DNA of 64,000 bases from assembly GCF_018219455.1 (NCBI RefSeq), contig NZ_CP056122.1:1240001-1304000 (forward strand), read 5' to 3'. Below the pieces are notes generated by a model. The model had not been told where the DNA came from and searched no databases. It saw nothing but the letters and a program-made list of their open reading frames with translations. Shown piece after piece: positions 1-64,000 of the stretch (position 1 is its first letter; each line of letters begins with the position of its first letter). The position numbers and the translations under genes are program-made. This stretch comes from Moritella sp. 5. GTDB taxonomy: Bacteria > Pseudomonadota > Gammaproteobacteria > Enterobacterales > Moritellaceae.

Positions 1-1636
1 TAAGACCTGATAGTGAAGATGCTGAAGTCATGGATACTTGGGCGCGAGTCGTGTTTTCCTCGGTGACTTGATTGACATCGTTAACATTGGTCTGGATCTC
101 ATCAAGTGTGTTAGTTTGCAGTAATGACGCGGCCGATGTCTCTTTGGCAATGTCTTTAATTTGCTTAACGGACATATTAATTTCATCTATCACGTTACCA
201 GCATTCGATACATGCTCCACACTTTCTAGTGATTTGGTATGACTGTTATTGATGGTTGATACGGCGACAAGGGTACTCTTCTTAAGCGTTTCCAGTGTTA
301 ATTGGATTTCAGCTGTCGCATCTTGAGTCCGTTTCGCTAAATTTCTGACTTCATCAGCAACTACTGCAAAACCACGACCTTGTTCACCAGCACGAGCCGC
401 TTCAATGGCTGCATTTAACGCCAGGAGGTTGGTTTGTTCGGCAATGCTTTTGATGACCTCAAGGATACTGGTAATGCTGTCGGCTTCGGTATCCAGTTGC
501 TGAATGGCAGAGACTGAATTTTCAATTTCGTCTGCTAAATTTTTAATAGACGTAATGGTTTCATTGACGATTGTTTTCCCTTTTTTGGCCGATTCAATCG
601 CATTATCTGATTTAGTCAGTGCGTCGTCTGCATGTTCAGACACTTGTGTTGAAACGGAATAAAGCGCGTCGACGGAACTAGAAAGCTTGGTCATTTGTGA
701 ATGCTGGAATTCTGCTTCATTAATCCTTTGCTTGTTGTCACTGAGCAGGCCATCGGTCGACTTGTTTAAATTGTTAGCGAGTAACGTGACAGACTTAAAA
801 ACATTATTCAGGTTGTCAGTCATGCTGAATACCGATCTTTTTATTTCACTAATTTCGTCCAAATCGTCTCCAGCTTCGAGCGTTCGACTAAGGTCACCCT
901 TGGCTAGGCAATGTGTCACTGACACAATGGATTGTAAATCTCTCTTCAGTTTTCGAAGCATTAAGAAGGACATAATAATAACGATAAAGAAGATGCTGAT
1001 TGCTAGAGTCGTCGATTGAATAACAATTTTATTTTGAGCTGTAATAATTTTTTCTGACCGTATGCTGACTAATTCGTCATGCATCAGATTGATAGCTTCA
1101 ATGGTTTCAACAACTGGTGGAAAAGCGAGGTTAGCCGCCTTTTCTGCTTTTTTTCGGACGACAAACGTTGCCTTGGTTAGCCAAACATTGGTTAATGTTG
1201 CTAGTGATGAATTAAGGTGTTCAGCTCGCTTTACAAGTTGGTCCCGAGTATAAAATACGCCGTCCTCTTGAGTGAGTTTCAGTACCGAATTCCATTCATT
1301 TTCAAGCGTTGTGTTCGCAGTCAATAAACTGGCTACGTAATCGTTAATCAGCGTTTCAACTTTAGTGGTGGCTTCTTCTAGCTGTGCTTGTTCCACTGCT
1401 CTTGCTGAGAACTTCATGCCCATATCTTCTGAAAATTTATAGGCTTTGAGAATGTCTTTCCATTTATTGTTAATGTTTGAATAAAATTGTCTAATTTCAG
1501 AATCTAAGACGATGTTTTCAACCACGGCTCGACTATTGACGATGAGATTGACAGAAATAAACAGCAATGAACACAGTAACACAATGACAAGGCTTGATAT
1601 TTTAAATGATAGCGTTAAGTTTTTAAATAAATTCAA
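1..1636 (-). CDS. Methyl-accepting chemotaxis protein, 3' end cut by the window
   Basis: Reading the minus strand gives about 545 continuous residues of an inner-membrane chemoreceptor. An N-terminal membrane helix ([15 protein letters not shown]) is followed by a periplasmic ligand-binding region of about 150 residues, a second helix ([16 protein letters not shown]), a HAMP region ([16 protein letters not shown]) and a signalling coiled coil. The coil contains the conserved hairpin tip [20 protein letters not shown] followed by [12 protein letters not shown]. No ATG precedes the membrane helix in frame. TTG at 1636, with AGCAGG just upstream, is the likely start, because an in-frame TGA lies about 70 bases further up. 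The gene continues past base 1. It lies downstream of malK on the same strand, which makes sugar taxis a tempting guess, but the ligand is unknown. Confidence 0.88.
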
Positions 1637-1975
1637 GCTAAGTACCTGCTGTCTAATAAATTCTGTTGAAAAGGCGATTGAGAAATAAGTTTTTTGACAA
1701 ACGTCTCAGTTTGAAGAAACTTTGTAAACCATATGTCACGGATGAGGTAAATAGAAGTGCTTTCACCATAATTGCTTGGTCGATTAATACTTTCCCTCAT
1801 CCATTTCACATTTATATAACATTTTGCAAACATTTGTTATTACCCTTTGGAAGTATCTGTTTTTGTTCGCTGGTTTATCTGAACGTCACTCACACTTTTT
1901 GTATGAGAGAATATATGGAAAATGGACATAAGCATATTTTGAGGGTGTTGAAGTGCTAATACAGAAGGGATATTT

Positions 1976-2000
1976 CGAGTTAGCGAGGCTAGCTAACTCG
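1976..2000 (-). terminator. Inverted repeat downstream of malK
   Basis: CGAGTTAGC (1976-1984) and GCTAACTCG (1992-2000) form a perfect 9-bp stem with a 7-base loop, 24 bases past the malK stop. No T-run follows on the minus strand, so it may stabilise or process the malK 3' end rather than act as a classical terminator. The remaining sequence between the chemoreceptor and malK (1637-2023) shows no convincing gene. Confidence 0.5.
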
Positions 2001-2023
2001 TTCGTTGATAGGGGGAGTATCGG

Positions 2024-3133
2024 CTAACGCGTCGTTTCTTTATACAAACGCTGGCAAGCTAAACCATTTTTATGGAACAAGTGGCAGCGGTGTGCTGGAA
2101 TACCAATATCTAGCTTCTCATCTGCATCAATCGAAAGAGTATCAGCGACGCGATAAATTACATCTTCGTCACAGCCTTCAATGTGCAAATAGACTTGTGT
2201 TTCATTACCCAGTTTTTCTACCACGATAGTTTCACCCGTAATGACGATATCAGCGTCTTCAACTGGTACTAAGTGTTCAGGGCGAATACCGAGGATCATT
2301 TCATCACCGGCATTCACCGTTTTTCCGTCAACCGGGATCCAAATACTCTGGCAATTCGGTAACAGTACTTCGACACGTTCGGCTTCGACAGCTTGGATAT
2401 GCACGTTAATGAAGTTCATTTTTGGTGAACCAATAAAACCTGCAACAAAAATATTTTTAGGGTAATGATAAATCTCCAATGGTGCTCCGACCTGGGCCAC
2501 ATCACCACCGTCGAGTACCACGATCTTATCGGCCATAGTCATTGCTTCAACTTGATCATGGGTCACGTAGATCATCGTGCAGCCCAGTTGCTTGTGTAGT
2601 TTGGCTAATTCAATGCGCATTTTTACACGTAACGCCGCATCTAAATTCGACAGCGGTTCATCTAATAAAAATACTTTTGGTTGTGATACTAAAGTACGAC
2701 CAATCGCCACGCGTTGGCGTTGACCTCCGGATAAGGACTTCGGTTTACGATCTAATAATGGTGTTAGTTGCAGAATGTCAGCGGCATGTTTAACGCGATC
2801 TTTGATTAGCTGTTTATCTGCTTTCGCTAATTTTAAGCCAAATGACATGTTATCGGTTAAATCTAAGTGGGGGTAAAGGGCATAAGATTGGAATACCATG
2901 CCTACACCACGTTTTGAGGGTTCGATATCATTCATACGTTTGCCGCCAATAAATAAGTCACCAGAGGTGATATCTTCAAGGCCAGCAATACAGCGGAGTA
3001 AGGTTGACTTGCCACAACCTGATGGACCAACGAAAACCACAAATTCACCATCGTTTATTTCGAGATCTACGTTTTTAGAGATAAGTACATCGTCATATGC
3101 TTTACATACATTTTTTAACGTGACATTTGCCAT
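2024..3133 (-). CDS. malK: Maltose/maltodextrin ABC transporter ATPase MalK
   Basis: ATP-binding subunit that powers maltose and maltodextrin uptake through MalFG at the inner membrane. In E. coli it also restrains MalT when transport is idle. The 369 residues match the usual MalK length (about 370). Visible are Walker [10 protein letters not shown] (36-44), the Q-loop region FQSYALYPH, the ABC signature LSGGQRQR, Walker [13 protein letters not shown] and the switch histidine in IYVTHD. After about residue 235 comes the OB-fold regulatory domain ([16 protein letters not shown]). It is divergent from malE and shares a control region containing MalT-type boxes. The neighbourhood separates it from other CUT1 ATPases such as UgpC. 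Confidence 0.95.
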
Positions 3134-3529
3134 CTCGTGAGTCCTTTTTATGATTAATTATAATATCTTACACAGCATTATTCGATGTTGATAGTGTGTT
3201 TTATATGTCCTTATACTGCATCATCCTTGGCAAAAACTTTTAGGGTGTAGAAGATAGGAGGAGTGCATGGATCACATTTTAACAATAGCTGTCTAATTAC
3301 TACTCCAAATAGGTACTTGATCGCGTTTTAGTGTGCGAACCATCGCATTTTTATCGCCTTTATTAACCAACTAAGTAAAATTAATCGTTCAAGTTCACGC
3401 TTTTGGCTTTGCAGGGGTTAGGCGTAGGATAAAGGATGATGTGAGCCGAGGGCTTTTGGATGACTATATCCTCCAACGCAGACAACTTGTCTGGTAAGTT
3501 TGAAAGCTAATTTAATAAGGATATAAGTG
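3134..3529. promoter_or_regulatory. Divergent malK/malE control region with MalT-type boxes and a CRP-like site
   Basis: This 396-bp gap carries five copies of the MalT core GGA(T/G)GA. They are at 3221-3226 (minus), 3257-3262 (plus), 3434-3439 (plus), 3458-3463 (plus) and 3469-3474 (minus). A CRP-like palindrome, TGTGC-N6-TCGCA, lies at 3332-3347 between the two groups. This is the layout known from the E. coli malEFG/malK regulatory region: MalT sites next to each promoter with cAMP-CRP sites between. The boxes were found by eye from the published consensus, and the -10 elements were not assigned. Confidence 0.72.
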
Positions 3530-4705
3530 ATGAGAAAAACCTTAACCGCGGTAGCACTACTAACTGCAATGAACTCTTTTTCTGCTTTTGCTGCTATTGA
3601 AGAAGGCCAGTTAACGATTTGGATTAACGGTGATAAAGGTTACAACGGTCTTGCTGAAGTGGGTAAGCAGTTTGAAGCTGATACTGGCATTAAGGTGACG
3701 GTTTCGCATCCAGATAGCTTACAAGACAAGTTCCCTCAAGTTGCTGCTACAGGTGATGGTCCAGATATCGTATTTTGGGCACATGATCGTTTTGGTGGTT
3801 ATGCTCAGGCGGGTTTATTAGCTGAAATTAAGCCATCAAAAGAGTTAAAAGATAGCATGATTGACTTTACTTGGGATGCGGTTAAATACAAGGGTAAATA
3901 TATCGGCTATCCAGTGGCGGTTGAATCGTTATCACTTATCTACAATAAAGATTTAGTTAAAACCCCACCCAAAAATTGGGAAGACGTCGCAGCATTAGAC
4001 AAGCAGCTTAAAGCCGAAGGTAAATCTGCGATTATGTGGAATCTAAAAGAACCATACTTCACTTGGCCGCTAATGGCGGCAGACGGTGGTTATGCCTTTA
4101 AAGTGAATGCCAGCGGGTATGATGTAAAAGATGCTGGTGTGAATAATGCGGGCGTTAAAAACAGCATGCAGTTAGTACAAAAACTATTAGCCGATAAGGT
4201 TATTTCACCGGATATGGATTACTCGGTATCAGAGTCTGAGTTTATCAAAGGTAATGTAGCACTGACGATTAATGGCCCCTGGGCATGGGGCAATATAGAC
4301 AAGTCTGAGATTAATTATGGCGTTGCTCAGTTGCCGAGATTTAATGGTAATCACTCTAAACCGTTTGTTGGCGTATTAACGGCGGGTATTAGCACTGCGT
4401 CACCAAACAAAGATTTAGCGGTTGAGTTTATTGAAAATTATTTATTGACCAATGAAGGTCTGGCTACAGTGAATAGCGACAAACCATTAGGGGCGGTGGC
4501 ATTGACGTCATACCAAGCACAGTTAGCGAGTGATAGCCGTATTGCTGCTACGATGGATAATGCGATGAACGGTGAGATCATGCCGAATATTCCACAAATG
4601 AATGCATTTTGGGGCGCGACTAAAAACGCGATTATTAACATTGTCGATGGTCGTCAATCTATTACTGATGCATTAAGTGATGCAGAGAAACAGATGACTA
4701 AATAG
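3530..4705 (+). CDS. malE: Periplasmic maltose/maltodextrin-binding protein MalE
   Basis: Solute-binding protein that delivers maltose and maltodextrins to MalFGK2. A signal peptide ([21 protein letters not shown]) ends in an AFA site, and the mature protein starts [20 protein letters not shown], very like E. coli MalE. The ligand-site and fold motifs [28 protein letters not shown] and NGPWAWGNI are all visible. The ATG at 3530 is preferred over the overlapping GTG at 3527 because AAGG (3517-3520) sits 9 bases ahead of the ATG. The 391-residue length is normal. It is the first gene of malEFG and the gap to malF contains a hairpin. Confidence 0.96.
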
Positions 4706-4716
4706 TGTTTTTAAGT

Positions 4717-4741
4717 ACTTCCTGTTGTAGTGATAGGAAGT
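4717..4741 (+). other. malE-malF intergenic stem-loop
   Basis: ACTTCCT (4717-4723) pairs with AGGAAGT (4735-4741) across an 11-base loop, starting 12 bases after the malE stop and without a U-tract. In E. coli a REP hairpin in the same place stabilises the malE message so that the binding protein outnumbers the permease. This stem is shorter, and the same role is inferred from its position. Confidence 0.5.
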
Positions 4742-4847
4742 TATAAAATAAGAGGATAGATTATCTCTCCTCTTGCTGTTTATATCCGTTGCATTAAATA
4801 AATGATCATCTGTTTAGTGTGATTGGTATTATGAGGTAGGTTTTTCC

Positions 4848-6446
4848 ATGCAGACTGTTAAAGTAGCTGAAATTCTGGGTGATACACCAGACTCTCAACA
4901 GACTTGCGACCAAGTCAATTCTAGATTTTTTTCTCCGCATTTTATTAAATGGTGCACTCTCACACTTATTGGGTTAATGAACGGTTATGCATCGGTATTG
5001 ATGTACTCACGTGGTGAAACTTCGTTTGCGGTATTAACGCTTATTTTGACCTCGTTAGCTTTGTATATTTTTGGTAGTAAAAAGACGTACGCGCACCGCT
5101 ATATTTATCCAGGTGTTGCAGGCATGCTCTTGTTTATTGTTTTTCCGCTGGTGTATACGGTGGGTATCGCATTTACCAATTACAGCGCTAAAAACCAATT
5201 GTCTTTTGAACGCGCGCAGTCAGTGTTACTTGATAGTACTTATCAAAGCGGTGGCAATTATAAATTCGATTTGTATCGCAGTGAAAATGGTTATCGTCTT
5301 GCGATTAAAGACGGTGCGCAATTATTAGTGACTGATGAGATAAATTTTACGCAGCCAGCAACCCGGCGTTTAGTGCTTACAGCGGTGGATGACGTTGTTG
5401 GCAGCAAAGCGAAAATAAAAGAAATTATCAAAAACCGTGCAACGTTAAACTCGGTGGATTTAGTACTACCTAATGGTAATGAAATTCGCATGAGCGGATT
5501 ACGTAAATTTGCCGCAGTACAACCGCTTTACAGTGTAGAAAGCGACGGGACTACGTTAATCAATAATAAAGATAAAACGGTATTGATCCCGAATATGGAC
5601 ATTGGTTTTTATCAAACGATTGATGCCGAAGGTAACTATATTGGCGACCCATTATCACCTGGCTTTACGGTTGTTATCGGTACTGCCAATTTTGAACGTA
5701 TTTGGCAAGATGACGGTATTAAAGAACCCTTCATTAGTATTTTCTTTTGGACGATAATTTTTTCTGGGTTATCTGTGGTTGCCACGGTGATCATCGGATT
5801 AGTACTTGCCAGTATCGTGCAGTGGGAAGCGTTACGTGGTCGTGCTATTTACCGCATGCTGTTAATTTTACCTTATGCCGTACCGTCATTTATTTCTATC
5901 CTGATCTTTAAAGGCTTATTCAACCAAAGCTTTGGTGAAATTAATATGGTGTTAGAAGCCATGTTCGGTCTGTCGCCAAGTTGGTTCTCGGATCCTATTT
6001 CAGCGAAAGCCATGGTATTAATGGTTAATATTTGGCTCGGTTTCCCGTACATGATGATCTTAAGTATGGGCATGTTGAAATCAATACCGGATGATTTATA
6101 CGAAGCATCGGCGCTTGATGGTGCAGGACCGTTACAAAACTTTAAGAACATTACGTTCCCGATGATGATGAAACCATTATTGCCGTTAATGATTGCCAGC
6201 TTCTCGTTTAACTTTAATAACTTTGTATTGATTCAGCTGTTAACACAGGGCGGACCAAACATGATTGGGACCAGTGAACCGGCGGGTTATACCGATTTGT
6301 TAGTCAATTATACCTATCGTATTGCCTTTGAAGGTGCTGGTGGTCAAGACTTTGGTTTAGCCAGTGCAATTACAACGCTTATTTTCTTGTTAGTGGGTGG
6401 TTTAGCGCTCTTTAATTTACGTTTCACCAAGCTGTCAGAAAAGTAA
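4848..6446 (+). CDS. malF: Maltose transporter permease MalF
   Basis: Inner-membrane permease subunit of MalFGK2. The 532 residues (E. coli MalF has 514) show the MalF-specific plan: N-terminal helices (about 35-105), a large periplasmic P2 loop (about 115-285, from [13 protein letters not shown] to [14 protein letters not shown]), then the core helices. The EAA loop that contacts MalK reads [23 protein letters not shown] in two parts around residues 420-445. The N terminus is about 20 residues longer than in E. coli. It lies between malE and malG on the same strand. Confidence 0.96.
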
Positions 6447-6484
6447 TCGACAGCAATAACCTACAAAATATGAGGAGTAACAGT

Positions 6485-7375
6485 ATGGCTATGGTACAAG
6501 GTAAATCATTAAAATATCGCGTGTGGGCTGCCCACTTGGCTCTATGTGCGCTGCTGGTGGTGATTATTTTCCCTTTGGTTATGGTAGTGGCAATTTCGTT
6601 GCGTGAAGGTAACTTTGCGACGGGGGGCATTATTCCGACATCACCGACATTAGATCACTGGCGTTTAGCGTTAGGTTTCTCGGTAACGAATGCGGATGGC
6701 AGTATTACACCGCCACCATTCCCAGTGTTGTTATGGTTGTGGAACTCGGTAAAAGTAGCTGCGATATCGTCGGTGATGATTGTGGCGTTGTCGACCACCT
6801 CTGCGTATGCATTTGCACGTTTACGTTTTGGAGGTAAAGACACTATTTTAAAAGCGATGATGATCTTCCAGATGTTCCCAGCAGTATTAGCGCTAGTGGC
6901 GTTATATGCTTTGTTTGATAAGTTAGGCCAGTATGTACCTTTCTTAGGGTTGAATACCCACGGCGGTCTCATCTTTGCTTATCTGGGGGGGATTGCACTG
7001 CATGTATGGACAATTAAAGGTTACTTCGAGTCGATTGATGGTTCATTAGAAGAAGCGGCTGCATTGGATGGTGCAACGCCTTGGCAAGCATTCCGTTTGG
7101 TATTGTTACCATTGTCAGTACCCATTCTGGCTGTAGTATTTATCCTTGCGTTTATCGCAGCGGTAACAGAAGTACCAGTAGCTTCGTTATTATTGTCTGA
7201 TGTGAATAACTACACCTTAGCTGTTGGCATGCAACAGTATTTATATCCACAAAATTACCTGTGGGGTGACTTTGCCGCGGCGGCAGTGTTATCTGCATTA
7301 CCTATCACGGCGGTATTCTTAATGGCGCAACGCTGGTTAGTTGGTGGCTTAACATCAGGTGGTGTGAAAGGGTAG
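6485..7375 (+). CDS. malG: Maltose transporter permease MalG
   Basis: Second permease subunit of the maltose importer. An upstream in-frame ATG at 6470 overlaps the AGGAG ribosome site (6473-6477), so the real start is the ATG at 6485. This gives 296 residues, the same length as E. coli MalG. Six hydrophobic helices are visible, and the EAA loop ([22 protein letters not shown]) is present. The C terminus ends [10 protein letters not shown], the tail that in E. coli reaches into the translocation path. A strong terminator follows, and a decayed copy of its 3' end lies 0.8 kb downstream. Confidence 0.96.
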
Positions 7376-7441
7376 GGTTAACTCATTTTGTAATGCTTCT
7401 TATATAACGAAAGTTATGTAATGAAATCGAGAGCATTGAAG

Positions 7442-7498
7442 CCAGCGGATGATTAATTCTTTGTTATAAAGAAATCGTTGTCCACTGGTTTTATTTTT
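7442..7498 (+). terminator. malEFG operon terminator
   Basis: CCAGCGGA (7442-7449) pairs with TCCACTGG (7480-7487) with one mismatch. An inner TTCTTT/AAAGAA stem extends it, and TTTTATTTTTT follows. A related copy occurs at 8218-8273. The rest of the gap up to 7765 shows nothing recognisable except presumed promoter sequence for the next gene. Confidence 0.75.
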
Positions 7499-7765
7499 TG
7501 CGTTAAGTTTTTGTCAGTACAAGGAATTACATTAATGTGCTTCAGCAAATTCTTCTTACTTCGTCACTTTCGTTAATGTCATCTCTGTGCTCACAAATAT
7601 CATAAATAGCTGTGTTTCACTATGCTGTTTTTAACGGTAATAAGGCAAAACATGATGCACCTATCATTTAATTTAAATACAAAGAGTAGGCTGAAGATAC
7701 TTTAACTTCTTGATCTCTTCGGAGAAGTTATTCAGTGACAATTCCCATCATATTAGAGAGATATT

Positions 7766-8125
7766 ATGAAGCAAGCAAATGTTTACTATCCATTTTTGTT
7801 TTCAACTTTCAAACGCGACCATAGCTTGATGCTAAGTGATTTAAAATGGAAAGCTTTTGAAACTCATGACTTTTTAGGAGATGGTGAAGATTGGGCGTTG
7901 CTGTTAGAAAATATGCTATCAGAGAAGGACCCAAGCTTATTAGAAAAACTGACTTTTGGTGATGAAACGATGATGTTTACTATTCATAGTGAAGATAAAG
8001 ATGCATTACATACAATTGTTGACATGGTATCTGCATTTTATGATGATGAAGATTTATTAGATGCTTGTATTGCCCGTTATGCTCAGTACGAATTTGAACC
8101 TGAATTAATAAATAAATCTAACTGA
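7766..8125 (+). CDS. Small acidic protein, possibly of the immunity-protein (Imm51-like) type
   Basis: A 119-residue, strongly acidic soluble protein with no signal peptide or membrane helix. The pattern of an N-terminal beta strand region, a central GDGEDWALLLENML, then FGDETMMFTIHSEDKDALHTIVDMVSAFYDDEDLL resembles my recollection of small immunity proteins such as the Imm51 family, but I cannot verify this. AGAGAG precedes the ATG. No toxin gene lies next to it. It is bracketed by the malG terminator and a decayed copy of the malG end, which suggests it arrived with, or was trapped by, a duplication. Function is otherwise unknown. Confidence 0.55.
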   Translation: MKQANVYYPFLFSTFKRDHSLMLSDLKWKAFETHDFLGDGEDWALLLENMLSEKDPSLLEKLTFGDETMMFTIHSEDKDALHTIVDMVSAFYDDEDLLDACIARYAQYEFEPELINKSN

Positions 8126-8140
8126 TTCCTAAGGCGAACC

Positions 8141-8217
8141 TGATTTAAACGTTAATAACTATACCTTAGCAGTCGCTATGTAACAGTATCATTGTAATAG
8201 TTTTTATATAACGAAAG
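8141..8217 (+). pseudogene. Decayed duplicate of the malG 3' end
   Basis: Bases 8144-8187 align without gaps to malG bases 7201-7244. In the malG frame they read NNYTLAVAM, stop, QY, against [12 protein letters not shown] in MalG. Further on, the 14-base string TTATATAACGAAAG occurs identically downstream of malG (near 7400) and here (near 8205). A second copy of the malG terminator follows directly. A stop codon interrupts the frame and most of malG is missing, so this is a relic. Confidence 0.65.
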
Positions 8218-8273
8218 CCAGCAGATGATGTACTCTTTATTTGATAAAGACGTACTGTCCGCTGGTTTTTTTT
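8218..8273 (+). terminator. Second copy of the malG-type terminator
   Basis: CCAGCAGA (8218-8225) pairs with TCCGCTGG (8258-8265) with one mismatch. An inner stem (GTAC and CTTTA against TAAAG and GTAC) supports it, and eight T residues follow. The mismatch lies at a different base pair from that in the copy at 7442-7498, so each copy has kept a working stem after duplication. It can terminate the 7766-8125 gene. Confidence 0.7.
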
Positions 8274-8397
8274 GCACTCTATTTTTACATTAAGATGTCT
8301 CAATTATTGCGGAATAAAGTGGTCAGCTTGGCTAGGTGGAGTGTGTAATATCTTGATTTTAAAGTTATTTAAGGTCGCGTTTAAATTTAAAGCCTAG

Positions 8398-8826
8398 CAA
8401 TGCTATAAACCAGACCCAGCAAGTTATAGCGGCGGGATTCATTATGGACCACCACCTGAATGTCCTGAAACTGAGCAGGATTATTGTTTGATCCGCATCG
8501 GAGTTTATCAGCGGTTGCTTCAAGTCCAGTCCTTGCTACCAACAGGTCTGTTTCTGCGTTTGTATGAGGGTTTACGAAGTTTATCTGTACAGTCGCAACT
8601 TTTTGATGAGGAACTTAATAGAGTTAGGCAAAAGTTTCCGTCATTTAGTGATTCCGATATTCACATAGAAACTGAAAAATTGGTATCGTCTGTCAGAAAT
8701 CATGATGGCTCAATTAATATACCTCCGCATAGTACTGGAGGCGCGGTTGATGTTGAGATTATAGATGAGAGTGGTCGTGCTATTGATTTCGGAATGGAAA
8801 TTAAAGATCGCCTTAATCTCAATTAA
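8398..8826 (+). pseudogene. Truncated D-alanyl-D-alanine dipeptidase (M15, VanX/DdpX-like) remnant
   Basis: The frame is open from 8398 (after TAG at 8395) to the stop ending at 8826, with no ATG start; the only candidate start is TTG at 8488. The product contains RLYEGLRSLSVQ and PPHSTGGAVDVEI, the VanX-type zinc motif supplying the first His and Asp ligands, then ESGRAIDFGMEI. It stops at about the middle of the domain, so the Glu and final His needed for catalysis are absent. Members of this family are usually around 200 residues or more. I read it as an inactive fragment that has lost its 3' part and probably its 5' end. Confidence 0.65.
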
Positions 8827-8834
8827 ACCATATT

Positions 8835-9050
8835 TCAGTAATGCGAATTACACCCTTTGAAGGAATTGGTATAAAGTGTAGTATGCTTCAACGTTTCCCG
8901 CATCAGCGCGCTTCCTACACCTTTTCCTCTGTACTCCTCCATCACTCCAATATCAGCTATATAGGAGCAAACAAGTCCATCAGAGATAACTCTGCGTGAG
9001 CCAACAACAGTATCCCCATCACCCCACTCTAATGAACTAAATAGTTGCAC
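8835..9050 (-). pseudogene. Truncated GNAT N-acetyltransferase fragment
   Basis: The minus-strand frame encodes 71 residues including CSYIADIGVMEEYRGKGVGS, the acetyl-CoA-binding motif A of GNAT enzymes (R-x-x-G-x-G). The N-terminal strands are lacking, with stop codons just upstream of 9069. After LMRETLKH the sequence departs from the family (TTLYTNSFKGCNSHY) and no GF-type C terminus is seen. It ends 8 bases from the dipeptidase remnant, tail to tail, so this stretch looks like a junkyard of captured genes. Confidence 0.55.
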
Positions 9051-9276
9051 AAGTCTATGTGATATTGATTATTATTACCGTTAGGTGGTCAAATATGTAC
9101 CAAAACTTGAAGTCAACTTTAGAAAAATAAAACGTAACGTTGCCGACTCATGGCTAATTCGACCGCGCTAGAGACTATTAATATTCGCCTTTATTTATCC
9201 CGCTAGATTGTTTACATTAACGCCCATCAGAAAGCATGTATTTAACATGTCATCAGCACAGAGAATGGTTGTAATA

Positions 9277-9600
9277 ATGAATAGACAACAAGCACTGCAA
9301 CAGATTATAGCCTTTGGTGAACAGCGAGACGCTGCGGTTATGGCTCTGGCTAAGTTTGGTTGGGATCCGAGTTTTGAAGTGATTAGCGTCGATAGTCACG
9401 CGCTGATTGTAGTATTAACCAAGTATATGTCGGGCGTGATCTCGGCAGATGATTTAGAGCTTTGGGCTAATTTTATAGAGTGTCGGGATGAACTGGATTA
9501 CAGTGAGATTGACGGCTATATTTATGCGCTAGCAGATCCTGAGCTGATGGGGGGGATTAGTTTAACAACCATAGAAAAAATGCTAACGCTGCTCTGCTAA
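9277..9600 (+). CDS. Uncharacterised small acidic protein
   Basis: A predicted 107-residue soluble protein starting at the ATG at 9277 (MNRQQALQQIIAF). An upstream in-frame start at 9208 would add 23 poorly conserved-looking residues. The core VDSHALIVVLTKYMSGVISADDLELWANFIECRDELDYSE has the look of a helical protein family seen as single genes in many proteobacteria, but I know of no function. No partner gene is evident: it lies alone between the GNAT relic and the convergent malT. Bases 9051-9276 contain nothing I recognise. Confidence 0.55.
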   Translation: MNRQQALQQIIAFGEQRDAAVMALAKFGWDPSFEVISVDSHALIVVLTKYMSGVISADDLELWANFIECRDELDYSEIDGYIYALADPELMGGISLTTIEKMLTLLC

Positions 9601-9665
9601 TAGTTCGATGCTAACAGTACGATATTGACATCGACTGCTAGCATGTAAGTCATCTCTCGCTAGTA

Positions 9666-12377
9666 CTAATAGCCAATCATCTTCAATAAATTATCAGCAG
9701 TTTCAATCGCCTCTCTACGATTGGCAATATTTAACTTCTGATACAGATTACGAATATGGGTTTTGATGGTCGTAGAAGCCACATCTAACTCTATCGAGAT
9801 CTGCTCATTGCTGTAACGGGAATAAATCAAGCCAAGCACTTGCCATTCACGATGTGTCAGTGGGCTGGTGCGGATCAGTTCTGGCAGGTTGTGATTGTTC
9901 AATAGCTTATGCACAAAGTCTTTATCAAAATAAATCGCGCGGTTGTGACGTTTTATCGACATTTCAGCAAGTAGCTTTTCAGCGCGATAACGTTCTAACT
10001 CGGCCATATTACCTTGTTTCAATAAGCCGTTAAGTAATTCTGCAATCACTTTGGCATCAATCAAGAAATCGCAAATTGAGCTGGTGGTATTTGCCAATGT
10101 CAGTGCGGTTTGTAATTTGTCTAACGCTTGTGTTTGGTCACCGGATTGACTGTAGAACACAGCTTCCAAGGTAGCATTTTTTTGCTGTTCGAAAACCAGT
10201 TGATGACGCGTTGCCGCCTGTTGTAAATGATCGAGGATCTGGAGTGCTTGGCTATAGTTCTCCGTTAACATATAAGCGCGTGCCAGATTACGACCGTGAC
10301 TCTGCGTAAAGTGATTACAGGCATTGTCTGCGACGGGTTGGCTTTGTTGCAGCCATTGCTCAACTGGACTGTTCAGTCCCTTAGCTTGCCAGTATAACAA
10401 TTGCGAAAAGTTAGCATTGGCTATCCAGTCTGCATGGTAATCGGACTGTTCGATAAGCTCGCCACACAAGTCGATATAACGACCTGCTTTATCCAGTTCT
10501 CCACGGGATATGTGTACACGCGCTAAGATGGCATACGATTGTAAATATTTAGACTGACAATATTTAGGTAACACATTTAACCCTTTATGGGCGAACTCTT
10601 CTGCTAGATCTAAATGATTCCAACGCCAATAGATCTGACTACGAATACGTTGTAAAAATTCATACAAGGGCAGTTGCTGAAGATGTTGTTTGTCAGCCAA
10701 TTGGTCTGCACTGTCGAGTAATTCAAACGCGGATTGAATATGGCCTTGGGCAATTAAAATCTCACTTTGTTGTAACAGCGACCATAATGCTTGCGGGTAA
10801 ACATGGTACTGGCGCGCCATGCGCTCTGCTTGTTGCATCATGGCCAATGCACGGTCTAAGTGGCCGAGTACATGGTTGACTTCACCAATCACCGAGGTCG
10901 CGACAATTCGGCTGCGATAATTACGGGGATCTAACTGTTCCAGGGCATTTTCAGCCAGTTGTAATGCCAGTTCTGGGGTGTTTTGGTTAATTGCTACTTG
11001 TGCACGCAGGGCATTAAACTCGCCTTGTTGGGTTAAGGTTAACTCGATATTACGCTGTTTTAATTCGATTAATGCTTGCGCGAGTAAATCACCAACTTGA
11101 TCATAACTGTGTTGGCTTTGGGCTAACCAAGCACGTAATAACGGCAGGTGGGGACTTTGGTATAAGGTATCCGGTTGCAGTTGGCCAATGGTGGTTTCTA
11201 AATTGGCTAACTCACCCTGATTAAACATGTGCCAACCGTGTGCTAATAAGATCTCGGCGGTTAACGTGCTGTCTTTAGCACGTTGGGCATGAAACAGTGC
11301 TTGTTGGGGGTTATCGTGTTTTAACCAAGCGCGCGCTGCGTCTTTATGTAATTGCTTGCTACTCTGTGCAAGCTTGGTATGGCGTTGGTGTTTAAGAAAA
11401 TCAGAAAATAAGTTGTGAAACCGATACCAATTCTGTTCGCCTTCGAGGGAGTGTAAAAATAGCCCGTGTTTATCTAATGATTCTAATAAGTTGTTTGCCG
11501 CTTCATTATCAAAGAACTCAGTGATTAAACTGGTATTGAAAATGGTAAAGACTGAGCATTGCATTAAAAATACTTGTAAGGGTTTATCTAATAAATCAAA
11601 TACTTCTTCAGCCAAATAGTCCCACAGGTGGGATTGCTTGATTTGTGAGATCCACTCCGTCGATTCGGCCACACTGTGTTGCTTTTGTTTTACTTGCAGG
11701 GCGATTAATTGTAATGCCGATGGCCAGCCTTCGATTTTCTGTTGTAATTTTTGGATCTCAGTATCGCTCATGTTAAAGCCAATACGTTGTTCAAAAAATT
11801 GTACAATTTCTTGGTCATCAAACGCTAATAACTCACTGTCGAGTTCGATAAGCAGATCGCGAATACGCAAGTTTGCGGTATTCAGGGGTGGTAAAGTACG
11901 ACTAGTGACGACTAGCGTGCAGTTCGCAGGCATGTATTTAAGGAAGAAACGTAAGCCTTCATGGATTTCATCATTGTTAATACAGTGATAGTCATCTAAG
12001 ACCAGATAAAACTCACTTTTATAGTTTGTTAGTTCGGCAAACAGTTCACTAAATAAATTCGGCAGCGAGCTATATTGGCGACGTTCGGCCAATGCTTGAG
12101 AATTGATGCAGGCTTGCTCAGTGACTTTATTAATGGCTTGAATAAAATAGTTCACAAAACGAAATGTATCGTTATCGGTTTCATCGATATTAAACCAACC
12201 TACTTGGTTGTTGTCTTTGAGCCATTGTGCTGCCATGGTGGTTTTACCATAACCTGCAGGTGAACGAAATAAGACTAATTTATTAAATGCTGCGTCTTGA
12301 AGATGACCTAAAATACGGGTGCGAGAGATTGAATTGTGTAAGCGAGTTGGGCGATTTAATTTTGATGTTATCCACAT
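9666..12377 (-). CDS. malT: ATP-dependent LuxR-type activator of the maltose regulon, MalT
   Basis: Transcription activator that binds ATP and maltotriose and oligomerises on GGA(T/G)GA boxes. The 903 residues match E. coli MalT (901). A STAND NTPase domain comes first, with Walker A SPAGYGKTT (39-47) and a Walker B-like FYLVLDDYH. Winged-helix and TPR-like superhelical repeats fill about 270-820. A C-terminal LuxR helix-turn-helix (LTHREWQVLGLIY, NEQISIELDVASTTIKTHIR) closes the protein. It is divergent from malP, as in enterobacteria, and all the mal genes in the window are expected targets. Confidence 0.95.
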   Translation of the reverse strand: MWITSKLNRPTRLHNSISRTRILGHLQDAAFNKLVLFRSPAGYGKTTMAAQWLKDNNQVGWFNIDETDNDTFRFVNYFIQAINKVTEQACINSQALAERRQYSSLPNLFSELFAELTNYKSEFYLVLDDYHCINNDEIHEGLRFFLKYMPANCTLVVTSRTLPPLNTANLRIRDLLIELDSELLAFDDQEIVQFFEQRIGFNMSDTEIQKLQQKIEGWPSALQLIALQVKQKQHSVAESTEWISQIKQSHLWDYLAEEVFDLLDKPLQVFLMQCSVFTIFNTSLITEFFDNEAANNLLESLDKHGLFLHSLEGEQNWYRFHNLFSDFLKHQRHTKLAQSSKQLHKDAARAWLKHDNPQQALFHAQRAKDSTLTAEILLAHGWHMFNQGELANLETTIGQLQPDTLYQSPHLPLLRAWLAQSQHSYDQVGDLLAQALIELKQRNIELTLTQQGEFNALRAQVAINQNTPELALQLAENALEQLDPRNYRSRIVATSVIGEVNHVLGHLDRALAMMQQAERMARQYHVYPQALWSLLQQSEILIAQGHIQSAFELLDSADQLADKQHLQQLPLYEFLQRIRSQIYWRWNHLDLAEEFAHKGLNVLPKYCQSKYLQSYAILARVHISRGELDKAGRYIDLCGELIEQSDYHADWIANANFSQLLYWQAKGLNSPVEQWLQQSQPVADNACNHFTQSHGRNLARAYMLTENYSQALQILDHLQQAATRHQLVFEQQKNATLEAVFYSQSGDQTQALDKLQTALTLANTTSSICDFLIDAKVIAELLNGLLKQGNMAELERYRAEKLLAEMSIKRHNRAIYFDKDFVHKLLNNHNLPELIRTSPLTHREWQVLGLIYSRYSNEQISIELDVASTTIKTHIRNLYQKLNIANRREAIETADNLLKMIGY

Positions 12378-12759
12378 AAGCTGTTCTTATTTGTCAGAGT
12401 ATAAAGGCAAGGTCGGGTCTTGCTGATTTTTATTTTTATTATCAATACTTATATAATAACTAAATCAGATGCTAAAAACGGTGATAGGGCTATAACTTGT
12501 TTCATTTTGTTACATTTAGATGTGGTGATAATGCGACTAAAATCACTTAAATTCGTTCATCCTCCCCCATAAACTGCGAACTCTATCACGGCGACCCGCA
12601 CGCCAGCCTAGAAATAGACGCGTCTACGCCTAAACCACTCCTCCTTTAATTTATCGATGCAGGAGGATGTTGCTGTTTACGCATTAAGGCAAGATTCATC
12701 TCATTGAAAATTTATTTAGTTTTAACTTTGAACCTGTAGCATTAGCATTAGGATGTAAG
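12378..12759. promoter_or_regulatory. Divergent malT/malP control region with MalT-type boxes
   Basis: Overlapping minus-strand boxes GGATGA (12557-12562) and GGAGGA (12560-12565), another minus-strand GGAGGA (12639-12644) and a plus-strand GGAGGA (12662-12667) fit the MalT core consensus. They lie 93-203 bases ahead of the malP ATG. A perfect 12-bp palindrome TAGACGCGTCTA (12615-12626) lies between the boxes, and its role is unknown. Nothing else in this 382-bp gap looks coding. Confidence 0.65.
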
Positions 12760-15216
12760 ATGAAATCGACAGTAAACAAAAGCTTTGATAAAACAGCATT
12801 CCAAGCCGCCGTTAATAAATACTTAACGACAAAATTAGTGACATTACCAGTGCAAGCGAGTGCACATACGTGGCGCTTAGCGATGGAGTATGCGCTAGCT
12901 GAAACAACGACGATGAATTTGCTTGCGACAGAACAAGATACCAAGATAAAAAATGCCCGCAGCGTTAATTACCTCTCATTAGAGTTCCTTATTGGCCGCC
13001 TTACTGGTAATAACCTTATTAGCATGGGCTTGTATGAACAAGTCACAGTAGCAATGGCTGAGTTTGGTCAAAATCTCACTGATTTATTAGAAGAAGAGCG
13101 TGATCCAGCATTAGGTAATGGTGGTTTAGGTCGTCTGGCCGCTTGTTTTATGGATTCACTGGCAGCGGAAGAATATCCTGCGGTAGGTTATGGCTTACAT
13201 TATGAATATGGCTTATTTAAGCAAAGTTTTAATGATGGTCGTCAACAAGAAGCACCGGATGAATGGCGTGATGAAACTGGTTACCCTTGGGAAGTGATTC
13301 GCCCTGAACTGGCGCAAAACGTCGGGTTTTATGGTCATGTAGAAGAGTATTTAGATCGTGATGGTATCAGTCAACGTCGTTGGGTTCTGGGTTTACAAGT
13401 AGAAGGCATGGCGTGGGATTTACCGATTGTTGGTTACAATAATAATTCTGTTTATCCACTGCGTTTATGGGAATGTCGTGCACCAGCGCCGTTTAATTTG
13501 AACCGCTTCGATGAAGGCAATTATGTTGCAGCACAAGCAAGCCATATTCAGGCCGGTAATCTCACCAAAGTGCTATACCCAAATGATAATCATGACAAAG
13601 GTAAAGAACTACGTTTGATGCAGCAGTACTTCCACTGTGCTTGTTCTGTGGCTGATATTTTACGTCGTCATAAAGCCGCGGGTCATTCGATTATGGATTT
13701 AGCTAAGCTAGAGTCTATTCAACTTAATGATACCCACCCAACGATTGCCATTCCTGAGTTATTACGCATCTTACTTGATGAACATAAACTAAGTTGGGAT
13801 GACGCATGGGCGATTAGCTCAAAAACATTTGCTTATACCAACCATACTTTGTTACCTGAAGCACTGGAAACCTGGGGTGAGAACTTGATGATGACGTTGT
13901 TACCACGTCATATGGAGATTATTTTTGATATTAACTTACGTCTAATGGGGGCTGTTGCAGATAAATGGCCGGGTGATGTGGATAAGTTACGTAAGCTTTC
14001 AATTATTCAAGAAGGTGGTGAACGTCGTGTTCGTATGGCTAATTTATGTGTAGCCAGTACGTATGCCGTTAACGGTGTCGCAGCTATGCACTCAGAGTTA
14101 GTGAAGCGTGATTTATTCCCCGAGTTTAATGAGTTGTTCCCGGGACGATTACATAACGTGACTAACGGTGTAACGCCACGTCGTTGGTTGAAGTTCTGTA
14201 ATCCACTACTGTCCGATCTAATTAGCAGCAAAATTGGTTCGGGTTGGATCAAAAATCTAGATCAGCTAAAACAGCTAGAATCATTTGCGGATGATCGTGA
14301 ATTCCAAATTGATTTTATGCGCGTTAAAAAAGCCAATAAACAACGTCTAGCAGATTGGGTTGCTGAACATATGGATATAACCCTTAATCCTGATGCCATC
14401 TTTGATGTACAGATAAAACGTCTGCATGAATATAAACGCCAGCACCTTAATTTACTGCATATCTTATCTTTGTATCATCGTTTAATTAACGATGCCACTT
14501 TCACTATGCAACCAAGAGTGTTCATTTTTGCTTCAAAAGCGGCACCAGGATATGAGTTAGCTAAAGAAATTATCTTTGCGATTAATAAGGTCGCAGAAAA
14601 GATTAACAATGACCCGCGAATTGGTGATACCTTAAAAGTAGTATTTTTGCCTGACTATCGCGTCAGTTTAGCTGAAATTATTATCCCGGCAGCGGATGTA
14701 TCTGAGCAGATCTCAACGGCGGGTAAAGAAGCCTCGGGTACCGGCAATATGAAGATGGCACTGAATGGTGCGTTGACGATCGGGACGATGGATGGTGCCA
14801 ATGTTGAGATCCGTGAAGAAGTGGGCGATGACAACATCTTTATCTTTGGTCTTAACGTTGATGAAGTGAAAATACTACAGTCTAAAGGTTATAACCCTTA
14901 CGATTATTATGACACTGATCACTTATTACGTGCTTCGCTGGATCTCCTGGCGGGCGATGAATTTACGCCAGGTCAGTCTGGGTTACTGAATGCCACACGT
15001 CATAGCCTGTTAGAAGGCGGTGACCCGTATCTCGTATTGGCGGACTTCGCTGATTATGAGCAGGCTCAAGCACGTATTGATAAGCAATATTGTGATCCAC
15101 AGGGCTGGGCTAAAATGGCAATTTTAAATACAGCACGTAATGGTAAGTTTAGCTCTGATCGTAGTATTCGTGATTATGCTAACAACATTTGGCAATTAAA
15201 CGCGGTTAGTCGTTAA
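12760..15216 (+). CDS. malP: Maltodextrin (glycogen) phosphorylase
   Basis: Cytosolic PLP enzyme that releases glucose-1-phosphate from the non-reducing end of maltodextrins or glycogen. The 818 residues fit the family (E. coli MalP 797, GlgP 815). Visible are SLEFLIGR, the DPALGNGGLGRLAACFMDS block, NDTHPTIAIPELLR and the PLP-lysine motif EASGTGNMKMALNG, with K665 as the predicted Schiff-base lysine. It is the first gene of malP-malQ-glgB and is preceded by MalT boxes. MalP is favoured over GlgP by position, but the product may serve both dextrin and glycogen breakdown because glgB is in the same operon. Confidence 0.93.
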   Translation: MKSTVNKSFDKTAFQAAVNKYLTTKLVTLPVQASAHTWRLAMEYALAETTTMNLLATEQDTKIKNARSVNYLSLEFLIGRLTGNNLISMGLYEQVTVAMAEFGQNLTDLLEEERDPALGNGGLGRLAACFMDSLAAEEYPAVGYGLHYEYGLFKQSFNDGRQQEAPDEWRDETGYPWEVIRPELAQNVGFYGHVEEYLDRDGISQRRWVLGLQVEGMAWDLPIVGYNNNSVYPLRLWECRAPAPFNLNRFDEGNYVAAQASHIQAGNLTKVLYPNDNHDKGKELRLMQQYFHCACSVADILRRHKAAGHSIMDLAKLESIQLNDTHPTIAIPELLRILLDEHKLSWDDAWAISSKTFAYTNHTLLPEALETWGENLMMTLLPRHMEIIFDINLRLMGAVADKWPGDVDKLRKLSIIQEGGERRVRMANLCVASTYAVNGVAAMHSELVKRDLFPEFNELFPGRLHNVTNGVTPRRWLKFCNPLLSDLISSKIGSGWIKNLDQLKQLESFADDREFQIDFMRVKKANKQRLADWVAEHMDITLNPDAIFDVQIKRLHEYKRQHLNLLHILSLYHRLINDATFTMQPRVFIFASKAAPGYELAKEIIFAINKVAEKINNDPRIGDTLKVVFLPDYRVSLAEIIIPAADVSEQISTAGKEASGTGNMKMALNGALTIGTMDGANVEIREEVGDDNIFIFGLNVDEVKILQSKGYNPYDYYDTDHLLRASLDLLAGDEFTPGQSGLLNATRHSLLEGGDPYLVLADFADYEQAQARIDKQYCDPQGWAKMAILNTARNGKFSSDRSIRDYANNIWQLNAVSR

Positions 15217-15234
15217 GTATTCATGGAGGATAAA

Positions 15235-17442
15235 ATGGAACAAAGTAATGTGCTGAAAAAAGTTGCCGAACAAGCAGGTATCGCAGATAGCTATACCAAT
15301 GCTTGGGGTAACAATGAAGTCGTCTCCGATGACACGCTAACACGTTTATTAGCTGCGCTAGGCTACGATACGCAATCGGAACAAACACTACTCGCGTCAG
15401 CTGATAAAAAGCACCAAACGCCAATTTTAGCGGCTGTAAAAGTAGTTAAAGATGGTGACCCTATTCATATTGATTTGAATTTGGGTCAAAGCGCGCGAGT
15501 TAGTGATTTTAGCTGGCAGCTCGAAACGGAACAAGGTGAGGTTGTTGAAGGTTATCTGCAATCGCAAATTGTTGCCGATACCCGTGACGAAGGCGGGGTA
15601 CTTACCTTTTCGTTACCCAATGATCTTGCTTTGGGTTATCACAAATTACAGGTATTACGCCGTCGTCGTAAATCGGCTTACGAAATGACGCTGATTATTG
15701 CGCCCAAAGCGTGTTACAAACAACCCTCGATTGAACAAGGCAGTAAGTCTTGGGGCCCAAGTGTGCAGCTGTATACTTTGAAAACCGATCATAACTGGGG
15801 TATCGGTGATTTTGGTGACCTGAAACAGTTGGTGGCTGATATTGCCGCGCGTGGTGGTGATTTTGTTGGTTTAAATCCTATTCATTCTTTATTCCCAGCT
15901 AATCCCGAAGGCGCGAGTCCATACAGCCCGTCATCACGTCGCTGGTTAAACCTGTTATACATAGATGTGACTGCAGTGCCTGAATTTGCATTGTGTTCAG
16001 CTGCCCAACAACGTGTTGGTAGTAGTGAGTTCCAGCAAGATTTACATGCTGTTCGTGCCACTGAGTGGGTTGACTATAGTGAAGTTTCACGTTTAAAAAT
16101 GAGCGTGTTACCGCTGTTATTTAGCGAGTTCCAACAACGTCATTTGGCGACGAATAGCACTCGAGCACAAAATTTCTTAGCATTCGTGGCGAAAGGTGGG
16201 AATAGCTTATTACATCAAGCAAGCTTCGATGCCCTACATCAACAGCTACATGATAAAGATGAAAGTGTGTGGGGCTGGCAAGTATTCCCTGCTGAATTGC
16301 GTGATATTAATAGCGATGCAGTACAAATATTTATTAAGCAAAACCAGTCCGCTATCCAAGGTTATATGTACTTGCAATGGGTTGCGGATGAGCAGATAGC
16401 TGATGTACAAAAATTCGCATTAGAACAAGGCATGAACATGGGTCTTTACCGTGATCTTGCGGTTGGGGTCGCTGATAGTGGTGCTGAAGTTTGGGCTGAT
16501 GAAGGTACTTTGTGTCAAGATGTTAGCATTGGCGCGCCACCTGACGTATTAGGGCCTTTAGGGCAGAACTGGGGCTTGCCGCCGCTCAATCCAGCGCAAT
16601 TAAAAGCCACGGGTTATGATGCCTTTATTCAATTATTACGTGCCAACATGCAGCATTGTGGTGCTTTGCGGATAGATCATGTATTAGGGCTGCTACGTCT
16701 GTGGTGGATCCCCAAAGGTGAAAGTTCCACATCTGGCGCTTACATGTATTATCCGGTTCAGGATATGCTGTCTATTTTGGCGTTAGAAAGCCATCGTCAT
16801 CAGTGTGCTGTGATTGGTGAAGATCTTGGCACTGTGCCTGATGAGATCGTGAGCTTGTTAAGTGACGCGGGAATTCATTCTTATAAAGTCTTCTTTTTTG
16901 AAACCGCAGAAGATGGTGGCTATTTTTCACCGGCCCATTACCAACCGCAATCAATGGCAACACTGTGTACCCATGACATGCCGACACTACGTGGCTTCTG
17001 GCATTGTGAAGATCTTAAATTAGGTCAAACCATAGGGCTGTATCCAGATCAAGCACAGCTGGACGGTTTGTTTGATGATCGCTGCAAATCGAAACAAGAA
17101 ATACTCAATAGTGTGTCGTGGCACGGTAATCTGGCGGAGTCTGTGGGACGCAATGCAAATTATGTTCCTATGGACCAAGCACTGAGTAACAGCTTACAAT
17201 TACATTTAGCAGCAGGTTCAAGCAGTTTGTTAAGTTTACAGCTTGAAGATTGGCTAGCCATGGATAAGCCTGTTAACGTACCGGGAACGGTAGATGAATA
17301 CCCGAACTGGCGTCGTAAACTATCAGTAACATTGGATGACATGTTTAGCTGCCCTAATGTTAATTATTTAGCTACAGAGTTGACTGCTGCACGTGCAAAA
17401 GCCAGTGATGAAGCTGAACATCGCGAAGCAGTGAACAGCTAA
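15235..17442 (+). CDS. malQ: 4-alpha-glucanotransferase (amylomaltase)
   Basis: GH77 enzyme that disproportionates maltose and maltodextrins, making longer chains for MalP and releasing glucose. The ATG at 15223 contains the ribosome site GGAGG (15225-15229), so translation is taken from ATG 15235, giving 735 residues (E. coli 694). Catalytic blocks are visible: [36 protein letters not shown] (nucleophile Asp), IGEDLGTVP (acid/base Glu) and [11 protein letters not shown]. It starts 18 bases after malP, implying co-transcription. Confidence 0.95.
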
Positions 17443-17464
17443 TCGTAGTAGAAAGGAAGTTTTA

Positions 17465-19399
17465 ATGCAGTTGGTTGCAAATGTGGCAGTGATCCACAAC
17501 CTTGAAGCATATTCTGGCTTGATGCCAAGTATGGAAACATTACATACCCCAAAACTAATGCACAAAGAGATGGGGGCGCAGTGTGTCAGTTTTATGCTCG
17601 ACGGTCAGCGCGTATCGGGTGTGCGTTTTTTAGTGTTTGCGCCGCATGCCAGTAAAGTCAGTGTAATTGGTGATTTTAATGATTGGAATACTAACGACCA
17701 TGCCTTGCGTCAATTGGACGCAGGGCTATGGGGTGTATTCATTGCTAACTTAAACATTGGTGAGCGCTATAAGTTTGCCATTGTGGATAGTAATGGTAAG
17801 AGCTTGCCATATAAAGCCGATCCATGGGGGGCACATGCAGAGCAGTACCCTTCATTTGCATCCTTGGTGTATCAGCAAGATAGTTATCAATGGCAGGATG
17901 ATACATGGCAACAACGTGCAGTCACCGAAAAGCACAAACAAGCATTATCATTTTATGAACTCCATGTAGGCTCTTGGCTGCGAGATACAAACGATGAATT
18001 TTTAAATTATCGCCAATTAGCGGAAAAACTGATTCCGTATCTGCAACAAATGCATTATACCCATGTTGAATTGATGCCAATCTCTGAGCATCCGTTCTAT
18101 GGTTCTTGGGGTTATCAGCCGATTGGACTATTCGCCCCGACTAGTCGTTTTGGTCACCCTGATGATTTTAAGTTTTTCGTTGATCAGTGCCATCAAGCGG
18201 GACTTGGCGTTATCATCGATTGGGTGCCTGCGCATTTTCCTGAAGATGATCACGGTTTAGCGCAGTTTGATGGCACGGCATTATTTAATGATCCTGATCC
18301 GAAACGTGGTTGGCACCAAGATTGGCACAGCTATATTTATGACTGTGGTAAAGATCATGTACGGCGATTTTTAGTGTCGAATAGCTTGTATTGGTTAGAG
18401 CAATTCCATGTGGATGGTATCCGCGTTGATGCTGTCGCGTCGATGCTGTATCTGGATTATTCGCGTAATGATGGCGAGTGGATCCCTAACTGCGATGGCG
18501 GCAATCATAACTACGATACCATCAAGGTATTAAAGTGGATGAATGAAGAGATTTATAACCATTTTCCTAATGCCATGACGATTGCAGAAGAGTCGACGGC
18601 ATACCCTGGGGTATCGAAACCGACTTTTTTAGGTGGTTTAGGGTTTGGTTTTAAATGGAACATGGGCTGGATGCACGATAGCTTAAACTACATGCAGGAA
18701 GAGTCAATTAACCGTAAATACCATCACGATACTATCACGTTCCCGTTAGTTTATGCATTTAGTGAAAATTATGTATTAGCCTTATCCCACGATGAAGTTG
18801 TTTACGGTAAAGGTTCTTTATTGGGTAAAATGCCCGGTGATGAATGGCAAAAATTCGCTAATTTACGTGCTTATACGGGTTATATGTATGGTCAACCGGG
18901 TAAAAAACTTAACTTCATGGGAGCTGAAATAGCGCAATCACGAGAGTGGAACCATGATGGACAACTGGATTGGGGGTTGCTACAACATGCCAACAATGCG
19001 GGGGTGCAACAATTGACTGCAGATTTGAACTTGTTGTATCAGGCGGAAGTTGCACTGTATCAACTTGATTGCGACCCTGCGGGTTTTGAATGGCGTTTAC
19101 AAGATAATAAAGGCGAAAGTGTGTTAGCACATGAACGTATTAGTGAGAGTGGCGAACGTATCTTGGTGATCAGTAACTTTAGGCCAATACCAAGAGATAA
19201 TTTCCGTCTCGGTGTACCGAATACAGGTCGTTATGAACTGTTATTAAATACGGATGCTGAATGCTACGCTGGCAGTAATTATCCGCTGGTAAGCAGTGCT
19301 GAGAGTGAAAAAGTACAGAGTCAGGGACTTCGCGAGTCAGTGCGGTTAACATTACCACCACTGTCAACGGTATTTTATCGTTGGGTACCTGCTAGCTAA
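17465..19399 (+). CDS. glgB: 1,4-alpha-glucan branching enzyme, short form
   Basis: GH13 enzyme that introduces alpha-1,6 branches into glycogen. An N-terminal CBM48 module ([21 protein letters not shown], about 55-120) is followed by the catalytic barrel: [24 protein letters not shown] (nucleophile), TIAEEST (acid/base), [13 protein letters not shown]. The 644 residues are clearly shorter than E. coli GlgB (728), which has an extra N-terminal carbohydrate-binding module missing here. AAAGGAAG precedes the start. It follows malQ by 22 bases. GlgB inside a mal operon, without glgC or glgA nearby, suggests that branching is coupled to imported maltodextrins. Confidence 0.93.
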
Positions 19400-19435
19400 A
19401 ATAGCAGAAAATTGAATAGTAATCGATGTAATTGA

Positions 19436-19463
19436 AAGGCAAGGGGAGCAATCTTCTTGCCTT
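19436..19463 (+). terminator. Possible terminator of malP-malQ-glgB
   Basis: AAGGCAAG (19436-19443) pairs perfectly with CTTGCCTT (19456-19463) across a 12-base loop, 36 bases past the glgB stop. No T-run follows, so the assignment is tentative. Confidence 0.4.
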
Positions 19464-19530
19464 GCTCGTCTTCATCACTAATGAAAATGTCGTTGAAGGT
19501 TGTAGTGTTAAATGATGCCCTACAAAACGG

Positions 19531-19746
19531 TTAAGGAAAATATTTTCTAGCGTACTCAGCTGACTTCGCAAGTATAAATAATGATGGAACGATGATCACA
19601 AAACCTAAAGTAAATATCAAATTTTGATTTTCTAATAACTCATATGCTGAATAAAAAACAACACACGCTAGTAGGGCAATATGCACCTTATGGAGTTTTG
19701 GGTTACTTATCGAAAATTTACAGTATTTTCTAATCATAATGTCCAT
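19531..19746 (-). CDS. Possible small membrane protein
   Basis: A 71-residue frame with two hydrophobic segments (HIALLACVVFYSAYEL and LIFTLGFVIIVPSLFIL) separated by a short polar turn and followed by a basic tail, typical of tiny inner-membrane proteins. No clear ribosome site precedes ATG 19746 or the internal ATG at 19737. I recognise no family. It lies alone, convergent with glgB and divergent from the OmpA-family gene. The gap 19747-20081 is A/T-rich and holds only presumed promoter sequence. Confidence 0.35.
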   Translation of the reverse strand: MDIMIRKYCKFSISNPKLHKVHIALLACVVFYSAYELLENQNLIFTLGFVIIVPSLFILAKSAEYARKYFP

Positions 19747-20081
19747 CTTGTGCTATTTAATACGTTCGTATGGCGATTATTATACATATAATTTTATATG
19801 CTTAAACACATTTTACCTTCGGACATTAAAATATGTATTTTGGAGTAGCAATTCACTCATTCTATGAGTATGGCGACTTAGTAACATTGTGTGTGAACGT
19901 TAATCCTCATTATTCTATTCAATATTGGTATTTATATCCTCTAGTATTCACTGTTTTGTGACACAGAGCGCCACGTTTATCTAACTTGATTTATACTTAT
20001 CTATATTTAAAATATTTTTAAATAAAACCATGTACTTTCAATACCTATTAGTTAATATTGTTTAAACACAAGGAGAGGTTA

Positions 20082-21173
20082 ATGAAAAATATAAATGGAA
20101 AATTAAGTTTGATTATGTGCGCTATGGTCGCATCTGTGCAACCTGCTCTTGCTGAAAAGGCGGGTACGACTTATCTAAATCCCGCAGTCGGTTATCATAT
20201 GTTTGGTTCAAAACTAGGCGTTGAAGACGGCGCTGCATTGGTTATTGGTGGAGAATACGTCATTAGCCCGAAGTTTGGTGCAGAAGTCAGTTACCTCTAT
20301 GGTAACTCTGATATTGACGGATCTTCTGGTGATGTAGATAACGCACAATATACGCTTGATGGGCTTTACTACACTCCTGAAATAGGGAATTGGCAACCAT
20401 TTATCAATGCAGGTGTTGGCCATGGCACATTTGATTTAGGAGCCTATGACACCAAAGAAACACAACTTAATGTCGGTGTTGGTAGTCGTTATCATTTTAA
20501 TGATAAATGGTCTGCACGATTACAAGCTAAAATGATTAACAGTTTGGACGATGAACGTTGGGATTCATTAATTACTGTAGGTGTGAGTTATGCATTTGGT
20601 CGTAAGAGTAAAGCACCTGCTGCTGTGGTATTGCTGGATGGCGATGGTGATGCAATCCTTGATAAGAATGATCAATGTTTAAATACGCCAAGTGGTGTTT
20701 ATGTTGATGATAGCGGTTGTGCTCTCGATCGTGATGGCGATGGGATCCCTGATTACCTAGATCACTGTCCTGATAGTGTGTCGACTGATTCTATTGACGA
20801 AAATGGTTGTGTAATTGTAATGGAACAACCCGCATCGATGAAACTTGAAGTTCATTTTGCCAATAACTCGGCAGTCATTCCAGAGGCTTCACAAAATGAA
20901 ATTAAAGACGTTGCCGACTTGATGACGCAGTTTTTAAATGCTGATGTGGTGATTGAAGGGCATTCTGATAGTAGTGGGGAAGCAGCTTATAATAAAGCTT
21001 TGTCACAACGTCGTGCCGATGCAGTGCGTGATATCCTGATTAGTGAGTATGGAATTGATACTTCACGAGTATCTGCGGTAGGTTATGGGCAAGAACAACC
21101 GGTTGCCAGTAATAGTACGAAAGAAGGGCGCTTAGAAAATCGACGTGTAATGGCTGAAATTAGCTATAAATAA
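20082..21173 (+). CDS. OmpA-family outer-membrane protein
   Basis: Outer-membrane protein tethered to peptidoglycan. AAGGAGAGG (20070-20078) fixes the start at ATG 20082, giving 363 residues. A signal peptide ends ASVQPALA. An eight-strand-type barrel (about 25-185, ending in GVSYAFGRK) is followed by calcium-type thrombospondin-3 repeats (DGDGDAILDKNDQC, DRDGDGIPDYLDHC). The C-terminal OmpA domain contains VVIEGHSDSSGEAAYNKALS and RVSAVGYGQEQP, with Asp and Arg positions suited to diaminopimelate binding. It resembles OprF-like porins of Vibrio and Shewanella. It is a single-gene unit with its own terminator. Confidence 0.88.
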   Translation: MKNINGKLSLIMCAMVASVQPALAEKAGTTYLNPAVGYHMFGSKLGVEDGAALVIGGEYVISPKFGAEVSYLYGNSDIDGSSGDVDNAQYTLDGLYYTPEIGNWQPFINAGVGHGTFDLGAYDTKETQLNVGVGSRYHFNDKWSARLQAKMINSLDDERWDSLITVGVSYAFGRKSKAPAAVVLLDGDGDAILDKNDQCLNTPSGVYVDDSGCALDRDGDGIPDYLDHCPDSVSTDSIDENGCVIVMEQPASMKLEVHFANNSAVIPEASQNEIKDVADLMTQFLNADVVIEGHSDSSGEAAYNKALSQRRADAVRDILISEYGIDTSRVSAVGYGQEQPVASNSTKEGRLENRRVMAEISYK

Positions 21174-21233
21174 AGCGCATTAATGATAGAGACGATGCTT
21201 CGTTCGATCTAAAGATACAGAGCTAAAATTAGA

Positions 21234-21256
21234 AGCCAGCGAAAGCTGGCTTTTTA
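21234..21256 (+). terminator. Rho-independent terminator after the OmpA-family gene
   Basis: AGCCAGC (21234-21240), a GAAA tetraloop (21241-21244), GCTGGCT (21245-21251), then a run of T residues. It lies 60 bases past the stop codon. Confidence 0.9.
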
Positions 21257-21399
21257 ATATCGTATTATCAATTAATTCTAGTGTTTTTTATGTTTAAAAC
21301 ACTGTAACCATAACATTTTAATGATAATTTCTGCTGTAAAATACTCACTGATCTATTCTTAATAAGAACTATGTTTCAAATGGATTTGGGGGGTGTAAG

Positions 21400-23049
21400 G
21401 TGATAAATAAAAAAAGATTTTTAATCATTGATGACTCTATCACTATTATCTCTTTAATGCGTTGGATGCTCAATAGTGCTGGTGTTTCGAATGACTTTAT
21501 TGATAGTACTACGGACAGTTTAAAAGCTATTCGTTTGTTATCTCAACATCAGTATGATGTAGTTCTCTGTGATTACAATATGAATCATCATATCGATGGC
21601 GCGCTTATTTTCGATGAGGTTAAACAGCGAAAATTAATTTCATCCAATACAGTGTTTATTTGTATTACTGGTGATAGTTCACTTTCTGTCGTTACACATT
21701 TTATTGAATTAGAACCCGATGATTATTTGCTTAAGCCTTTATGCTCACAAGAGTTTATTCATCGTATTGAAAGCGTATTAGTACGTAAAGCCGTGATAGC
21801 CCCGTTATTATCGGCCATGGATAATCAAGATTATCAATTAGCGCTGGAGTTATGTGATAACTATCGCACCAATAACATACAATATGTTAATTATATAGAT
21901 CGTATCTATGGTGATTGTTTATTACGTTTAAAACGGCATGATGAAGCCTTAGCATTTTATCAAAAGTCCTGTGAAGAAACGGACGCTATCTGGTCTGAAA
22001 TCGGTTTAGGTCAAACTTACCAATCGCTAGGTGATTTGGATAAAGCTGAGAATGTGTTCAAGGCAATATTAACCAAGCATCCCTGTCAACCTGTTGCCCG
22101 TCAAAGCCTTGCTAATTGCATGATGGTTAGGGATAAATTACCGGATGCCATTCGTGAATTTAATATTGCGCATAAAGTGAATCCTGCCAATCCACATCGT
22201 GAGCTGATACTTGCTAATTTGTATACGGCACTGCAGCAACATGATAAAGCGGCAGCTGGTTTTCAACGCTTCATAACTAAGGTTAAAGGTACTAGTCGTT
22301 ATAGCTACGGCGTTGCGATGAATACTTATGTGTCACTTTTACTCGCAAGTTTATATACTGAATCGACCCAAGAACACGATGAATTATTGAGTCAAGCACA
22401 GCATAAAATCCATGAGTATAGTGCGAAATCTGAAGGTGACAGTATCGCTGAGTTTAATTTGTTAATTGGGCTTGGTATCTTTGCTTATATCAATGGGGAT
22501 ATTAAAAACGCTTTGATTGTGGTACATAAATTAAGTGTTGCTGATAAACCTACTGTGGATTTTTATACTGAATTGAACATTACAAGGTTATATGGCTTGT
22601 GTGGTATTCCGGACTTGTATGATGCCTCGATGTTACGTGCGCAAGCATTGTGTAAAAACACCAATGAAGATGTATTAATGTTAAGTCAAATTAAGATGCT
22701 CGATGGTGCCAAACACGAAATCCAGCAACGTCTACAAGAAGGTAAAATACTGACCGAAAAAGCACAAGCACAACGTCAAAAAAATGCGGCTAATCAAGCG
22801 ATAAGCTATGCTTATAAAGCTTTTCACCGCGTCCCGTTTAATTATAAAAATTGTCGTTTGATTATTGAATTAACGGCATTGGCAACACCCTCAGAATCTC
22901 AATCAGAAACCAGTATTCATGAACGTGAAAGTATTCTTAAATCTTGCGACTGGATCTACGAAAATGATAACCGCCCCACAGCAGAAGAAAAACGTCGTAC
23001 ACATGAACTGTTTCATTTAGCCATCGATAAGCTAAGCCTTAACGTGTAA
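21400..23049 (+). CDS. Response regulator with TPR repeats, VieB-like
   Basis: A 549-residue cytosolic signalling protein without a DNA-binding domain. The N-terminal receiver domain (about 5-125) shows the acidic pair D11-D12, phospho-acceptor D58 in VVLCDYNM, the Thr of FICITGDS and the Lys of DYLLKPL. The rest is mostly TPR-like helical repeats (YGDCLLRLKRHDEALAFYQKS, GLGQTYQSLGDLDKAENVF). This architecture resembles V. cholerae VieB, which works through protein contacts. The start is GTG 21400 with TAAGG just before it. No sensor kinase is adjacent, so its input is unknown. Confidence 0.8.
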   Translation: MINKKRFLIIDDSITIISLMRWMLNSAGVSNDFIDSTTDSLKAIRLLSQHQYDVVLCDYNMNHHIDGALIFDEVKQRKLISSNTVFICITGDSSLSVVTHFIELEPDDYLLKPLCSQEFIHRIESVLVRKAVIAPLLSAMDNQDYQLALELCDNYRTNNIQYVNYIDRIYGDCLLRLKRHDEALAFYQKSCEETDAIWSEIGLGQTYQSLGDLDKAENVFKAILTKHPCQPVARQSLANCMMVRDKLPDAIREFNIAHKVNPANPHRELILANLYTALQQHDKAAAGFQRFITKVKGTSRYSYGVAMNTYVSLLLASLYTESTQEHDELLSQAQHKIHEYSAKSEGDSIAEFNLLIGLGIFAYINGDIKNALIVVHKLSVADKPTVDFYTELNITRLYGLCGIPDLYDASMLRAQALCKNTNEDVLMLSQIKMLDGAKHEIQQRLQEGKILTEKAQAQRQKNAANQAISYAYKAFHRVPFNYKNCRLIIELTALATPSESQSETSIHERESILKSCDWIYENDNRPTAEEKRRTHELFHLAIDKLSLNV

Positions 23050-23147
23050 CGTTATCGATAATGTCGGGAGGATTTACGTTAATGTACTTAAATAATGGGT
23101 TAATTCATCAAGCAGCATTATCTACAACATTAAGGGGTTGTCATCCT

Positions 23148-23600
23148 TTAACTTGCTCGTATGTAGTTATTATGCATTTCGATGATTTTGCCGCCAGTTG
23201 GCGCCGCTATTATATCGGCTAGAGTGTATTTGTTCATCTCGCAATAGAACGCGTTGAGTCCGAGGCCTAGTATATTTTTCAGTTGACAACCGTTGCGCAG
23301 GGCACAGACATTAGCTTCGCAATCGATTAGCATTGTGCAGTTCTCTAGTTCGCGAAGGGCTTCTCCGATGCTGAGATCGGCTGGTTTAATTGACAATCTC
23401 AGACCGCCGTGAGGGCCTCGTAGGGTTTCGACCCAACCAAGATGGCTGAGCTTGTTTGCCACTTTGATAAGGTGATTGCGTGGTACATTGAACTGCTCGG
23501 CAATTTCAATTATTTTTATAGGTTTCTTCCTGTCCCCTTTAGCTAAATACATTAGGATTCTAAGACCAAAGTCTGTGAAATTTGTTAGCTGCATGCTCAT
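23148..23600 (-). CDS. nsrR: Nitric-oxide-sensing Rrf2-family repressor NsrR
   Basis: Iron-sulfur repressor that loses DNA binding when NO attacks its cluster. The 150 residues begin MSMQLTNFTDFGLRILMYLA, a winged helix with RNHLIKVANKLSHLGWVETL and the wing RGPHGGLRL. Cluster cysteines C94, C99 and C105 have exactly the spacing of E. coli NsrR (C91, C96, C102). An additional C88 is present. It is divergent from the alternative oxidase gene, and NsrR-type operators lie ahead of both genes, which argues for autoregulation and control of the oxidase. Confidence 0.92.
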   Translation of the reverse strand: MSMQLTNFTDFGLRILMYLAKGDRKKPIKIIEIAEQFNVPRNHLIKVANKLSHLGWVETLRGPHGGLRLSIKPADLSIGEALRELENCTMLIDCEANVCALRNGCQLKNILGLGLNAFYCEMNKYTLADIIAAPTGGKIIEMHNNYIRAS

Positions 23601-23639
23601 ACCAGTTTATTTATTTATTATGACCCTATAATGATAATA

Positions 23640-23662
23640 AAGATGTATTCATAATACAATAT
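23640..23662. promoter_or_regulatory. NsrR-type operator near the nsrR promoter
   Basis: The 23-bp dyad starts AAGATGTATT and continues ATAATACAATAT. The left arm matches the NsrR consensus (AAGATGYATTT, one base, inverted copy) well and the right arm poorly. It is 40 bases upstream of nsrR and probably mediates autorepression. Confidence 0.5.
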
Positions 23663-23821
23663 TTCATCTCTATAGTAAGTGATGTAGCTTCTTTCTCTAC
23701 TCCTTTTTCATACTAAATTAGTGGCCTATTACTTAGCTGTTCCCCTTCTGTAGTTTAAGCGATTCCTAAAATAAACATGCTTGTATTTTATTTATAAAAT
23801 AGAGTTGAACATCACAAATAA

Positions 23822-23844
23822 AAGGTGTATTTTAAATGCAACAA
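23822..23844. promoter_or_regulatory. NsrR-type operator 1 upstream of the alternative oxidase gene
   Basis: Left arm AAGGTGTATTT, central T, right arm AAATGCAACAA. It agrees with the NsrR consensus at most arm positions. It lies 25 bp, a little over two helical turns, ahead of a second copy. Confidence 0.7.
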
Positions 23845-23846
23845 TA

Positions 23847-23869
23847 AAGGTGCATTTAAAATGCATAAA
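23847..23869. promoter_or_regulatory. NsrR-type operator 2 upstream of the alternative oxidase gene
   Basis: Left arm AAGGTGCATTT, central A, right arm AAATGCATAAA. The inner GTGCATTT-A-AAATGCAT is nearly a perfect dyad and the best match to the NsrR consensus in the window. It ends 23 bases before the oxidase ATG, well placed to block transcription. Confidence 0.78.
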
Positions 23870-23892
23870 TAAAATTAAAGAGAGTTCTAGCC

Positions 23893-24528
23893 ATGTCTGA
23901 TTTTGAAATAAAGCATAAAACTGCCTCCAAATTCTATGAGCATATTGCGTATAAAATTACGCAGGTCCTTAAGTTTCTTTTAAATATTTTTTATGGAAAA
24001 AAATACGCAAAACGAGCTGTAATTTTGGAAACTATTGCAGCTGTTCCCGGTATGGTCGCTGGTATGTTTAATCATCTAAAAGCTTTACGCCGGATGAAAG
24101 ATGATGAGGGGTGGATCCAGGAACTACTAAATGAAGCTGAGAATGAGAGAATGCACCTAATGATATTTATTGATATTGCCAAACCAAGCTGGATTGAGCG
24201 AGCATTAGTGTTAATTGGCCAAGCTGTATTTATTGTGGTGTATAGCTTGATTTATGTGTTGTCTTCTAAGGTCGCGCATCGAGTTGTGGGTTATTTCGAA
24301 GAAGAAGCATGTAAAAGTTACACCGAATACCTTAATAAAATTGATGCTGGTGAAGTCGAAAACGTAGCTGCACCACAAATTGGCATTAACTATTATCAAT
24401 TACCTTCAGATGCCATGCTACGAGATGTTATTGTGAAAATACGCAATGATGAAGCTAAGCATCGTGATCGTAATCATTTATTTGCTGATTCGTATGAAAA
24501 TAATGATTTACCAGCGCACCAGCAATGA
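23893..24528 (+). CDS. aox: Alternative oxidase (cyanide- and NO-insensitive ubiquinol oxidase)
   Basis: Di-iron ubiquinol oxidase, peripheral on the inner membrane, which reduces oxygen to water without pumping protons and resists nitric oxide. All diagnostic motifs are present in 211 residues: LETIAAVPGMV (E46), NEAENERMHL (E85 and H88), YFEEEA (about E137) and RNDEAKHRD (E187 and H190). The hydrophobic stretch about 103-125 is the membrane-association region. Bacterial AOX genes are uncommon. The pairing with nsrR resembles that known in Vibrio fischeri, where NO induces aox through NsrR. Tandem NsrR-type operators precede the gene. Confidence 0.94.
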   Translation: MSDFEIKHKTASKFYEHIAYKITQVLKFLLNIFYGKKYAKRAVILETIAAVPGMVAGMFNHLKALRRMKDDEGWIQELLNEAENERMHLMIFIDIAKPSWIERALVLIGQAVFIVVYSLIYVLSSKVAHRVVGYFEEEACKSYTEYLNKIDAGEVENVAAPQIGINYYQLPSDAMLRDVIVKIRNDEAKHRDRNHLFADSYENNDLPAHQQ

Positions 24529-24738
24529 TCTTTCTGAGTAAAACGTGAAAAATAGTGAAGGGTAATTAAGCGAATAGACTTTGCGTTACTTTCCTTCGTG
24601 ATAATCGGTCGTCAGTAATATGGCGACCTATCCAAAAATAGACAGTAAATGTATTCTATCGATCACAACATTCAGGTAAATCACGCCAAGAAAAGTAGCC
24701 TTTAAACTTTTTACATTAGACTTCAGTATATTTATACA

Positions 24739-25272
24739 TCATCTTGGTTTTGGGTAATTAACACTCACGTACTCTGGTTCTTCGATGCCAGCTTCTTGAT
24801 TAAGTACACGGGTCAGAGCAAAGTAATAATTAGCTAAAGCATTGGCAAATCGAGGCAGGGTATCTGGAATTTTCTTGCCTGTTTTGTCTACTAAGACTAG
24901 CTGGCGAACCACCTTTTTACTTAAGCTTCGGCATTGGTGCAATTGGATCACAGGGCCTGTGCCTCTTGGTAATACGAAGCGTTTGGCATCATCAGTGACT
25001 TGGGCTTTAAAGTGATAAAGATCGGTTAAAAGCGCTTGTATGTCTTCTTCAAATATCCCACATTTACCTCGTATAGAGCCATTTAGATTGAAAATTTTGG
25101 GCTGTAAGCGTTCCTGTGATTCGCGTACTTCTGTGTTGGTGACTTGCGATAATGCTAATCCGGTATAAGTGCATAACTCATCGGTTAAGATCTCAAAGTC
25201 ACATAACGGACTGTCTTCAAAAATGAATGGGTAGCAAAGTTCACCTACATTGCCAGATGCTTTTAATGTCAT
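24739..25272 (-). CDS. Cobalamin adenosyltransferase-like protein
   Basis: A 177-residue soluble protein whose second half, KRFVLPRGTGPVIQLHQCRS followed by LSKKVVRQLVLVD and LPRFANALANYYFALTRVLN, follows the PduO-type ATP:cob(I)alamin adenosyltransferase pattern (FxLPGG, then Arg-rich helix, then YLNRLSDxLFxxAR). The key RTxxRRAER segment is altered here to RSLSKKVVRQ, so activity is uncertain. It is divergent from a cobalamin riboswitch and a btuFCD-like importer, which supports a B12 role such as making adenosylcobalamin from imported corrinoid. Confidence 0.68.
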   Translation of the reverse strand: MTLKASGNVGELCYPFIFEDSPLCDFEILTDELCTYTGLALSQVTNTEVRESQERLQPKIFNLNGSIRGKCGIFEEDIQALLTDLYHFKAQVTDDAKRFVLPRGTGPVIQLHQCRSLSKKVVRQLVLVDKTGKKIPDTLPRFANALANYYFALTRVLNQEAGIEEPEYVSVNYPKPR

Positions 25273-25334
25273 GCCGTTATCGCTTAATCAAAATTTAGAA
25301 TACGCTACCATATCATGTAATAGCCAAGTACAAT

Positions 25335-25446
25335 ACGCGCCATCTTCGGAATACGGTGAAAATCCGTAACGGGCGCGCCACTGTGTTGTGTCACTAGCAT
25401 TATAGACGTGCAAGTACACAGAGTCAGATACGAAGAGCACGATTTA
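25335..25446 (+). promoter_or_regulatory. Cobalamin riboswitch
   Basis: The leader of the btuF-like gene holds the cobalamin aptamer core: GGAATACGGTGAAAATCCGT, then AACGGGCGCGCCACTGT (about 25349-25385), and the B12-box AGTCAGATACGAAGAGC (25422-25438). TCTTCG (about 25344-25349) can pair with CGAAGA (25431-25436) to close the structure. The ribosome site AGGAG lies about 45 bases beyond it. Binding of adenosylcobalamin is expected to lower translation or transcription of the importer. The string CGATTTACA occurs twice, just after the aptamer and just before the real ribosome site. Confidence 0.88.
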
Positions 25447-25492
25447 CATGAGGTGAACCGTTTAAATTTGTACGCGATTTACAGGAGTTACC

Positions 25493-26407
25493 ATGCCTTG
25501 GCCTCGATTCAAGCCTATTTTTTATATGTTCGTTTTGCTCGTTACCTTTCCTTCTTTAGCTGATACTACCTATCCATTAACAGTGATGGATGGATTGGGT
25601 AATCCCATTGTCATCGAGAAACCACCACAACGGATTTCATCAAAAACATTATTTACCGACGCGGTGTTATTAGACCTAATTGATGAATCGGCATTGTCGA
25701 GCTTGACCGATCTGGCGAACAACCCAAACTACTCGTTAATCATCGACCGTTTACCTAAGAATGTGCCGTTAATGGGATTGAATATTGAAATGATTATCGC
25801 TAATCGTCCCGATATTGTATTCGCTGCTAATTGGAGTGATGCGTCTAAGCTCAGTATGTTAGAAAGAGCAGGAATTACTGTTTTCCGTCTACAAGCACCT
25901 AAAAATATCCAAGAGATTGAGAAAGAAATTTTACGGGTTGGGCAGATAGTTAATCGTAATAAAGCCGCGAAGCAGATTGTTGCCACTATGCGTTTACGCT
26001 TAAAAGCAGACATTATCCCTGTAGAGCATAAACTCACTGGTATGGATTACAACCCATGGGGAACGTCCAGTGGCCAAAACTCTTCATGGAATGGTTTGTT
26101 AGAACAAGCGCATGTGGAGAATATTATTAAAAATTACGCGACGGATAAATATGGCCAAGTTCCTGTTTCTAAAGAAATGATTATCTTGCTAAACCCAGAT
26201 GTATTGTTTATACCTGAATGGGTATATGGCAATGAAAATACCGCAGAGCAATTTAAACAACAGGTGTTATCTGATCCTTCATTACAATCCGTGAATGCGA
26301 TTAAATATAATCGTGTTTATCAAGTGCCGCATGCGTTGCGAGGTGTATACAGTCAGTACTTTGTGGATGCGATCCGTTTTATTAATCATTCCGTATATAA
26401 GAAGTAA
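25493..26407 (+). CDS. btuF: Periplasmic cobalamin-binding protein, BtuF-like
   Basis: Solute-binding protein of a vitamin B12 ABC importer. A signal peptide (FYMFVLLVTFPSLA) is followed by a class III (helical-backbone) binding fold: PLTVMDGLGNPIVIEKPPQR, NRPDIVFAANW, and a C-terminal lobe with MIILLNPDVLFIPEW and VYQVPHALRGVYSQYF. The 304 residues are slightly longer than E. coli BtuF (266). The upstream cobalamin riboswitch and the BtuC and BtuD neighbours favour corrinoid over siderophore as ligand, although the sequence alone would also fit an iron-chelate carrier. Confidence 0.82.
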   Translation: MPWPRFKPIFYMFVLLVTFPSLADTTYPLTVMDGLGNPIVIEKPPQRISSKTLFTDAVLLDLIDESALSSLTDLANNPNYSLIIDRLPKNVPLMGLNIEMIIANRPDIVFAANWSDASKLSMLERAGITVFRLQAPKNIQEIEKEILRVGQIVNRNKAAKQIVATMRLRLKADIIPVEHKLTGMDYNPWGTSSGQNSSWNGLLEQAHVENIIKNYATDKYGQVPVSKEMIILLNPDVLFIPEWVYGNENTAEQFKQQVLSDPSLQSVNAIKYNRVYQVPHALRGVYSQYFVDAIRFINHSVYKK

Positions 26408-26409
26408 CC

Positions 26410-27450
26410 ATGCCATTTTATCGACTTACGTCAGTGCAAATACTGTTTTCTGTGTTGTTATTCTGTGGCTTGTTTTTGTTGTATATCAGCTTCGGCGCTA
26501 TTCATATTCCTATTGTCGATATTTTGGCGTTGTTTAAAGCGTATCTTGTGGGTGGCAGTGAACTCGCGCTGAAAGAACAACCTTTAGCCTCTGCTGTGGT
26601 TATACATATCCGTCTACCACGTGCTTGCGCAGCTATTTTAGCGGGTGGCGCGTTGGCGCTGGCTGGGGCGTGTACACAAGGCCTATTCAAAAATCCATTA
26701 GCCAGTCCAGATGTATTGGGAGTTAGTGCCGGTAGTAGTTTTGGTGCTGTGGTGGCTATTGTGACGGGCTATTCATTTATGGGGCCTATATGGTTACCTA
26801 TTTTTACGACTGTGGGCGCATTGGCAGCAGCAGCAGTAATTTATACGTTAGCATCGCGTCATGCTTCAACACAGATCTTGTTTTTGATTTTAACCGGTTT
26901 GGCATTATCAAGTTTATTGGGCGGTGCCAGAATGGGGTTACTTCTTATGGCGCAACAATATGAAATGAGCCAATTTGTATTTTGGGCGATGGGGGGGTTA
27001 GATGGTAGTTCTTGGTCGCAGTTAATTTGGCCCGCGCCGATTATCGTGATTGTATCGATTTTGTTGTTAAGGGAAAGTCGGGCATTAAATCTACTCGCAT
27101 TAGGCGAAGAAAGCGCCCATGGTATGGGATTAAACATTAAGCAGACACGCTTTAAATTATTGATGTTTGCCACCTTATTAACGGCTATGTCGATTGCCGT
27201 CGCTGGACCTATTGGTTTTATTGGTTTGATGGTGCCACATTTAGTACGTTTGATTGTCGGGCCTAGGCATGAAACATTATTACCTTTCTCTGCGGTGTTC
27301 GGTGTTATTTTTTTGCTCGTTTGCGATCTTATTGGGCGGTGGATCATTGCCCCTAACGAATTGAAAGTCGGGATCATTACTTCTTTTATTGGTGGTTGTT
27401 ATTTCATTGGTTTAATCATTCGCTTTCAGCGTAAAGGAAGTTTTGTATGA
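26410..27450 (+). CDS. btuC: Cobalamin ABC transporter permease, BtuC-like
   Basis: FecCD-family inner-membrane permease with about ten helices. Family motifs are present: RLPRACAAILAGGALALAGA, GLFKNPLASPDVLGVSAGSS and VAGPIGFIGLMVPHLVR, with the coupling-loop segment LALGEESAHGMGLNIKQTR before the last. The 346 residues are normal. It begins 2 bases after the btuF stop and overlaps btuD by 4 bases, so the three genes are translationally coupled under the riboswitch. Substrate assignment rests on that context. Confidence 0.85.
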   Translation: MPFYRLTSVQILFSVLLFCGLFLLYISFGAIHIPIVDILALFKAYLVGGSELALKEQPLASAVVIHIRLPRACAAILAGGALALAGACTQGLFKNPLASPDVLGVSAGSSFGAVVAIVTGYSFMGPIWLPIFTTVGALAAAAVIYTLASRHASTQILFLILTGLALSSLLGGARMGLLLMAQQYEMSQFVFWAMGGLDGSSWSQLIWPAPIIVIVSILLLRESRALNLLALGEESAHGMGLNIKQTRFKLLMFATLLTAMSIAVAGPIGFIGLMVPHLVRLIVGPRHETLLPFSAVFGVIFLLVCDLIGRWIIAPNELKVGIITSFIGGCYFIGLIIRFQRKGSFV

Positions 27451-28229
27451 GCGTGGCATTATTGACAGTTTCGCAACTGAGTTATAAGGCGGGATCAAAA
27501 CATTTATTAACTGATATTTCATTGTCTATACAACCGGGAGAGCTGGTGGGGATTATCGGTCCCAATGGCGCAGGTAAAAGTACCTTGATGAAATGTTTAA
27601 GTGGCTTCCAAGGTTATAGCAGTGGTGAGGTGTTAATAAAAGGCCAGTCATTAACCACGTTATCTGATATAGACCGCGCACGTGATTTAAGTTATTTGCC
27701 ACAATACAGTGATGCCGCATTTCCTTTTAGTGTGATGGAAACAGTGGGATTTGGCTTTCATGTCAAGCAACAAACACAAGTCATCTCTGCTAACACAATT
27801 ACTGAGCAAACTATTGACGCGTTAACCTTAGTTGGCATTTCGCATTTAAAAGACCGTACTATCACGGCATTATCTGGGGGAGAAAAACAGTTAGTACACT
27901 TCTCGCGTTTATTAGTGCAAGGCGCGCCATTAATGTTACTTGATGAACCAACCGCCAGTCTAGATATTGGTCATGAATCACAGCTAATGAATGTGCTGTA
28001 TCAAGCATGTCAGCAAGGTAAATCGGCATTGGTTGCGATCCATAACTTAAATACCGCGGCAGAGTTTTGTGACCGCCTCATTTTAGTGGACCAAGGACAG
28101 ATAATTGCGGAAGGGAAACCGAATGATGTTTTGACAAAAGATAACATCCATCGTTTGTATCACGATCTCGTTATGGTATCTCAGCATACCGAAACAGGGA
28201 ACACCATCGTCTCACCGTATAAAAAGTAA
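27447..28229 (+). CDS. btuD: Cobalamin ABC transporter ATPase, BtuD-like
   Basis: ATP-hydrolysing subunit of the importer, 260 residues. Walker A GPNGAGKST, Q-loop LPQYSDAAFPFSV, signature LSGGEKQLVHFSR, Walker B LMLLDEPTASLD and the switch His in AIHNLN are all intact. The ATG overlaps the btuC stop (ATGA). No btuB outer-membrane receptor is present in the window. The FepC/FhuC-type ATPases look similar, so the B12 role comes from the riboswitch. Confidence 0.85.
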   Translation: MSVALLTVSQLSYKAGSKHLLTDISLSIQPGELVGIIGPNGAGKSTLMKCLSGFQGYSSGEVLIKGQSLTTLSDIDRARDLSYLPQYSDAAFPFSVMETVGFGFHVKQQTQVISANTITEQTIDALTLVGISHLKDRTITALSGGEKQLVHFSRLLVQGAPLMLLDEPTASLDIGHESQLMNVLYQACQQGKSALVAIHNLNTAAEFCDRLILVDQGQIIAEGKPNDVLTKDNIHRLYHDLVMVSQHTETGNTIVSPYKK

Positions 28230-28332
28230 TGTGATCTTAGAGTCAAATTGATAAGAATATTTGATTTTATTGCTTTGAATATGTGAGGCAAGGCTTTTAT
28301 TCTTGTTTGTTTTATATATAATAACTGAAAAT

Positions 28333-28409
28333 GTCCTTGTAGCTCAGCTGGATAGAGCAAGCGCCTCCTAAGCGCTAGGTCGGAAGTTCGAATCTTCTCT
28401 GGGACACCA
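28333..28409 (+). tRNA. tRNA-Arg (anticodon CCT)
   Basis: A 77-nt cloverleaf with encoded CCA. The D arm is around AGCTCAGCTGGATAGAGC. The anticodon stem AGCGC/GCGCT holds the loop CTCCTAA, anticodon CCT. The T arm is GGAAG-TTCGAAT-CTTCT. The acceptor stem GTCCTTG/CTGGGAC has a wobble and one T-T mismatch. It reads the rare AGG arginine codon. Confidence 0.93.
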
Positions 28410-28440
28410 ATTTCAAACGAATAGCACTTATGCATATAGC

Positions 28441-28468
28441 ACCCATACGCAAAAATGCACGTATGGGT
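28441..28468. repeat. Inverted repeat between tRNA-Arg and the nitroreductase gene
   Basis: ACCCATACG (28441-28449) pairs perfectly with CGTATGGGT (28460-28468), with further GC/GC pairing inside. Neither strand has a T-run next to it. It may end the tRNA transcript or the convergent nitroreductase transcript. Confidence 0.5.
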
Positions 28469-28513
28469 CGCTTCAGTTCTTAATCGTCATTATCAGCGGT
28501 GACAACTTAATTA

Positions 28514-29170
28514 TTATATTTTAACGATCACATCTTCCATCGCTAAACGTGATTTTGGTGGGGCAATATTGTAATCATTTTCAGCATCTCGATAACCAAT
28601 CGCCAGTGCCACATCACTAACGTAACCATCTAGTTCTACAGCAAACTCTTTACTGATTAATTCGCTATCAATTCCTTCCATTGGCGTTGAATCAATATTC
28701 AGGCGTGCTAGCGTATGCATTGTATTACCTAACGCAAGATAGGTTTGTGCTTTAGTCCATGCTGCTGTGTCGCCACTTTCATCTGTATTTAGCTCAACAA
28801 AAGCAAATGCGCCAAATGCACTTTCTTTGTCTTCTGGTTTAGTGCGTTTATCTGCAATGCCTTTATCGATCACGGCTTCATAGTTTGCACGGGTATACGC
28901 TGGGTTATGGGCAAAAACTATAATGTGCGATGCACTAAAAACATGTGGTTGGTTAAACTGAAATTTATTGGCAAAGGTATTATGCATGCGTTGTTTTGCT
29001 TCATCGCTTTCTATCACAATAAACTTCCAAGGTTGAGAGTTAATTGATGATGCAGATAAACGCATTGCTTCCATAATCACGGCGAGTTGGTCTTGCGATA
29101 TTTTTTTTGATGAATCAAATTTTTTGGTTGTGTAACGATTGCTAAGATCTTTGATAATTTGGTGAGTCAT
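28514..29170 (-). CDS. NAD(P)H nitroreductase, NfsB-like
   Basis: FMN-dependent oxygen-insensitive nitroreductase or dihydropteridine reductase type. The 218 residues equal the E. coli NfsB length (217). Family features are RYTTKKFDSSKKIS, LSASSINSQPWKFIVIES (FMN contact region), ALGNTMHTLARLNIDSTPMEGID and VSDVALAIGYRDAENDYN. It lies 82 bases downstream of the monooxygenase-like gene on the same strand and probably shares its transcript, with the divergent LysR regulator in control. The true substrate may be a quinone, flavin or nitro compound. Confidence 0.88.
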   Translation of the reverse strand: MTHQIIKDLSNRYTTKKFDSSKKISQDQLAVIMEAMRLSASSINSQPWKFIVIESDEAKQRMHNTFANKFQFNQPHVFSASHIIVFAHNPAYTRANYEAVIDKGIADKRTKPEDKESAFGAFAFVELNTDESGDTAAWTKAQTYLALGNTMHTLARLNIDSTPMEGIDSELISKEFAVELDGYVSDVALAIGYRDAENDYNIAPPKSRLAMEDVIVKI

Positions 29171-29252
29171 GGATAAACCTTATTGATAAATGGGCACTGT
29201 TGATTTGTACTTACTAATAGCGTAAGTCTGAACATTGATGAATGTATGTTGC

Positions 29253-29546
29253 TTATGCGATTTTCGTTATTTCATTTAATGTGAAACTTGCGACAGCCCC
29301 TTCGGTTGTTTGCACATACATTTTTAAATGTGGGCTATTGAGGTGTTTTTGCAATAATTCATGACTCGCCCAATTCTCAACGAAAGTAAATAGCGCTGGG
29401 TTGTTATTGTCTTGATGCAAGTCGTATTGGATGCAGCCTTCTTCAAGTCGTGTCGGTTCAATCAACTTTAATAATTCTGTTTTTACTAACTCAATTTGAT
29501 CTGCTTTAGCTTCGATGTTTGCAATAATTGTTAGTGGGGTTGGCAT
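29253..29546 (-). CDS. Antibiotic-biosynthesis-monooxygenase-domain (YgiN-type) protein
   Basis: A 97-residue dimeric ferredoxin-like-fold protein. The pattern LTIIANIEAKADQIELVKTE, RLEEGCIQYDLHQ, FTFVENWASHELLQKHLNS is characteristic of the ABM family, which includes quinol monooxygenases such as YgiN. Its pairing with a nitroreductase and divergent LysR regulator suggests a quinone or electrophile response, which is inference. Confidence 0.85.
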   Translation of the reverse strand: MPTPLTIIANIEAKADQIELVKTELLKLIEPTRLEEGCIQYDLHQDNNNPALFTFVENWASHELLQKHLNSPHLKMYVQTTEGAVASFTLNEITKIA

Positions 29547-29659
29547 ATTATCGTTCCCTTTTATTGACGATACACATTAGTGAATGGGGACATTATCCTT
29601 GATTATTGCTATTCTAAAAACATGGTAATTAAACTAACAGTTTCAAAAGCTATTTGATA

Positions 29660-30577
29660 ATGAATGTTCAAGATCTCACTCTTTTTGTGCGAACAGCGCA
29701 AACATGCAATATCACCGCATCAGCACTGCAGTTAGAGATGACACCTGCAGCGGCGAGTGCTGCGTTAAAACGCTTAGAGAAGCAACTTGGCGTTCAACTT
29801 TTTATTCGCTCGACACGTAAGTTACGTATCACCGCCGAAGGTGAACGCTATTTAGTACATTGCACTGAGGCTTTAGGGGCATTAGAGAAAGGTAAAGCCT
29901 CATTAAATGAAATGCAGGGTAAAATTGCCGGTGAAATACGTTTATCCGCGTCATCTGATCTAGGGCGTAATATTGTTTTACCTTGGATCGATGAAGTTAT
30001 GGACGCTTATCCCGAACTATCTATTCAGTTCAATGTTGGCGATAACTTGGCTGACTTTTATCATGACAAAGTTGATATGGCACTGCGTTATGGCGAGCCC
30101 GAAGATTCCTCGTTGGTGGCCTTTCTGATTGCGAAAATAGATCGCGTCGTCTGTGCATCACCTGCCTATTTAGCGCAATATTGTGAACCTAATCATCCTA
30201 ACGAACTATCACAACATAACTGCTTGCTCTATCGTTTTGGTGAGCGTGTTTATGATACTTGGCCATTTGTTGATAGTACTGGAAACAGTACTGGAAAAAA
30301 CAGCGGTAAATACAAGGTGAAAGTGACCGGTAACCGATTAAGTAACGATGCTGATGTCGTCCATCGTTGGGTTGTCGCGGGCAAGGGGATTACGATGAAG
30401 TCGCGGTTAGATATGGCGGCCGACTTACGCTCGGGTCATGTTGTTGAACTATTGAGTGATTTTAATTCGCCACCCATTAATTTATGGCTAATTTGTCCTA
30501 ACCGTACACAAGTCACCCCTGCTATGTTGATGTTGCGCGATCTGTTACGCAATAAGTGTGAGGCTGAATTAAGTTAG
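29660..30577 (+). CDS. LysR-family transcriptional regulator
   Basis: A 305-residue regulator. An N-terminal winged helix-turn-helix (MNVQDLTLFVRTAQ, then MTPAAASAALKRLEKQLG, VQLFIRSTRKLRIT) precedes a periplasmic-binding-protein-like effector domain. ATG 29660 is taken as the start because MNVQDL matches the usual N terminus; an upstream TTG adds two residues. It is divergent from the monooxygenase/nitroreductase pair across a 113-base gap and so is probably their regulator. The effector is unknown. Confidence 0.9.
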   Translation: MNVQDLTLFVRTAQTCNITASALQLEMTPAAASAALKRLEKQLGVQLFIRSTRKLRITAEGERYLVHCTEALGALEKGKASLNEMQGKIAGEIRLSASSDLGRNIVLPWIDEVMDAYPELSIQFNVGDNLADFYHDKVDMALRYGEPEDSSLVAFLIAKIDRVVCASPAYLAQYCEPNHPNELSQHNCLLYRFGERVYDTWPFVDSTGNSTGKNSGKYKVKVTGNRLSNDADVVHRWVVAGKGITMKSRLDMAADLRSGHVVELLSDFNSPPINLWLICPNRTQVTPAMLMLRDLLRNKCEAELS

Positions 30578-30665
30578 CTCTGTTTGGTGCTACATCTCGC
30601 TAGTCAGGTATGCTAAAGTGATTTCATCTATATTTTGTTAATCAAGCTGTATAACAAGGACTTTT

Positions 30666-31883
30666 ATGACTATTGGTGTTGGTGGTTCAACTGCGGAATT
30701 AGAATTAGCTAAACTGGCTGATATGACTGCAGACGTTAAAGCGATCTCGTTACAAGAATTTAATGAACGTATTGAAAGCGCACAAGCAATCATGCAGCGT
30801 GAAGGCATAAAAGCTGTATATCTGAATGCGGGTACAAACTTATATTACTTCACTGGTATGCGTTGGGGCGTTGGTGAGCGTATGGTTGGTGCTATTTTAC
30901 CGGCACAAGGTGAGTTACAGTTTATCGCGCCACGCTTTGAGCAAGATACCATTAATGAATTTATGCAGGTACAAGGCCCACTGCATTGCTGGCATGAACA
31001 TGAAAGTCCTGCACAATTATTTGGCGAGATCCTAGCTAAACTTGATATTACCGACGGCACTGTTGGTATTGATGAAGCTACCGCTTTCTTTATGTTTAAC
31101 AATATTCGTCATGCGCACCCGCAGTTTGAATATATTGATGCGAAGGTTGTGACAGCTGGTTGCCGTCAGCAAAAATCAGATACCGAGATTGCTTTATTAC
31201 AACGTGCTAAAGACATGACGTTAGAAGTACATAAAGCGGCGGCCCGTATTTTACGTTTAGATATTTGTACGACGGAAGTGGAAGAATTCATTCATCAAGC
31301 ACATAAAGTGGTTGGTGCGCCAAAAGGTTCTTATTTCTGTATCGTATTATTTGGTAAAGCCAGTTCGTTCCCGCATGGTGTTAAAGATGCACAATTCTTG
31401 AAACAAGATGATGTGGTATTGATTGATACTGGTTGCCAGTTACACGGTTATAATTCTGACATCACCCGTACTTATGTATTTGGTGAAGCAAGTGACGAAG
31501 TACGCGCAGCTTGGTTGAGTGAAAAGAATGCACAACAAGCCGCGTTTGATGCAGCGCAGATTAATGTTGCTTGTCAGGATGTCGATGCCGCCGCTCGTGT
31601 TTCGCTGGAAGCAGATGGCTTTGGACCGGGTTATGATTTACCGGGGCTACCGCACCGTACTGGTCACGGTATTGGTTTAGATATTCATGAATGGCCATAT
31701 TTAGTGGGTAACGACACCACGCCATTGGCGAAAGGTATGTGTTTCAGCAATGAACCTATGTTAGTGATCCCGGGTAAGTTTGGTATTCGTTTGGAAGATC
31801 ATTTTTATATGACTAATGCGGGACCTGAATGGTTTACACAACCATCACACTCGATTGATGACCCATTTGGTTATGAAGTGTAA
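30666..31883 (+). CDS. M24-family metallopeptidase (Xaa-Pro aminopeptidase type)
   Basis: A 405-residue pita-bread-fold peptidase. An N-terminal creatinase-like domain (YLNAGTNLYYFTGMRWGVGE) is followed by the catalytic domain. The five dinuclear-metal ligands are visible: Asp in VVLIDTG, Asp in YNSDITRTY, His in HRTGHGIGLDIHE, Glu in FSNEPML and Glu in IRLEDHF. Cleavage of Xaa-Pro peptides is likely, though creatinase-like hydrolases share the fold. It forms a single-gene unit ending in a strong terminator. Confidence 0.87.
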   Translation: MTIGVGGSTAELELAKLADMTADVKAISLQEFNERIESAQAIMQREGIKAVYLNAGTNLYYFTGMRWGVGERMVGAILPAQGELQFIAPRFEQDTINEFMQVQGPLHCWHEHESPAQLFGEILAKLDITDGTVGIDEATAFFMFNNIRHAHPQFEYIDAKVVTAGCRQQKSDTEIALLQRAKDMTLEVHKAAARILRLDICTTEVEEFIHQAHKVVGAPKGSYFCIVLFGKASSFPHGVKDAQFLKQDDVVLIDTGCQLHGYNSDITRTYVFGEASDEVRAAWLSEKNAQQAAFDAAQINVACQDVDAAARVSLEADGFGPGYDLPGLPHRTGHGIGLDIHEWPYLVGNDTTPLAKGMCFSNEPMLVIPGKFGIRLEDHFYMTNAGPEWFTQPSHSIDDPFGYEV

Positions 31884-31903
31884 TTTGTTATACCTATGAT
31901 TCA

Positions 31904-31942
31904 TAGACTTGCTCATTGATGAGTGAGTCTAGTATGTTTTTT
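31904..31942 (+). terminator. Rho-independent terminator after the M24 peptidase gene
   Basis: A 12-bp stem, TAGACTTGCTCA with TGAGTGAGTCTA and two G-T pairs, closes a TTGA loop. A run of six T residues follows at 31937-31942. The sequence from there to 32201 holds only the presumed promoter of the protease gene. Confidence 0.87.
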
Positions 31943-32201
31943 AAGCCACATCAATGCTAATGAACCTCGCTCTATTTTTCTAAAGATAGTACGGGATCGT
32001 TAGGTTATCTTCTCTCCTTATCTTCATTTTAAACCTATCGTGACACACTGTCATTAAAATAATTTTGAGAAAGAAGTTTTAATGAGCAGTATCATAAAAA
32101 CACGAGTACTCAGTTTGAGGTATCGGTAAGGTGGGTGATAATGCCAATTCATAAAAATAATAAAATAATAAATAAAACAATGAATTGGGAAAAATACAAT
32201 C

Positions 32202-34232
32202 ATGAAAAAACAACATTTTATCTTGTTAGGATTAACACCACTCGTATTCTCAGTGCAGAGTGCCACGTTGGTCAACGTTAACGACGTTAACATTACTTCA
32301 CTATTAAATCCCTCTACTGCTAGAGGAGCAATCCCCGAGTACAGCTTTACCGAACAAAACCACGCCCAACTACAAGGAAAAGAATGGGTTCGCCATCAAC
32401 AACGTTACCGTGGTATTCCTGTATATGGACAATCCGTCGTATCATTGAAAGATCAAAATGGTGTGATTCAACCTATTGCGGGTAAAGTGGTGCAAGGTAT
32501 TGGTCAAGACATATCTTCAATGTTACCGTTCATCAACAAAGAACAAGCGATTACTCTTGCCAAAGCATCACAGCAAGCTGTTCAAAGCGCAACTATGCCA
32601 GCACGTACAGATGCAGAGTCTGCGGACCTAATGATTGTCATGGATGATCAAAATACTGCAAAATTGGTCTATCGCGTGTCTTATGTGACAGTGGAAGACA
32701 TCAAGCCGTCAAGGCCAATTACCTTTGTAGACGCTAAAGATGGTCGAATTCTAGACCGTTGGGACGGTATTGCGTTTAGGCGAGCAGAGGGGCCTGGAGG
32801 TAACCAAAAAAGTGGCCGTTATTATTTTGGTAATAACACTAAATTTGGCAGCTTTGAAGTCAATGACTCCTGCCAGATGGACAGCCCTAATGTTGTCACG
32901 TACGACATGAATAGTAGTCAATGGGGTGGGCGTATTCACCAATTTACCTGTCCGGTAAACACCACTCGTTCAGCCAATGGTGCCTATGCGCCAATGAATG
33001 ATGCACAATACTTTGGTCAACGTGTGTTTGACATGTACCGCGAGTGGCTAAATAGCCGTCCGATTCGTCAAAAGCTCACTATGCGTGTTCACTATGGTAA
33101 TAATTATGGCAACGCTTTTTGGGACGGTCAGCAAATGACCTTTGGTGATGGTGGTTCGTATATGTACCCACTAGCGACATGGGATGTGATCGCCCACGAA
33201 GTCAGTCATGGCTATACCGAACAAAACTCTAATTTAGAGTATCGTGGCATGTCTGGTGGGATGAACGAATCCTTTTCTGATGTCGCAGCTGCAGCTTTGA
33301 GCTATTTCATCCACGGTTCTTTCAACTGGAAAATGGGCGAGCACGTAATGAAGCATTCAGAAGCGATGCGCTTCTTCATTAATCCTTCAGATGATGGTGC
33401 GTCTATTGGACACATCAGCCAGTATTATAATAGCATTGATGTTCACAACAGCTCGGGCATCTTTAACAAAGCATTTTACCATCTAGCTACCAGCCAAGAG
33501 TGGGATATCAAGAAAGCTTTCTTAGTCTATGCAACAGCCAATAAATTGTTTTGGCAGCCGCGCTCTACCTTTCAACAAGGTGCTGACGGTGTTTGCCAGG
33601 CTGCAGCGCAACTAGGTTATGAAACCCAATCTGTTATGAATGCATTCCAACAAGTTGGTATCACGGTACAAGAGTGTGGAGGGTCTTTACCAACACCGGA
33701 TCCAACACCAAACCCACCGACACCAAGTGATGAAACTGCCTTGGTACTAAATCAGCAGATCAGGATTCAAGGACGTTACGGTGAAAATTTACGATACGTA
33801 TTGAACAATGCGCCATCACAGGGCTATGTCAATATTGAGACGATGGGTGGGCAAGGTGATATCGATGTTTTTATTGCCATTGATCGCCAACCTACGCAGA
33901 ACGACTACGATTGTGCCTCTCAAAATGAGGGTAACTTTGAAAGCTGCCTGTTCTTGGATTTCCCAGCAAGTCGCTATCATGTGTTGATCGTGAGTAAGTC
34001 GGATTTTTCTGATGTCGGCTTGATGATTTCAGGGGATTACCAGCAGCAACCTCCAACGCCGCAACCAGAAGACCACTGTGCTTATGTACCTGAATGGAGC
34101 CCGTATTATACTTATTATTACGGTGAGATTGTACAGTCTAATGGTTATATGTTCACCGCTATTCAAGCATCAACTACCATGGACCCTTTCTATTACCCTA
34201 GCGTATGGCAGTATCTTCAACCTTGCCAGTAG
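32202..34232 (+). CDS. Secreted M4 zinc metalloprotease, vibriolysin-like, with PPC and chitin-binding-like tails
   Basis: Extracellular neutral protease made as a pre-pro-enzyme. A signal peptide (KKQHFILLGLTPLVFSVQSA) and an FTP/PepSY propeptide (about 25-195) precede the thermolysin-type domain. Zinc ligands are H332 and H336 in HEVSH (catalytic E333), with E356 in MNESFSD, exactly 20 residues on as in thermolysin. After a PTPDPTPNPPTPSD linker comes a PPC domain (about 515-610), a second proline-rich linker, and a roughly 45-residue tail (YVPEWSPYYTYYYGEIVQSN) resembling a CBM5/12 chitin-binding module. Type II secretion is the usual route. Moritella viscosa has a related virulence-associated protease. 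Confidence 0.92.
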   Translation: MKKQHFILLGLTPLVFSVQSATLVNVNDVNITSLLNPSTARGAIPEYSFTEQNHAQLQGKEWVRHQQRYRGIPVYGQSVVSLKDQNGVIQPIAGKVVQGIGQDISSMLPFINKEQAITLAKASQQAVQSATMPARTDAESADLMIVMDDQNTAKLVYRVSYVTVEDIKPSRPITFVDAKDGRILDRWDGIAFRRAEGPGGNQKSGRYYFGNNTKFGSFEVNDSCQMDSPNVVTYDMNSSQWGGRIHQFTCPVNTTRSANGAYAPMNDAQYFGQRVFDMYREWLNSRPIRQKLTMRVHYGNNYGNAFWDGQQMTFGDGGSYMYPLATWDVIAHEVSHGYTEQNSNLEYRGMSGGMNESFSDVAAAALSYFIHGSFNWKMGEHVMKHSEAMRFFINPSDDGASIGHISQYYNSIDVHNSSGIFNKAFYHLATSQEWDIKKAFLVYATANKLFWQPRSTFQQGADGVCQAAAQLGYETQSVMNAFQQVGITVQECGGSLPTPDPTPNPPTPSDETALVLNQQIRIQGRYGENLRYVLNNAPSQGYVNIETMGGQGDIDVFIAIDRQPTQNDYDCASQNEGNFESCLFLDFPASRYHVLIVSKSDFSDVGLMISGDYQQQPPTPQPEDHCAYVPEWSPYYTYYYGEIVQSNGYMFTAIQASTTMDPFYYPSVWQYLQPCQ

Positions 34233-34292
34233 AAGCACGTTTGGTTGAGTGATAGCTAAAAACACGGTAATGAATGTCATTAAGATAATATG

Positions 34293-34330
34293 AAAAAAGC
34301 CCGCTAAGATTAGTCTTAGCGGGCTTTTTT
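34293..34330. terminator. Bidirectional terminator between the protease and Gfa genes
   Basis: A perfect 17-bp stem (34293-34309 with 34314-34330) around a TTAG loop contains GCCCGCTAAGA and TCTTAGCGGGC flanked by A6 and T6. It therefore works on both strands for the two convergent genes. Confidence 0.93.
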
Positions 34331-34347
34331 GTTTTCAACGGTATGAA

Positions 34348-34953
34348 TTATTTGCTGTTAGCAACATGTGTTGCAATCACATCCATCAGTGTTGGTGATA
34401 GGCAATCATAAGATTCAAGACCTAATGCATTCAAACGCGATCTGATTGCTGTCATGTCTTTTGGATCTGTACCTGTTTCAATGATAGATGAAACAAAGGC
34501 GGCAAATTCAGGTGCAGACCAACCTTTATCGGCAGATAGTTCTGTGTGAACAAAGTCGAGACCAAAGAATGGATGTGTTCTATCTTCAATACGACCATAC
34601 ATGTGTACACCACAGGCATTACACGCAAAACGTTGGATTGTTGCAGTATTATCAACAACTTTTAGTTTTGAACGGTTGTTTGTTACGCTTAACTTATCTT
34701 TTGACACAACGGCAACTTGTGAGAACAGTGCGCCTTTGGGTTTCCAACATTTTGAGCAGCCACAAGCATGGTTATGCGCTGTTTGGCTGTCGATTTTTAC
34801 CGTAACAGGGTTACTGCTACAGTGACACTGTAATGTGCCCCCATTAAAGTTATTCGCTGTTGGCGTAATGCCCTTATCCATTGCTGGGTGGATCTTGGTG
34901 TTACTTGTTGGGCAAAATGCGTTTTTATAAGTATTTACAATTTTATTTATCAT
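34348..34953 (-). CDS. gfa: Glutathione-dependent formaldehyde-activating enzyme (Gfa) family protein
   Basis: Zinc protein of the Mss4-like/Gfa fold, reported to speed formation of S-hydroxymethylglutathione for formaldehyde detoxification. Zinc-binding cysteine groups are visible: [30 protein letters not shown] and [13 protein letters not shown], followed by [20 protein letters not shown]. About 201 residues result from ATG 34953; TTG 34965 would add four. It starts 12 bases after the cupin gene, suggesting one transcript. No formaldehyde dehydrogenase (frmA) is next to it, so the physiological thiol adduct is unproven. Confidence 0.87.
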
Positions 34954-34965
34954 ATTCAATTCCAA

Positions 34966-35361
34966 TTAGTTTGATGCAGGTGCGAAAGATGAATCAGCGT
35001 GTCTGTGTGCGGTATAGATTGCTTCGCCATCACTTTCGGCATCAAAAATAACGGTTACATTGGGAGAGAAAAGGATCACATCGCCAACTTCTGCAACGTA
35101 TTTATTATCTTGCTTGTCACGTACGACTATCTTACCTTTGGTGATCACTTTGTATTCAACTGAGTCGTAAACGTACTCGAACTCAACACCTGGTTGCATA
35201 GCAAAATGACCAATGGTTAATGCATTGCTATTGTTGGTTACGGCAACTTCGGCCATTTGGCTTTTTAGGCCTTCTACTTCAAGTAGTTTACTTAGATCAT
35301 TCAATTTGAATGAGCCTGATTTAAAAAGGAAAATACCCGGTTGAGTTGTTAATGTCGACAT
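34966..35361 (-). CDS. Cupin-domain protein, EutQ-like
   Basis: A 131-residue single-domain cupin. The conserved strand pairs are EFEYVYDSVEYKVITKGKIVVRD and VGDVILFSPNVTVIFDAESDGEAIYTAHRH. The motif resembles EutQ-type cupins, but no ethanolamine genes are near. It is co-transcribed with gfa and may sense or bind a small metabolite in the same pathway; that is a guess from position. A perfect palindrome lies 126 bases upstream. Confidence 0.75.
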   Translation of the reverse strand: MSTLTTQPGIFLFKSGSFKLNDLSKLLEVEGLKSQMAEVAVTNNSNALTIGHFAMQPGVEFEYVYDSVEYKVITKGKIVVRDKQDNKYVAEVGDVILFSPNVTVIFDAESDGEAIYTAHRHADSSFAPASN

Positions 35362-35486
35362 CTAATATCCTTTATTTAATCAAATCACATTGTGTTGATT
35401 ATTTAATTTTTAATGTGGTTTATGTTTGCGATGACGAGCATTCTACATTTGGAATAGAACAAAACAATATACTAAAACGGTAAAAG

Positions 35487-35509
35487 ATTGTTACCTTAAA
35501 GGTAACAAT
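35487..35509. promoter_or_regulatory. Perfect 11-1-11 palindrome, candidate operator for the cupin-gfa operon
   Basis: ATTGTTACCTT (35487-35497), a single A, then AAGGTAACAAT (35499-35509), a perfect inverted repeat of two 11-base arms. It lies 126 bases upstream of the cupin ATG in A/T-rich DNA. The one-base spacer leaves no hairpin loop and favours binding by a dimeric regulator. The regulator is not known. Confidence 0.6.
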
Positions 35510-36181
35510 TGAAGTTTAAGTCGCTGTTATTTTTTTTATTGTTGTTTATTTTAAAACGTAATACCCCTTTAGATTTAGAAATATCATCACAGAAAAATCA
35601 CAGTGAAATACAAAGTGTAAATATTGTTAATAATTGTATTTTTTGTTTTTAATATATTACATCGTAATTTAAAGTTTATATTTCAATGTGATGTTAAAAT
35701 ATTGTAATTTAATAACCGCACCGTGATTAAATATTATTTCAATATTTTTATTTTAAAGTAAATAAAATGACTAGTGTTACTGCTCTATATTTTTGTCTCT
35801 TATAGTTAATCATTTTGTTTTTGTTGTTTTTAAAACAATTTGGTTAAAGTGTAATGCATGTAACCTTATTTTAATTTATTAACCCCCATGATTTCAAATA
35901 ATATGTCAACGTGGTTAAATGTGATATCCTAGTGAGTTGCATTTGTGTAAGTTGTTGATTTTAATTGGTATTGTTTTTATGTTGTTTTGTTTTTTTATTT
36001 TTTTCAAGTGCGATTTTAATTAGCACTCATCTTTTTAATCTGTTTTAATTTATATTCCCTATCCCATTGTAGATATTTAACTTACCCCCCTTACATCCCT
36101 TACACGCCCTTACTATAAGTTTATTTACAACGAATCATCCTGTTGGAACAATGGATGTAAATTAAATGTGTAAGAACATAT
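35510..36181. other. Long A/T-rich non-coding stretch upstream of the T6SS cluster
   Basis: About 670 bases without a credible gene, rich in T and A runs (for example around 35980-36003). Two related strings, GGTTAAAGTGTAATG (35842) and GGTTAAATGTGATA (35913), and an inverted GGTTA/TAACC pair (35842-35846 and 35861-35865) are the only structures seen. No sigma-54 TGGCAC-N5-TTGC element was found. The composition fits H-NS silencing and the T6SS promoter, by analogy only. Confidence 0.5.
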
Positions 36182-37537
36182 ATGTTATTCAATCAAACAT
36201 TACATGAGTCACTTTTATTACCAATTGATGGCGACCAATTTTGTGGGGTTTATTTAAAATCCGACAAACAAAAATTCAGACCGCTTAGAAATGAATTTAA
36301 TGTTGCACAAACATCTCTGCGTCAATTAATGCAGACACCAGACCCAGCAGAAATGGATAGTTTACAAGATGCCAGCATTGAACACTGGCATTCGTTATCA
36401 AGCAGTTTGATTGAAATATTTAAAACGACATCTAAAGACATTGAGCTAGCGGGTTGGATGCTAGCGGCTCAGATAGTCATTGACCCTGCATTAAATGGGT
36501 TGCGTGAAGTAAGTCAATGGTTACAAGCACTTGTTGAGGGGCATTGGGACGAGGTTCATCCGATACTCCCTGACAATAAAATAAAGTCAGAAAGTGACAA
36601 ATTAAAAGAAATTAATGCATTTAAAGTGAAGGGCTTTGTACAACTAGTCGGTGAAAGTGAAGACAGCAGCTTAGTGTATTCACCTTTCTTAATGCTACCG
36701 CTAATTGGAGACTTAAATTATTCGCGTTATTTAAGTGAAGAACGTAAAGGCGGTTTACCTGAGTTACGCCAACAGTACCAAAATGTGGCGATGGGTGAAC
36801 GGGCTAAAGTGACTAGCTTAATGCAAAATTTAGTATTGATACGTGATGCCATGCGTGCAGTCGAAGCACATGTTGCTAACGTATGTAAGCAGCATTTATT
36901 ACCCCAACCTGGATTTAAATTTGTAGTCGGGCTGATCACTAAAATATTGAACGCGATGGAGTATGTATCAGGCTTAAAGAGTAAAGATACACAGGTAACT
37001 AAGGCTGAAGGTCAGCCAGCAACGAATGAGTCGAGTCATGTTGATGGCGGCGAAAAAAATATGCAAGTTAAAGAAGATAGTATTACTGATCACGCTTTGT
37101 TAGATGGTTTACCTGTTAATAATCAAGAGTTCAATCGCGATGATGCATTTCATCAACTACGAACGTTAGCTGAATTTTTTAGGAAAGTAGAACCACATAG
37201 CCCGGTATCTTATTTGTTAGAAAAAGCAATTCGCTGGGGCTACTTATCGCTTCCTGAGTTGATGTCGGAGCTGTTATTAAATCAAGAGGATACGATTAAA
37301 CAAGTATTTCATCTGTCAGCTCTTGATGAGAATGGGGATACGAATGTTATTCAGCCAACGCACAAAAAAATGTTACCGCTATCAGATGTGGGTGAATCTA
37401 TGTCTGTGCAGCACAACAACACAAGAGCGGTTAGTACAACAACGAGTCACTCTGTTTTGAACAATGTAACTGCTGTCTCTGTAGAAAAAACTCAAGAAAA
37501 ACCAGTATCTACCTCGAGCAGTAATTCTCTCTGGTAA
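36182..37537 (+). CDS. tssA: T6SS assembly protein TssA
   Basis: Cytosolic cap or priming protein that steers baseplate and sheath polymerisation. The 451 residues begin with an ImpA_N-type domain (DPALNGLREVSQWLQALVEG, then HWDEVHPILPDN, about 75-220). A variable linker follows, then the C-terminal block FFRKVEPHSPVSYLLEKAIR and WGYLSLPELMSELL (about 338-378) and a Ser/Thr-rich tail of about 70 residues of unknown role. It is the first gene of the cluster and sits directly upstream of hcp. Confidence 0.87.
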   Translation: MLFNQTLHESLLLPIDGDQFCGVYLKSDKQKFRPLRNEFNVAQTSLRQLMQTPDPAEMDSLQDASIEHWHSLSSSLIEIFKTTSKDIELAGWMLAAQIVIDPALNGLREVSQWLQALVEGHWDEVHPILPDNKIKSESDKLKEINAFKVKGFVQLVGESEDSSLVYSPFLMLPLIGDLNYSRYLSEERKGGLPELRQQYQNVAMGERAKVTSLMQNLVLIRDAMRAVEAHVANVCKQHLLPQPGFKFVVGLITKILNAMEYVSGLKSKDTQVTKAEGQPATNESSHVDGGEKNMQVKEDSITDHALLDGLPVNNQEFNRDDAFHQLRTLAEFFRKVEPHSPVSYLLEKAIRWGYLSLPELMSELLLNQEDTIKQVFHLSALDENGDTNVIQPTHKKMLPLSDVGESMSVQHNNTRAVSTTTSHSVLNNVTAVSVEKTQEKPVSTSSSNSLW

Positions 37538-37576
37538 TTGGTTTTCAACCCTAAGTAAAAATAAGTGAGGAATATC

Positions 37577-38095
37577 ATGGCTAGTATATATATGAGAATT
37601 GATGGCGTTAAAGTTAATGGTGGCGCAACAGTTGAAGGTTTACCACAAGATGGTTGGTTTGCTTTGAATTCATATAGCTGGGGCGCTGTGCGCCAAGTAG
37701 CAATGGACATTGGTAGCGGTAACAATGCTGACTCAGGCATGGTTGCTATGAGCGAAGTAAGTATTACAAAAGAACTTTGTGGTGCTTCTGAAGATCTTCT
37801 GTCGTTCCTATTCAGTCCAGGTGTTGAAGGTAAAGATATTGATATCGTATTTACTAAAGCTGCACGTGATGGTTCTGGTGCTGAAATTTATTACCAAGTA
37901 GGCCTGAAAAAAGCACGCCTTGTTTCATACAACCTAAGTGGCAGTGACGGTTCTCAACCGTTCGAAAGCATTTCACTTTCTTACATCCAAGTTGATAAGA
38001 AACATCGTCATGAACTTGATGGCGGTAAGCTAGAAGACGGCGGTCTTGTTTCTTATAACGTTCCACAAGGTAAGTTAATTTCTGGAACTAAATAA
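37577..38095 (+). CDS. hcp: T6SS inner-tube protein Hcp (TssD)
   Basis: Hexameric ring protein that forms the secreted tube and chaperones effectors. The 172 residues carry the Hcp pattern MASIYMRIDGVKVNGGAT, WGAVRQVAMD, SEVSITKELCGASEDLLSFL and FESISLSYIQVD. The ATG at 37577, with GTGAGG at 37565-37570 as ribosome site, is chosen over that upstream GTG. A terminator-like hairpin follows, so hcp is probably made in large excess over downstream genes. Confidence 0.95.
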   Translation: MASIYMRIDGVKVNGGATVEGLPQDGWFALNSYSWGAVRQVAMDIGSGNNADSGMVAMSEVSITKELCGASEDLLSFLFSPGVEGKDIDIVFTKAARDGSGAEIYYQVGLKKARLVSYNLSGSDGSQPFESISLSYIQVDKKHRHELDGGKLEDGGLVSYNVPQGKLISGTK

Positions 38096-38102
38096 TTTTG
38101 AC

Positions 38103-38138
38103 CGGTGTGTTGCTTAGGCTGCGCACCGTTTTATTTTT
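38103..38138 (+). terminator. Partial terminator (attenuator) after hcp
   Basis: CGGTGTG (38103-38109) pairs with CGCACCG (38122-38128), one G-U pair, 12-base loop, and TTTTATTTTT follows. Because tssB onwards have no obvious separate promoter, it probably lets part of the transcription through. Confidence 0.75.
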
Positions 38139-38161
38139 GTTAAAATAAAAGGTAGGGAAGC

Positions 38162-38671
38162 ATGGCTCTCAACTCACAACATAAACGTATAAGCAAAAAC
38201 CGAGTCAGTATCACCTATGATGTTGAAACTAATGGCGCAACAGAAACCAAAGAATTGCCCTTTGTCGTTGGTGTTATTGGTGACTTCTCTGGTCATAAAG
38301 CTGAAAGTGATAAAATTGACCTAGAAGAGCGTGAGTTCACTGGTGTTGATAAAGATAATTTTGATGCAGTGATGGGACAAATTAGCCCGTCATTGTCATA
38401 TAAAGTTGACAACAAATTAGCAAATGATGATAGCCAATTTGAAGTTAACCTGAAGTTAAATTCAATGAACGACTTTCACCCTGAGCGCTTAGTTCAACAA
38501 ATTGATCCCCTAAAACAATTGGTTGAAACACGTAACCAGTTAAAAGAGTTATTAAGCAAAGCGGATCGCTCTCGTGATCTAGAACGCTTATTGAAAGAAG
38601 TACTACAAAGTACCGATTCAATTAAACATTTAGCTGAAGAGCTAGGCGTAAAAACTGGGGAAACTGAATAA
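38162..38671 (+). CDS. tssB: T6SS contractile sheath small subunit TssB (VipA)
   Basis: Forms the contractile sheath with TssC. The 169 residues show the family hallmarks KRISKNRVSITYDVETNGAT, LPFVVGVIGDFSGH, FTGVDKDNFDAVM and FEVNLKLNSMNDFHPERLV. GTAGGGA precedes the ATG. The stop overlaps the tssC start (TAATG), consistent with translational coupling and a 1:1 ratio. Confidence 0.95.
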   Translation: MALNSQHKRISKNRVSITYDVETNGATETKELPFVVGVIGDFSGHKAESDKIDLEEREFTGVDKDNFDAVMGQISPSLSYKVDNKLANDDSQFEVNLKLNSMNDFHPERLVQQIDPLKQLVETRNQLKELLSKADRSRDLERLLKEVLQSTDSIKHLAEELGVKTGETE

Positions 38672-40152
38672 TGAGCACAGAACAACAAGCTGCAACAGAA
38701 CAAGCCGGTGCCGCAGAAGGTGAATTAAACTTTCTAGACCGCGCGATTTCAGCAACAACACAGACACCAGCAGATACAACAAAAGAATTGTTATCTGTTC
38801 TGACTTCACAAGCGCTAGACGGTACTGTTACTTGGGATAAAAACCTAACGTTAACAATCGAAAAAGCGATTTCTGCATTAGATGTAAAAATCTCAGACCA
38901 GCTTTCAACAGTAATGCAAAACAAGGCGTTCCAAAAACTGGAAGGCACTTGGTTAGGTCTGCAAAAATTAGTTAAAAACAGTGAGCTAGGCCCAGATTTA
39001 AAAATCAAGCTTGCGGACTACACAAAAGACGAACTATTAGAACAATTTGAAGATGCGCCAGCGATTGATCGTAGCCGCTTCTTTACGATGATTTATCAAG
39101 AAGAATTTGGTACAGCTGGTGGTCAACCTTACGGTGCGTTACTTGGTGACTACGAATTCAGTTATGGCGATGAAGATGTAGCGTTAATGCGTTACATGGG
39201 CGAAGTTGCTGCTGCATCTCACGCACCATTCGTTGCTGCTGCAAATGCGAGCATGTTTGACTTTAATTCATTCGTTAACTTTAACGAAGGCAAGCCTGTT
39301 GCTGCGGGTTTTGATTCACCCGCTTATGCAAGTTGGAATGCATTCCGTGAAAGTGATGATTCGCGTTATGTTGCATTAACACTACCAAAAACAATTGCAC
39401 GTCTACCATACGGTAAACAAACAGTATCTGTTAAGTCATTCGATTTTGAAGAATTGAAACATGACGCTAATGGTAATGCTTACCCAGAGACACAAGATGA
39501 TCTTGTGTGGAGTAATGCTGCGTTTGAATACGGTTTATTATTAACGCAAGCATATACACAGTTTGGTTGGTGTACTGCTATCCGTGGTAATGATAATGGC
39601 GGTAAAGTTGAAAACTTACCGAACTTTACTTACTACACACCATCGGGTGATTTAGTTCAACAATGTCCATCTGAAGTAAACCTTACAGATGAACGTGAAA
39701 AAGAACTGAGTGACTTAGGTTTCTTACCGTTAGTGCATTATAAAAATACGAGCTATGCCGTATTTATGGGCGCTCAAACGGCGCATAAGCCAAAAACGTA
39801 TACCGACCCTGATGCGACTGCAAATGCAGCCATTTCAGCGCGCTTGCCTTATACAATGGCAAGTAGCCGAATTGCACAGTACCTAAAAGTAATGGGTCGT
39901 GATCGTATTGGTTCTAACCTAGATCCGGATAACATTGAAAAAGAATTAAGTAACTGGCTCCACCAGTATGTTAATCCAAGTGCGATTGGCAATGAAGCAA
40001 AATCAACACATCCATTGGTTGAAGCAAAAGTAACAGTTGAAGAACAAGTGGGTCGCCCTGGTTGTTATTCTGCTGTGGCTTATTTACGCCCTTGGTTACA
40101 AATGGAAGAGTTATCATCGTCATTACGCATGGTTGCTAATATTCCAGGTTAA
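38671..40152 (+). CDS. tssC: T6SS contractile sheath large subunit TssC (VipB)
   Basis: Main sheath protein recognised by ClpV after contraction. The 493 residues are standard length. Visible motifs are LDVKISDQLSTVMQNKAFQ, WLGLQKLVKNSELG, FGTAGGQPYGALLGDYEF and, near the C terminus, ARLPYTMASSRIAQYLKVMG and RPWLQMEELSSSLRMVANIP. A perfect GC-rich palindrome and a second tssC-like gene follow. Confidence 0.96.
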   Translation: MSTEQQAATEQAGAAEGELNFLDRAISATTQTPADTTKELLSVLTSQALDGTVTWDKNLTLTIEKAISALDVKISDQLSTVMQNKAFQKLEGTWLGLQKLVKNSELGPDLKIKLADYTKDELLEQFEDAPAIDRSRFFTMIYQEEFGTAGGQPYGALLGDYEFSYGDEDVALMRYMGEVAAASHAPFVAAANASMFDFNSFVNFNEGKPVAAGFDSPAYASWNAFRESDDSRYVALTLPKTIARLPYGKQTVSVKSFDFEELKHDANGNAYPETQDDLVWSNAAFEYGLLLTQAYTQFGWCTAIRGNDNGGKVENLPNFTYYTPSGDLVQQCPSEVNLTDEREKELSDLGFLPLVHYKNTSYAVFMGAQTAHKPKTYTDPDATANAAISARLPYTMASSRIAQYLKVMGRDRIGSNLDPDNIEKELSNWLHQYVNPSAIGNEAKSTHPLVEAKVTVEEQVGRPGCYSAVAYLRPWLQMEELSSSLRMVANIPG

Positions 40153-40161
40153 TAGTTGATG

Positions 40162-40179
40162 CCCGGGGGATCCCCCGGG
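40162..40179 (+). repeat. Perfect GC-rich 18-bp palindrome between tssC and tssC2
   Basis: CCCGGGGGATCCCCCGGG is a perfect palindrome able to form a very stable hairpin, 9 bases after the tssC stop and just before GAGG and the next ATG. No T-run follows. Such a structure would protect upstream mRNA ends and reduce read-through or translation of the next gene. Its G+C content stands out sharply from the surrounding sequence. Confidence 0.7.
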
Positions 40180-40193
40180 TTGTTGAGGTTGTT

Positions 40194-41564
40194 ATGAGTA
40201 CATCAAATCTAACATCATCCGCCAACGTCCTGACGGATGCAGGGCTGTGGCGGATGCTGTTAAACCATGCTCAGAACGATAATCGTTCAGAATTCAAATC
40301 ACAGTTAAGCAAACTGATCATGCAACTTGATGATGTCATGAGCGAGCAACTTTCTGCTGTAATGCAAGCCACTGATTTCAAAGAATTGGAAGCGCGCTGG
40401 TTAGGACTACATAGCTTAGTTTTGCTGCCTGTTTCGCAACGCCGCGTGCAGGTTAAGTTGTTAGACCTTAGCTGGGACATGGTGTCTGCCGATCTTAATC
40501 AATCTTTCAATGTCACCCGCAGTGCGTTATATCAAAAAATATACGCGAATGAACTCGATACCGCAGGCGGCCACCCATTTGGACTCTTGGTTGTTGACCA
40601 TCTTATTCACTCTGACTTAGACGATGATGCTGATTTTGATGATCTGTACACACTGCAGTTATTAGGTGAATTAGGTGAACGCGCGCTGTGCCCTGTAAGT
40701 CTTGGCGTTGATCCGTATTTCTTTGGTGATGAACCCGCTCGATTAATGCCTGACCATAAGCGTATACAGCGTATTTTAAGCAGTTCAGATTTACAAAGTT
40801 GGCAGTTATTACGTTCTCATAGTGCGAGCCGTTTCTTAAATCTGGTGTTACCAGAATACCATTTAAGAAGCCCTTATCAGCATTACCAAGCCGGGTTTGT
40901 ATTTAACGAACGAGCGCTAACAGAACATGTACTGTGGGGAAATTCCGCCTATTTATTGGCTGCAAACGTGATCCGTGAATTTGACCGTATCAGTTGGTTT
41001 GGTTTTTTACGTGCCTATGATGAAAGCGGGCGTTACGGCGCAATAGTGCAAGTGGGTAATGGCCAGCAAGATCCACTGTTATCACGGATTGATCTGTTTA
41101 GTGAAGATGATGATTTTTGGTCTGCACAAGGGTTTGTTCCTTTATCAAGTGTCTATCTTAGCGGTCAAAAAGGCATTTTCAGTAATCAGTCCGTGTGGAA
41201 GGCAACGACTGAAACTGAAAAAATGAGTGGTATGTTACAGACAAATCTTATGGCCTGTCGTTTTGGTCATTACATTAAAGCGCAGATCCGCGATCAAATC
41301 GGCAGCTTTGATAGCCCGTCTACATGTCAGCGTTCGTTAGAAAAGTGGTTAAACCAATATATTAGTGGCGTTGATTTTGGTGATGAGTCAATCATGGCCC
41401 GTTATCCCCTTAAACGCGCTGATGTTAATTTTACGCAAGACCTGCTTGACCCAACAAAATACAGTTGCCAAATAAACCTACAGCCGCAATATCAATATGA
41501 AATGTTAGACACACACATTGTTCTGCTTACCGACGTGCCCGCAACAAAATTAGGGGACCAATAA
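40194..41564 (+). CDS. Second TssC-like sheath protein (TssC paralogue)
   Basis: A 456-residue paralogue of TssC. It keeps MQLDDVMSEQLSAVMQATDF, WLGLHSLVLLP, LDTAGGHPFGLLVVDH (compare FGTAGGQPYGALLGDY), the ASRFLNLVLPEYHLRSPY counterpart of RYVALTLPKTIARLPY, and LMACRFGHYIKAQIRDQIGS. It is about 37 residues shorter and its N-terminal arm, which in TssC interlocks neighbouring subunits and TssB, is reduced. A specialised sheath end or baseplate-proximal ring component, or a regulator of sheath assembly, are possible roles; none is shown here. Confidence 0.83.
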   Translation: MSTSNLTSSANVLTDAGLWRMLLNHAQNDNRSEFKSQLSKLIMQLDDVMSEQLSAVMQATDFKELEARWLGLHSLVLLPVSQRRVQVKLLDLSWDMVSADLNQSFNVTRSALYQKIYANELDTAGGHPFGLLVVDHLIHSDLDDDADFDDLYTLQLLGELGERALCPVSLGVDPYFFGDEPARLMPDHKRIQRILSSSDLQSWQLLRSHSASRFLNLVLPEYHLRSPYQHYQAGFVFNERALTEHVLWGNSAYLLAANVIREFDRISWFGFLRAYDESGRYGAIVQVGNGQQDPLLSRIDLFSEDDDFWSAQGFVPLSSVYLSGQKGIFSNQSVWKATTETEKMSGMLQTNLMACRFGHYIKAQIRDQIGSFDSPSTCQRSLEKWLNQYISGVDFGDESIMARYPLKRADVNFTQDLLDPTKYSCQINLQPQYQYEMLDTHIVLLTDVPATKLGDQ

Positions 41565-41566
41565 TC

Positions 41567-41989
41567 ATGAGCTTATTTGCAAAAATGAAAGGTGATTGGA
41601 CGGCGAATATTGATGATCTTCGCGATGCCATTATTGAAAATATCGCGTCATTGCTTTCCGCTAAAGCGCCCATTTGGGGTGGCGATGATATTGCCAAATA
41701 TACTGCTGAATCTATCGTTTTACTGGGCATGAGCCATGCGGTGAGGGGGCAGAACAGAGCTAATAGTGAACATATTTTACAAAATGTTAAGCAGTTAATT
41801 ACGACATTCGAACCCCGTCTCAAGGATCTTAATGTTGAGTTGGAAGAAGAATCTGTCGTTACCAATAAACTGAAATTTAGAATCGAAGGCGTGATCGTCA
41901 GTGAGTTTGGTGAAGAGCTTGTTGTTTTTGATTCAAGCTTAGACTTCACCACAAGCAGTGTCGATGTAAGGAAAACTAACTTTGTCTGA
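41567..41989 (+). CDS. tssE: T6SS baseplate protein TssE
   Basis: gp25-like wedge protein of the baseplate. The 140 residues contain the family pattern LRDAIIENIASLLSAKAPIW, SIVLLGMSHAVRGQNRA, ILQNVKQLITTFEPRLKDLN and LKFRIEGVI. It starts 2 bases after tssC2 and overlaps the tssF start by 8 bases. Confidence 0.9.
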   Translation: MSLFAKMKGDWTANIDDLRDAIIENIASLLSAKAPIWGGDDIAKYTAESIVLLGMSHAVRGQNRANSEHILQNVKQLITTFEPRLKDLNVELEEESVVTNKLKFRIEGVIVSEFGEELVVFDSSLDFTTSSVDVRKTNFV

Positions 41990-43766
41990 ATCATTACTAA
42001 GTTATTTTGAACAAGAGTTAGCATTTATTCGCCAAGACGCAGGTAACTTTGCTCAACGTCATCCTGGTGCAGCTAAGTCACTTGGGATCAGTCGCGATAG
42101 TATTGATGACCCGCAAGTGACACGTCTTATTGATAGCGTGGCCTTGTTGAATGCACGTTTACAGCAGCGTCTAGATGAGGATTATCCGCAGTTAACGGAT
42201 AGCTTGTTACAACTTTTATTTCCACATTATCTACGCCCTGTTCCTGCTTATAGCATGGTGAAAATGCAGCCTCACGAAGAAGTCACTGCAAAGTACACTC
42301 TGCCTCGCGGTACGCATTTAGGACTTGATGATGTCGATACCGATACCTTGGTGTTCCGCACAACGCAAGATGTTGATTTATACCCGATCAGCTTAACAGA
42401 TTGTTCAGCGTCTATTGCTCCCTTTGATATTCAGAAACCAAAAGGGGCTGAGCATGCGAAAGCTATGCTTGAACTCACATTAACAACAACAGATCCAACG
42501 ATCCTGTTTTCTGATTTGGAATTGACGGAATTATCGTTATTTTTGCGTGGTGAAACACCAACAATATTGCGCCTTTACGATCATTTGTTTTCGGGGATCC
42601 AACAGATCGCCATTCAATATGATGACAGCGTTGTTTTATTAGGGGCGGACGCCCTTTTACCGGTTGGTTTTGAAGATCAAGAATTCGTCTTACCTTATAG
42701 TGTACGCAGTTTCGGTGGCTTTAAGTTATTAACCGAATTTTTTATGTTCGCAGAGCGATTCCATGCGATTAAGTTAGTGCTATCGTCTGCATTGCAACAT
42801 GCCAATACCAACACACTTAAAATCCAATTTTTTTTAGACGACATGCCCGTGGAGTTAGCGCGTAGCTTAAGTGTAAATAATTTTAATTTATTCTGTTCGC
42901 CTATCATTAACTTGCAGCCAATCACCGCAGAACCATTACGTATCGATTTTAGCCAATCGCAGTATCCAATAATGCTGGATGTTGGCGGTCAGGCACAGTT
43001 GCAGTTATTTTCGGTTGATGATGTGACGGACGTGACAGAACAAAAAAACCGAAATGTACCGCCGCTATACGGTGAAAAATTTAACAGTGCTGAAATTGGA
43101 TTACGCTGGCAGTTATCGCAGTCTGAAAATATGAGTGATAAGTCAGTATCGAGTGCATTGCGTGTTGCAAATTTAGACCATAGTCATGTTGATAAATCAG
43201 CACACACTTGGTTAATCTCGACGACCTGCACAAATGGTAACGCGGCGAGTCAATTGTCTACGTCTTGTGAGTTACATTGTCACGACTCTATTTCTTTACC
43301 TGCGGATTTGACCTTATTACGTCGCCCGACAAAACAAATTAACATCAATACTGGTGAGCAAGGCGCATGGCCGTTATTGGCGCACTTACATTTTAACTAC
43401 CAAGCCCTGTTTGGTAGCGATGATCCGGTGTCGGCATTAAAAACCATGCTGCAACTTTATAATCATAACAATAGTGCTAAAAATAGTGCTTATATCGAAT
43501 CCATTCAAGGTTTGTCGCAAGCGCATGTTGTTGCGCCTGTGCGTATTTCGGGGAAAAGTTGTTTTGCTAATGGCACACGACTGAGCGTGACAATAAACCC
43601 GATGGGTCTTGCTGGTGGCGTGGAGCTACTCGCCCAATTATTGGATCGCTTTTTTGCGTATTTCTCTGGTTTTAATAGTTTTACACAAGTCGTGATATTA
43701 CTTGATGGCCGAGAAGGCGAATACCGTGTTTTCCCGCGGAGGCTCGGATGCAAAAATCTATATTAG
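41982..43766 (+). CDS. tssF: T6SS baseplate protein TssF (VasA)
   Basis: Baseplate wedge subunit, partner of TssG and TssK. The 594 residues start with the TssF signature LLSYFEQELAFIRQDAGNFA, QRHPGAAKSLG and DPQVTRLIDSVALLNARLQQ, followed by SLLQLLFPHYLRPVPAYSMV. The start is a TTG at 41982 with TAAGGA about 9 bases upstream; no ATG is available at the conserved N terminus. It overlaps both tssE and tssG, indicating coupled translation. Confidence 0.94.
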   Translation: MSESLLSYFEQELAFIRQDAGNFAQRHPGAAKSLGISRDSIDDPQVTRLIDSVALLNARLQQRLDEDYPQLTDSLLQLLFPHYLRPVPAYSMVKMQPHEEVTAKYTLPRGTHLGLDDVDTDTLVFRTTQDVDLYPISLTDCSASIAPFDIQKPKGAEHAKAMLELTLTTTDPTILFSDLELTELSLFLRGETPTILRLYDHLFSGIQQIAIQYDDSVVLLGADALLPVGFEDQEFVLPYSVRSFGGFKLLTEFFMFAERFHAIKLVLSSALQHANTNTLKIQFFLDDMPVELARSLSVNNFNLFCSPIINLQPITAEPLRIDFSQSQYPIMLDVGGQAQLQLFSVDDVTDVTEQKNRNVPPLYGEKFNSAEIGLRWQLSQSENMSDKSVSSALRVANLDHSHVDKSAHTWLISTTCTNGNAASQLSTSCELHCHDSISLPADLTLLRRPTKQININTGEQGAWPLLAHLHFNYQALFGSDDPVSALKTMLQLYNHNNSAKNSAYIESIQGLSQAHVVAPVRISGKSCFANGTRLSVTINPMGLAGGVELLAQLLDRFFAYFSGFNSFTQVVILLDGREGEYRVFPRRLGCKNLY

Positions 43767-44728
43767 GCTCGCTACGTTGCGCGCCTTATCAGTTTGAATT
43801 ACCGCAGGCTATGCAGTTAGTGAAGCACCATGCGGCTAAGTTAGGTGTGCGTCCTGAGCTTAATTTTATTACGCATTTACTGCCGTCATACCATCAATCA
43901 GACATTGTTGAAGTTCAGCAATACACTGACAATTCATGGCATTTTACGTGTGACTTGCCTGCGCTGTCTGGCAGTCAAGGGCTTATGCCTCGTTATTACT
44001 ACAGTGAAGCGTTACGTGAGTCATTTGAGCAAGGTAATAGCGCATTAGTTGATTTTTTGGATGGCTTTAATAATCGTTATTTTCGCCTTTATTGTCAGAC
44101 CGCAATCAAGAACAACATCGTTATCCAAGCGGAAGAAGAGCGTTTCAGCTGGAATCATCATCACCAATCACTCACTACGATGCTGTCTAGCCTTGCGGGT
44201 GACACGAGTATTAATACTGCATTACCACAAGGGCACCTTATTCAATACACCGGGTTAATGGGATTGAAGGTGACATGTCTAACAACACTCAAGCACTTAT
44301 TAGAGGATTACTTTGGGTATGAGTTTGAAGTAGATCATGGCGATATTGAATATCAGCCGCTACTAGAGTGCTGCTTGACACGCTTAGGGGCAGCAGGGAA
44401 AAACAACCAGTTGGGTTTTGACGCATTGCTTGGAAAGAGCGCGGTTACCGCATTTCAACAACTTGACGTAAAAGTGAAACCCAATCATTACGACTTTGAA
44501 CAACTCAATCAAAACAAAATTTTGAACGATGCCATCGACGCATTTATTCGCCATTACATGGGGTCGAATATCAAAATAAACTTAGCAATGAAAGTGGCTG
44601 GACAACAATTACCGATTTGTCAGTTAACACGAGATGCGAGTAATGGTGTGCGATTAAGCCAATCAGCGAGGTTGGCATCGACTGAAATAACACAACAGTA
44701 CGTGGTTATGCCACTAAAACTAAAGTAG
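43748..44728 (+). CDS. tssG: T6SS baseplate protein TssG (VasB)
   Basis: Wedge protein that joins TssF, TssE and TssK. The 326 residues include the family blocks LPSYHQSDIVEVQQYTDNSW, DLPALSGSQGLMPRYYYSEA, FLDGFNNRYFRLYCQTAIKN and LKHLLEDYFGYEFEVDH. It overlaps tssF by 19 bases and is followed 8 bases later by clpV. Confidence 0.92.
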   Translation: MQKSILGSLRCAPYQFELPQAMQLVKHHAAKLGVRPELNFITHLLPSYHQSDIVEVQQYTDNSWHFTCDLPALSGSQGLMPRYYYSEALRESFEQGNSALVDFLDGFNNRYFRLYCQTAIKNNIVIQAEEERFSWNHHHQSLTTMLSSLAGDTSINTALPQGHLIQYTGLMGLKVTCLTTLKHLLEDYFGYEFEVDHGDIEYQPLLECCLTRLGAAGKNNQLGFDALLGKSAVTAFQQLDVKVKPNHYDFEQLNQNKILNDAIDAFIRHYMGSNIKINLAMKVAGQQLPICQLTRDASNGVRLSQSARLASTEITQQYVVMPLKLK

Positions 44729-44736
44729 GACATTGC

Positions 44737-47346
44737 ATGATTAACGTTGAATTACAAAAACTAGTGACACGATTAACGCCAACATTAAAGAGCGCACTCG
44801 AACTGGCCGCTGCAGATTGTATGGCTAGAACACATTTTAGTGTCGATGTTGAACACTGGTTTTATCAATTATTAAATGAGTCAAAATCTGGTTGGCAAGG
44901 CGTGTTATCGCAAAGCGGTATTGAGCGTGAACAAATTATTGATTTACTTAACCGTAACTTAAATTGTGTCGCACGTGGTAACGACTGTTCGCCATCGCTT
45001 TCACCTTCGTTGATTGAACTGCTTAAAGATTGCTGGTTATTAGCTTCGCTTAACCACAGTAACGCGTCAATTAATGGTTATCACGTACTGCTCGTACTCA
45101 AGCAGCGTATTGAACAAGGTGGATACAACGGTGAATTGACCACATGGTTGAACACGGTATCGATTGAATCATTAAAGAGCGGTGCCGCGAAGCAAGGCAC
45201 TCAAATAAACGCAGGTGAAGTGCAACATAATGACATGGCTCCGAGTGAGTCTGTAGGCACTGTTGCACTTGATAAATATACGCACAATTTAACTGACGCG
45301 GCACGTAAAGGTAAATTAGACCCAATCTCAGGGCGTAATCCTGAAATCCGTAAATCGATTGATATTCTGTGTCGTCGTCGTCAAAACAGCCCGATCCTTG
45401 TCGGTGATCCAGGTGTGGGTAAAACCGCGATTGTTGAAGGGTTAGCACAGCAAATTGTTGATGGTAATGTGCCACCGTCATTGTTGAATGTGGAATTACG
45501 TACGCTGGACCTGTCTTTATTACAAGCGGGTGCAAGCATCAAAGGTGAATTTGAAAACCGTTTGAAAGATGTGTTAACGGAAGTGAAGCAATCTGAACGC
45601 CCAATTATTGTGTTCATTGATGAAGCGCATACGTTAATTGGCGCAGGTGGTGCTGCAGGACAAAATGATGCGGCCAACTTATTAAAACCAGCGTTAGCAC
45701 GTGGGGAGTTCAGAACGATTGCTGCAACAACGTGGGCTGAGTATAAGCAGTATTTTGAAACGGATGCCGCATTGACTCGTCGTTTTCAGCTTGTTGCTGT
45801 GGGTGAACCGAGTGAAGGCGATGCGATTCAAATGCTACGAGGTGTTGCGGGCTGTTTGCAAAAACACCATAACGTGACGGTATTGGAAGAAGCAATTGAA
45901 GCTGCGGTTCAGTTGTCAGTACGCTTTTTACCAGAACGTCAATTACCTGATAAAGCGATTAGTTTATTAGATACGGCGTGTTCACGTATTGGCTTGAGCC
46001 AGAGCGCATTACCGCAAAAATTAGACGGGTTAGCTGAACAAATCCGTTATGCGCACAATGAGCGCACCTCGTTTGCATATGAAGATGCGATGTATGCGAA
46101 CGGCACTGAAAAGTTGGTGGCTATTGCACAGAAATGTAATCAGCTGGAGTCTGAATACGAGGAGTTAAACTCGCGTTGGAATCTAGAAAAAGAATGTGTG
46201 ACTGAAATTTTAAGATTACAGAATGTTATTGCAGAGCGTTTTCTTGCGGGTAAACAGGTTGCAGATACGCCAATGCAGGCACTGTTAAGTAAAAAAATGA
46301 CGGAACTGCGCAGCATTCAAGGTGAATCACCTTTGGTGATGGCACAGGTTGATAAGCAGACTATTGCTGAAGTGATTGCGTTATGGACTGGGATTCCCGT
46401 TGGTAACATGGTTAAAGATGACGTGAAACGTTTACTTAACCTTGAAGCAGAACTCGGACAGCGTGTTATTGGTCAGCATGCTCCGATTCATGAAATTGCC
46501 AAAGCGATCCGTATGTCTCGCGCTGGATTAACTGACCCACGCAAACCGGTTGGTGTGTTTTTAATGTGTGGCCCAAGCGGTGTGGGTAAAACAGAAACAG
46601 CATTGGCATTAACTGATCTACTTTACGGTGGTGAGAAAAATATCACGACTATCAATATGACTGAATTTAAAGAAGAGCACAAAGTATCAATGCTACTTGG
46701 CTCACCTGCTGGTTATGTTGGTTACGGTAAAGGTGGTGTGTTAACCGAAGCGGTACGTAAAAACCCTTACTCGGTATTGTTACTTGATGAAATGGAAAAA
46801 GCGCATCCAGGCGTTCACGATCTATTTTATCAGATTTTTGATAAGGGGACGATTTCAGACAGTGAAGGTCGTGACATCGACTTTAGAAATACACTTATCA
46901 TCATGACATCTAATGCGGCAGATAGTGCAGTTGTTGATGCCTGCCTGGTCGAACGTCCAGATGTATCGTCTTTGACTCAAACGATCTCGCCTGTTTTACA
47001 GCAGTATTTTAAACCTGCCTTCATTGGTCGTACGACCGTGGTGCCATATTTCCCTCTCAATGATACTGAAATGGCTGAAATTGCGCGTCTTTCTTTACGC
47101 CGAATTGAGAAACGAGTAAGTGGCTATTATAACGCTGAGTTCAGTTATGACAGTGACTTGGTGGATTATTTAGTAAGCCAAAATAACTCGCCAGAAACAG
47201 GTGCGAGAGCCATTGAACAAATCATTAATCGTCGATTAGTACCAGATCTAGCGACGCAATGTATCACCAGAATGAGTGAAGGACAAAGCATCACCTGTAT
47301 CAATATCAGTGTTGTAGATGGTGCAGTGGCAATAGCCATTGAATAA
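44737..47346 (+). CDS. clpV: T6SS sheath-recycling AAA+ ATPase ClpV (TssH)
   Basis: Hexameric unfoldase that disassembles contracted sheaths. The 869 residues have a Clp N-domain (1-150) and two AAA+ modules: Walker A GDPGVGKT (223-230) with Walker B IIVFIDEAH, and Walker A GPSGVGKT (612-619) with Walker B SVLLLDEMEKAHPGV. A ClpB-type middle segment contains LESEYEELNSRWNLEKECV. LTDAARKGKLDPISGRNPEI is the normal N-domain-to-AAA junction. It is the last core gene before the four-gene ATP-grasp/transporter module. Confidence 0.96.
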   Translation: MINVELQKLVTRLTPTLKSALELAAADCMARTHFSVDVEHWFYQLLNESKSGWQGVLSQSGIEREQIIDLLNRNLNCVARGNDCSPSLSPSLIELLKDCWLLASLNHSNASINGYHVLLVLKQRIEQGGYNGELTTWLNTVSIESLKSGAAKQGTQINAGEVQHNDMAPSESVGTVALDKYTHNLTDAARKGKLDPISGRNPEIRKSIDILCRRRQNSPILVGDPGVGKTAIVEGLAQQIVDGNVPPSLLNVELRTLDLSLLQAGASIKGEFENRLKDVLTEVKQSERPIIVFIDEAHTLIGAGGAAGQNDAANLLKPALARGEFRTIAATTWAEYKQYFETDAALTRRFQLVAVGEPSEGDAIQMLRGVAGCLQKHHNVTVLEEAIEAAVQLSVRFLPERQLPDKAISLLDTACSRIGLSQSALPQKLDGLAEQIRYAHNERTSFAYEDAMYANGTEKLVAIAQKCNQLESEYEELNSRWNLEKECVTEILRLQNVIAERFLAGKQVADTPMQALLSKKMTELRSIQGESPLVMAQVDKQTIAEVIALWTGIPVGNMVKDDVKRLLNLEAELGQRVIGQHAPIHEIAKAIRMSRAGLTDPRKPVGVFLMCGPSGVGKTETALALTDLLYGGEKNITTINMTEFKEEHKVSMLLGSPAGYVGYGKGGVLTEAVRKNPYSVLLLDEMEKAHPGVHDLFYQIFDKGTISDSEGRDIDFRNTLIIMTSNAADSAVVDACLVERPDVSSLTQTISPVLQQYFKPAFIGRTTVVPYFPLNDTEMAEIARLSLRRIEKRVSGYYNAEFSYDSDLVDYLVSQNNSPETGARAIEQIINRRLVPDLATQCITRMSEGQSITCINISVVDGAVAIAIE

Positions 47347-47353
47347 CTCAGAG

Positions 47354-47375
47354 GCGTGATTAATATTAATCACGC
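47354..47375 (+). repeat. Perfect 22-bp palindrome after clpV
   Basis: GCGTGATTAAT (47354-47364) is followed at once by its exact inverse ATTAATCACGC (47365-47375), 7 bases past the clpV stop. A short T5 run occurs 12 bases later. It could be a weak terminator or a regulator site at the boundary between the core T6SS genes and the inserted module. Confidence 0.65.
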
Positions 47376-47407
47376 ATTCGTTTAAATTTTTGTAAGAAGA
47401 GAATATT

Positions 47408-48562
47408 GTGGAAAAAAGCACATTCACCATTGAACAAATCGAATGGATCCGACGCTCACTTAAAATTGCCGTTGTGCATGGTGGCGAAAAAACACAGCCG
47501 GATAGCTTTATTTATAAGAACTTAAGTCCGCGTTCAACAAAAACATATCAGCCCGTTGCTTATGATATTGCAGATGCTTTACGTGAGTCTGGATTTCAAC
47601 ATATTGATGTATTACCTGAAAACATGGACTTACCACAACGCTTGAAAGCGCTAAATATTGATCTGGTGATCACCAATAGTGGTGGCCTTCAAGGCTTTGA
47701 TTCGATGTGCCATTTACCGTCAATGTTGGAAATGTTGGGTGTGCCTTATGTTGGTCATGCGCCAATGACGGCTGGCTTACTTGATAACAAACATTTGTTC
47801 AAACATGAAATAAAAGCAGCTGGGATTCCAACTGCGCCCTTTATTACCGTTGGTTTGGGGGAGTGCATTACCGATGCGGTGAATAAGGAGGCGTTAGATC
47901 AAATGGACGCTGATTTCGGTGGTCGATTTATTGTAAAACCTGTTTCTGGCCGTGCCTCGGTACATGTTTATCCGGTGTTTGATCGTGCAGACCTCGCTGG
48001 TAAAGTAAAAATAGTGCAGGCCGCGACGAATAACATCGTCATGATTGAACCTTATCTGTCTGGCCGTGAATTTGTGGTCGCGGTTGCAGGCTCTGTGATA
48101 TTTAAAAACGACAAGTTGAATCAGTTAGCTTCACCTTTTGCCTTTTCGGTAACGGAGCGTGTACTTGCAGGCGATGAACCCATTTTTACGTCGATGGATG
48201 TAAAACCGATTACCAGTGATCGTTTATTAAAAGTAGATGAGCCTGAATTACGCCAGTCATTAATTGATTTGGGTAATAAGATTTATCAGCAATTGGGACT
48301 CGGTACGCTTGTGCGTGTTGATTTACGCATGGACTGCAAGGGGAAATTATATGTCCTTGAAGCGAATCCAAAGCCAGATTTGAAACGTCCTGAAGGCGAT
48401 AAACTCAGTATTGTTTGTCACGATATTCACAATGAAGGCATGAGCTATCAAGACTTGATCCAATCTTTGGTTTTCAATCGTTTGGTGTATTTACAAGCAC
48501 AACGCCCTGAATCGTTAGCGCATTGTTTTAATGACGACTTCTTCAGCTTGAAAAGCGCTTAG
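47408..48562 (+). CDS. ATP-grasp ligase, D-alanine-D-alanine ligase-like, within the T6SS operon
   Basis: A 384-residue cytosolic ATP-grasp enzyme. The N-terminal domain begins LKIAVVHGGEKTQPDSFIYK and contains LPSMLEMLGVPYVGHAPMTA and LLDNKHLFKHEIKAAGIPTA, the Ddl-type hinge region. The ATP-grasp fold follows with RFIVKPVSGRASVHVYPVFD, IVMIEPYLSGREFVVAV and the metal-binding RVDLRMDCKGKLYVLEANPK (Asp and Glu-x-Asn). It should join a carboxylate to an amine using ATP. The N-terminal residues differ from housekeeping Ddl, so a dipeptide or modified amino acid other than D-Ala-D-Ala is possible. It heads a four-gene module and is 8 bases from the next gene. Confidence 0.82.
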   Translation: MEKSTFTIEQIEWIRRSLKIAVVHGGEKTQPDSFIYKNLSPRSTKTYQPVAYDIADALRESGFQHIDVLPENMDLPQRLKALNIDLVITNSGGLQGFDSMCHLPSMLEMLGVPYVGHAPMTAGLLDNKHLFKHEIKAAGIPTAPFITVGLGECITDAVNKEALDQMDADFGGRFIVKPVSGRASVHVYPVFDRADLAGKVKIVQAATNNIVMIEPYLSGREFVVAVAGSVIFKNDKLNQLASPFAFSVTERVLAGDEPIFTSMDVKPITSDRLLKVDEPELRQSLIDLGNKIYQQLGLGTLVRVDLRMDCKGKLYVLEANPKPDLKRPEGDKLSIVCHDIHNEGMSYQDLIQSLVFNRLVYLQAQRPESLAHCFNDDFFSLKSA

Positions 48563-48570
48563 GAGCGACA

Positions 48571-50793
48571 GTGAGAACCGTTAACGATAATCTTCGGCTT
48601 ACGTTTGGTGTAGCAGTAGTGACAATGTCATTATTGCTTATACTGGTTGTAGGTTATGCACAAGCGCTAAAAAGTCATCGCGAATTATCAACTGACACCA
48701 TTTTAGCGCAAACTCAAGCGGCTAAATTAGGTATCGAACAGATACTCAACTCGGGTGTGCCGTTACCTGAAATCGCAGGGCTAAATCTGGTATTACAGCC
48801 GATTGTAAACTCGAATTCATCGGTTACTGGGTTAGCGTTATTCGCTGGTCACGATGAACTGTATAATGCGGGAGAAACCATCCTCGATGATAACTACATT
48901 ACGATCCCACTCAACAATAAATTCACGCAGGTGGGCAATTTAAAAATTGCATTTAGTCCTGAAAAAGTAGAAGAAGTCGTGACCAATGTTTTTCAACCTA
49001 TGGTGTGGTTGATTGCATTTTTACTGGTGTTATTTATTGTTTCAGTGCTTCGAAGCCAGCGTCGGAAAGTGTATTTAACGAGTTTTATCGTGGTGTTTTT
49101 TAGTATGGCAATCAGTGTCGTGCTACTTGTTGGCAGCTTATATCATGATGGTTTACGCAATAAGGCCGTATCGTTAGCCGATATTGTGAGTCACCGTTTA
49201 GCCCCTGTGTTGGAATATAATATTGACCAGAGCATGGTGACGGGGATTGATAGGATGTTGGATAACTTCCGCAAAGCTAATCCTGAAGTGGCTACTATTG
49301 CAGTGTATAAAAATACCGAGTTAGTTGCGGATTCTCAATACAACCAAAGCATTATGCTACCGATGCTGGGGCGTACAGGGTGGTTAGATTATAGTTTAGC
49401 GACCTCTAAATTTGCAGAGGTGCACCTTACTTATCAATCAAGCGTGGTACTGGGGCAGTTAACCAAAATATTAAAAAATTTCGCAATCTTATTTTTTGCT
49501 TGTGGCTTGGTCTGTTTTGCCTTTATCCGTTTGCTTGGTGGCGACGCAAATCAATCTTCATCAGAACAAGTGCTTGAACGTTTAAAGCCGTTGTTTTTAG
49601 GTGCTGTGCTGATGGAGTCTTTAATGGCACCAATCATGCCGCAGTTCTTAACCTCATTGGCAGAATCGTCAGGGCTTGATGCAAGCACTTCTGCTATTTT
49701 CTTCACACTCTACTTTTTAGGTTTTGCCTTAACCTTACTACCTGCCGCACGTTTAATTGAAACTTATGATATTCGCACTGTGCTTATATGTGGCGTGCTT
49801 TTGTCGACGTTAGGCGGTGGCATCCTTAGTGTCAGTGCTGAAGGTAGTATTGTGAGTGTATTGATTGCGCGTGTTGTGTCGGGTGTGGGCCAAGCCTTCG
49901 TATTCATTTCGGTACAAGGTTATATTTTACGCTTCAGTGATAAGAAAAATAAAACCCAAGCCGCAGGTATTATCGTATTTTGTTTTAATGCTGGATTTAT
50001 TGCCGGCGCTGCGATTGGCGCACTCTTAGCTAACTACTTTGGCGACCGTGCTATCTTTATGATCGCGACCGCCATTGGCTGTGTGATGACGTTATTTAGC
50101 CTTGTATTACCGAGCATGAAAGCGTCTACGAAAGCCTCGGGATCGTTGTTAAATAATATCTCGATGATGATGCGAGATTCTTGGCGATTAATGAAAATCC
50201 CCGCGTTTATTCGAACCATGTTATTGGTGGGCATTCCGACTAAAGCGGCGTTAACTGGTATCGTTTCTTTTGCGGTGCCGTTAATGCTTGCTGAGCGTGG
50301 TATCAGTAAGGAAAGCATCGGCCAAGTGTTGATGACTTATGCTGCTATGGTGTTGTTGGTGAGCCATAAAGCTGGGCCTTGGGTCGATAAGTTAGGCAGT
50401 AGTAAGCTTGCATTGAGTGTTGGTAACCTGATTGCCGGAGTCGCGCTTATTATTCTAGGTGCGGCATTTGAAATGGAAGACAGTTTGATGATTGTTGTTT
50501 TTACCACTATTTCAATGATGTGCATGGGGTTATCACACGGTCTTATTAATGCGCCTGTGGTGACGCATGTTGTAGACGCCATGGCTGATAGGCAAGAGGT
50601 GGACTCTGTCATTGCTGCGACGTATCGTTTCCTTGAACGACTAGGTCATGTGTCTGGGCCGCTTATTGTCGGGCCATTATTATACCGGTTCGGCGTGGAT
50701 TATACCCTGATAATACTGGCAATTTTCTTTGTTGTTATAGCTGTGCTGTTTTCTCTATTCGATAGACAAACACCTAAGGTGGTAAACATATGA
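48571..50793 (+). CDS. MFS transporter fused to two N-terminal periplasmic sensor modules
   Basis: A 740-residue inner-membrane protein starting at GTG 48571 after TAGGAG. Residues about 11-32 and 143-162 are helices bracketing a first periplasmic domain (33-140). Helices about 171-191 and 303-322 bracket a second (192-300). The two domains share a weak pattern (helical start, then VTGLALFAGHDELYNAG versus VATIAVYKNTELVADS), like PAS/PDC sensor folds. From about 335 an MFS domain of twelve helices begins, with LGFALTLLPAARLIETYDIR and the motif A-like GPWVDKLGSSKLALSVG. No kinase or cyclase domain is present. It looks like a transporter gated by periplasmic signals or by the adjacent binding proteins. 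Confidence 0.8.
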   Translation: MRTVNDNLRLTFGVAVVTMSLLLILVVGYAQALKSHRELSTDTILAQTQAAKLGIEQILNSGVPLPEIAGLNLVLQPIVNSNSSVTGLALFAGHDELYNAGETILDDNYITIPLNNKFTQVGNLKIAFSPEKVEEVVTNVFQPMVWLIAFLLVLFIVSVLRSQRRKVYLTSFIVVFFSMAISVVLLVGSLYHDGLRNKAVSLADIVSHRLAPVLEYNIDQSMVTGIDRMLDNFRKANPEVATIAVYKNTELVADSQYNQSIMLPMLGRTGWLDYSLATSKFAEVHLTYQSSVVLGQLTKILKNFAILFFACGLVCFAFIRLLGGDANQSSSEQVLERLKPLFLGAVLMESLMAPIMPQFLTSLAESSGLDASTSAIFFTLYFLGFALTLLPAARLIETYDIRTVLICGVLLSTLGGGILSVSAEGSIVSVLIARVVSGVGQAFVFISVQGYILRFSDKKNKTQAAGIIVFCFNAGFIAGAAIGALLANYFGDRAIFMIATAIGCVMTLFSLVLPSMKASTKASGSLLNNISMMMRDSWRLMKIPAFIRTMLLVGIPTKAALTGIVSFAVPLMLAERGISKESIGQVLMTYAAMVLLVSHKAGPWVDKLGSSKLALSVGNLIAGVALIILGAAFEMEDSLMIVVFTTISMMCMGLSHGLINAPVVTHVVDAMADRQEVDSVIAATYRFLERLGHVSGPLIVGPLLYRFGVDYTLIILAIFFVVIAVLFSLFDRQTPKVVNI

Positions 50794-51926
50794 TCCGAGT
50801 TTTATTCATCTGGGTAGCATGCTGTTTACCAACATATGCTGCAACGGAATGGCCGACATGGTTAGGCGAAGAACTACAACCTAAAACAGCTAGTCATTGG
50901 CGTGCGGAGTCTGCCGCTGAAGGGGTGTCGTTTGTGCCTGCGCGTTCATTGTCTAAAATATTGGTGATCGTGTCACGCAAGGCATCGTCTTATGATGTGG
51001 CATTAAAAACGCTGTTAAATGTATACAGTACCCAATTACCTCAAGTGCAGTGGGTCGTTAAACGCTTACCTGTAGATAATGCCATGTTAGTGAATTTGCT
51101 TCATCGTGCAGAGAATGAGGTTGACTTGGTGTATACCTTAGGCTCTAAAGCGACCATGTCTGTGCACAAGGTATATCAAGGTGGTTTATTGCCGGTTGTT
51201 TCTGTTAATTCAAAAGATCCGGTGTTATTAGGTCTCACAGATAACTATGCTGGTACGGGGAACAATTTTGCATTCACGTCATTGAACCTACTAACAGATG
51301 TAACTCTTCGCATTATGCAACGCTTTAATCCACAGCTAAAGCAAATCGGTATTTTGTATTCACGTACCAATCAGAGTGCATATCTCACGCAATTTTTACC
51401 AATGAAAAAATTTGCTGAAAAAGTGGGATTAACTGTTGTGCCAATTGTGGTTGATGAATCGAAATCGGCTATGAGTTTGAAGTTAGTGATGGACACTGCG
51501 ATGACGAGGCTTAAACAAACGGATCCAGAACTGAATAATACCTTGCTTTGGTTAACGGGTAGCTCGTCGTTACTCGCGCGTGTGGATGAAATTAATCAAT
51601 TTTCACAGCAGCTTGCGTTGATTTCTGCGGTTCCTGATGTGGTGAATGGGACGAAAGCCAGTGCATTAATGTCGTTTGGCGTTAGCTTTGTGAATAATGC
51701 GACGCAAGCGGCGTTGTATGGCATCCAAATTTTAAAAAAAGAGGCCGTTGTGGGAGACCTTCCTGTCGGTGTTATCTCGCCACCTGACATTTCAATTAGC
51801 TTTAGGCAAGCGGCCCGTATTAACCAAGCAATCCCATTTGAATTAATGGAAATGGCCAGCGATGTGTATGGCATCGAAGGCAGAATGATCCGCTCTAACG
51901 GAATGTCTGTGGAGGACGGTCAATGA
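50790..51926 (+). CDS. Periplasmic substrate-binding protein, ABC_sub_bind (TrpX-like) family
   Basis: A 378-residue exported protein: signal peptide MIRVLFIWVACCLPTYAA, then a type I periplasmic-binding fold with VDLVYTLGSKATMSVHKVYQ, LPVVSVNSKDPV, LKQIGILYSRTNQSAYL and LMSFGVSFVNNATQAALYGI. The family often binds aromatic amino acids or related small molecules. No ABC permease or ATPase is beside it. Instead it overlaps the sensor-MFS gene by 4 bases, so it probably presents a ligand to that protein. Confidence 0.8.
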   Translation: MIRVLFIWVACCLPTYAATEWPTWLGEELQPKTASHWRAESAAEGVSFVPARSLSKILVIVSRKASSYDVALKTLLNVYSTQLPQVQWVVKRLPVDNAMLVNLLHRAENEVDLVYTLGSKATMSVHKVYQGGLLPVVSVNSKDPVLLGLTDNYAGTGNNFAFTSLNLLTDVTLRIMQRFNPQLKQIGILYSRTNQSAYLTQFLPMKKFAEKVGLTVVPIVVDESKSAMSLKLVMDTAMTRLKQTDPELNNTLLWLTGSSSLLARVDEINQFSQQLALISAVPDVVNGTKASALMSFGVSFVNNATQAALYGIQILKKEAVVGDLPVGVISPPDISISFRQAARINQAIPFELMEMASDVYGIEGRMIRSNGMSVEDGQ

Positions 51927-52651
51927 ACGTAATACATAACGTAAACAGAATAATGCCTTTAACACTGGTGTTAAGTTTGTTTCTCGGAGGGGCATTTATG
52001 GCAAAAAGTGAAATCCGTCCGGAACGATTACTGTTAGCGACACAAGTGTGGAGTCCTTATCAATACCAAGAAAACGGTGAAATGAAAGGGCTTGGGATAG
52101 TGAAGTTGAAATGTATTTTAAAGGTAATGAAACAGCCTTATCAAATAACGATGACAGACTGGGACCGTTCTCAGATTCTAACGGAAGTAGGGGAACTACA
52201 TGGCCTTTTCCTCGCGTCTAAGAATGATACCCGCGATAAATATGCAGAGTATTCCGCGCCTTTAATGAACCAAACATGGAGTTGGTTTAGTTTGTCTGAC
52301 GCGATTGATACCAAGAGTCCCCAGTTTAAAAAAGAAGTACCAGTGACCGCATTATTTGGTTCGAACAAGTGGTTATGGTTACAAAAACAAGGTTACCGAG
52401 TCGAGAAAAAACCGCGTAGTGCAACCGTGCTTATTGAATTACTACTGTCAGGCGAAGTAGGTGCAGTATTGGCAAATGATGTGGTGATGGAAAATGCGAT
52501 TAATCAATTGGGTATTAGCCATCGAGCAATAACCAAAACAATGGTAAATGAGAAACCACTAGGTGTGTACTTCTCGAAGAAGTTCACGGGGAAATATCCG
52601 TTATTTATCAATGAATTCAATCAAGCCATTGTGGCGTGCGAGGGTCAGTAA
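51923..52651 (+). CDS. Periplasmic SBP_bac_3-type solute-binding protein
   Basis: A 242-residue exported protein of the amino-acid-binding (family 3) class. A signal segment (LTLVLSLFLGGAFMAKS) is followed by LLLATQVWSPYQYQENGEMK and GLGIVKLKCILKVM, the usual start of this fold, then DWDRSQILTEVGELHGLFLA, DTRDKYAEYSAPLM and VLIELLLSGEVGAVLANDVV. It overlaps the preceding gene by 4 bases and ends 1 base before tagH. Like its neighbour it lacks ABC partners. Binding of an amino acid or peptide-like ligand is likely from the family. Confidence 0.8.
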   Translation: MNVIHNVNRIMPLTLVLSLFLGGAFMAKSEIRPERLLLATQVWSPYQYQENGEMKGLGIVKLKCILKVMKQPYQITMTDWDRSQILTEVGELHGLFLASKNDTRDKYAEYSAPLMNQTWSWFSLSDAIDTKSPQFKKEVPVTALFGSNKWLWLQKQGYRVEKKPRSATVLIELLLSGEVGAVLANDVVMENAINQLGISHRAITKTMVNEKPLGVYFSKKFTGKYPLFINEFNQAIVACEGQ

Positions 52652-52652
52652 T

Positions 52653-53675
52653 ATGCCGTTATCATTACGAATTATCAGCTCTCCTGATGGAGAACCCATT
52701 CCAGAATGGACAATCAACTTTCCCGATGAAGGAGGAAGCATTGGTCGTGCTTATGGTATGACGATGCAATTATCGGATGCCTCTAGGGAAATTTCGGGTA
52801 CGCATGCGTTAATTAACCGCGGAAGCCGTGGTTATCAAATTATGGACGTGAGCACGAATGGTGTGTTTTTAAATGGCGCGAGTAAACCGTTAGGTTCAAA
52901 TAATCAATCGACGTTGAACGATGGCGATGTGGTTAATGTGGGTAAATATCGCCTAATGGTGTCTTGTTTCACTCCCGATAAAGCGGTTGTAAAGGCGGCG
53001 GAACAAACTGGAATGCAAGGTACTGATAAGTCGTCACTACTGAGTGCCTGGGATGACGATCCGTTTGGTGATGCTTTATCTACTGCCCGCGTTAACGCTC
53101 ATTCAGTTAATGGTAAAGCAGATTCAGTATCAGAGTCGTCAGATGACCTTGAAGTACCAGAATGGGTGTTAACTGATCCAAAAGAAGAGTTGGACGGTAT
53201 ATTTGCAGACCCATTTATTGCTAATGAACCTGTAAAAAAACGGGGGCAAGGCATGCCTCAAAATACCTGGTCGGATGATGATAGTTTTTCTGATGACCCT
53301 TTTGGTGATGAGATGCTTAATACCGCGTCTGTAGTGATTGATGAAGGTCAACAGTTTGCTGATACGAGTTCACGATCTAATTATTCTGCGTTGGAGTCAC
53401 AGCAACTGATGTTGTTACAACTTAAACAGCATGACCTGATGGTTCAATCAGCAGAAATGGCGTTAGAACGATTACTGTCAGATATTTCACCGACGGAGCT
53501 CGAAAGTTTCTTTGATGACTTTGCGCCGCGACGTTTTTGGCAAAAGAAAGTGGACTATTGGACAGTGTACAAACGCTACTTTACTCGTCAAAAAGAGAAC
53601 AAAGAATGGCAGATGAAATTTAAAGCGTATTTTAGTGAAAGTTTACGCATTAAGCAGTCAATGGGAGACAAGTAA
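52653..53675 (+). CDS. tagH: T6SS-associated FHA-domain protein TagH (Fha)
   Basis: Phosphothreonine-binding scaffold of the threonine phosphorylation pathway that switches T6SS firing. ATG 52653 gives 340 residues; an upstream in-frame start at 52563 lies inside the preceding gene and is rejected. The FHA domain (about 25-100) shows GGSIGRAYGMTMQLSD, SREISGTHALI and DVSTNGVFLNG. A disordered acidic middle repeats the motif DPFGD (DDDPFGDAL, SDDPFGDEM, with ADPFIAN similar). The C-terminal domain (about 235-335) has LLSDISPTELESFFDDFAPR typical of TagH. A kinase partner lies at the end of the operon. Confidence 0.9.
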   Translation: MPLSLRIISSPDGEPIPEWTINFPDEGGSIGRAYGMTMQLSDASREISGTHALINRGSRGYQIMDVSTNGVFLNGASKPLGSNNQSTLNDGDVVNVGKYRLMVSCFTPDKAVVKAAEQTGMQGTDKSSLLSAWDDDPFGDALSTARVNAHSVNGKADSVSESSDDLEVPEWVLTDPKEELDGIFADPFIANEPVKKRGQGMPQNTWSDDDSFSDDPFGDEMLNTASVVIDEGQQFADTSSRSNYSALESQQLMLLQLKQHDLMVQSAEMALERLLSDISPTELESFFDDFAPRRFWQKKVDYWTVYKRYFTRQKENKEWQMKFKAYFSESLRIKQSMGDK

Positions 53676-53676
53676 T

Positions 53677-54150
53677 ATGCAACGTGTGCTTGTCTTTTTG
53701 ATGTGTACTTTATTTTTAAGTGGCTGTAGCAGCTGGATGTTTTGGCGAGACGCACAGGCATTACAAGTGGTCGTTAATATTGAGGCTGAAAACAACATCA
53801 ACCCTAATATAAATGGCTTAGCGTCACCCCTTGAGATTCGAATCTATCAGCTGGCTGACAGTGAAGCATTTACGCAGGCGAACTTTATTGATTTGTATCG
53901 TGATGATCAAGGTGTGTTAAAGGCGGGATTATTATCTAAACGCCAGCTCGACAGTATCTTACCGAGCGAAACACACAAGGTCGCGCTGCCACAAAACAGC
54001 GAAATTAAATATGTCGGTGTGGTAGCGGCTTTTTCTAATTACAGAGAAGCCAAAAGTACCGCAATTTTGAGTGTGCAATCTGGATTTTCGATTGTTGTAA
54101 ACATCAGTATTGACGGCGTAAACATTACCGTGACAGGTGAAGAGGATTAA
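53677..54150 (+). CDS. tssJ: T6SS outer-membrane lipoprotein TssJ
   Basis: Lipoprotein that anchors the TssJLM membrane complex. From ATG 53677 the product is 157 residues with signal MQRVLVFLMCTLFLSGC, lipobox LSGC and lipidated Cys at 17. The mature part has LQVVVNIEAENNINPNINGL, ASPLEIRIYQLAD and FIDLYRDDQGVLKAGLLSK, the TssJ pattern. It starts 1 base after tagH and 2 bases before tssK. Confidence 0.93.
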   Translation: MQRVLVFLMCTLFLSGCSSWMFWRDAQALQVVVNIEAENNINPNINGLASPLEIRIYQLADSEAFTQANFIDLYRDDQGVLKAGLLSKRQLDSILPSETHKVALPQNSEIKYVGVVAAFSNYREAKSTAILSVQSGFSIVVNISIDGVNITVTGEED

Positions 54151-54152
54151 TA

Positions 54153-55475
54153 ATGGATAAGAAAAAAGTAGTTTGGTCTGAGGGGATGTTTTTAAGCCCG
54201 CAACATTTTCAACAACAAGAACGTTATTTTGAAGAGTTTACCAAACAATATTGCAGCCTGATGAATCCAATGCGCCACGGTTTGGCTGAGTTAGAACTTG
54301 ATTATTCATTAGTTAATATTGGCAAAGTTGGGATCAAGCGTGCAAAAGGTATTTTTCCTGATGGCACTCCTTTTGATATTCGTAATGGATTAGCGCTTGA
54401 TATTCCTGCTGGTGCCATGGATAAGTTAGTGTATTTAGCGATGCCAATTTATCGATCTGGTGTGATGAATGTAGGTTGTAAAGATGACGTTCACCGCCGT
54501 TACCACCGCACTGATTACGACGTGTTTGATACGACCCGAGACAATACCGAAGCGTTGCAATTGGAGTTAGCGGAATTAAATATCGTACTCAAGCTTGAAG
54601 GCGAAGAGTTACAGGATTATACCCAGATCCCGATTGCGCATATCACTGAACATAAGTCAGATGGCGGGATTGAGCTAAACCGTGCGTTTATCCCAATGTC
54701 ACTTTATTTCACGGTGTCTGAATACTTAAAAGATAACGTGAATGATCTATATGCACAGATGAAATACCGCGCGAGCACCATCTCACAACGCTTACAGGTA
54801 GATTCTGCTAACAAAAGCTATCAAGCGTTAATTCGTGATTATTTATGGCTACAGGCTTTAGGTCGTTGGTTACCAAATATTAAGTATTGGCTTGATAATG
54901 GGACCACATCACCGCAAGAAATTTACCAAGAATGTATGTCAATGGCAGGTGAAATGCAGGGCTTAGACACCAAGATGCCAAAAGAATATGACAGCTGGAA
55001 CAATGGCCGTTTGTATAGCCTCTTCTCGATCTTGTTTTCTGATATTCGCGTGCTATTACGTGAAGTTCAACTCGATAGTGTGACTACGTTAGTTTGGGAT
55101 AAGAGCTTGTTTGATAAGCGTCGTTTATTACGTACGTTAGTGCAGGACTCAAGCCTTTATAATGCGGGGCGATTTATTTTGGTAGTATCGTCACCGTTAG
55201 GTGCAGTGCAGTTAAGTAAACAATTCCCACTCGCGGTTAAGCTAGCAGGTAACAGCATGGTTGCTGATCTCGTGCGTAATGCGTTATCTGGTGTGCCAGT
55301 ACGCGCGTTACCTATTGCGCCATCGGAATTAAAATCACGTACTGATGTGGCCTATTTCGAGCTAGATACGCAATCTGATTTGTGGCAGCAGCTCGTGAAG
55401 AAAGACGAACCGATAGCATTACATGTCGATAATCGCATTGGCGATGTTGATATTGAATTGTACGTAATTCGGTAG
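54153..55475 (+). CDS. tssK: T6SS baseplate-membrane connector TssK
   Basis: Trimeric adaptor linking the baseplate to TssL and TssM. The 440 residues begin KVVWSEGMFLSPQHFQQQER, an unmistakable TssK start, and contain PMRHGLAELELDYSLVNIGK, LYSLFSILFSDIRVLLREVQ and AGNSMVADLVRNALSGVPVR. Length matches the family (about 445). Confidence 0.96.
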   Translation: MDKKKVVWSEGMFLSPQHFQQQERYFEEFTKQYCSLMNPMRHGLAELELDYSLVNIGKVGIKRAKGIFPDGTPFDIRNGLALDIPAGAMDKLVYLAMPIYRSGVMNVGCKDDVHRRYHRTDYDVFDTTRDNTEALQLELAELNIVLKLEGEELQDYTQIPIAHITEHKSDGGIELNRAFIPMSLYFTVSEYLKDNVNDLYAQMKYRASTISQRLQVDSANKSYQALIRDYLWLQALGRWLPNIKYWLDNGTTSPQEIYQECMSMAGEMQGLDTKMPKEYDSWNNGRLYSLFSILFSDIRVLLREVQLDSVTTLVWDKSLFDKRRLLRTLVQDSSLYNAGRFILVVSSPLGAVQLSKQFPLAVKLAGNSMVADLVRNALSGVPVRALPIAPSELKSRTDVAYFELDTQSDLWQQLVKKDEPIALHVDNRIGDVDIELYVIR

Positions 55476-55483
55476 GGGGCGCT

Positions 55484-56632
55484 ATGACATCATTATTTAA
55501 TGAACAACCGACGATTTCAATTCGTCGCAGTAACAGCCCGCGTAAAGCAGTGAAAACCAGTAGTGAGGTACAGCTTGATTTAAGAGGCTCTGAAAAGTTA
55601 ATCGCTCAATTAGCGAATTATAACAATCCAATCTTAAAAGAATGCAGTGAATTATTGGGTATTTTGGCAAGTGTCGAAAGGCAAACCTCACCTTTAGATA
55701 TTAATGCCTTTCGTCAACAATTGCTGGATGGTATCGCAGACTTTAAACGCAAAGGGCTGTTTTTAGATTATCACCCTAGTGTGATTGAAAAGGTTTGCTT
55801 TATATTATGCGCGGCGTTTGATGAATTGATCTTGTATACCTCGTGGGGCGAAGTGGCTCGTTGGGAAAATCATTCATTACTCAGTAAGGTCTTTAGCCAG
55901 CGTAATGGTGGTGAGGTTTTCTTCCAACTGCTTGAACAAGCAAGCCGTCAACCTGCAAAGCTGGTGGACTTCTTAGAGCTTCAATATGTGTTGATCATGC
56001 TCGGTTTTTTAGGCAAGTATCGTCATGATAATCGCCAGAAAATGAATGAGTTACAGTCTGAACTTTACAGTATGATCCGACACTACCGTAGCGAATCTAT
56101 ACTGGAACCGCCAACGCCGATTTCGATGCCGGAAACAACCTCGCCTTGGCGATTTATCAGTGCGGTTAAATTATCTTGGATTGGCGTATTATTAATCATC
56201 AGTACGTATTGTTTTTCAGAATTTTGGTATGACCAGCGTAGTCAATCAACCTTAATCGCATTTAGCTCGTTGGATATGGCTGGTTTTACCAATAGCACGA
56301 ATAACGATGATTTGATTTACATGAGTACGCCTGAAGACTTAGGCATTGAAGTGCAAGAAGCTGTGAGCGTGAAACCAGCTGCGCTTATTGATACGATCTC
56401 ATGGAATATCGTCGTTGCGAATTTTGCGACGAAAGCCAGCGCTGTGCGGTTAGAAAAAGACATACAAGCTATTGGGTATAAAGTGGTATTAAACGAAGTG
56501 CCTACCGGTGTGGAATTATTTATTCCGAACAATCGCGATTTAGCAAAGGCGAAACTTTTAAAAAATGAAATTAATGCTCGCTTTGGATTAAATGCAGTTA
56601 TACGCCGTAGTAATAAGGTAGATGATAAATAA
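55484..56632 (+). CDS. tssL: T6SS inner-membrane protein TssL (DotU) with a C-terminal SPOR-like domain
   Basis: Cytoplasmic DotU domain plus single-helix anchor of the TssJLM complex. The 382 residues include NPILKECSELLGILASVERQ, FILCAAFDELILYTSWG, the LLSKVFSQRNGGEVFFQLLE block and VLIMLGFLGKYR, then a helix about 223-243 (SAVKLSWIGVLLIISTYCF). Beyond it is a periplasmic extension whose end (about 305-378: SWNIVVANFATKASAVRLEK through GLNAVIRR) follows the SPOR pattern of a WNIVVANF-type strand, helix, strand, helix, strand. SPOR domains bind denuded peptidoglycan, so the tail may anchor the complex in the wall. GGGGG precedes the start. The tssL stop overlaps the tssM ATG. Confidence 0.9.
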   Translation: MTSLFNEQPTISIRRSNSPRKAVKTSSEVQLDLRGSEKLIAQLANYNNPILKECSELLGILASVERQTSPLDINAFRQQLLDGIADFKRKGLFLDYHPSVIEKVCFILCAAFDELILYTSWGEVARWENHSLLSKVFSQRNGGEVFFQLLEQASRQPAKLVDFLELQYVLIMLGFLGKYRHDNRQKMNELQSELYSMIRHYRSESILEPPTPISMPETTSPWRFISAVKLSWIGVLLIISTYCFSEFWYDQRSQSTLIAFSSLDMAGFTNSTNNDDLIYMSTPEDLGIEVQEAVSVKPAALIDTISWNIVVANFATKASAVRLEKDIQAIGYKVVLNEVPTGVELFIPNNRDLAKAKLLKNEINARFGLNAVIRRSNKVDDK

Positions 56633-59600
56633 TGAAAAAAATAACATTAAAAATAGCGTGTTTACTCATTGCGCTAGCGTTATTGATTTGTACTGGACTT
56701 AGCTGGATATACCTCCCAACCTTAGATGAAGGGGATAAATTATTAAGGCTGGTGGTTACTATTTCTGGTGGGTCTTTGATTACGATAGCTCTCGTGATTG
56801 CGGTTTGGCAACACCTGCGTGAAGAAAAATCGGCTGTTCACGAGCAAGTTATTTTATTTAAACAAGATGTGAAAGTCATTAATTCACTGTTTAAGTCAGC
56901 AGTTATAAAGTTGAAAGGGCATAAGGGTAGTAAGCTTAGTAGTTTGTATGAATTGCCTTGGTATGTTTTGATTGGAGGTGAAGATGATGCTAAAAGTAGC
57001 TTACTACATCAAAATAACCTAGAACCGGTTAACTATCGTGATCGTGATAAAAGTGAAAAGTCACAATATATGCGGTTTTGGAGTAATGAAAACATGGTGG
57101 TTATTGAAGTCGACCACAGATTATTCGATCGAGACGGTATTGATGACGCGTTGTGGCGTGTGTTTGCTCAGCAATTAATGAAATACCGCCCTCGTCAAGC
57201 AGTCAATGGCGTGTTAGTCGCGATTAGCTGTGAGCGATTATTAACGGGGGATAAAAAAGAACGTTTATCCCTTAGCTCAAATTTACAAGATGCTATTTTA
57301 ACACTCGGCGAACATTGTGGGTTAGCGCTGCCTGTTTATACATTATTCACGAAGTCAGATACGATTTCTGATTTTGTTGAGTTTTTCTCGAGTAACTCGG
57401 GATGCGATATCGATCGACCTTTGGGGATTACGTTTCCAAACACGGATGACCATCGATTTGAAGTCAGCATGTTTGAGCTGGAATGTCAGAAATTACTCGA
57501 TGTGTTAGCTCAGCAGCAATTCCAATCATTACGAGAAACACGTCAAGAGGATGCGCATTCTGTAGTTGCACTCCCTTATCAGTTACGTCTTTTCTTTGAG
57601 CAAGTTACCGAGTTCTTAGAGGGAATAAGTCGGGAAAACCGGGTTCGAGATGTTGTGTGGTTAAGAGGCATGTATTTATGTTCGACACAGCAAGGTGGCA
57701 ACTGTCACGATTTACTGACACAACTTGTTGCTAGCAGCAGTGCGTTTAATGCCAATACGACAAGAGAACAATTATCTGGTCGTAAGCAGTTGTTCTCAAC
57801 GAATATATTACAGCAGACTGTATTACCTGAATCGAGTATTGTTGGTGTTAACCAGGTGCGTCATTATAGTTACCTTGCATCGCGAATATCGATGATGTTA
57901 GGTTTTATCGGGATGATTGTTGTACTTGGCTTACTGTTGCGCGATAACTGGAATAAAGATGAGGATTATCGAAACCATGCGGTTACTCAATTAGCATTGT
58001 ACCAGCAAGACATGGAACGATTACGTAATACTAACGTTGGTTTTGAAGATATTATTCCAGTGTTAAATGAATTGCGCCTGGTGGTTGAAGAAGGGCGTAA
58101 ACCTACGCCTTTGTATCAACGTATCAGTGTTAATCAGCCTAAAACGACGGAGCAAATCTACTTGAGCTATGAAGCACAATTACAGATGTTCTTGCTGCCT
58201 CAGTTGGTTGAAGTATTAAGCAGTGAACTGTATGTATATGTTAATTTAGGTAATTCTAGCAAGATATTTGAAGTGCTGCGTTATTATCAAATGTTGTTTG
58301 ATAAGCAACGTTTAGACATGACTGAATTATTAGCTTATTTGGTTGAAACGCTAAATGAACAAGGTGATATTTCGCTGGATAATATAGAAACGTTGACCAT
58401 GTTAATGGAAGATTTATTCAGTAGTGATTATGAGCAGGTACTTGTTCCAAGTGATGATTTGATTTCGGTGGCAACGCAAAATTTAGAAGGTTTATCACCA
58501 GAACGGCTGATTTACACCCGTATAAAATCACTTCCTGAATACCGTAATCGCGTTGATACGCGTCGTCAATTAGGGGATAAGTTTGATGTGCTATTTCAAT
58601 TTAAAGCCGGATTTAATGGTTATTTATTGCCTGAGTTATTTACTCGTCAGGGACAAGCAAATATCGATCTGAGTGCGAAATCAAGGTTACTTAAAAAGCA
58701 GCTAAATGAATTTAAAAGTATTCAAGGTGATATGTCGGGTGCGTCTATTTCTGAGCTTGTAGATCTGAGTAAGAAGGTACAGCGTCTGTATTATGCGGAT
58801 TACATATATCAGTGGAAAGAACTTATTAACCACATCGAAGTGAAACCATTTAATACGATCGATGATCTTGCTTATGCGGTTAAAACTGCGCGTTCACCCG
58901 CCAGTAGCCCGATTATTGATGTGCTTGATGCATTAATTGTTAATACTACCCTGGCTAAAAATGCTGAGGGTGCACCTAACGCAAAGGCTGTCGGTAAATT
59001 AGGCTTGAAAAAAACGGCATCGGTATTGAAAAAAGTTGAAAAAGTTAATCGCTTTGGGGGTGATAAGTTATTACGTTTACAGCCTTCGTATGTTGTTAAT
59101 GAGGCGTTTAGCCCTTATTCAATATTCATGGCGAGCAAAGGTAAAACAACACCCGTAGATGAATTGATGGCTGAATTAGATCAATTGAATACGTATTTTG
59201 ATACTGCGTTATCAAGTGGCGATCCAAGCCGTGCGTTATATCAGTATGCACAAGATCATGCGTCAGGCAGCCAAGATATATTGGTTAATTTCCGTCGCCA
59301 ATCAAGTAGCTCGCCGAACCAGGTGGCAAGCTGGATTAAATCCTTGTACGCGCAGTCATGGAAGAGTGTGATCAACGGCAGTGCAGAACATGTTAATCAG
59401 CAATGGAAAGAGCAAGTACATGGGTTTTATCGTCAAGCGGTTGAAGGACGTTTCCCATTCTTGTTAACAGGGCGCGGCGAAGTTGCCATTGATGATTTTG
59501 CATTGATGTTCAAGCCTGAAGGACGTATAGATAAGTTCGTCAGTGAAGTGCTTCATCCCTTTACGTATTGGGATAATGGCACTTTAAAATTGGCTGAATT

Positions 59601-60087
59601 TGATGGTGAAAAGCTGCCAATTAATGCGAAAAGCTTACAGCAACTTAAACAGGCAAAAACGATTCGAGAGTTGTTCTTCGGTGCATCAGGGCAAGAGCTA
59701 GCGATGACGTTGAAATTAAAAGCGAGTTCGATGAGTACCTCTGTGACGCAATTTAATATCATGGAAACAGAAAACATATTCTCGTATCGCCATGGCCCTC
59801 GATTATGGCAAAGCATTGCATGGCCATCAATCGGTGAAGATGATTACATGTCGGTGAACTTCTTTAGTGGTGATAACCGTGTCGCGAGTAAGTCATATTC
59901 AGGGCAATGGGCACTGTTCAGAGCCTTGTTTGATGGGCGTACCAGTGCAACGGGTGATCGACGCATTAAGAAATTAACCTATAAGCTTAATAATGAGAAT
60001 ATCGTCTTACAATATAGTCTGAGAGGTAGTAACCAAATATTTGATAAGTCTTTGTTTACCCGCTTTGGTTTACCTGCGCGTTTATAA
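56632..60087 (+). CDS. tssM: T6SS inner-membrane protein TssM (IcmF)
   Basis: Large channel-like component of the membrane complex. The 1151 residues begin with two helices (about 8-28 and 38-62), a cytoplasmic IcmF domain, a third helix (about 410-432, ISMMLGFIGMIVVLGLLLRD) and a long periplasmic part that contacts TssJ. The expected Walker A site reads LIGGEDDAKSSLL: the last conserved glycine is alanine, so nucleotide binding is doubtful, as in some other TssM proteins. The C-terminal domain ends GQWALFRALFDGRTSATGDR, typical of the family. Confidence 0.94.
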   Translation: MKKITLKIACLLIALALLICTGLSWIYLPTLDEGDKLLRLVVTISGGSLITIALVIAVWQHLREEKSAVHEQVILFKQDVKVINSLFKSAVIKLKGHKGSKLSSLYELPWYVLIGGEDDAKSSLLHQNNLEPVNYRDRDKSEKSQYMRFWSNENMVVIEVDHRLFDRDGIDDALWRVFAQQLMKYRPRQAVNGVLVAISCERLLTGDKKERLSLSSNLQDAILTLGEHCGLALPVYTLFTKSDTISDFVEFFSSNSGCDIDRPLGITFPNTDDHRFEVSMFELECQKLLDVLAQQQFQSLRETRQEDAHSVVALPYQLRLFFEQVTEFLEGISRENRVRDVVWLRGMYLCSTQQGGNCHDLLTQLVASSSAFNANTTREQLSGRKQLFSTNILQQTVLPESSIVGVNQVRHYSYLASRISMMLGFIGMIVVLGLLLRDNWNKDEDYRNHAVTQLALYQQDMERLRNTNVGFEDIIPVLNELRLVVEEGRKPTPLYQRISVNQPKTTEQIYLSYEAQLQMFLLPQLVEVLSSELYVYVNLGNSSKIFEVLRYYQMLFDKQRLDMTELLAYLVETLNEQGDISLDNIETLTMLMEDLFSSDYEQVLVPSDDLISVATQNLEGLSPERLIYTRIKSLPEYRNRVDTRRQLGDKFDVLFQFKAGFNGYLLPELFTRQGQANIDLSAKSRLLKKQLNEFKSIQGDMSGASISELVDLSKKVQRLYYADYIYQWKELINHIEVKPFNTIDDLAYAVKTARSPASSPIIDVLDALIVNTTLAKNAEGAPNAKAVGKLGLKKTASVLKKVEKVNRFGGDKLLRLQPSYVVNEAFSPYSIFMASKGKTTPVDELMAELDQLNTYFDTALSSGDPSRALYQYAQDHASGSQDILVNFRRQSSSSPNQVASWIKSLYAQSWKSVINGSAEHVNQQWKEQVHGFYRQAVEGRFPFLLTGRGEVAIDDFALMFKPEGRIDKFVSEVLHPFTYWDNGTLKLAEFDGEKLPINAKSLQQLKQAKTIRELFFGASGQELAMTLKLKASSMSTSVTQFNIMETENIFSYRHGPRLWQSIAWPSIGEDDYMSVNFFSGDNRVASKSYSGQWALFRALFDGRTSATGDRRIKKLTYKLNNENIVLQYSLRGSNQIFDKSLFTRFGLPARL

Positions 60088-60753
60088 ATGATGACGGACG
60101 CGATAAACGGTCGACTTGCTTCTCGTTTTACAGTGATCAAATTACTGTCATCGACGACATGGTTGGTTCGAGATCGCGAATCTGCTTCAGCATCAGAGTA
60201 TATGGTGCTGAAGCGAGCAGATCCCATTGCAATGAAACGAGAGTTGCTCTGTTTAGCTGACTGCCATTCGTATTACATTCGTCCTGTAAGGGAGTATTTA
60301 AAGTCGGAAAATTTATTATTGATGCCATTCATTGAAGGGGAGTCATTACTCTCTTTTAGTGTGCATCAAACAAGTGAATTTCTGCTACTTGTACCACAGA
60401 TAGTGCGTGCGATTATGGCGATGCATGCGCAAGGTTGGGTGCATGGCGATATTAAGCCATCAAATGTTATTTATAATGTGAATAAAGGTGAAATATCGTT
60501 AATTGATTGTGGCTCTGCATTACAGTCTGGTACGACATTATCGAACTTGTCATCATGGCAAGTGACCCCTGGTTTTTGTTCCGCAGATCGTTATGAACAG
60601 TCGCACATCGTGGTGCCTCAGGATGATTGGTATGCTTTTTATCAGTGGTTATTGCAGTTGTATAATTCGGATTTAACCTTGCCAGAACAGCTGTTATTAA
60701 CACGCTGGCTTAATTGGCTTATCAAAATGAAAGATAAGCCGAATGCCGATTAG
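60088..60753 (+). CDS. Small Ser/Thr protein kinase of the T6SS cluster (PpkA/Stk-like)
   Basis: A 221-residue kinase-domain protein directly after tssM with no gap. Visible are the lysine strand YMVLKRADPIAMKREL, hinge region LLLMPFIEGESLLSF, catalytic loop VHGDIKPSNVIYN (HGD in place of HRD) and the metal motif IDCGSA (DCG in place of DFG). The Gly-rich loop is weak and there is no membrane or sensor extension as in PpkA. It should phosphorylate TagH or another T6SS part. No PppA-type phosphatase is found in the window, so the off-switch lies elsewhere or is absent. Confidence 0.82.
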   Translation: MMTDAINGRLASRFTVIKLLSSTTWLVRDRESASASEYMVLKRADPIAMKRELLCLADCHSYYIRPVREYLKSENLLLMPFIEGESLLSFSVHQTSEFLLLVPQIVRAIMAMHAQGWVHGDIKPSNVIYNVNKGEISLIDCGSALQSGTTLSNLSSWQVTPGFCSADRYEQSHIVVPQDDWYAFYQWLLQLYNSDLTLPEQLLLTRWLNWLIKMKDKPNAD

Positions 60754-60803
60754 CAGTTAAGAGCAAGTAAAAAATTATTCTATTCTTCATTGCTATTTTA
60801 AAA

Positions 60804-61100
60804 TTACCCACCAATTAACACTGTTGGCATCCCCATGATAATGGTCCCTCCATGGGCGGTGGTATCCCCCATTCTTGCCGCAGGTTTACTGTTGATTAAA
60901 ACCGTTGCACTGCCTTTTACTACACTGTCTGGTGGGCCAACACACATACATATTTGTCCTACGGTCGCCGCGGGTAAATTACCGATTAATACGGTTGTAG
61001 GCAGAGGTAGCAGCGGCCCGCCAACATGTGGGATCGGGACTAATGCGGGAGTTTGCATAGGGCATACATGCATGTCGGTCGCGCGTGCTGCTGGTAACAT
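60804..61100 (-). CDS. T6SS spike-tip PAAR-domain protein
   Basis: A 98-residue single-domain protein that sharpens the VgrG tip. It shows the PAAR repeats: LPAARATDMHVCPM, GGPLLPLPTTVLIGNLPAAT and INSKPAARMGDTTAHGGTII, with His/Cys residues suitable for the zinc site. It lacks N- or C-terminal effector extensions. It is the last gene of the vgrG cassette and ends convergently 51 bases from the kinase gene. Confidence 0.92.
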   Translation of the reverse strand: MLPAARATDMHVCPMQTPALVPIPHVGGPLLPLPTTVLIGNLPAATVGQICMCVGPPDSVVKGSATVLINSKPAARMGDTTAHGGTIIMGMPTVLIGG

Positions 61101-61101
61101 A

Positions 61102-61671
61102 TTATTCTCCTAATTGACCATTGCCACCCTGGGCAATATGCAATCCAAGTTTAAAATAGTGTTCATATCGTTCTGTGGCATGTTCGCCATCGGGCAGGGC
61201 TGCGATTAAGTTAACTGCGCCTGCTACAGCTTGTGAATATAAGTACTCAGGCGGCTGAACAATGGGCTCGCTCGGAGCTGTCATGCTACCACCACTCCAG
61301 AATGCAGCCTGAGCAACCCAACCAGCACCGGTTTGTAAGTCTGCCTTTTTTGCCATCTCTTCGGCAAATCGACGTGCTGTTTCATCGGGTTCATGAACCC
61401 ATGCCTTGGCAGAACGAATTGCATTGGCTTCGTTTTCATTCCAGTCGCTACGTTGACTTGCGCAGCAACATGCCCACCAGATTGCTTCTCGGACGGGTAA
61501 TGCATGCGCAAGGAATAAGGCGGTATCGGCAAAGAGTTCAGCTGCAATGGCCATATCTATGACTGCTGCGGGTGTGAGATGTTGCGCTGCGAGAGCGGTT
61601 ATTTCATCACTTGCTTCATACAAAGATAAAATGTCTTGTGCATGCTGGTGTGGGATCTTTAAATAATGCAT
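61102..61671 (-). CDS. Uncharacterised protein between VgrG and PAAR
   Basis: A 189-residue, largely helical, soluble protein without signal peptide or toxin motif that I can recognise. Conserved-looking stretches are HLTPAAVIDMAIAAELFADT, LFLAHALPVREAIWWACCCA and NAIRSAKAWVHEPDETARRF, which recall small uncharacterised families found beside VgrG (possibly the one called DUF6931; from memory, unverified). Its ATG overlaps the vgrG stop (TAATG) and its stop is 1 base from the PAAR start, so it is translated with both. A loading adaptor for PAAR or an effector is plausible; neither is shown. Confidence 0.75.
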   Translation of the reverse strand: MHYLKIPHQHAQDILSLYEASDEITALAAQHLTPAAVIDMAIAAELFADTALFLAHALPVREAIWWACCCASQRSDWNENEANAIRSAKAWVHEPDETARRFAEEMAKKADLQTGAGWVAQAAFWSGGSMTAPSEPIVQPPEYLYSQAVAGAVNLIAALPDGEHATERYEHYFKLGLHIAQGGNGQLGE

Positions 61672-63677
61672 TAGTTTACCTTTGTGATCGCGCCCTGTAT
61701 TTGAACCATGGCACCTGCTTTAACTTGTGTCATTGCACTGCCATTTATGCCGACAAGTGCACCTTTAATATCTGTTTTTGCTTTACTTTCGACGGTGACG
61801 ATAGTGGCTTTGAGGGTCGCACTGCCTTGTCCTTCGATGGCGACCTGTGGGCCGGCTATTTTTATACCGCTTGGACTTATTTCGATACTGCTGCCCCCAA
61901 CGGATAACTTTATTTTTGTTTTACCTTTTAATTCAATTGTCTGACCATCAATCTTGATCGCAGAAGTTGCACTCATGTTGGAATTTTTACCTGCATCTAA
62001 ACTGATGTTCGCATCTGACGCTATATTAGTATCTTTTACAGATTTAGTTGATAAGGCATCTTTACTTTCCAGGTTTGTCGCTTCTTTACTACTGATATTT
62101 ATTGTTTTTTCGACGGTTAATAACGACGTGCCAGTGACGGTCTTTTTGTTATTTTGCTTTACATTGATTGTCAGATCTTTTTCGGCTTGTAAAAAGATTT
62201 CTTCTTTGTCTTTTTTGTCTTCGAATCTGAGTTCATTCGCAGTACTGGCATTACCTTTCGGCGTGCTTCTGGTTTTGATCCCTGATTGTGTTGCTGTACT
62301 GTAGGGCGGTTTGTTCTTCCCTGTGTAGATAGAACCACAAACAACAGGGCGGTCAGGATCGCCATCAATAAAGTTAATTAATACTTCGTCACCAACACGA
62401 GGAATAAATTGCACGCCAAATCCGTTACTGGCTGTGGCTTGCGAAACGGGTACCCAGCACGAGCTTTTTTCGTCTTTTTTACCTTGTAGGTCCCAATGAA
62501 AGTGGATTTTAATTCGTCCTTGTTTGTCTTGATTGGTTTCTTCTCCACTTGGCCCGGTGACTTCTGCACTTTGTACACTGTGGATTTGTGGTTTTGGCAA
62601 GAAGGGTGGACGCCATAAAATGGATGCAGGCATACATTGAAATGTATTAGTGTATTCGGTTTTATGACCACTTTCTGTTGCTGAGAAGTGATGTTGTGCT
62701 TGTGTTACCACGTATTCTTGATTGTGCTCACTGTCACTGTGGTCAGTTAGTGTAAAACGCAATCCAGCCCCTAATGCCGGGATGGATGATTGTGCCGTAA
62801 TATTTATTTTTTGTGTATCGATGCTTTCCATTTGGCGCTTAGCTGAATCTCTGATGGTATTTTTATCGCTATGTCCCTGACCAAAAAAGTATTGTGTTAA
62901 GGCATTATTTTTAACGCTATTGGTCGTTGTCCTATTACCACTCGACAGGCATTCGGCGAGTTCGGCATTGTGATCGCCAAGTGATAATTTGCTCACGCCA
63001 AGGATACTACGTACGTGCCAATGTATGATGGCGTGTGTTTTATCTTTCGCACCTGTAATAAACGGAATTTTGCTGTTATCTAGATTTGCAAAGTCTTGAT
63101 TGTTATCTCCGATGATAATACACGGCTGATTCCCGTTATGATCACTGTGATAATGCCAGCCTTCACTTGCCATCATTCGTCTTAAGAAATCGTAATCGTT
63201 TTCGTTAAATTGGATACAATAGGTGTGCTTACTGCCTGCACTACGCATTGATAGTTTGAAATAGCTTTTTAAACCGGAGTCGGACAAGACTTTTTCAATG
63301 ATTTGTTTACTGGTCATGTCTTGGAAAGTACGACTCGATACGCGATAGTTAAATACGGACAATGGATCTATCGCTTCGATACGGTAGGTGTAAAGTGCTT
63401 TTGCAGGATCAAAACTGAGACTTTCTATCGATGAGACTAATGCATGAAAACGGCGCGCTTCTTTTCTGTTTCCTTCGAGACCCGGTGAGTAGCTGAGATC
63501 AATCGCTTTGCCTAATAAGGATTCTGATATCTTGTCTTTGGATATTAATACTGCGGCATAATCGGAACGTGAAAATATCTGCTCTGTAACGGTTAAGTTG
63601 GTGACAATATAAGGGCCTTTACCGTCTAACTTAGCCAGTGTTGGCCTGTGTTTTTGAGTATATGCTGAAGCTGTCAT
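61671..63677 (-). CDS. vgrG: T6SS spike protein VgrG (TssI)
   Basis: Trimeric cell-puncturing spike. The 668 residues hold a gp27-like base (VTEQIFSRSDYAAVLISKDK, GLEGNRKEARRFHALVSSIE, FNENDYDFLRRMMASEGWHY), a gp5 OB-fold (GRIKIHFHWDLQGKKDEKSS, CWVPVSQATASNGFGVQFIP, RVGDEVLINFIDGDPDRPVV) and a beta-helix needle with short repeats (SSIEISPSGIKIAGPQVAIE). It ends with a simple ITKVN tail, so there is no fused effector domain. It is transcribed towards the core T6SS cluster on the other strand with its own presumed promoter at 63678-63840. Confidence 0.95.
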   Translation of the reverse strand: MTASAYTQKHRPTLAKLDGKGPYIVTNLTVTEQIFSRSDYAAVLISKDKISESLLGKAIDLSYSPGLEGNRKEARRFHALVSSIESLSFDPAKALYTYRIEAIDPLSVFNYRVSSRTFQDMTSKQIIEKVLSDSGLKSYFKLSMRSAGSKHTYCIQFNENDYDFLRRMMASEGWHYHSDHNGNQPCIIIGDNNQDFANLDNSKIPFITGAKDKTHAIIHWHVRSILGVSKLSLGDHNAELAECLSSGNRTTTNSVKNNALTQYFFGQGHSDKNTIRDSAKRQMESIDTQKINITAQSSIPALGAGLRFTLTDHSDSEHNQEYVVTQAQHHFSATESGHKTEYTNTFQCMPASILWRPPFLPKPQIHSVQSAEVTGPSGEETNQDKQGRIKIHFHWDLQGKKDEKSSCWVPVSQATASNGFGVQFIPRVGDEVLINFIDGDPDRPVVCGSIYTGKNKPPYSTATQSGIKTRSTPKGNASTANELRFEDKKDKEEIFLQAEKDLTINVKQNNKKTVTGTSLLTVEKTINISSKEATNLESKDALSTKSVKDTNIASDANISLDAGKNSNMSATSAIKIDGQTIELKGKTKIKLSVGGSSIEISPSGIKIAGPQVAIEGQGSATLKATIVTVESKAKTDIKGALVGINGSAMTQVKAGAMVQIQGAITKVN

Positions 63678-63842
63678 AATAGACCTTCGTTACTATTTTT
63701 TACCATGCGATGCTTACTATTTGTTATATCAATTCGCACTAAATCCTAACATAAGAAAAAATAATGCAGGATTGCTTTTATGTAAGCGTTTGTGAGCGTT
63801 GTACCTTGTGGGTAAAGGGAGCAGTGCTGTATTTTTGATACG

Positions 63843-63869
63843 AAAAAAGGAAGCATTTCTGCTTCCTTT
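63843..63869 (-). terminator. Rho-independent terminator of the glutaredoxin gene
   Basis: On the minus strand, AAAGGAAGCA, GAAA loop and TGCTTCCTTT are followed by a T-run (the A run at 63843-63848 of the plus strand). It lies 70 bases beyond the glutaredoxin stop. Confidence 0.85.
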
Positions 63870-63938
63870 GATGACGAATCATTGCATGTGAGTATGGCTA
63901 TTCGTTAGTGTCTTATCCGATAATATTAAATCGAATGA

Positions 63939-64000
63939 TTAAGCGAAGTGCTTATCTAATTCTTCGCTACCACCGATATGTTTACCACCGATAAATATTT
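63939..64000 (-). CDS. Glutaredoxin, C-terminal end only
   Basis: The last 62 bases encode, on the minus strand, IFIGGKHIGGSEELDKHFA and a stop. This is the C-terminal glutathione-binding segment of a small dithiol glutaredoxin. The active-site CPYC part lies outside the window. Assignment rests on this short but characteristic tail. Confidence 0.8.
   Translation of the reverse strand, partial: IFIGGKHIGGSEELDKHFA

What the first reader, a model, noticed from the sequence alone, without database searches (positions are those of the whole stretch)
47408..52651. Four-gene ATP-grasp / sensor-MFS / dual binding-protein module embedded in the T6SS operon
Between clpV and tagH sits a compact unit with 4-base overlaps or gaps of 8 bases or fewer: a Ddl-like ATP-grasp ligase, an MFS transporter fused to two periplasmic sensor-type domains, a TrpX-like ABC_sub_bind protein and an SBP_bac_3 protein. 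None is a T6SS core part, and neither binding protein has an ABC permease or ATPase. The simplest reading is a chemical-signal device. The ligase makes a dipeptide-like molecule, the MFS protein exports or imports it, and the binding proteins report the external level to the periplasmic domains, with the output being T6SS firing through TagH and the kinase. An alternative is peptidoglycan-fragment sensing, since Ddl-type and amino-acid-binding families both handle wall building blocks. I do not know whether this module has been described.
Basis: partly seen in the sequence, partly recalled or inferred. Interest (0 to 1): 0.85.

Follow-up and report, generated by a model that had tools for sequence, protein, structure and literature searches.

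The report
Nutrient-receptor protein built into T6SS
One lineage of bacterial injection machine (type VI secretion) in marine bacteria carries a built-in periplasmic binding protein of the amino-acid-receptor kind, often beside an optional sensor-transporter cassette, which suggests that a small molecule helps decide when the machine is used.

Summary
The four genes are real, intact and where stated, in a Moritella T6SS operon. They are not one device but two layers. (1) The last gene, a divergent family-3 solute-binding protein (SBP3), belongs to one T6SS lineage: it lies directly before tagH in all 72 loci of an SBP3 scan (fused to it in one draft), and all 24 SBP3-bearing T6SSs sampled form one TssK group, while 40 T6SS loci outside it lack SBP3. 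It is as conserved as TssK. (2) The sensor-MFS and ABC_sub_bind genes form a strictly coupled pair (both in 60 loci, neither in 12, never one alone) that is often absent where SBP3 stays, also exists outside T6SS, and probably entered this slot twice. The ATP-grasp enzyme accompanies one version only and has lost the Ddl catalytic Ser and Tyr. Two named T6SSs of this group are reported to act on animal cells. [quoted passage not shown] Best reading: a ligand-responsive periplasmic checkpoint on T6SS use, with an exchangeable sensor-transporter. Anatomy is well supported; ligand, partner and signalling step are inferred.

The parts
51923..52651 (+). SBP3: divergent family-3 solute-binding protein, signal peptide, two invariant Cys (C64, C239), amino-acid-carboxylate Arg (R104); fixed part of this T6SS lineage
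50790..51926 (+). ABC_sub_bind (PF04392, TrpX-like) periplasmic binding protein; coupled to the sensor-MFS
48571..50793 (+). MFS transporter (DHA1/VMAT/NorA-like fold) with two tandem N-terminal periplasmic domains of Cache-like layout (inference)
47408..48562 (+). Ddl-related ATP-grasp enzyme with a changed acceptor site; in the 72 loci only with type-A cassettes, or alone with SBP3 in V. proteolyticus T6SS3
52653..53675 (+). tagH (FHA protein), directly downstream of SBP3
44737..47346 (+). clpV/tssH, upstream border of the slot
   Evidence: annotated homologue in the same order
60088..60753 (+). small Ser/Thr-kinase-like protein without a predicted membrane segment, end of the operon
54153..55475 (+). 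tssK, used for the T6SS tree

Best explanation
A ligand-responsive accessory of one T6SS lineage. SBP3 is a secreted periplasmic receptor of the amino-acid-binding (SBP_bac_3) kind that has become a standing part of the machine. It probably reports ligand occupancy to the periplasmic part of the membrane complex (TssM/TssJ), and so licenses assembly together with TagH and, where present, the kinase. The upstream cassette is an optional tuner: the ABC_sub_bind protein docks on the two periplasmic domains of the sensor-MFS, which moves the ligand or a relative (probably outward, as its fold relatives are H+-coupled exporters) or reads its level; in type A an ATP-grasp enzyme modifies or makes that compound. 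Shown: anatomy, conservation, clade restriction, strict MFS/ABC_sub_bind coupling, slots with SBP3 but no cassette. Inferred: ligand, contact partners, direction of transport, effect on firing.
For: SBP3 directly before tagH in 72 of 72 loci of an SBP3-only scan, in L092 as one ORF with both; one group of T6SS copies, support 85/97; all 24 SBP3-bearing T6SSs sampled in one TssK group (SH-aLRT 99), SBP3 absent from 40 T6SS loci outside it. Identity between type A and B: SBP3 38%, TssK 40%, ClpV 56%, TagH/TssJ/TssL/TssM/TssG 24-29%. Carboxylate-binding Arg in 69 of 73 (53 of 55). MFS and ABC_sub_bind together in 60, neither in 12, one alone in 0 of 72, with matching main split in their trees. 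Sensor-MFS model with two extra periplasmic alpha/beta domains. Outside T6SS a related pair lies beside a hybrid histidine kinase and a GGDEF/EAL gene (L048; read by eye). In Moritella SBP3 is present in 6 of 11 genomes, the same 6 that have this T6SS type. Precedents for periplasmic inputs: TagQRST, RtkS, TslA (passages).
Against: No ligand, interaction or phenotype is known. The kinase is not found in L096, L100 and L133 (nor in L072 and the cut locus L095), has no predicted membrane segment, varies more than any other T6SS gene compared (21% identity between A and B), and a candidate ATP-Lys column is not conserved (13 of 68); SBP3 cannot act on it directly as RtkS does on PpkA. V. proteolyticus T6SS3 is active in the laboratory without the MFS pair, and V. 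coralliilyticus T6SS2, which has the pair, is active in ordinary rich medium. That T6SS2 secretes more in rich medium is not specific, since T6SS1 does too. Four of 73 SBP3s, all SBP3-only loci, have His for the Arg. The MFS pair exists without T6SS (L038, L040, L048, L050-L053, L196).
Confidence: 0.45

Rival explanations
1. SBP3 is a structural or assembly factor (chaperone or clamp for TssM/TssJ, or a guide for local wall opening) that kept a solute-binding fold but no longer senses anything; the upstream cassette is a separate metabolic passenger.
For: SBP3 tracks the T6SS more closely than the cassette does and stays where the cassette is missing; position next to tagH-tssJ; four SBP3-only loci have lost the pocket Arg; precedent TslA, a periplasmic protein that starts assembly through TssM (passage).
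Against: The pocket Arg is kept in 69 of 73; a mere passenger would not be expected to enter the same slot with the same two families from two branches of their trees.
Confidence: 0.25
2. One reading: the ATP-grasp enzyme makes a dipeptide-like signal, the MFS exports it, and the two binding proteins report it back to control firing (self-made chemical signal).
For: Four genes together in 32 of 72 loci; MFS fold closest to exporters VMAT/MdfA/NorA; ATP and Mg residues of the ligase invariant in 34 of 34.
Against: 28 loci have no ligase, 11 have SBP3 alone (2 of these cut or rearranged upstream) and 1 has ligase+SBP3 without an exporter; a biosynthesis-export-sensing circuit would not be expected to work in these. 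Ddl acceptor residues are changed.
Confidence: 0.12
3. Cell-wall-fragment sensing: SBP3 and/or ABC_sub_bind bind peptidoglycan-derived peptides or D-amino acids released when the envelope is breached, licensing T6SS assembly.
For: Family-3 SBP fold and a Ddl-related enzyme; a DapF-like epimerase accompanies a related MFS/ABC_sub_bind set in L048 (the same gene order in L040).
Against: No known wall enzyme in the slot; two of the three Ddl triad residues are lost; closest solved SBP3 relatives by sequence are Gln- and Arg-binding proteins, weakly (best E 1.3e-4).
Confidence: 0.12
4. Ordinary nutrient uptake genes trapped in the operon without a role in secretion.
For: All families are transport- or metabolism-like; the annotated plasmid record names them only so.
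Against: No permease or ATPase in the slot of the window or of the plasmid record; SBP3 is before tagH in 72 of 72 loci, and only fragments of it remain in L039, where this T6SS is gone.
Confidence: 0.06

Closest known systems
TagQRST-PpkA-Fha input of Pseudomonas H1-T6SS
   Same: Periplasmic/inner-membrane sensing genes in a T6SS cluster with an FHA protein and a kinase (passages)
   Different: Protein families differ (solute-binding protein, MFS and ABC_sub_bind here); the kinase here shows no membrane segment
RtkS of Serratia marcescens T6SS
   Same: Periplasmic protein encoded just downstream of fha and pppA, for which its authors suggest a small-molecule ligand as one possibility (passages)
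   Different: RtkS is described as unrelated to known small-molecule-binding proteins and acts on PpkA's periplasmic domain; SBP3 has a solute-binding fold and the kinase here has no such domain
V. proteolyticus T6SS2/T6SS3 and V. coralliilyticus T6SS2 clusters (Ray 2017, Cohen 2022, Mass 2024)
   Same: The same slot in named, studied systems: L104, L087 and L102
   Different: [quoted passage not shown] the words transporter and MFS do not occur in the three main texts; figures were not available
SBP-dependent secondary transporters (TRAP, TTT; recalled)
   Same: Periplasmic binding protein paired with a secondary transporter
   Different: The partner here is an MFS protein with its own periplasmic domains
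Binding-protein co-receptors such as LuxP-LuxQ and TorT-TorS (recalled)
   Same: Type-I binding protein beside a membrane protein with periplasmic sensor domains
   Different: The output domain is an MFS transporter, not a kinase

Membership tests
SBP_bac_3 (family-3 solute-binding proteins) | Profile match | tested here: inconclusive
   PF00497 at E<=0.01 in 47 of 55 members, best 1.1e-7; the window protein 0.0029, under the curated cut-off; solved relatives at E 1.3e-4
SBP_bac_3 (family-3 solute-binding proteins) | Arg for the ligand carboxylate in the T/S-x-x-R motif (motif recalled) | tested here: met
   R104 in 69 of 73, His in 4; position 101 is N, T or S
SBP_bac_3 (family-3 solute-binding proteins) | Works with an ABC permease | tested here: not met
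   None in the slot of the window or of the annotated plasmid cluster. In 70 loci the slot holds the module genes, 19 ORFs of three small families (two of the three scanned, no transporter match) and 2 unscanned ORFs. A permease elsewhere in the genome was not searched for
D-Ala-D-Ala ligase | ATP/Mg residues (Lys97, Lys144, Asp257, Glu270, Asn272 of DdlB; roles recalled) | tested here: met
   K128, K177, D305, E318, N320 in 34 of 34
D-Ala-D-Ala ligase | Catalytic triad Glu15-Ser150-Tyr216 (recalled) | tested here: not met
   Ser150 aligns with Ala183 in 34 of 34; residue 216 with V/L/I/A252; Glu15 lies outside the alignment to 1iow and was not tested; the Ddl models shown are far under cut-off
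MFS, DHA1-type H+ antiporters | MFS fold and TM4 (motif B) Arg | tested here: met
   Fold matches to VMAT/MdfA/NorA; R434 invariant in 54 rows; the motif name is recalled
MFS, DHA1-type H+ antiporters | No extra periplasmic domains | tested here: not met
   Two tandem N-terminal periplasmic domains
TrpX / ABC_sub_bind | Equivalog cut-off of TrpX | tested here: not met
   42 bits against 390; PF04392 cut-off met
TPP pathway (PpkA-PppA-Fha-TagQRST) | FHA protein and kinase in the cluster | tested here: met
   tagH in 72 of 72 (fused to SBP3 in L092), kinase in 67 of 72 loci
TPP pathway (PpkA-PppA-Fha-TagQRST) | Transmembrane kinase with periplasmic domain | tested here: not met
   No predicted membrane segment in the window kinase

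The most novel reading that the evidence does not exclude
The sensor-MFS plus ABC_sub_bind pair is a kind of transporter or receptor not seen before: an MFS protein whose activity depends on a periplasmic binding protein docking on its own periplasmic domains (SBP-dependent secondary transport outside TRAP and TTT). It was coupled at least twice to a T6SS lineage whose SBP3 is a built-in ligand receptor, so that secretion is gated by one extracellular compound.
Probability: 0.2. Interest if true: 0.87.

Novelty: new variant of a known kind. Interest (0 to 1): 0.62.

Why it matters
What tells T6SSs that act on animal cells when to fire is largely unknown. A receptor-type protein fixed in a lineage that includes such systems gives a direct, testable handle: purify SBP3, find its ligand, remove the gene and watch secretion. 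It also supplies a marker for this lineage, found on chromosomes and on Vibrio plasmids. Independently, an MFS/binding-protein pair with periplasmic sensor domains, kept together inside and outside T6SS, would widen what is known of how binding proteins are used.

Tried and rejected
Ordinary ABC system: rejected for the slot, no permease or ATPase there. The genome's second PF04392 protein (L001) also has no ORF of 100 residues or more in the 1.5 kb held downstream of it; wider partners were not looked for. Pseudogene or assembly artefact: rejected, intact in many genomes. One indivisible four-gene unit: rejected. T6SS-only cassette: rejected by L038 and L196. One common T6SS origin of the cassette: rejected for MFS (AU p 0.0005 with ordinary MFS rows; 1.7e-6 without them and without L049) and for ABC_sub_bind (p 0.0015). 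The groups were named after seeing scores or trees, and long branches are present. A group of A, B and the two free-standing loci together is not rejected (p 0.17), so one entry into T6SS with later escape stays possible. Sensor-domain family: no solved relative by sequence at E<=10; HAMP in 7 of 54 and dCache_1 in 1 of 54 at E<=0.5; Cache-like is read from the secondary structure of the model only. A structure of SBP3 was never obtained, machine busy.

Counts and drops: the scan uses two degenerate peptide patterns, so it finds fairly close relatives only. The SBP3 tree used 26 of the 72 loci, the window, L160, L161, L174 and 25 of 28 non-T6SS loci (L166-L168 left out as fragments or remote). 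The TssK tree used 20 of the 72 loci, the window, L160, L161, L174 and 40 of 42 other loci (L188 and L203 dropped, no TssK ORF picked up). Its T6SSs without SBP3 are a choice, not all of its TssK genes. 72 loci are not 72 genomes: L078-L080 are near-copies from one assembly, and several genomes give two loci. SBP3-bearing loci were found with SBP3, so '24 of 24' leans on that; the less biased sample is the TssK search: 16 TssK genes have an SBP3 match within about 3 kb, and one more was found by reading (G201). The MFS and ABC_sub_bind trees used 12 loci each of types A and B plus those named in the text.
Full report
What is there. The window lies in a single-contig genome of 4,991,674 bases. 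The nearest named loci are Moritella (SBP3 97% identical). Four intact genes lie between clpV (ends 47346) and tagH (probable start 52653): a Ddl-related ATP-grasp enzyme, a 740-residue MFS protein, an ABC_sub_bind protein and a 242-residue solute-binding protein here called SBP3. The junctions are tight.

SBP3 belongs to one T6SS lineage. A pattern scan of the species-genome collection with an SBP3 alignment (made from T6SS copies; no other T6SS gene was used) gave 72 loci. In all 72 SBP3 lies directly upstream of tagH in a T6SS cluster; in L092 the two are one ORF in a draft with several split T6SS genes, and L095 begins inside SBP3. They come from Vibrio (and one 'Vibrionales' assembly), Photobacterium, Moritella, Psychromonas, Enterovibrio, Grimontia, Pseudoalteromonas, Thalassomonas, Motilimonas and Shewanella. 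In 295 genomes of the order, 45 have an SBP3 match at E<=1e-10 and 127 have TssK. All 15 genomes whose best SBP3 match is at least 236 bits, and one at 83 bits (G104), have it within about 3 kb of a TssK gene. A further one (G201) was missed by the search and found by reading. The other genomes' matches are weaker (up to 192 bits); 22 such loci of this set and 6 from a class-wide search (5 of 369 genomes match, one of them the window's own) were read, and no T6SS gene was recognised in the 8-18 kb held. The T6SS copies form one group in a tree, support 85/97, which is short of the tool's star. A TssK tree puts all 24 SBP3-bearing T6SSs sampled in one group (SH-aLRT 99), and none of 40 other T6SS loci has SBP3 in the stretch read, up to 20 kb. 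In the window's genus 6 of 11 genomes have SBP3, exactly those with this T6SS type. Between the two main versions (type A, type B) SBP3 is 38% identical, like TssK (40%), below ClpV (56%) and above TagH, TssJ, TssL, TssM and TssG (24-29%) and the kinase (21%). It has a signal peptide (direct reading), two cysteines invariant in 55 rows and the Arg that in this fold holds an amino-acid carboxylate (69 of 73; His in 4 SBP3-only loci; the role is recalled).

The upstream cassette. In the 72 loci, 32 have all four genes (type A), 28 have MFS+ABC_sub_bind+SBP3 without ligase (type B), 1 has ligase+SBP3 (V. proteolyticus L087) and 11 have SBP3 alone, two of which (L095, L109) are cut or rearranged upstream. 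MFS and ABC_sub_bind never occur singly. Besides these genes, the slots of 70 loci hold 19 ORFs of three small families and 2 unidentified ORFs. SBP3-only loci fall inside both groups (L094 with L074; L097 with L106; L117/L129 with L098), so the simplest reading is repeated loss of the cassette with SBP3 kept. In 7 of the 10 genomes with complete slots lacking the pair, no MFS relative is found at E<=1e-12; in two the match is the other T6SS of that genome, and in one a free-standing locus (places compared). In G141 the pair lies at the other end of the same T6SS cluster (L047 and L161). Free-standing ligase/MFS/ABC_sub_bind loci exist (L038, L196). Related MFS/ABC_sub_bind pairs stand in a run with a DapF-like gene, a hybrid kinase and a GGDEF/EAL gene (L048, same order in L040; this MFS lacks the large periplasmic domains) or without these (L050-L053); of 9 such non-T6SS loci read, 8 have the ABC_sub_bind gene, L049 does not. 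In careful trees type A groups with the free-standing loci (100/100 for both proteins) and type B with the others; one T6SS-only group is rejected (AU p 1.7e-6 for MFS, 0.0015 for ABC_sub_bind). So the cassette entered the slot at least twice, or entered once and also left it; the quick tree with ordinary MFS rows does not reject A, B and the free-standing loci as one group (p 0.17). Caveats: long branches, and groups named after first results.

The proteins. The MFS model (mean pLDDT 81, pTM 0.76) shows two tandem N-terminal units, each a long helix, one or two short helices, four strands and a helix back into the membrane, before a normal MFS body that matches VMAT, MdfA, NorA and SotB (also by sequence). 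This is the layout of single Cache domains (inference). A HAMP match appears in 7 of 54 members at E<=0.5, best 2.7e-4; the answer does not say which. The ATP-grasp enzyme keeps the ATP/Mg residues in 34 of 34, but the Ddl catalytic Ser is Ala and residue 216 is V/L/I/A; its substrate is open. The kinase keeps the HxD/N/D residues (66-68 of 68) but not a candidate ATP-Lys column (13 of 68), and has no predicted membrane segment.

Known systems in this clade. V. proteolyticus T6SS3 (locus tags vpr01s_01) is L087 and T6SS2 (vpr01s_08) is L104, by contig number and by the two and three genes that the paper counts in the slot (inference). Ray 2017 (PMC5666596; [quoted passage not shown] the passages seen say no more about them. 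Cohen 2022 (PMC9545535; passages) shows that T6SS3 secretes and induces macrophage death, reports no activating condition for T6SS2, and lists T6SS3-like clusters in four further species, V. crassostreae and V. anguillarum among them. V. coralliilyticus T6SS2 (Mass 2024, PMC11371242; passages) is L102: both published Hcp2 antigen peptides are encoded in that cluster. It is described as anti-eukaryotic, with higher expression and secretion in rich than in poor medium, as for T6SS1. A V. crassostreae plasmid carries the four genes with the T6SS; a plasmid T6SS of that species is titled cytotoxic for host immune cells in a cited reference (the paper was not read, and identity of the plasmids was not tested). 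Thus two named T6SSs of this clade act on animal cells, and for V. proteolyticus neither T6SS2 nor T6SS3 was needed to kill E. coli. In V. proteolyticus the active system lacks the MFS pair and the silent one has it, but V. coralliilyticus T6SS2 has the pair and is active in rich medium, so no rule follows.

How it may work. A receptor-type periplasmic protein fixed beside tagH is best read as an input to T6SS assembly. Precedents read in passages: TagQRST and RtkS feeding PpkA, TslA acting through TssM. The kinase here cannot be reached directly from the periplasm, so TssM/TssJ is the likelier contact (inference). The cassette would set or read the ligand level. A structural role of SBP3 is the main rival.

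Literature. Ten paper searches showed no description of the module in their listings. Boyer 2009 (PMC2660368) has none of six search terms in its main text, and a 2023 regulation review has no 'MFS', 'substrate-binding' or 'solute-binding'. Figures and supplements were not available, and most subscription papers are not held.

Noticed in passing
40194-41564: A second TssC-like sheath gene (PF05943 + PF18945) follows tssC in this T6SS; the same is annotated in the V. crassostreae plasmid cluster.
   Followed up: partly
L048:153-12093 and L040: DapF-like epimerase, MFS, a 530-residue protein without Pfam match (22% identical to one beside the pair in L050), two ABC_sub_bind genes, a Cache-type hybrid histidine kinase and a GGDEF/EAL gene in one run: another home of an MFS/ABC_sub_bind pair. 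Kinase and GGDEF/EAL read from sequence by eye.
   Followed up: partly
L034:11338-12315, L035:11536-12492, L036:7847-9004 and relatives: Three families of small ORFs of unknown type inserted between clpV and the ligase (19 ORFs), or after the kinase (L081, L086, L087); by position in V. proteolyticus possibly the published T6SS3 effectors. The window has none between clpV and the ligase.
   Followed up: no
L039:7255-9353: Decayed copy with no T6SS gene recognised nearby: ABC_sub_bind intact, MFS and SBP3 only fragments.
   Followed up: partly
L092:9974-11722: SBP3 and TagH form one ORF in an Enterovibrio coralii draft that also has split tssF, tssK and tssM; real fusion or draft error not decided.
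   Followed up: partly
L143-L159, L162-L165, L169-L172: SBP3 paralogues outside T6SS; no shared neighbour was recognised, as neighbours were compared only with the T6SS and cassette query set.
   Followed up: partly
NZ_AP025479.1 (L199), L085: T6SS clusters with the four genes on Vibrio plasmids, one predicted conjugative.
   Followed up: partly
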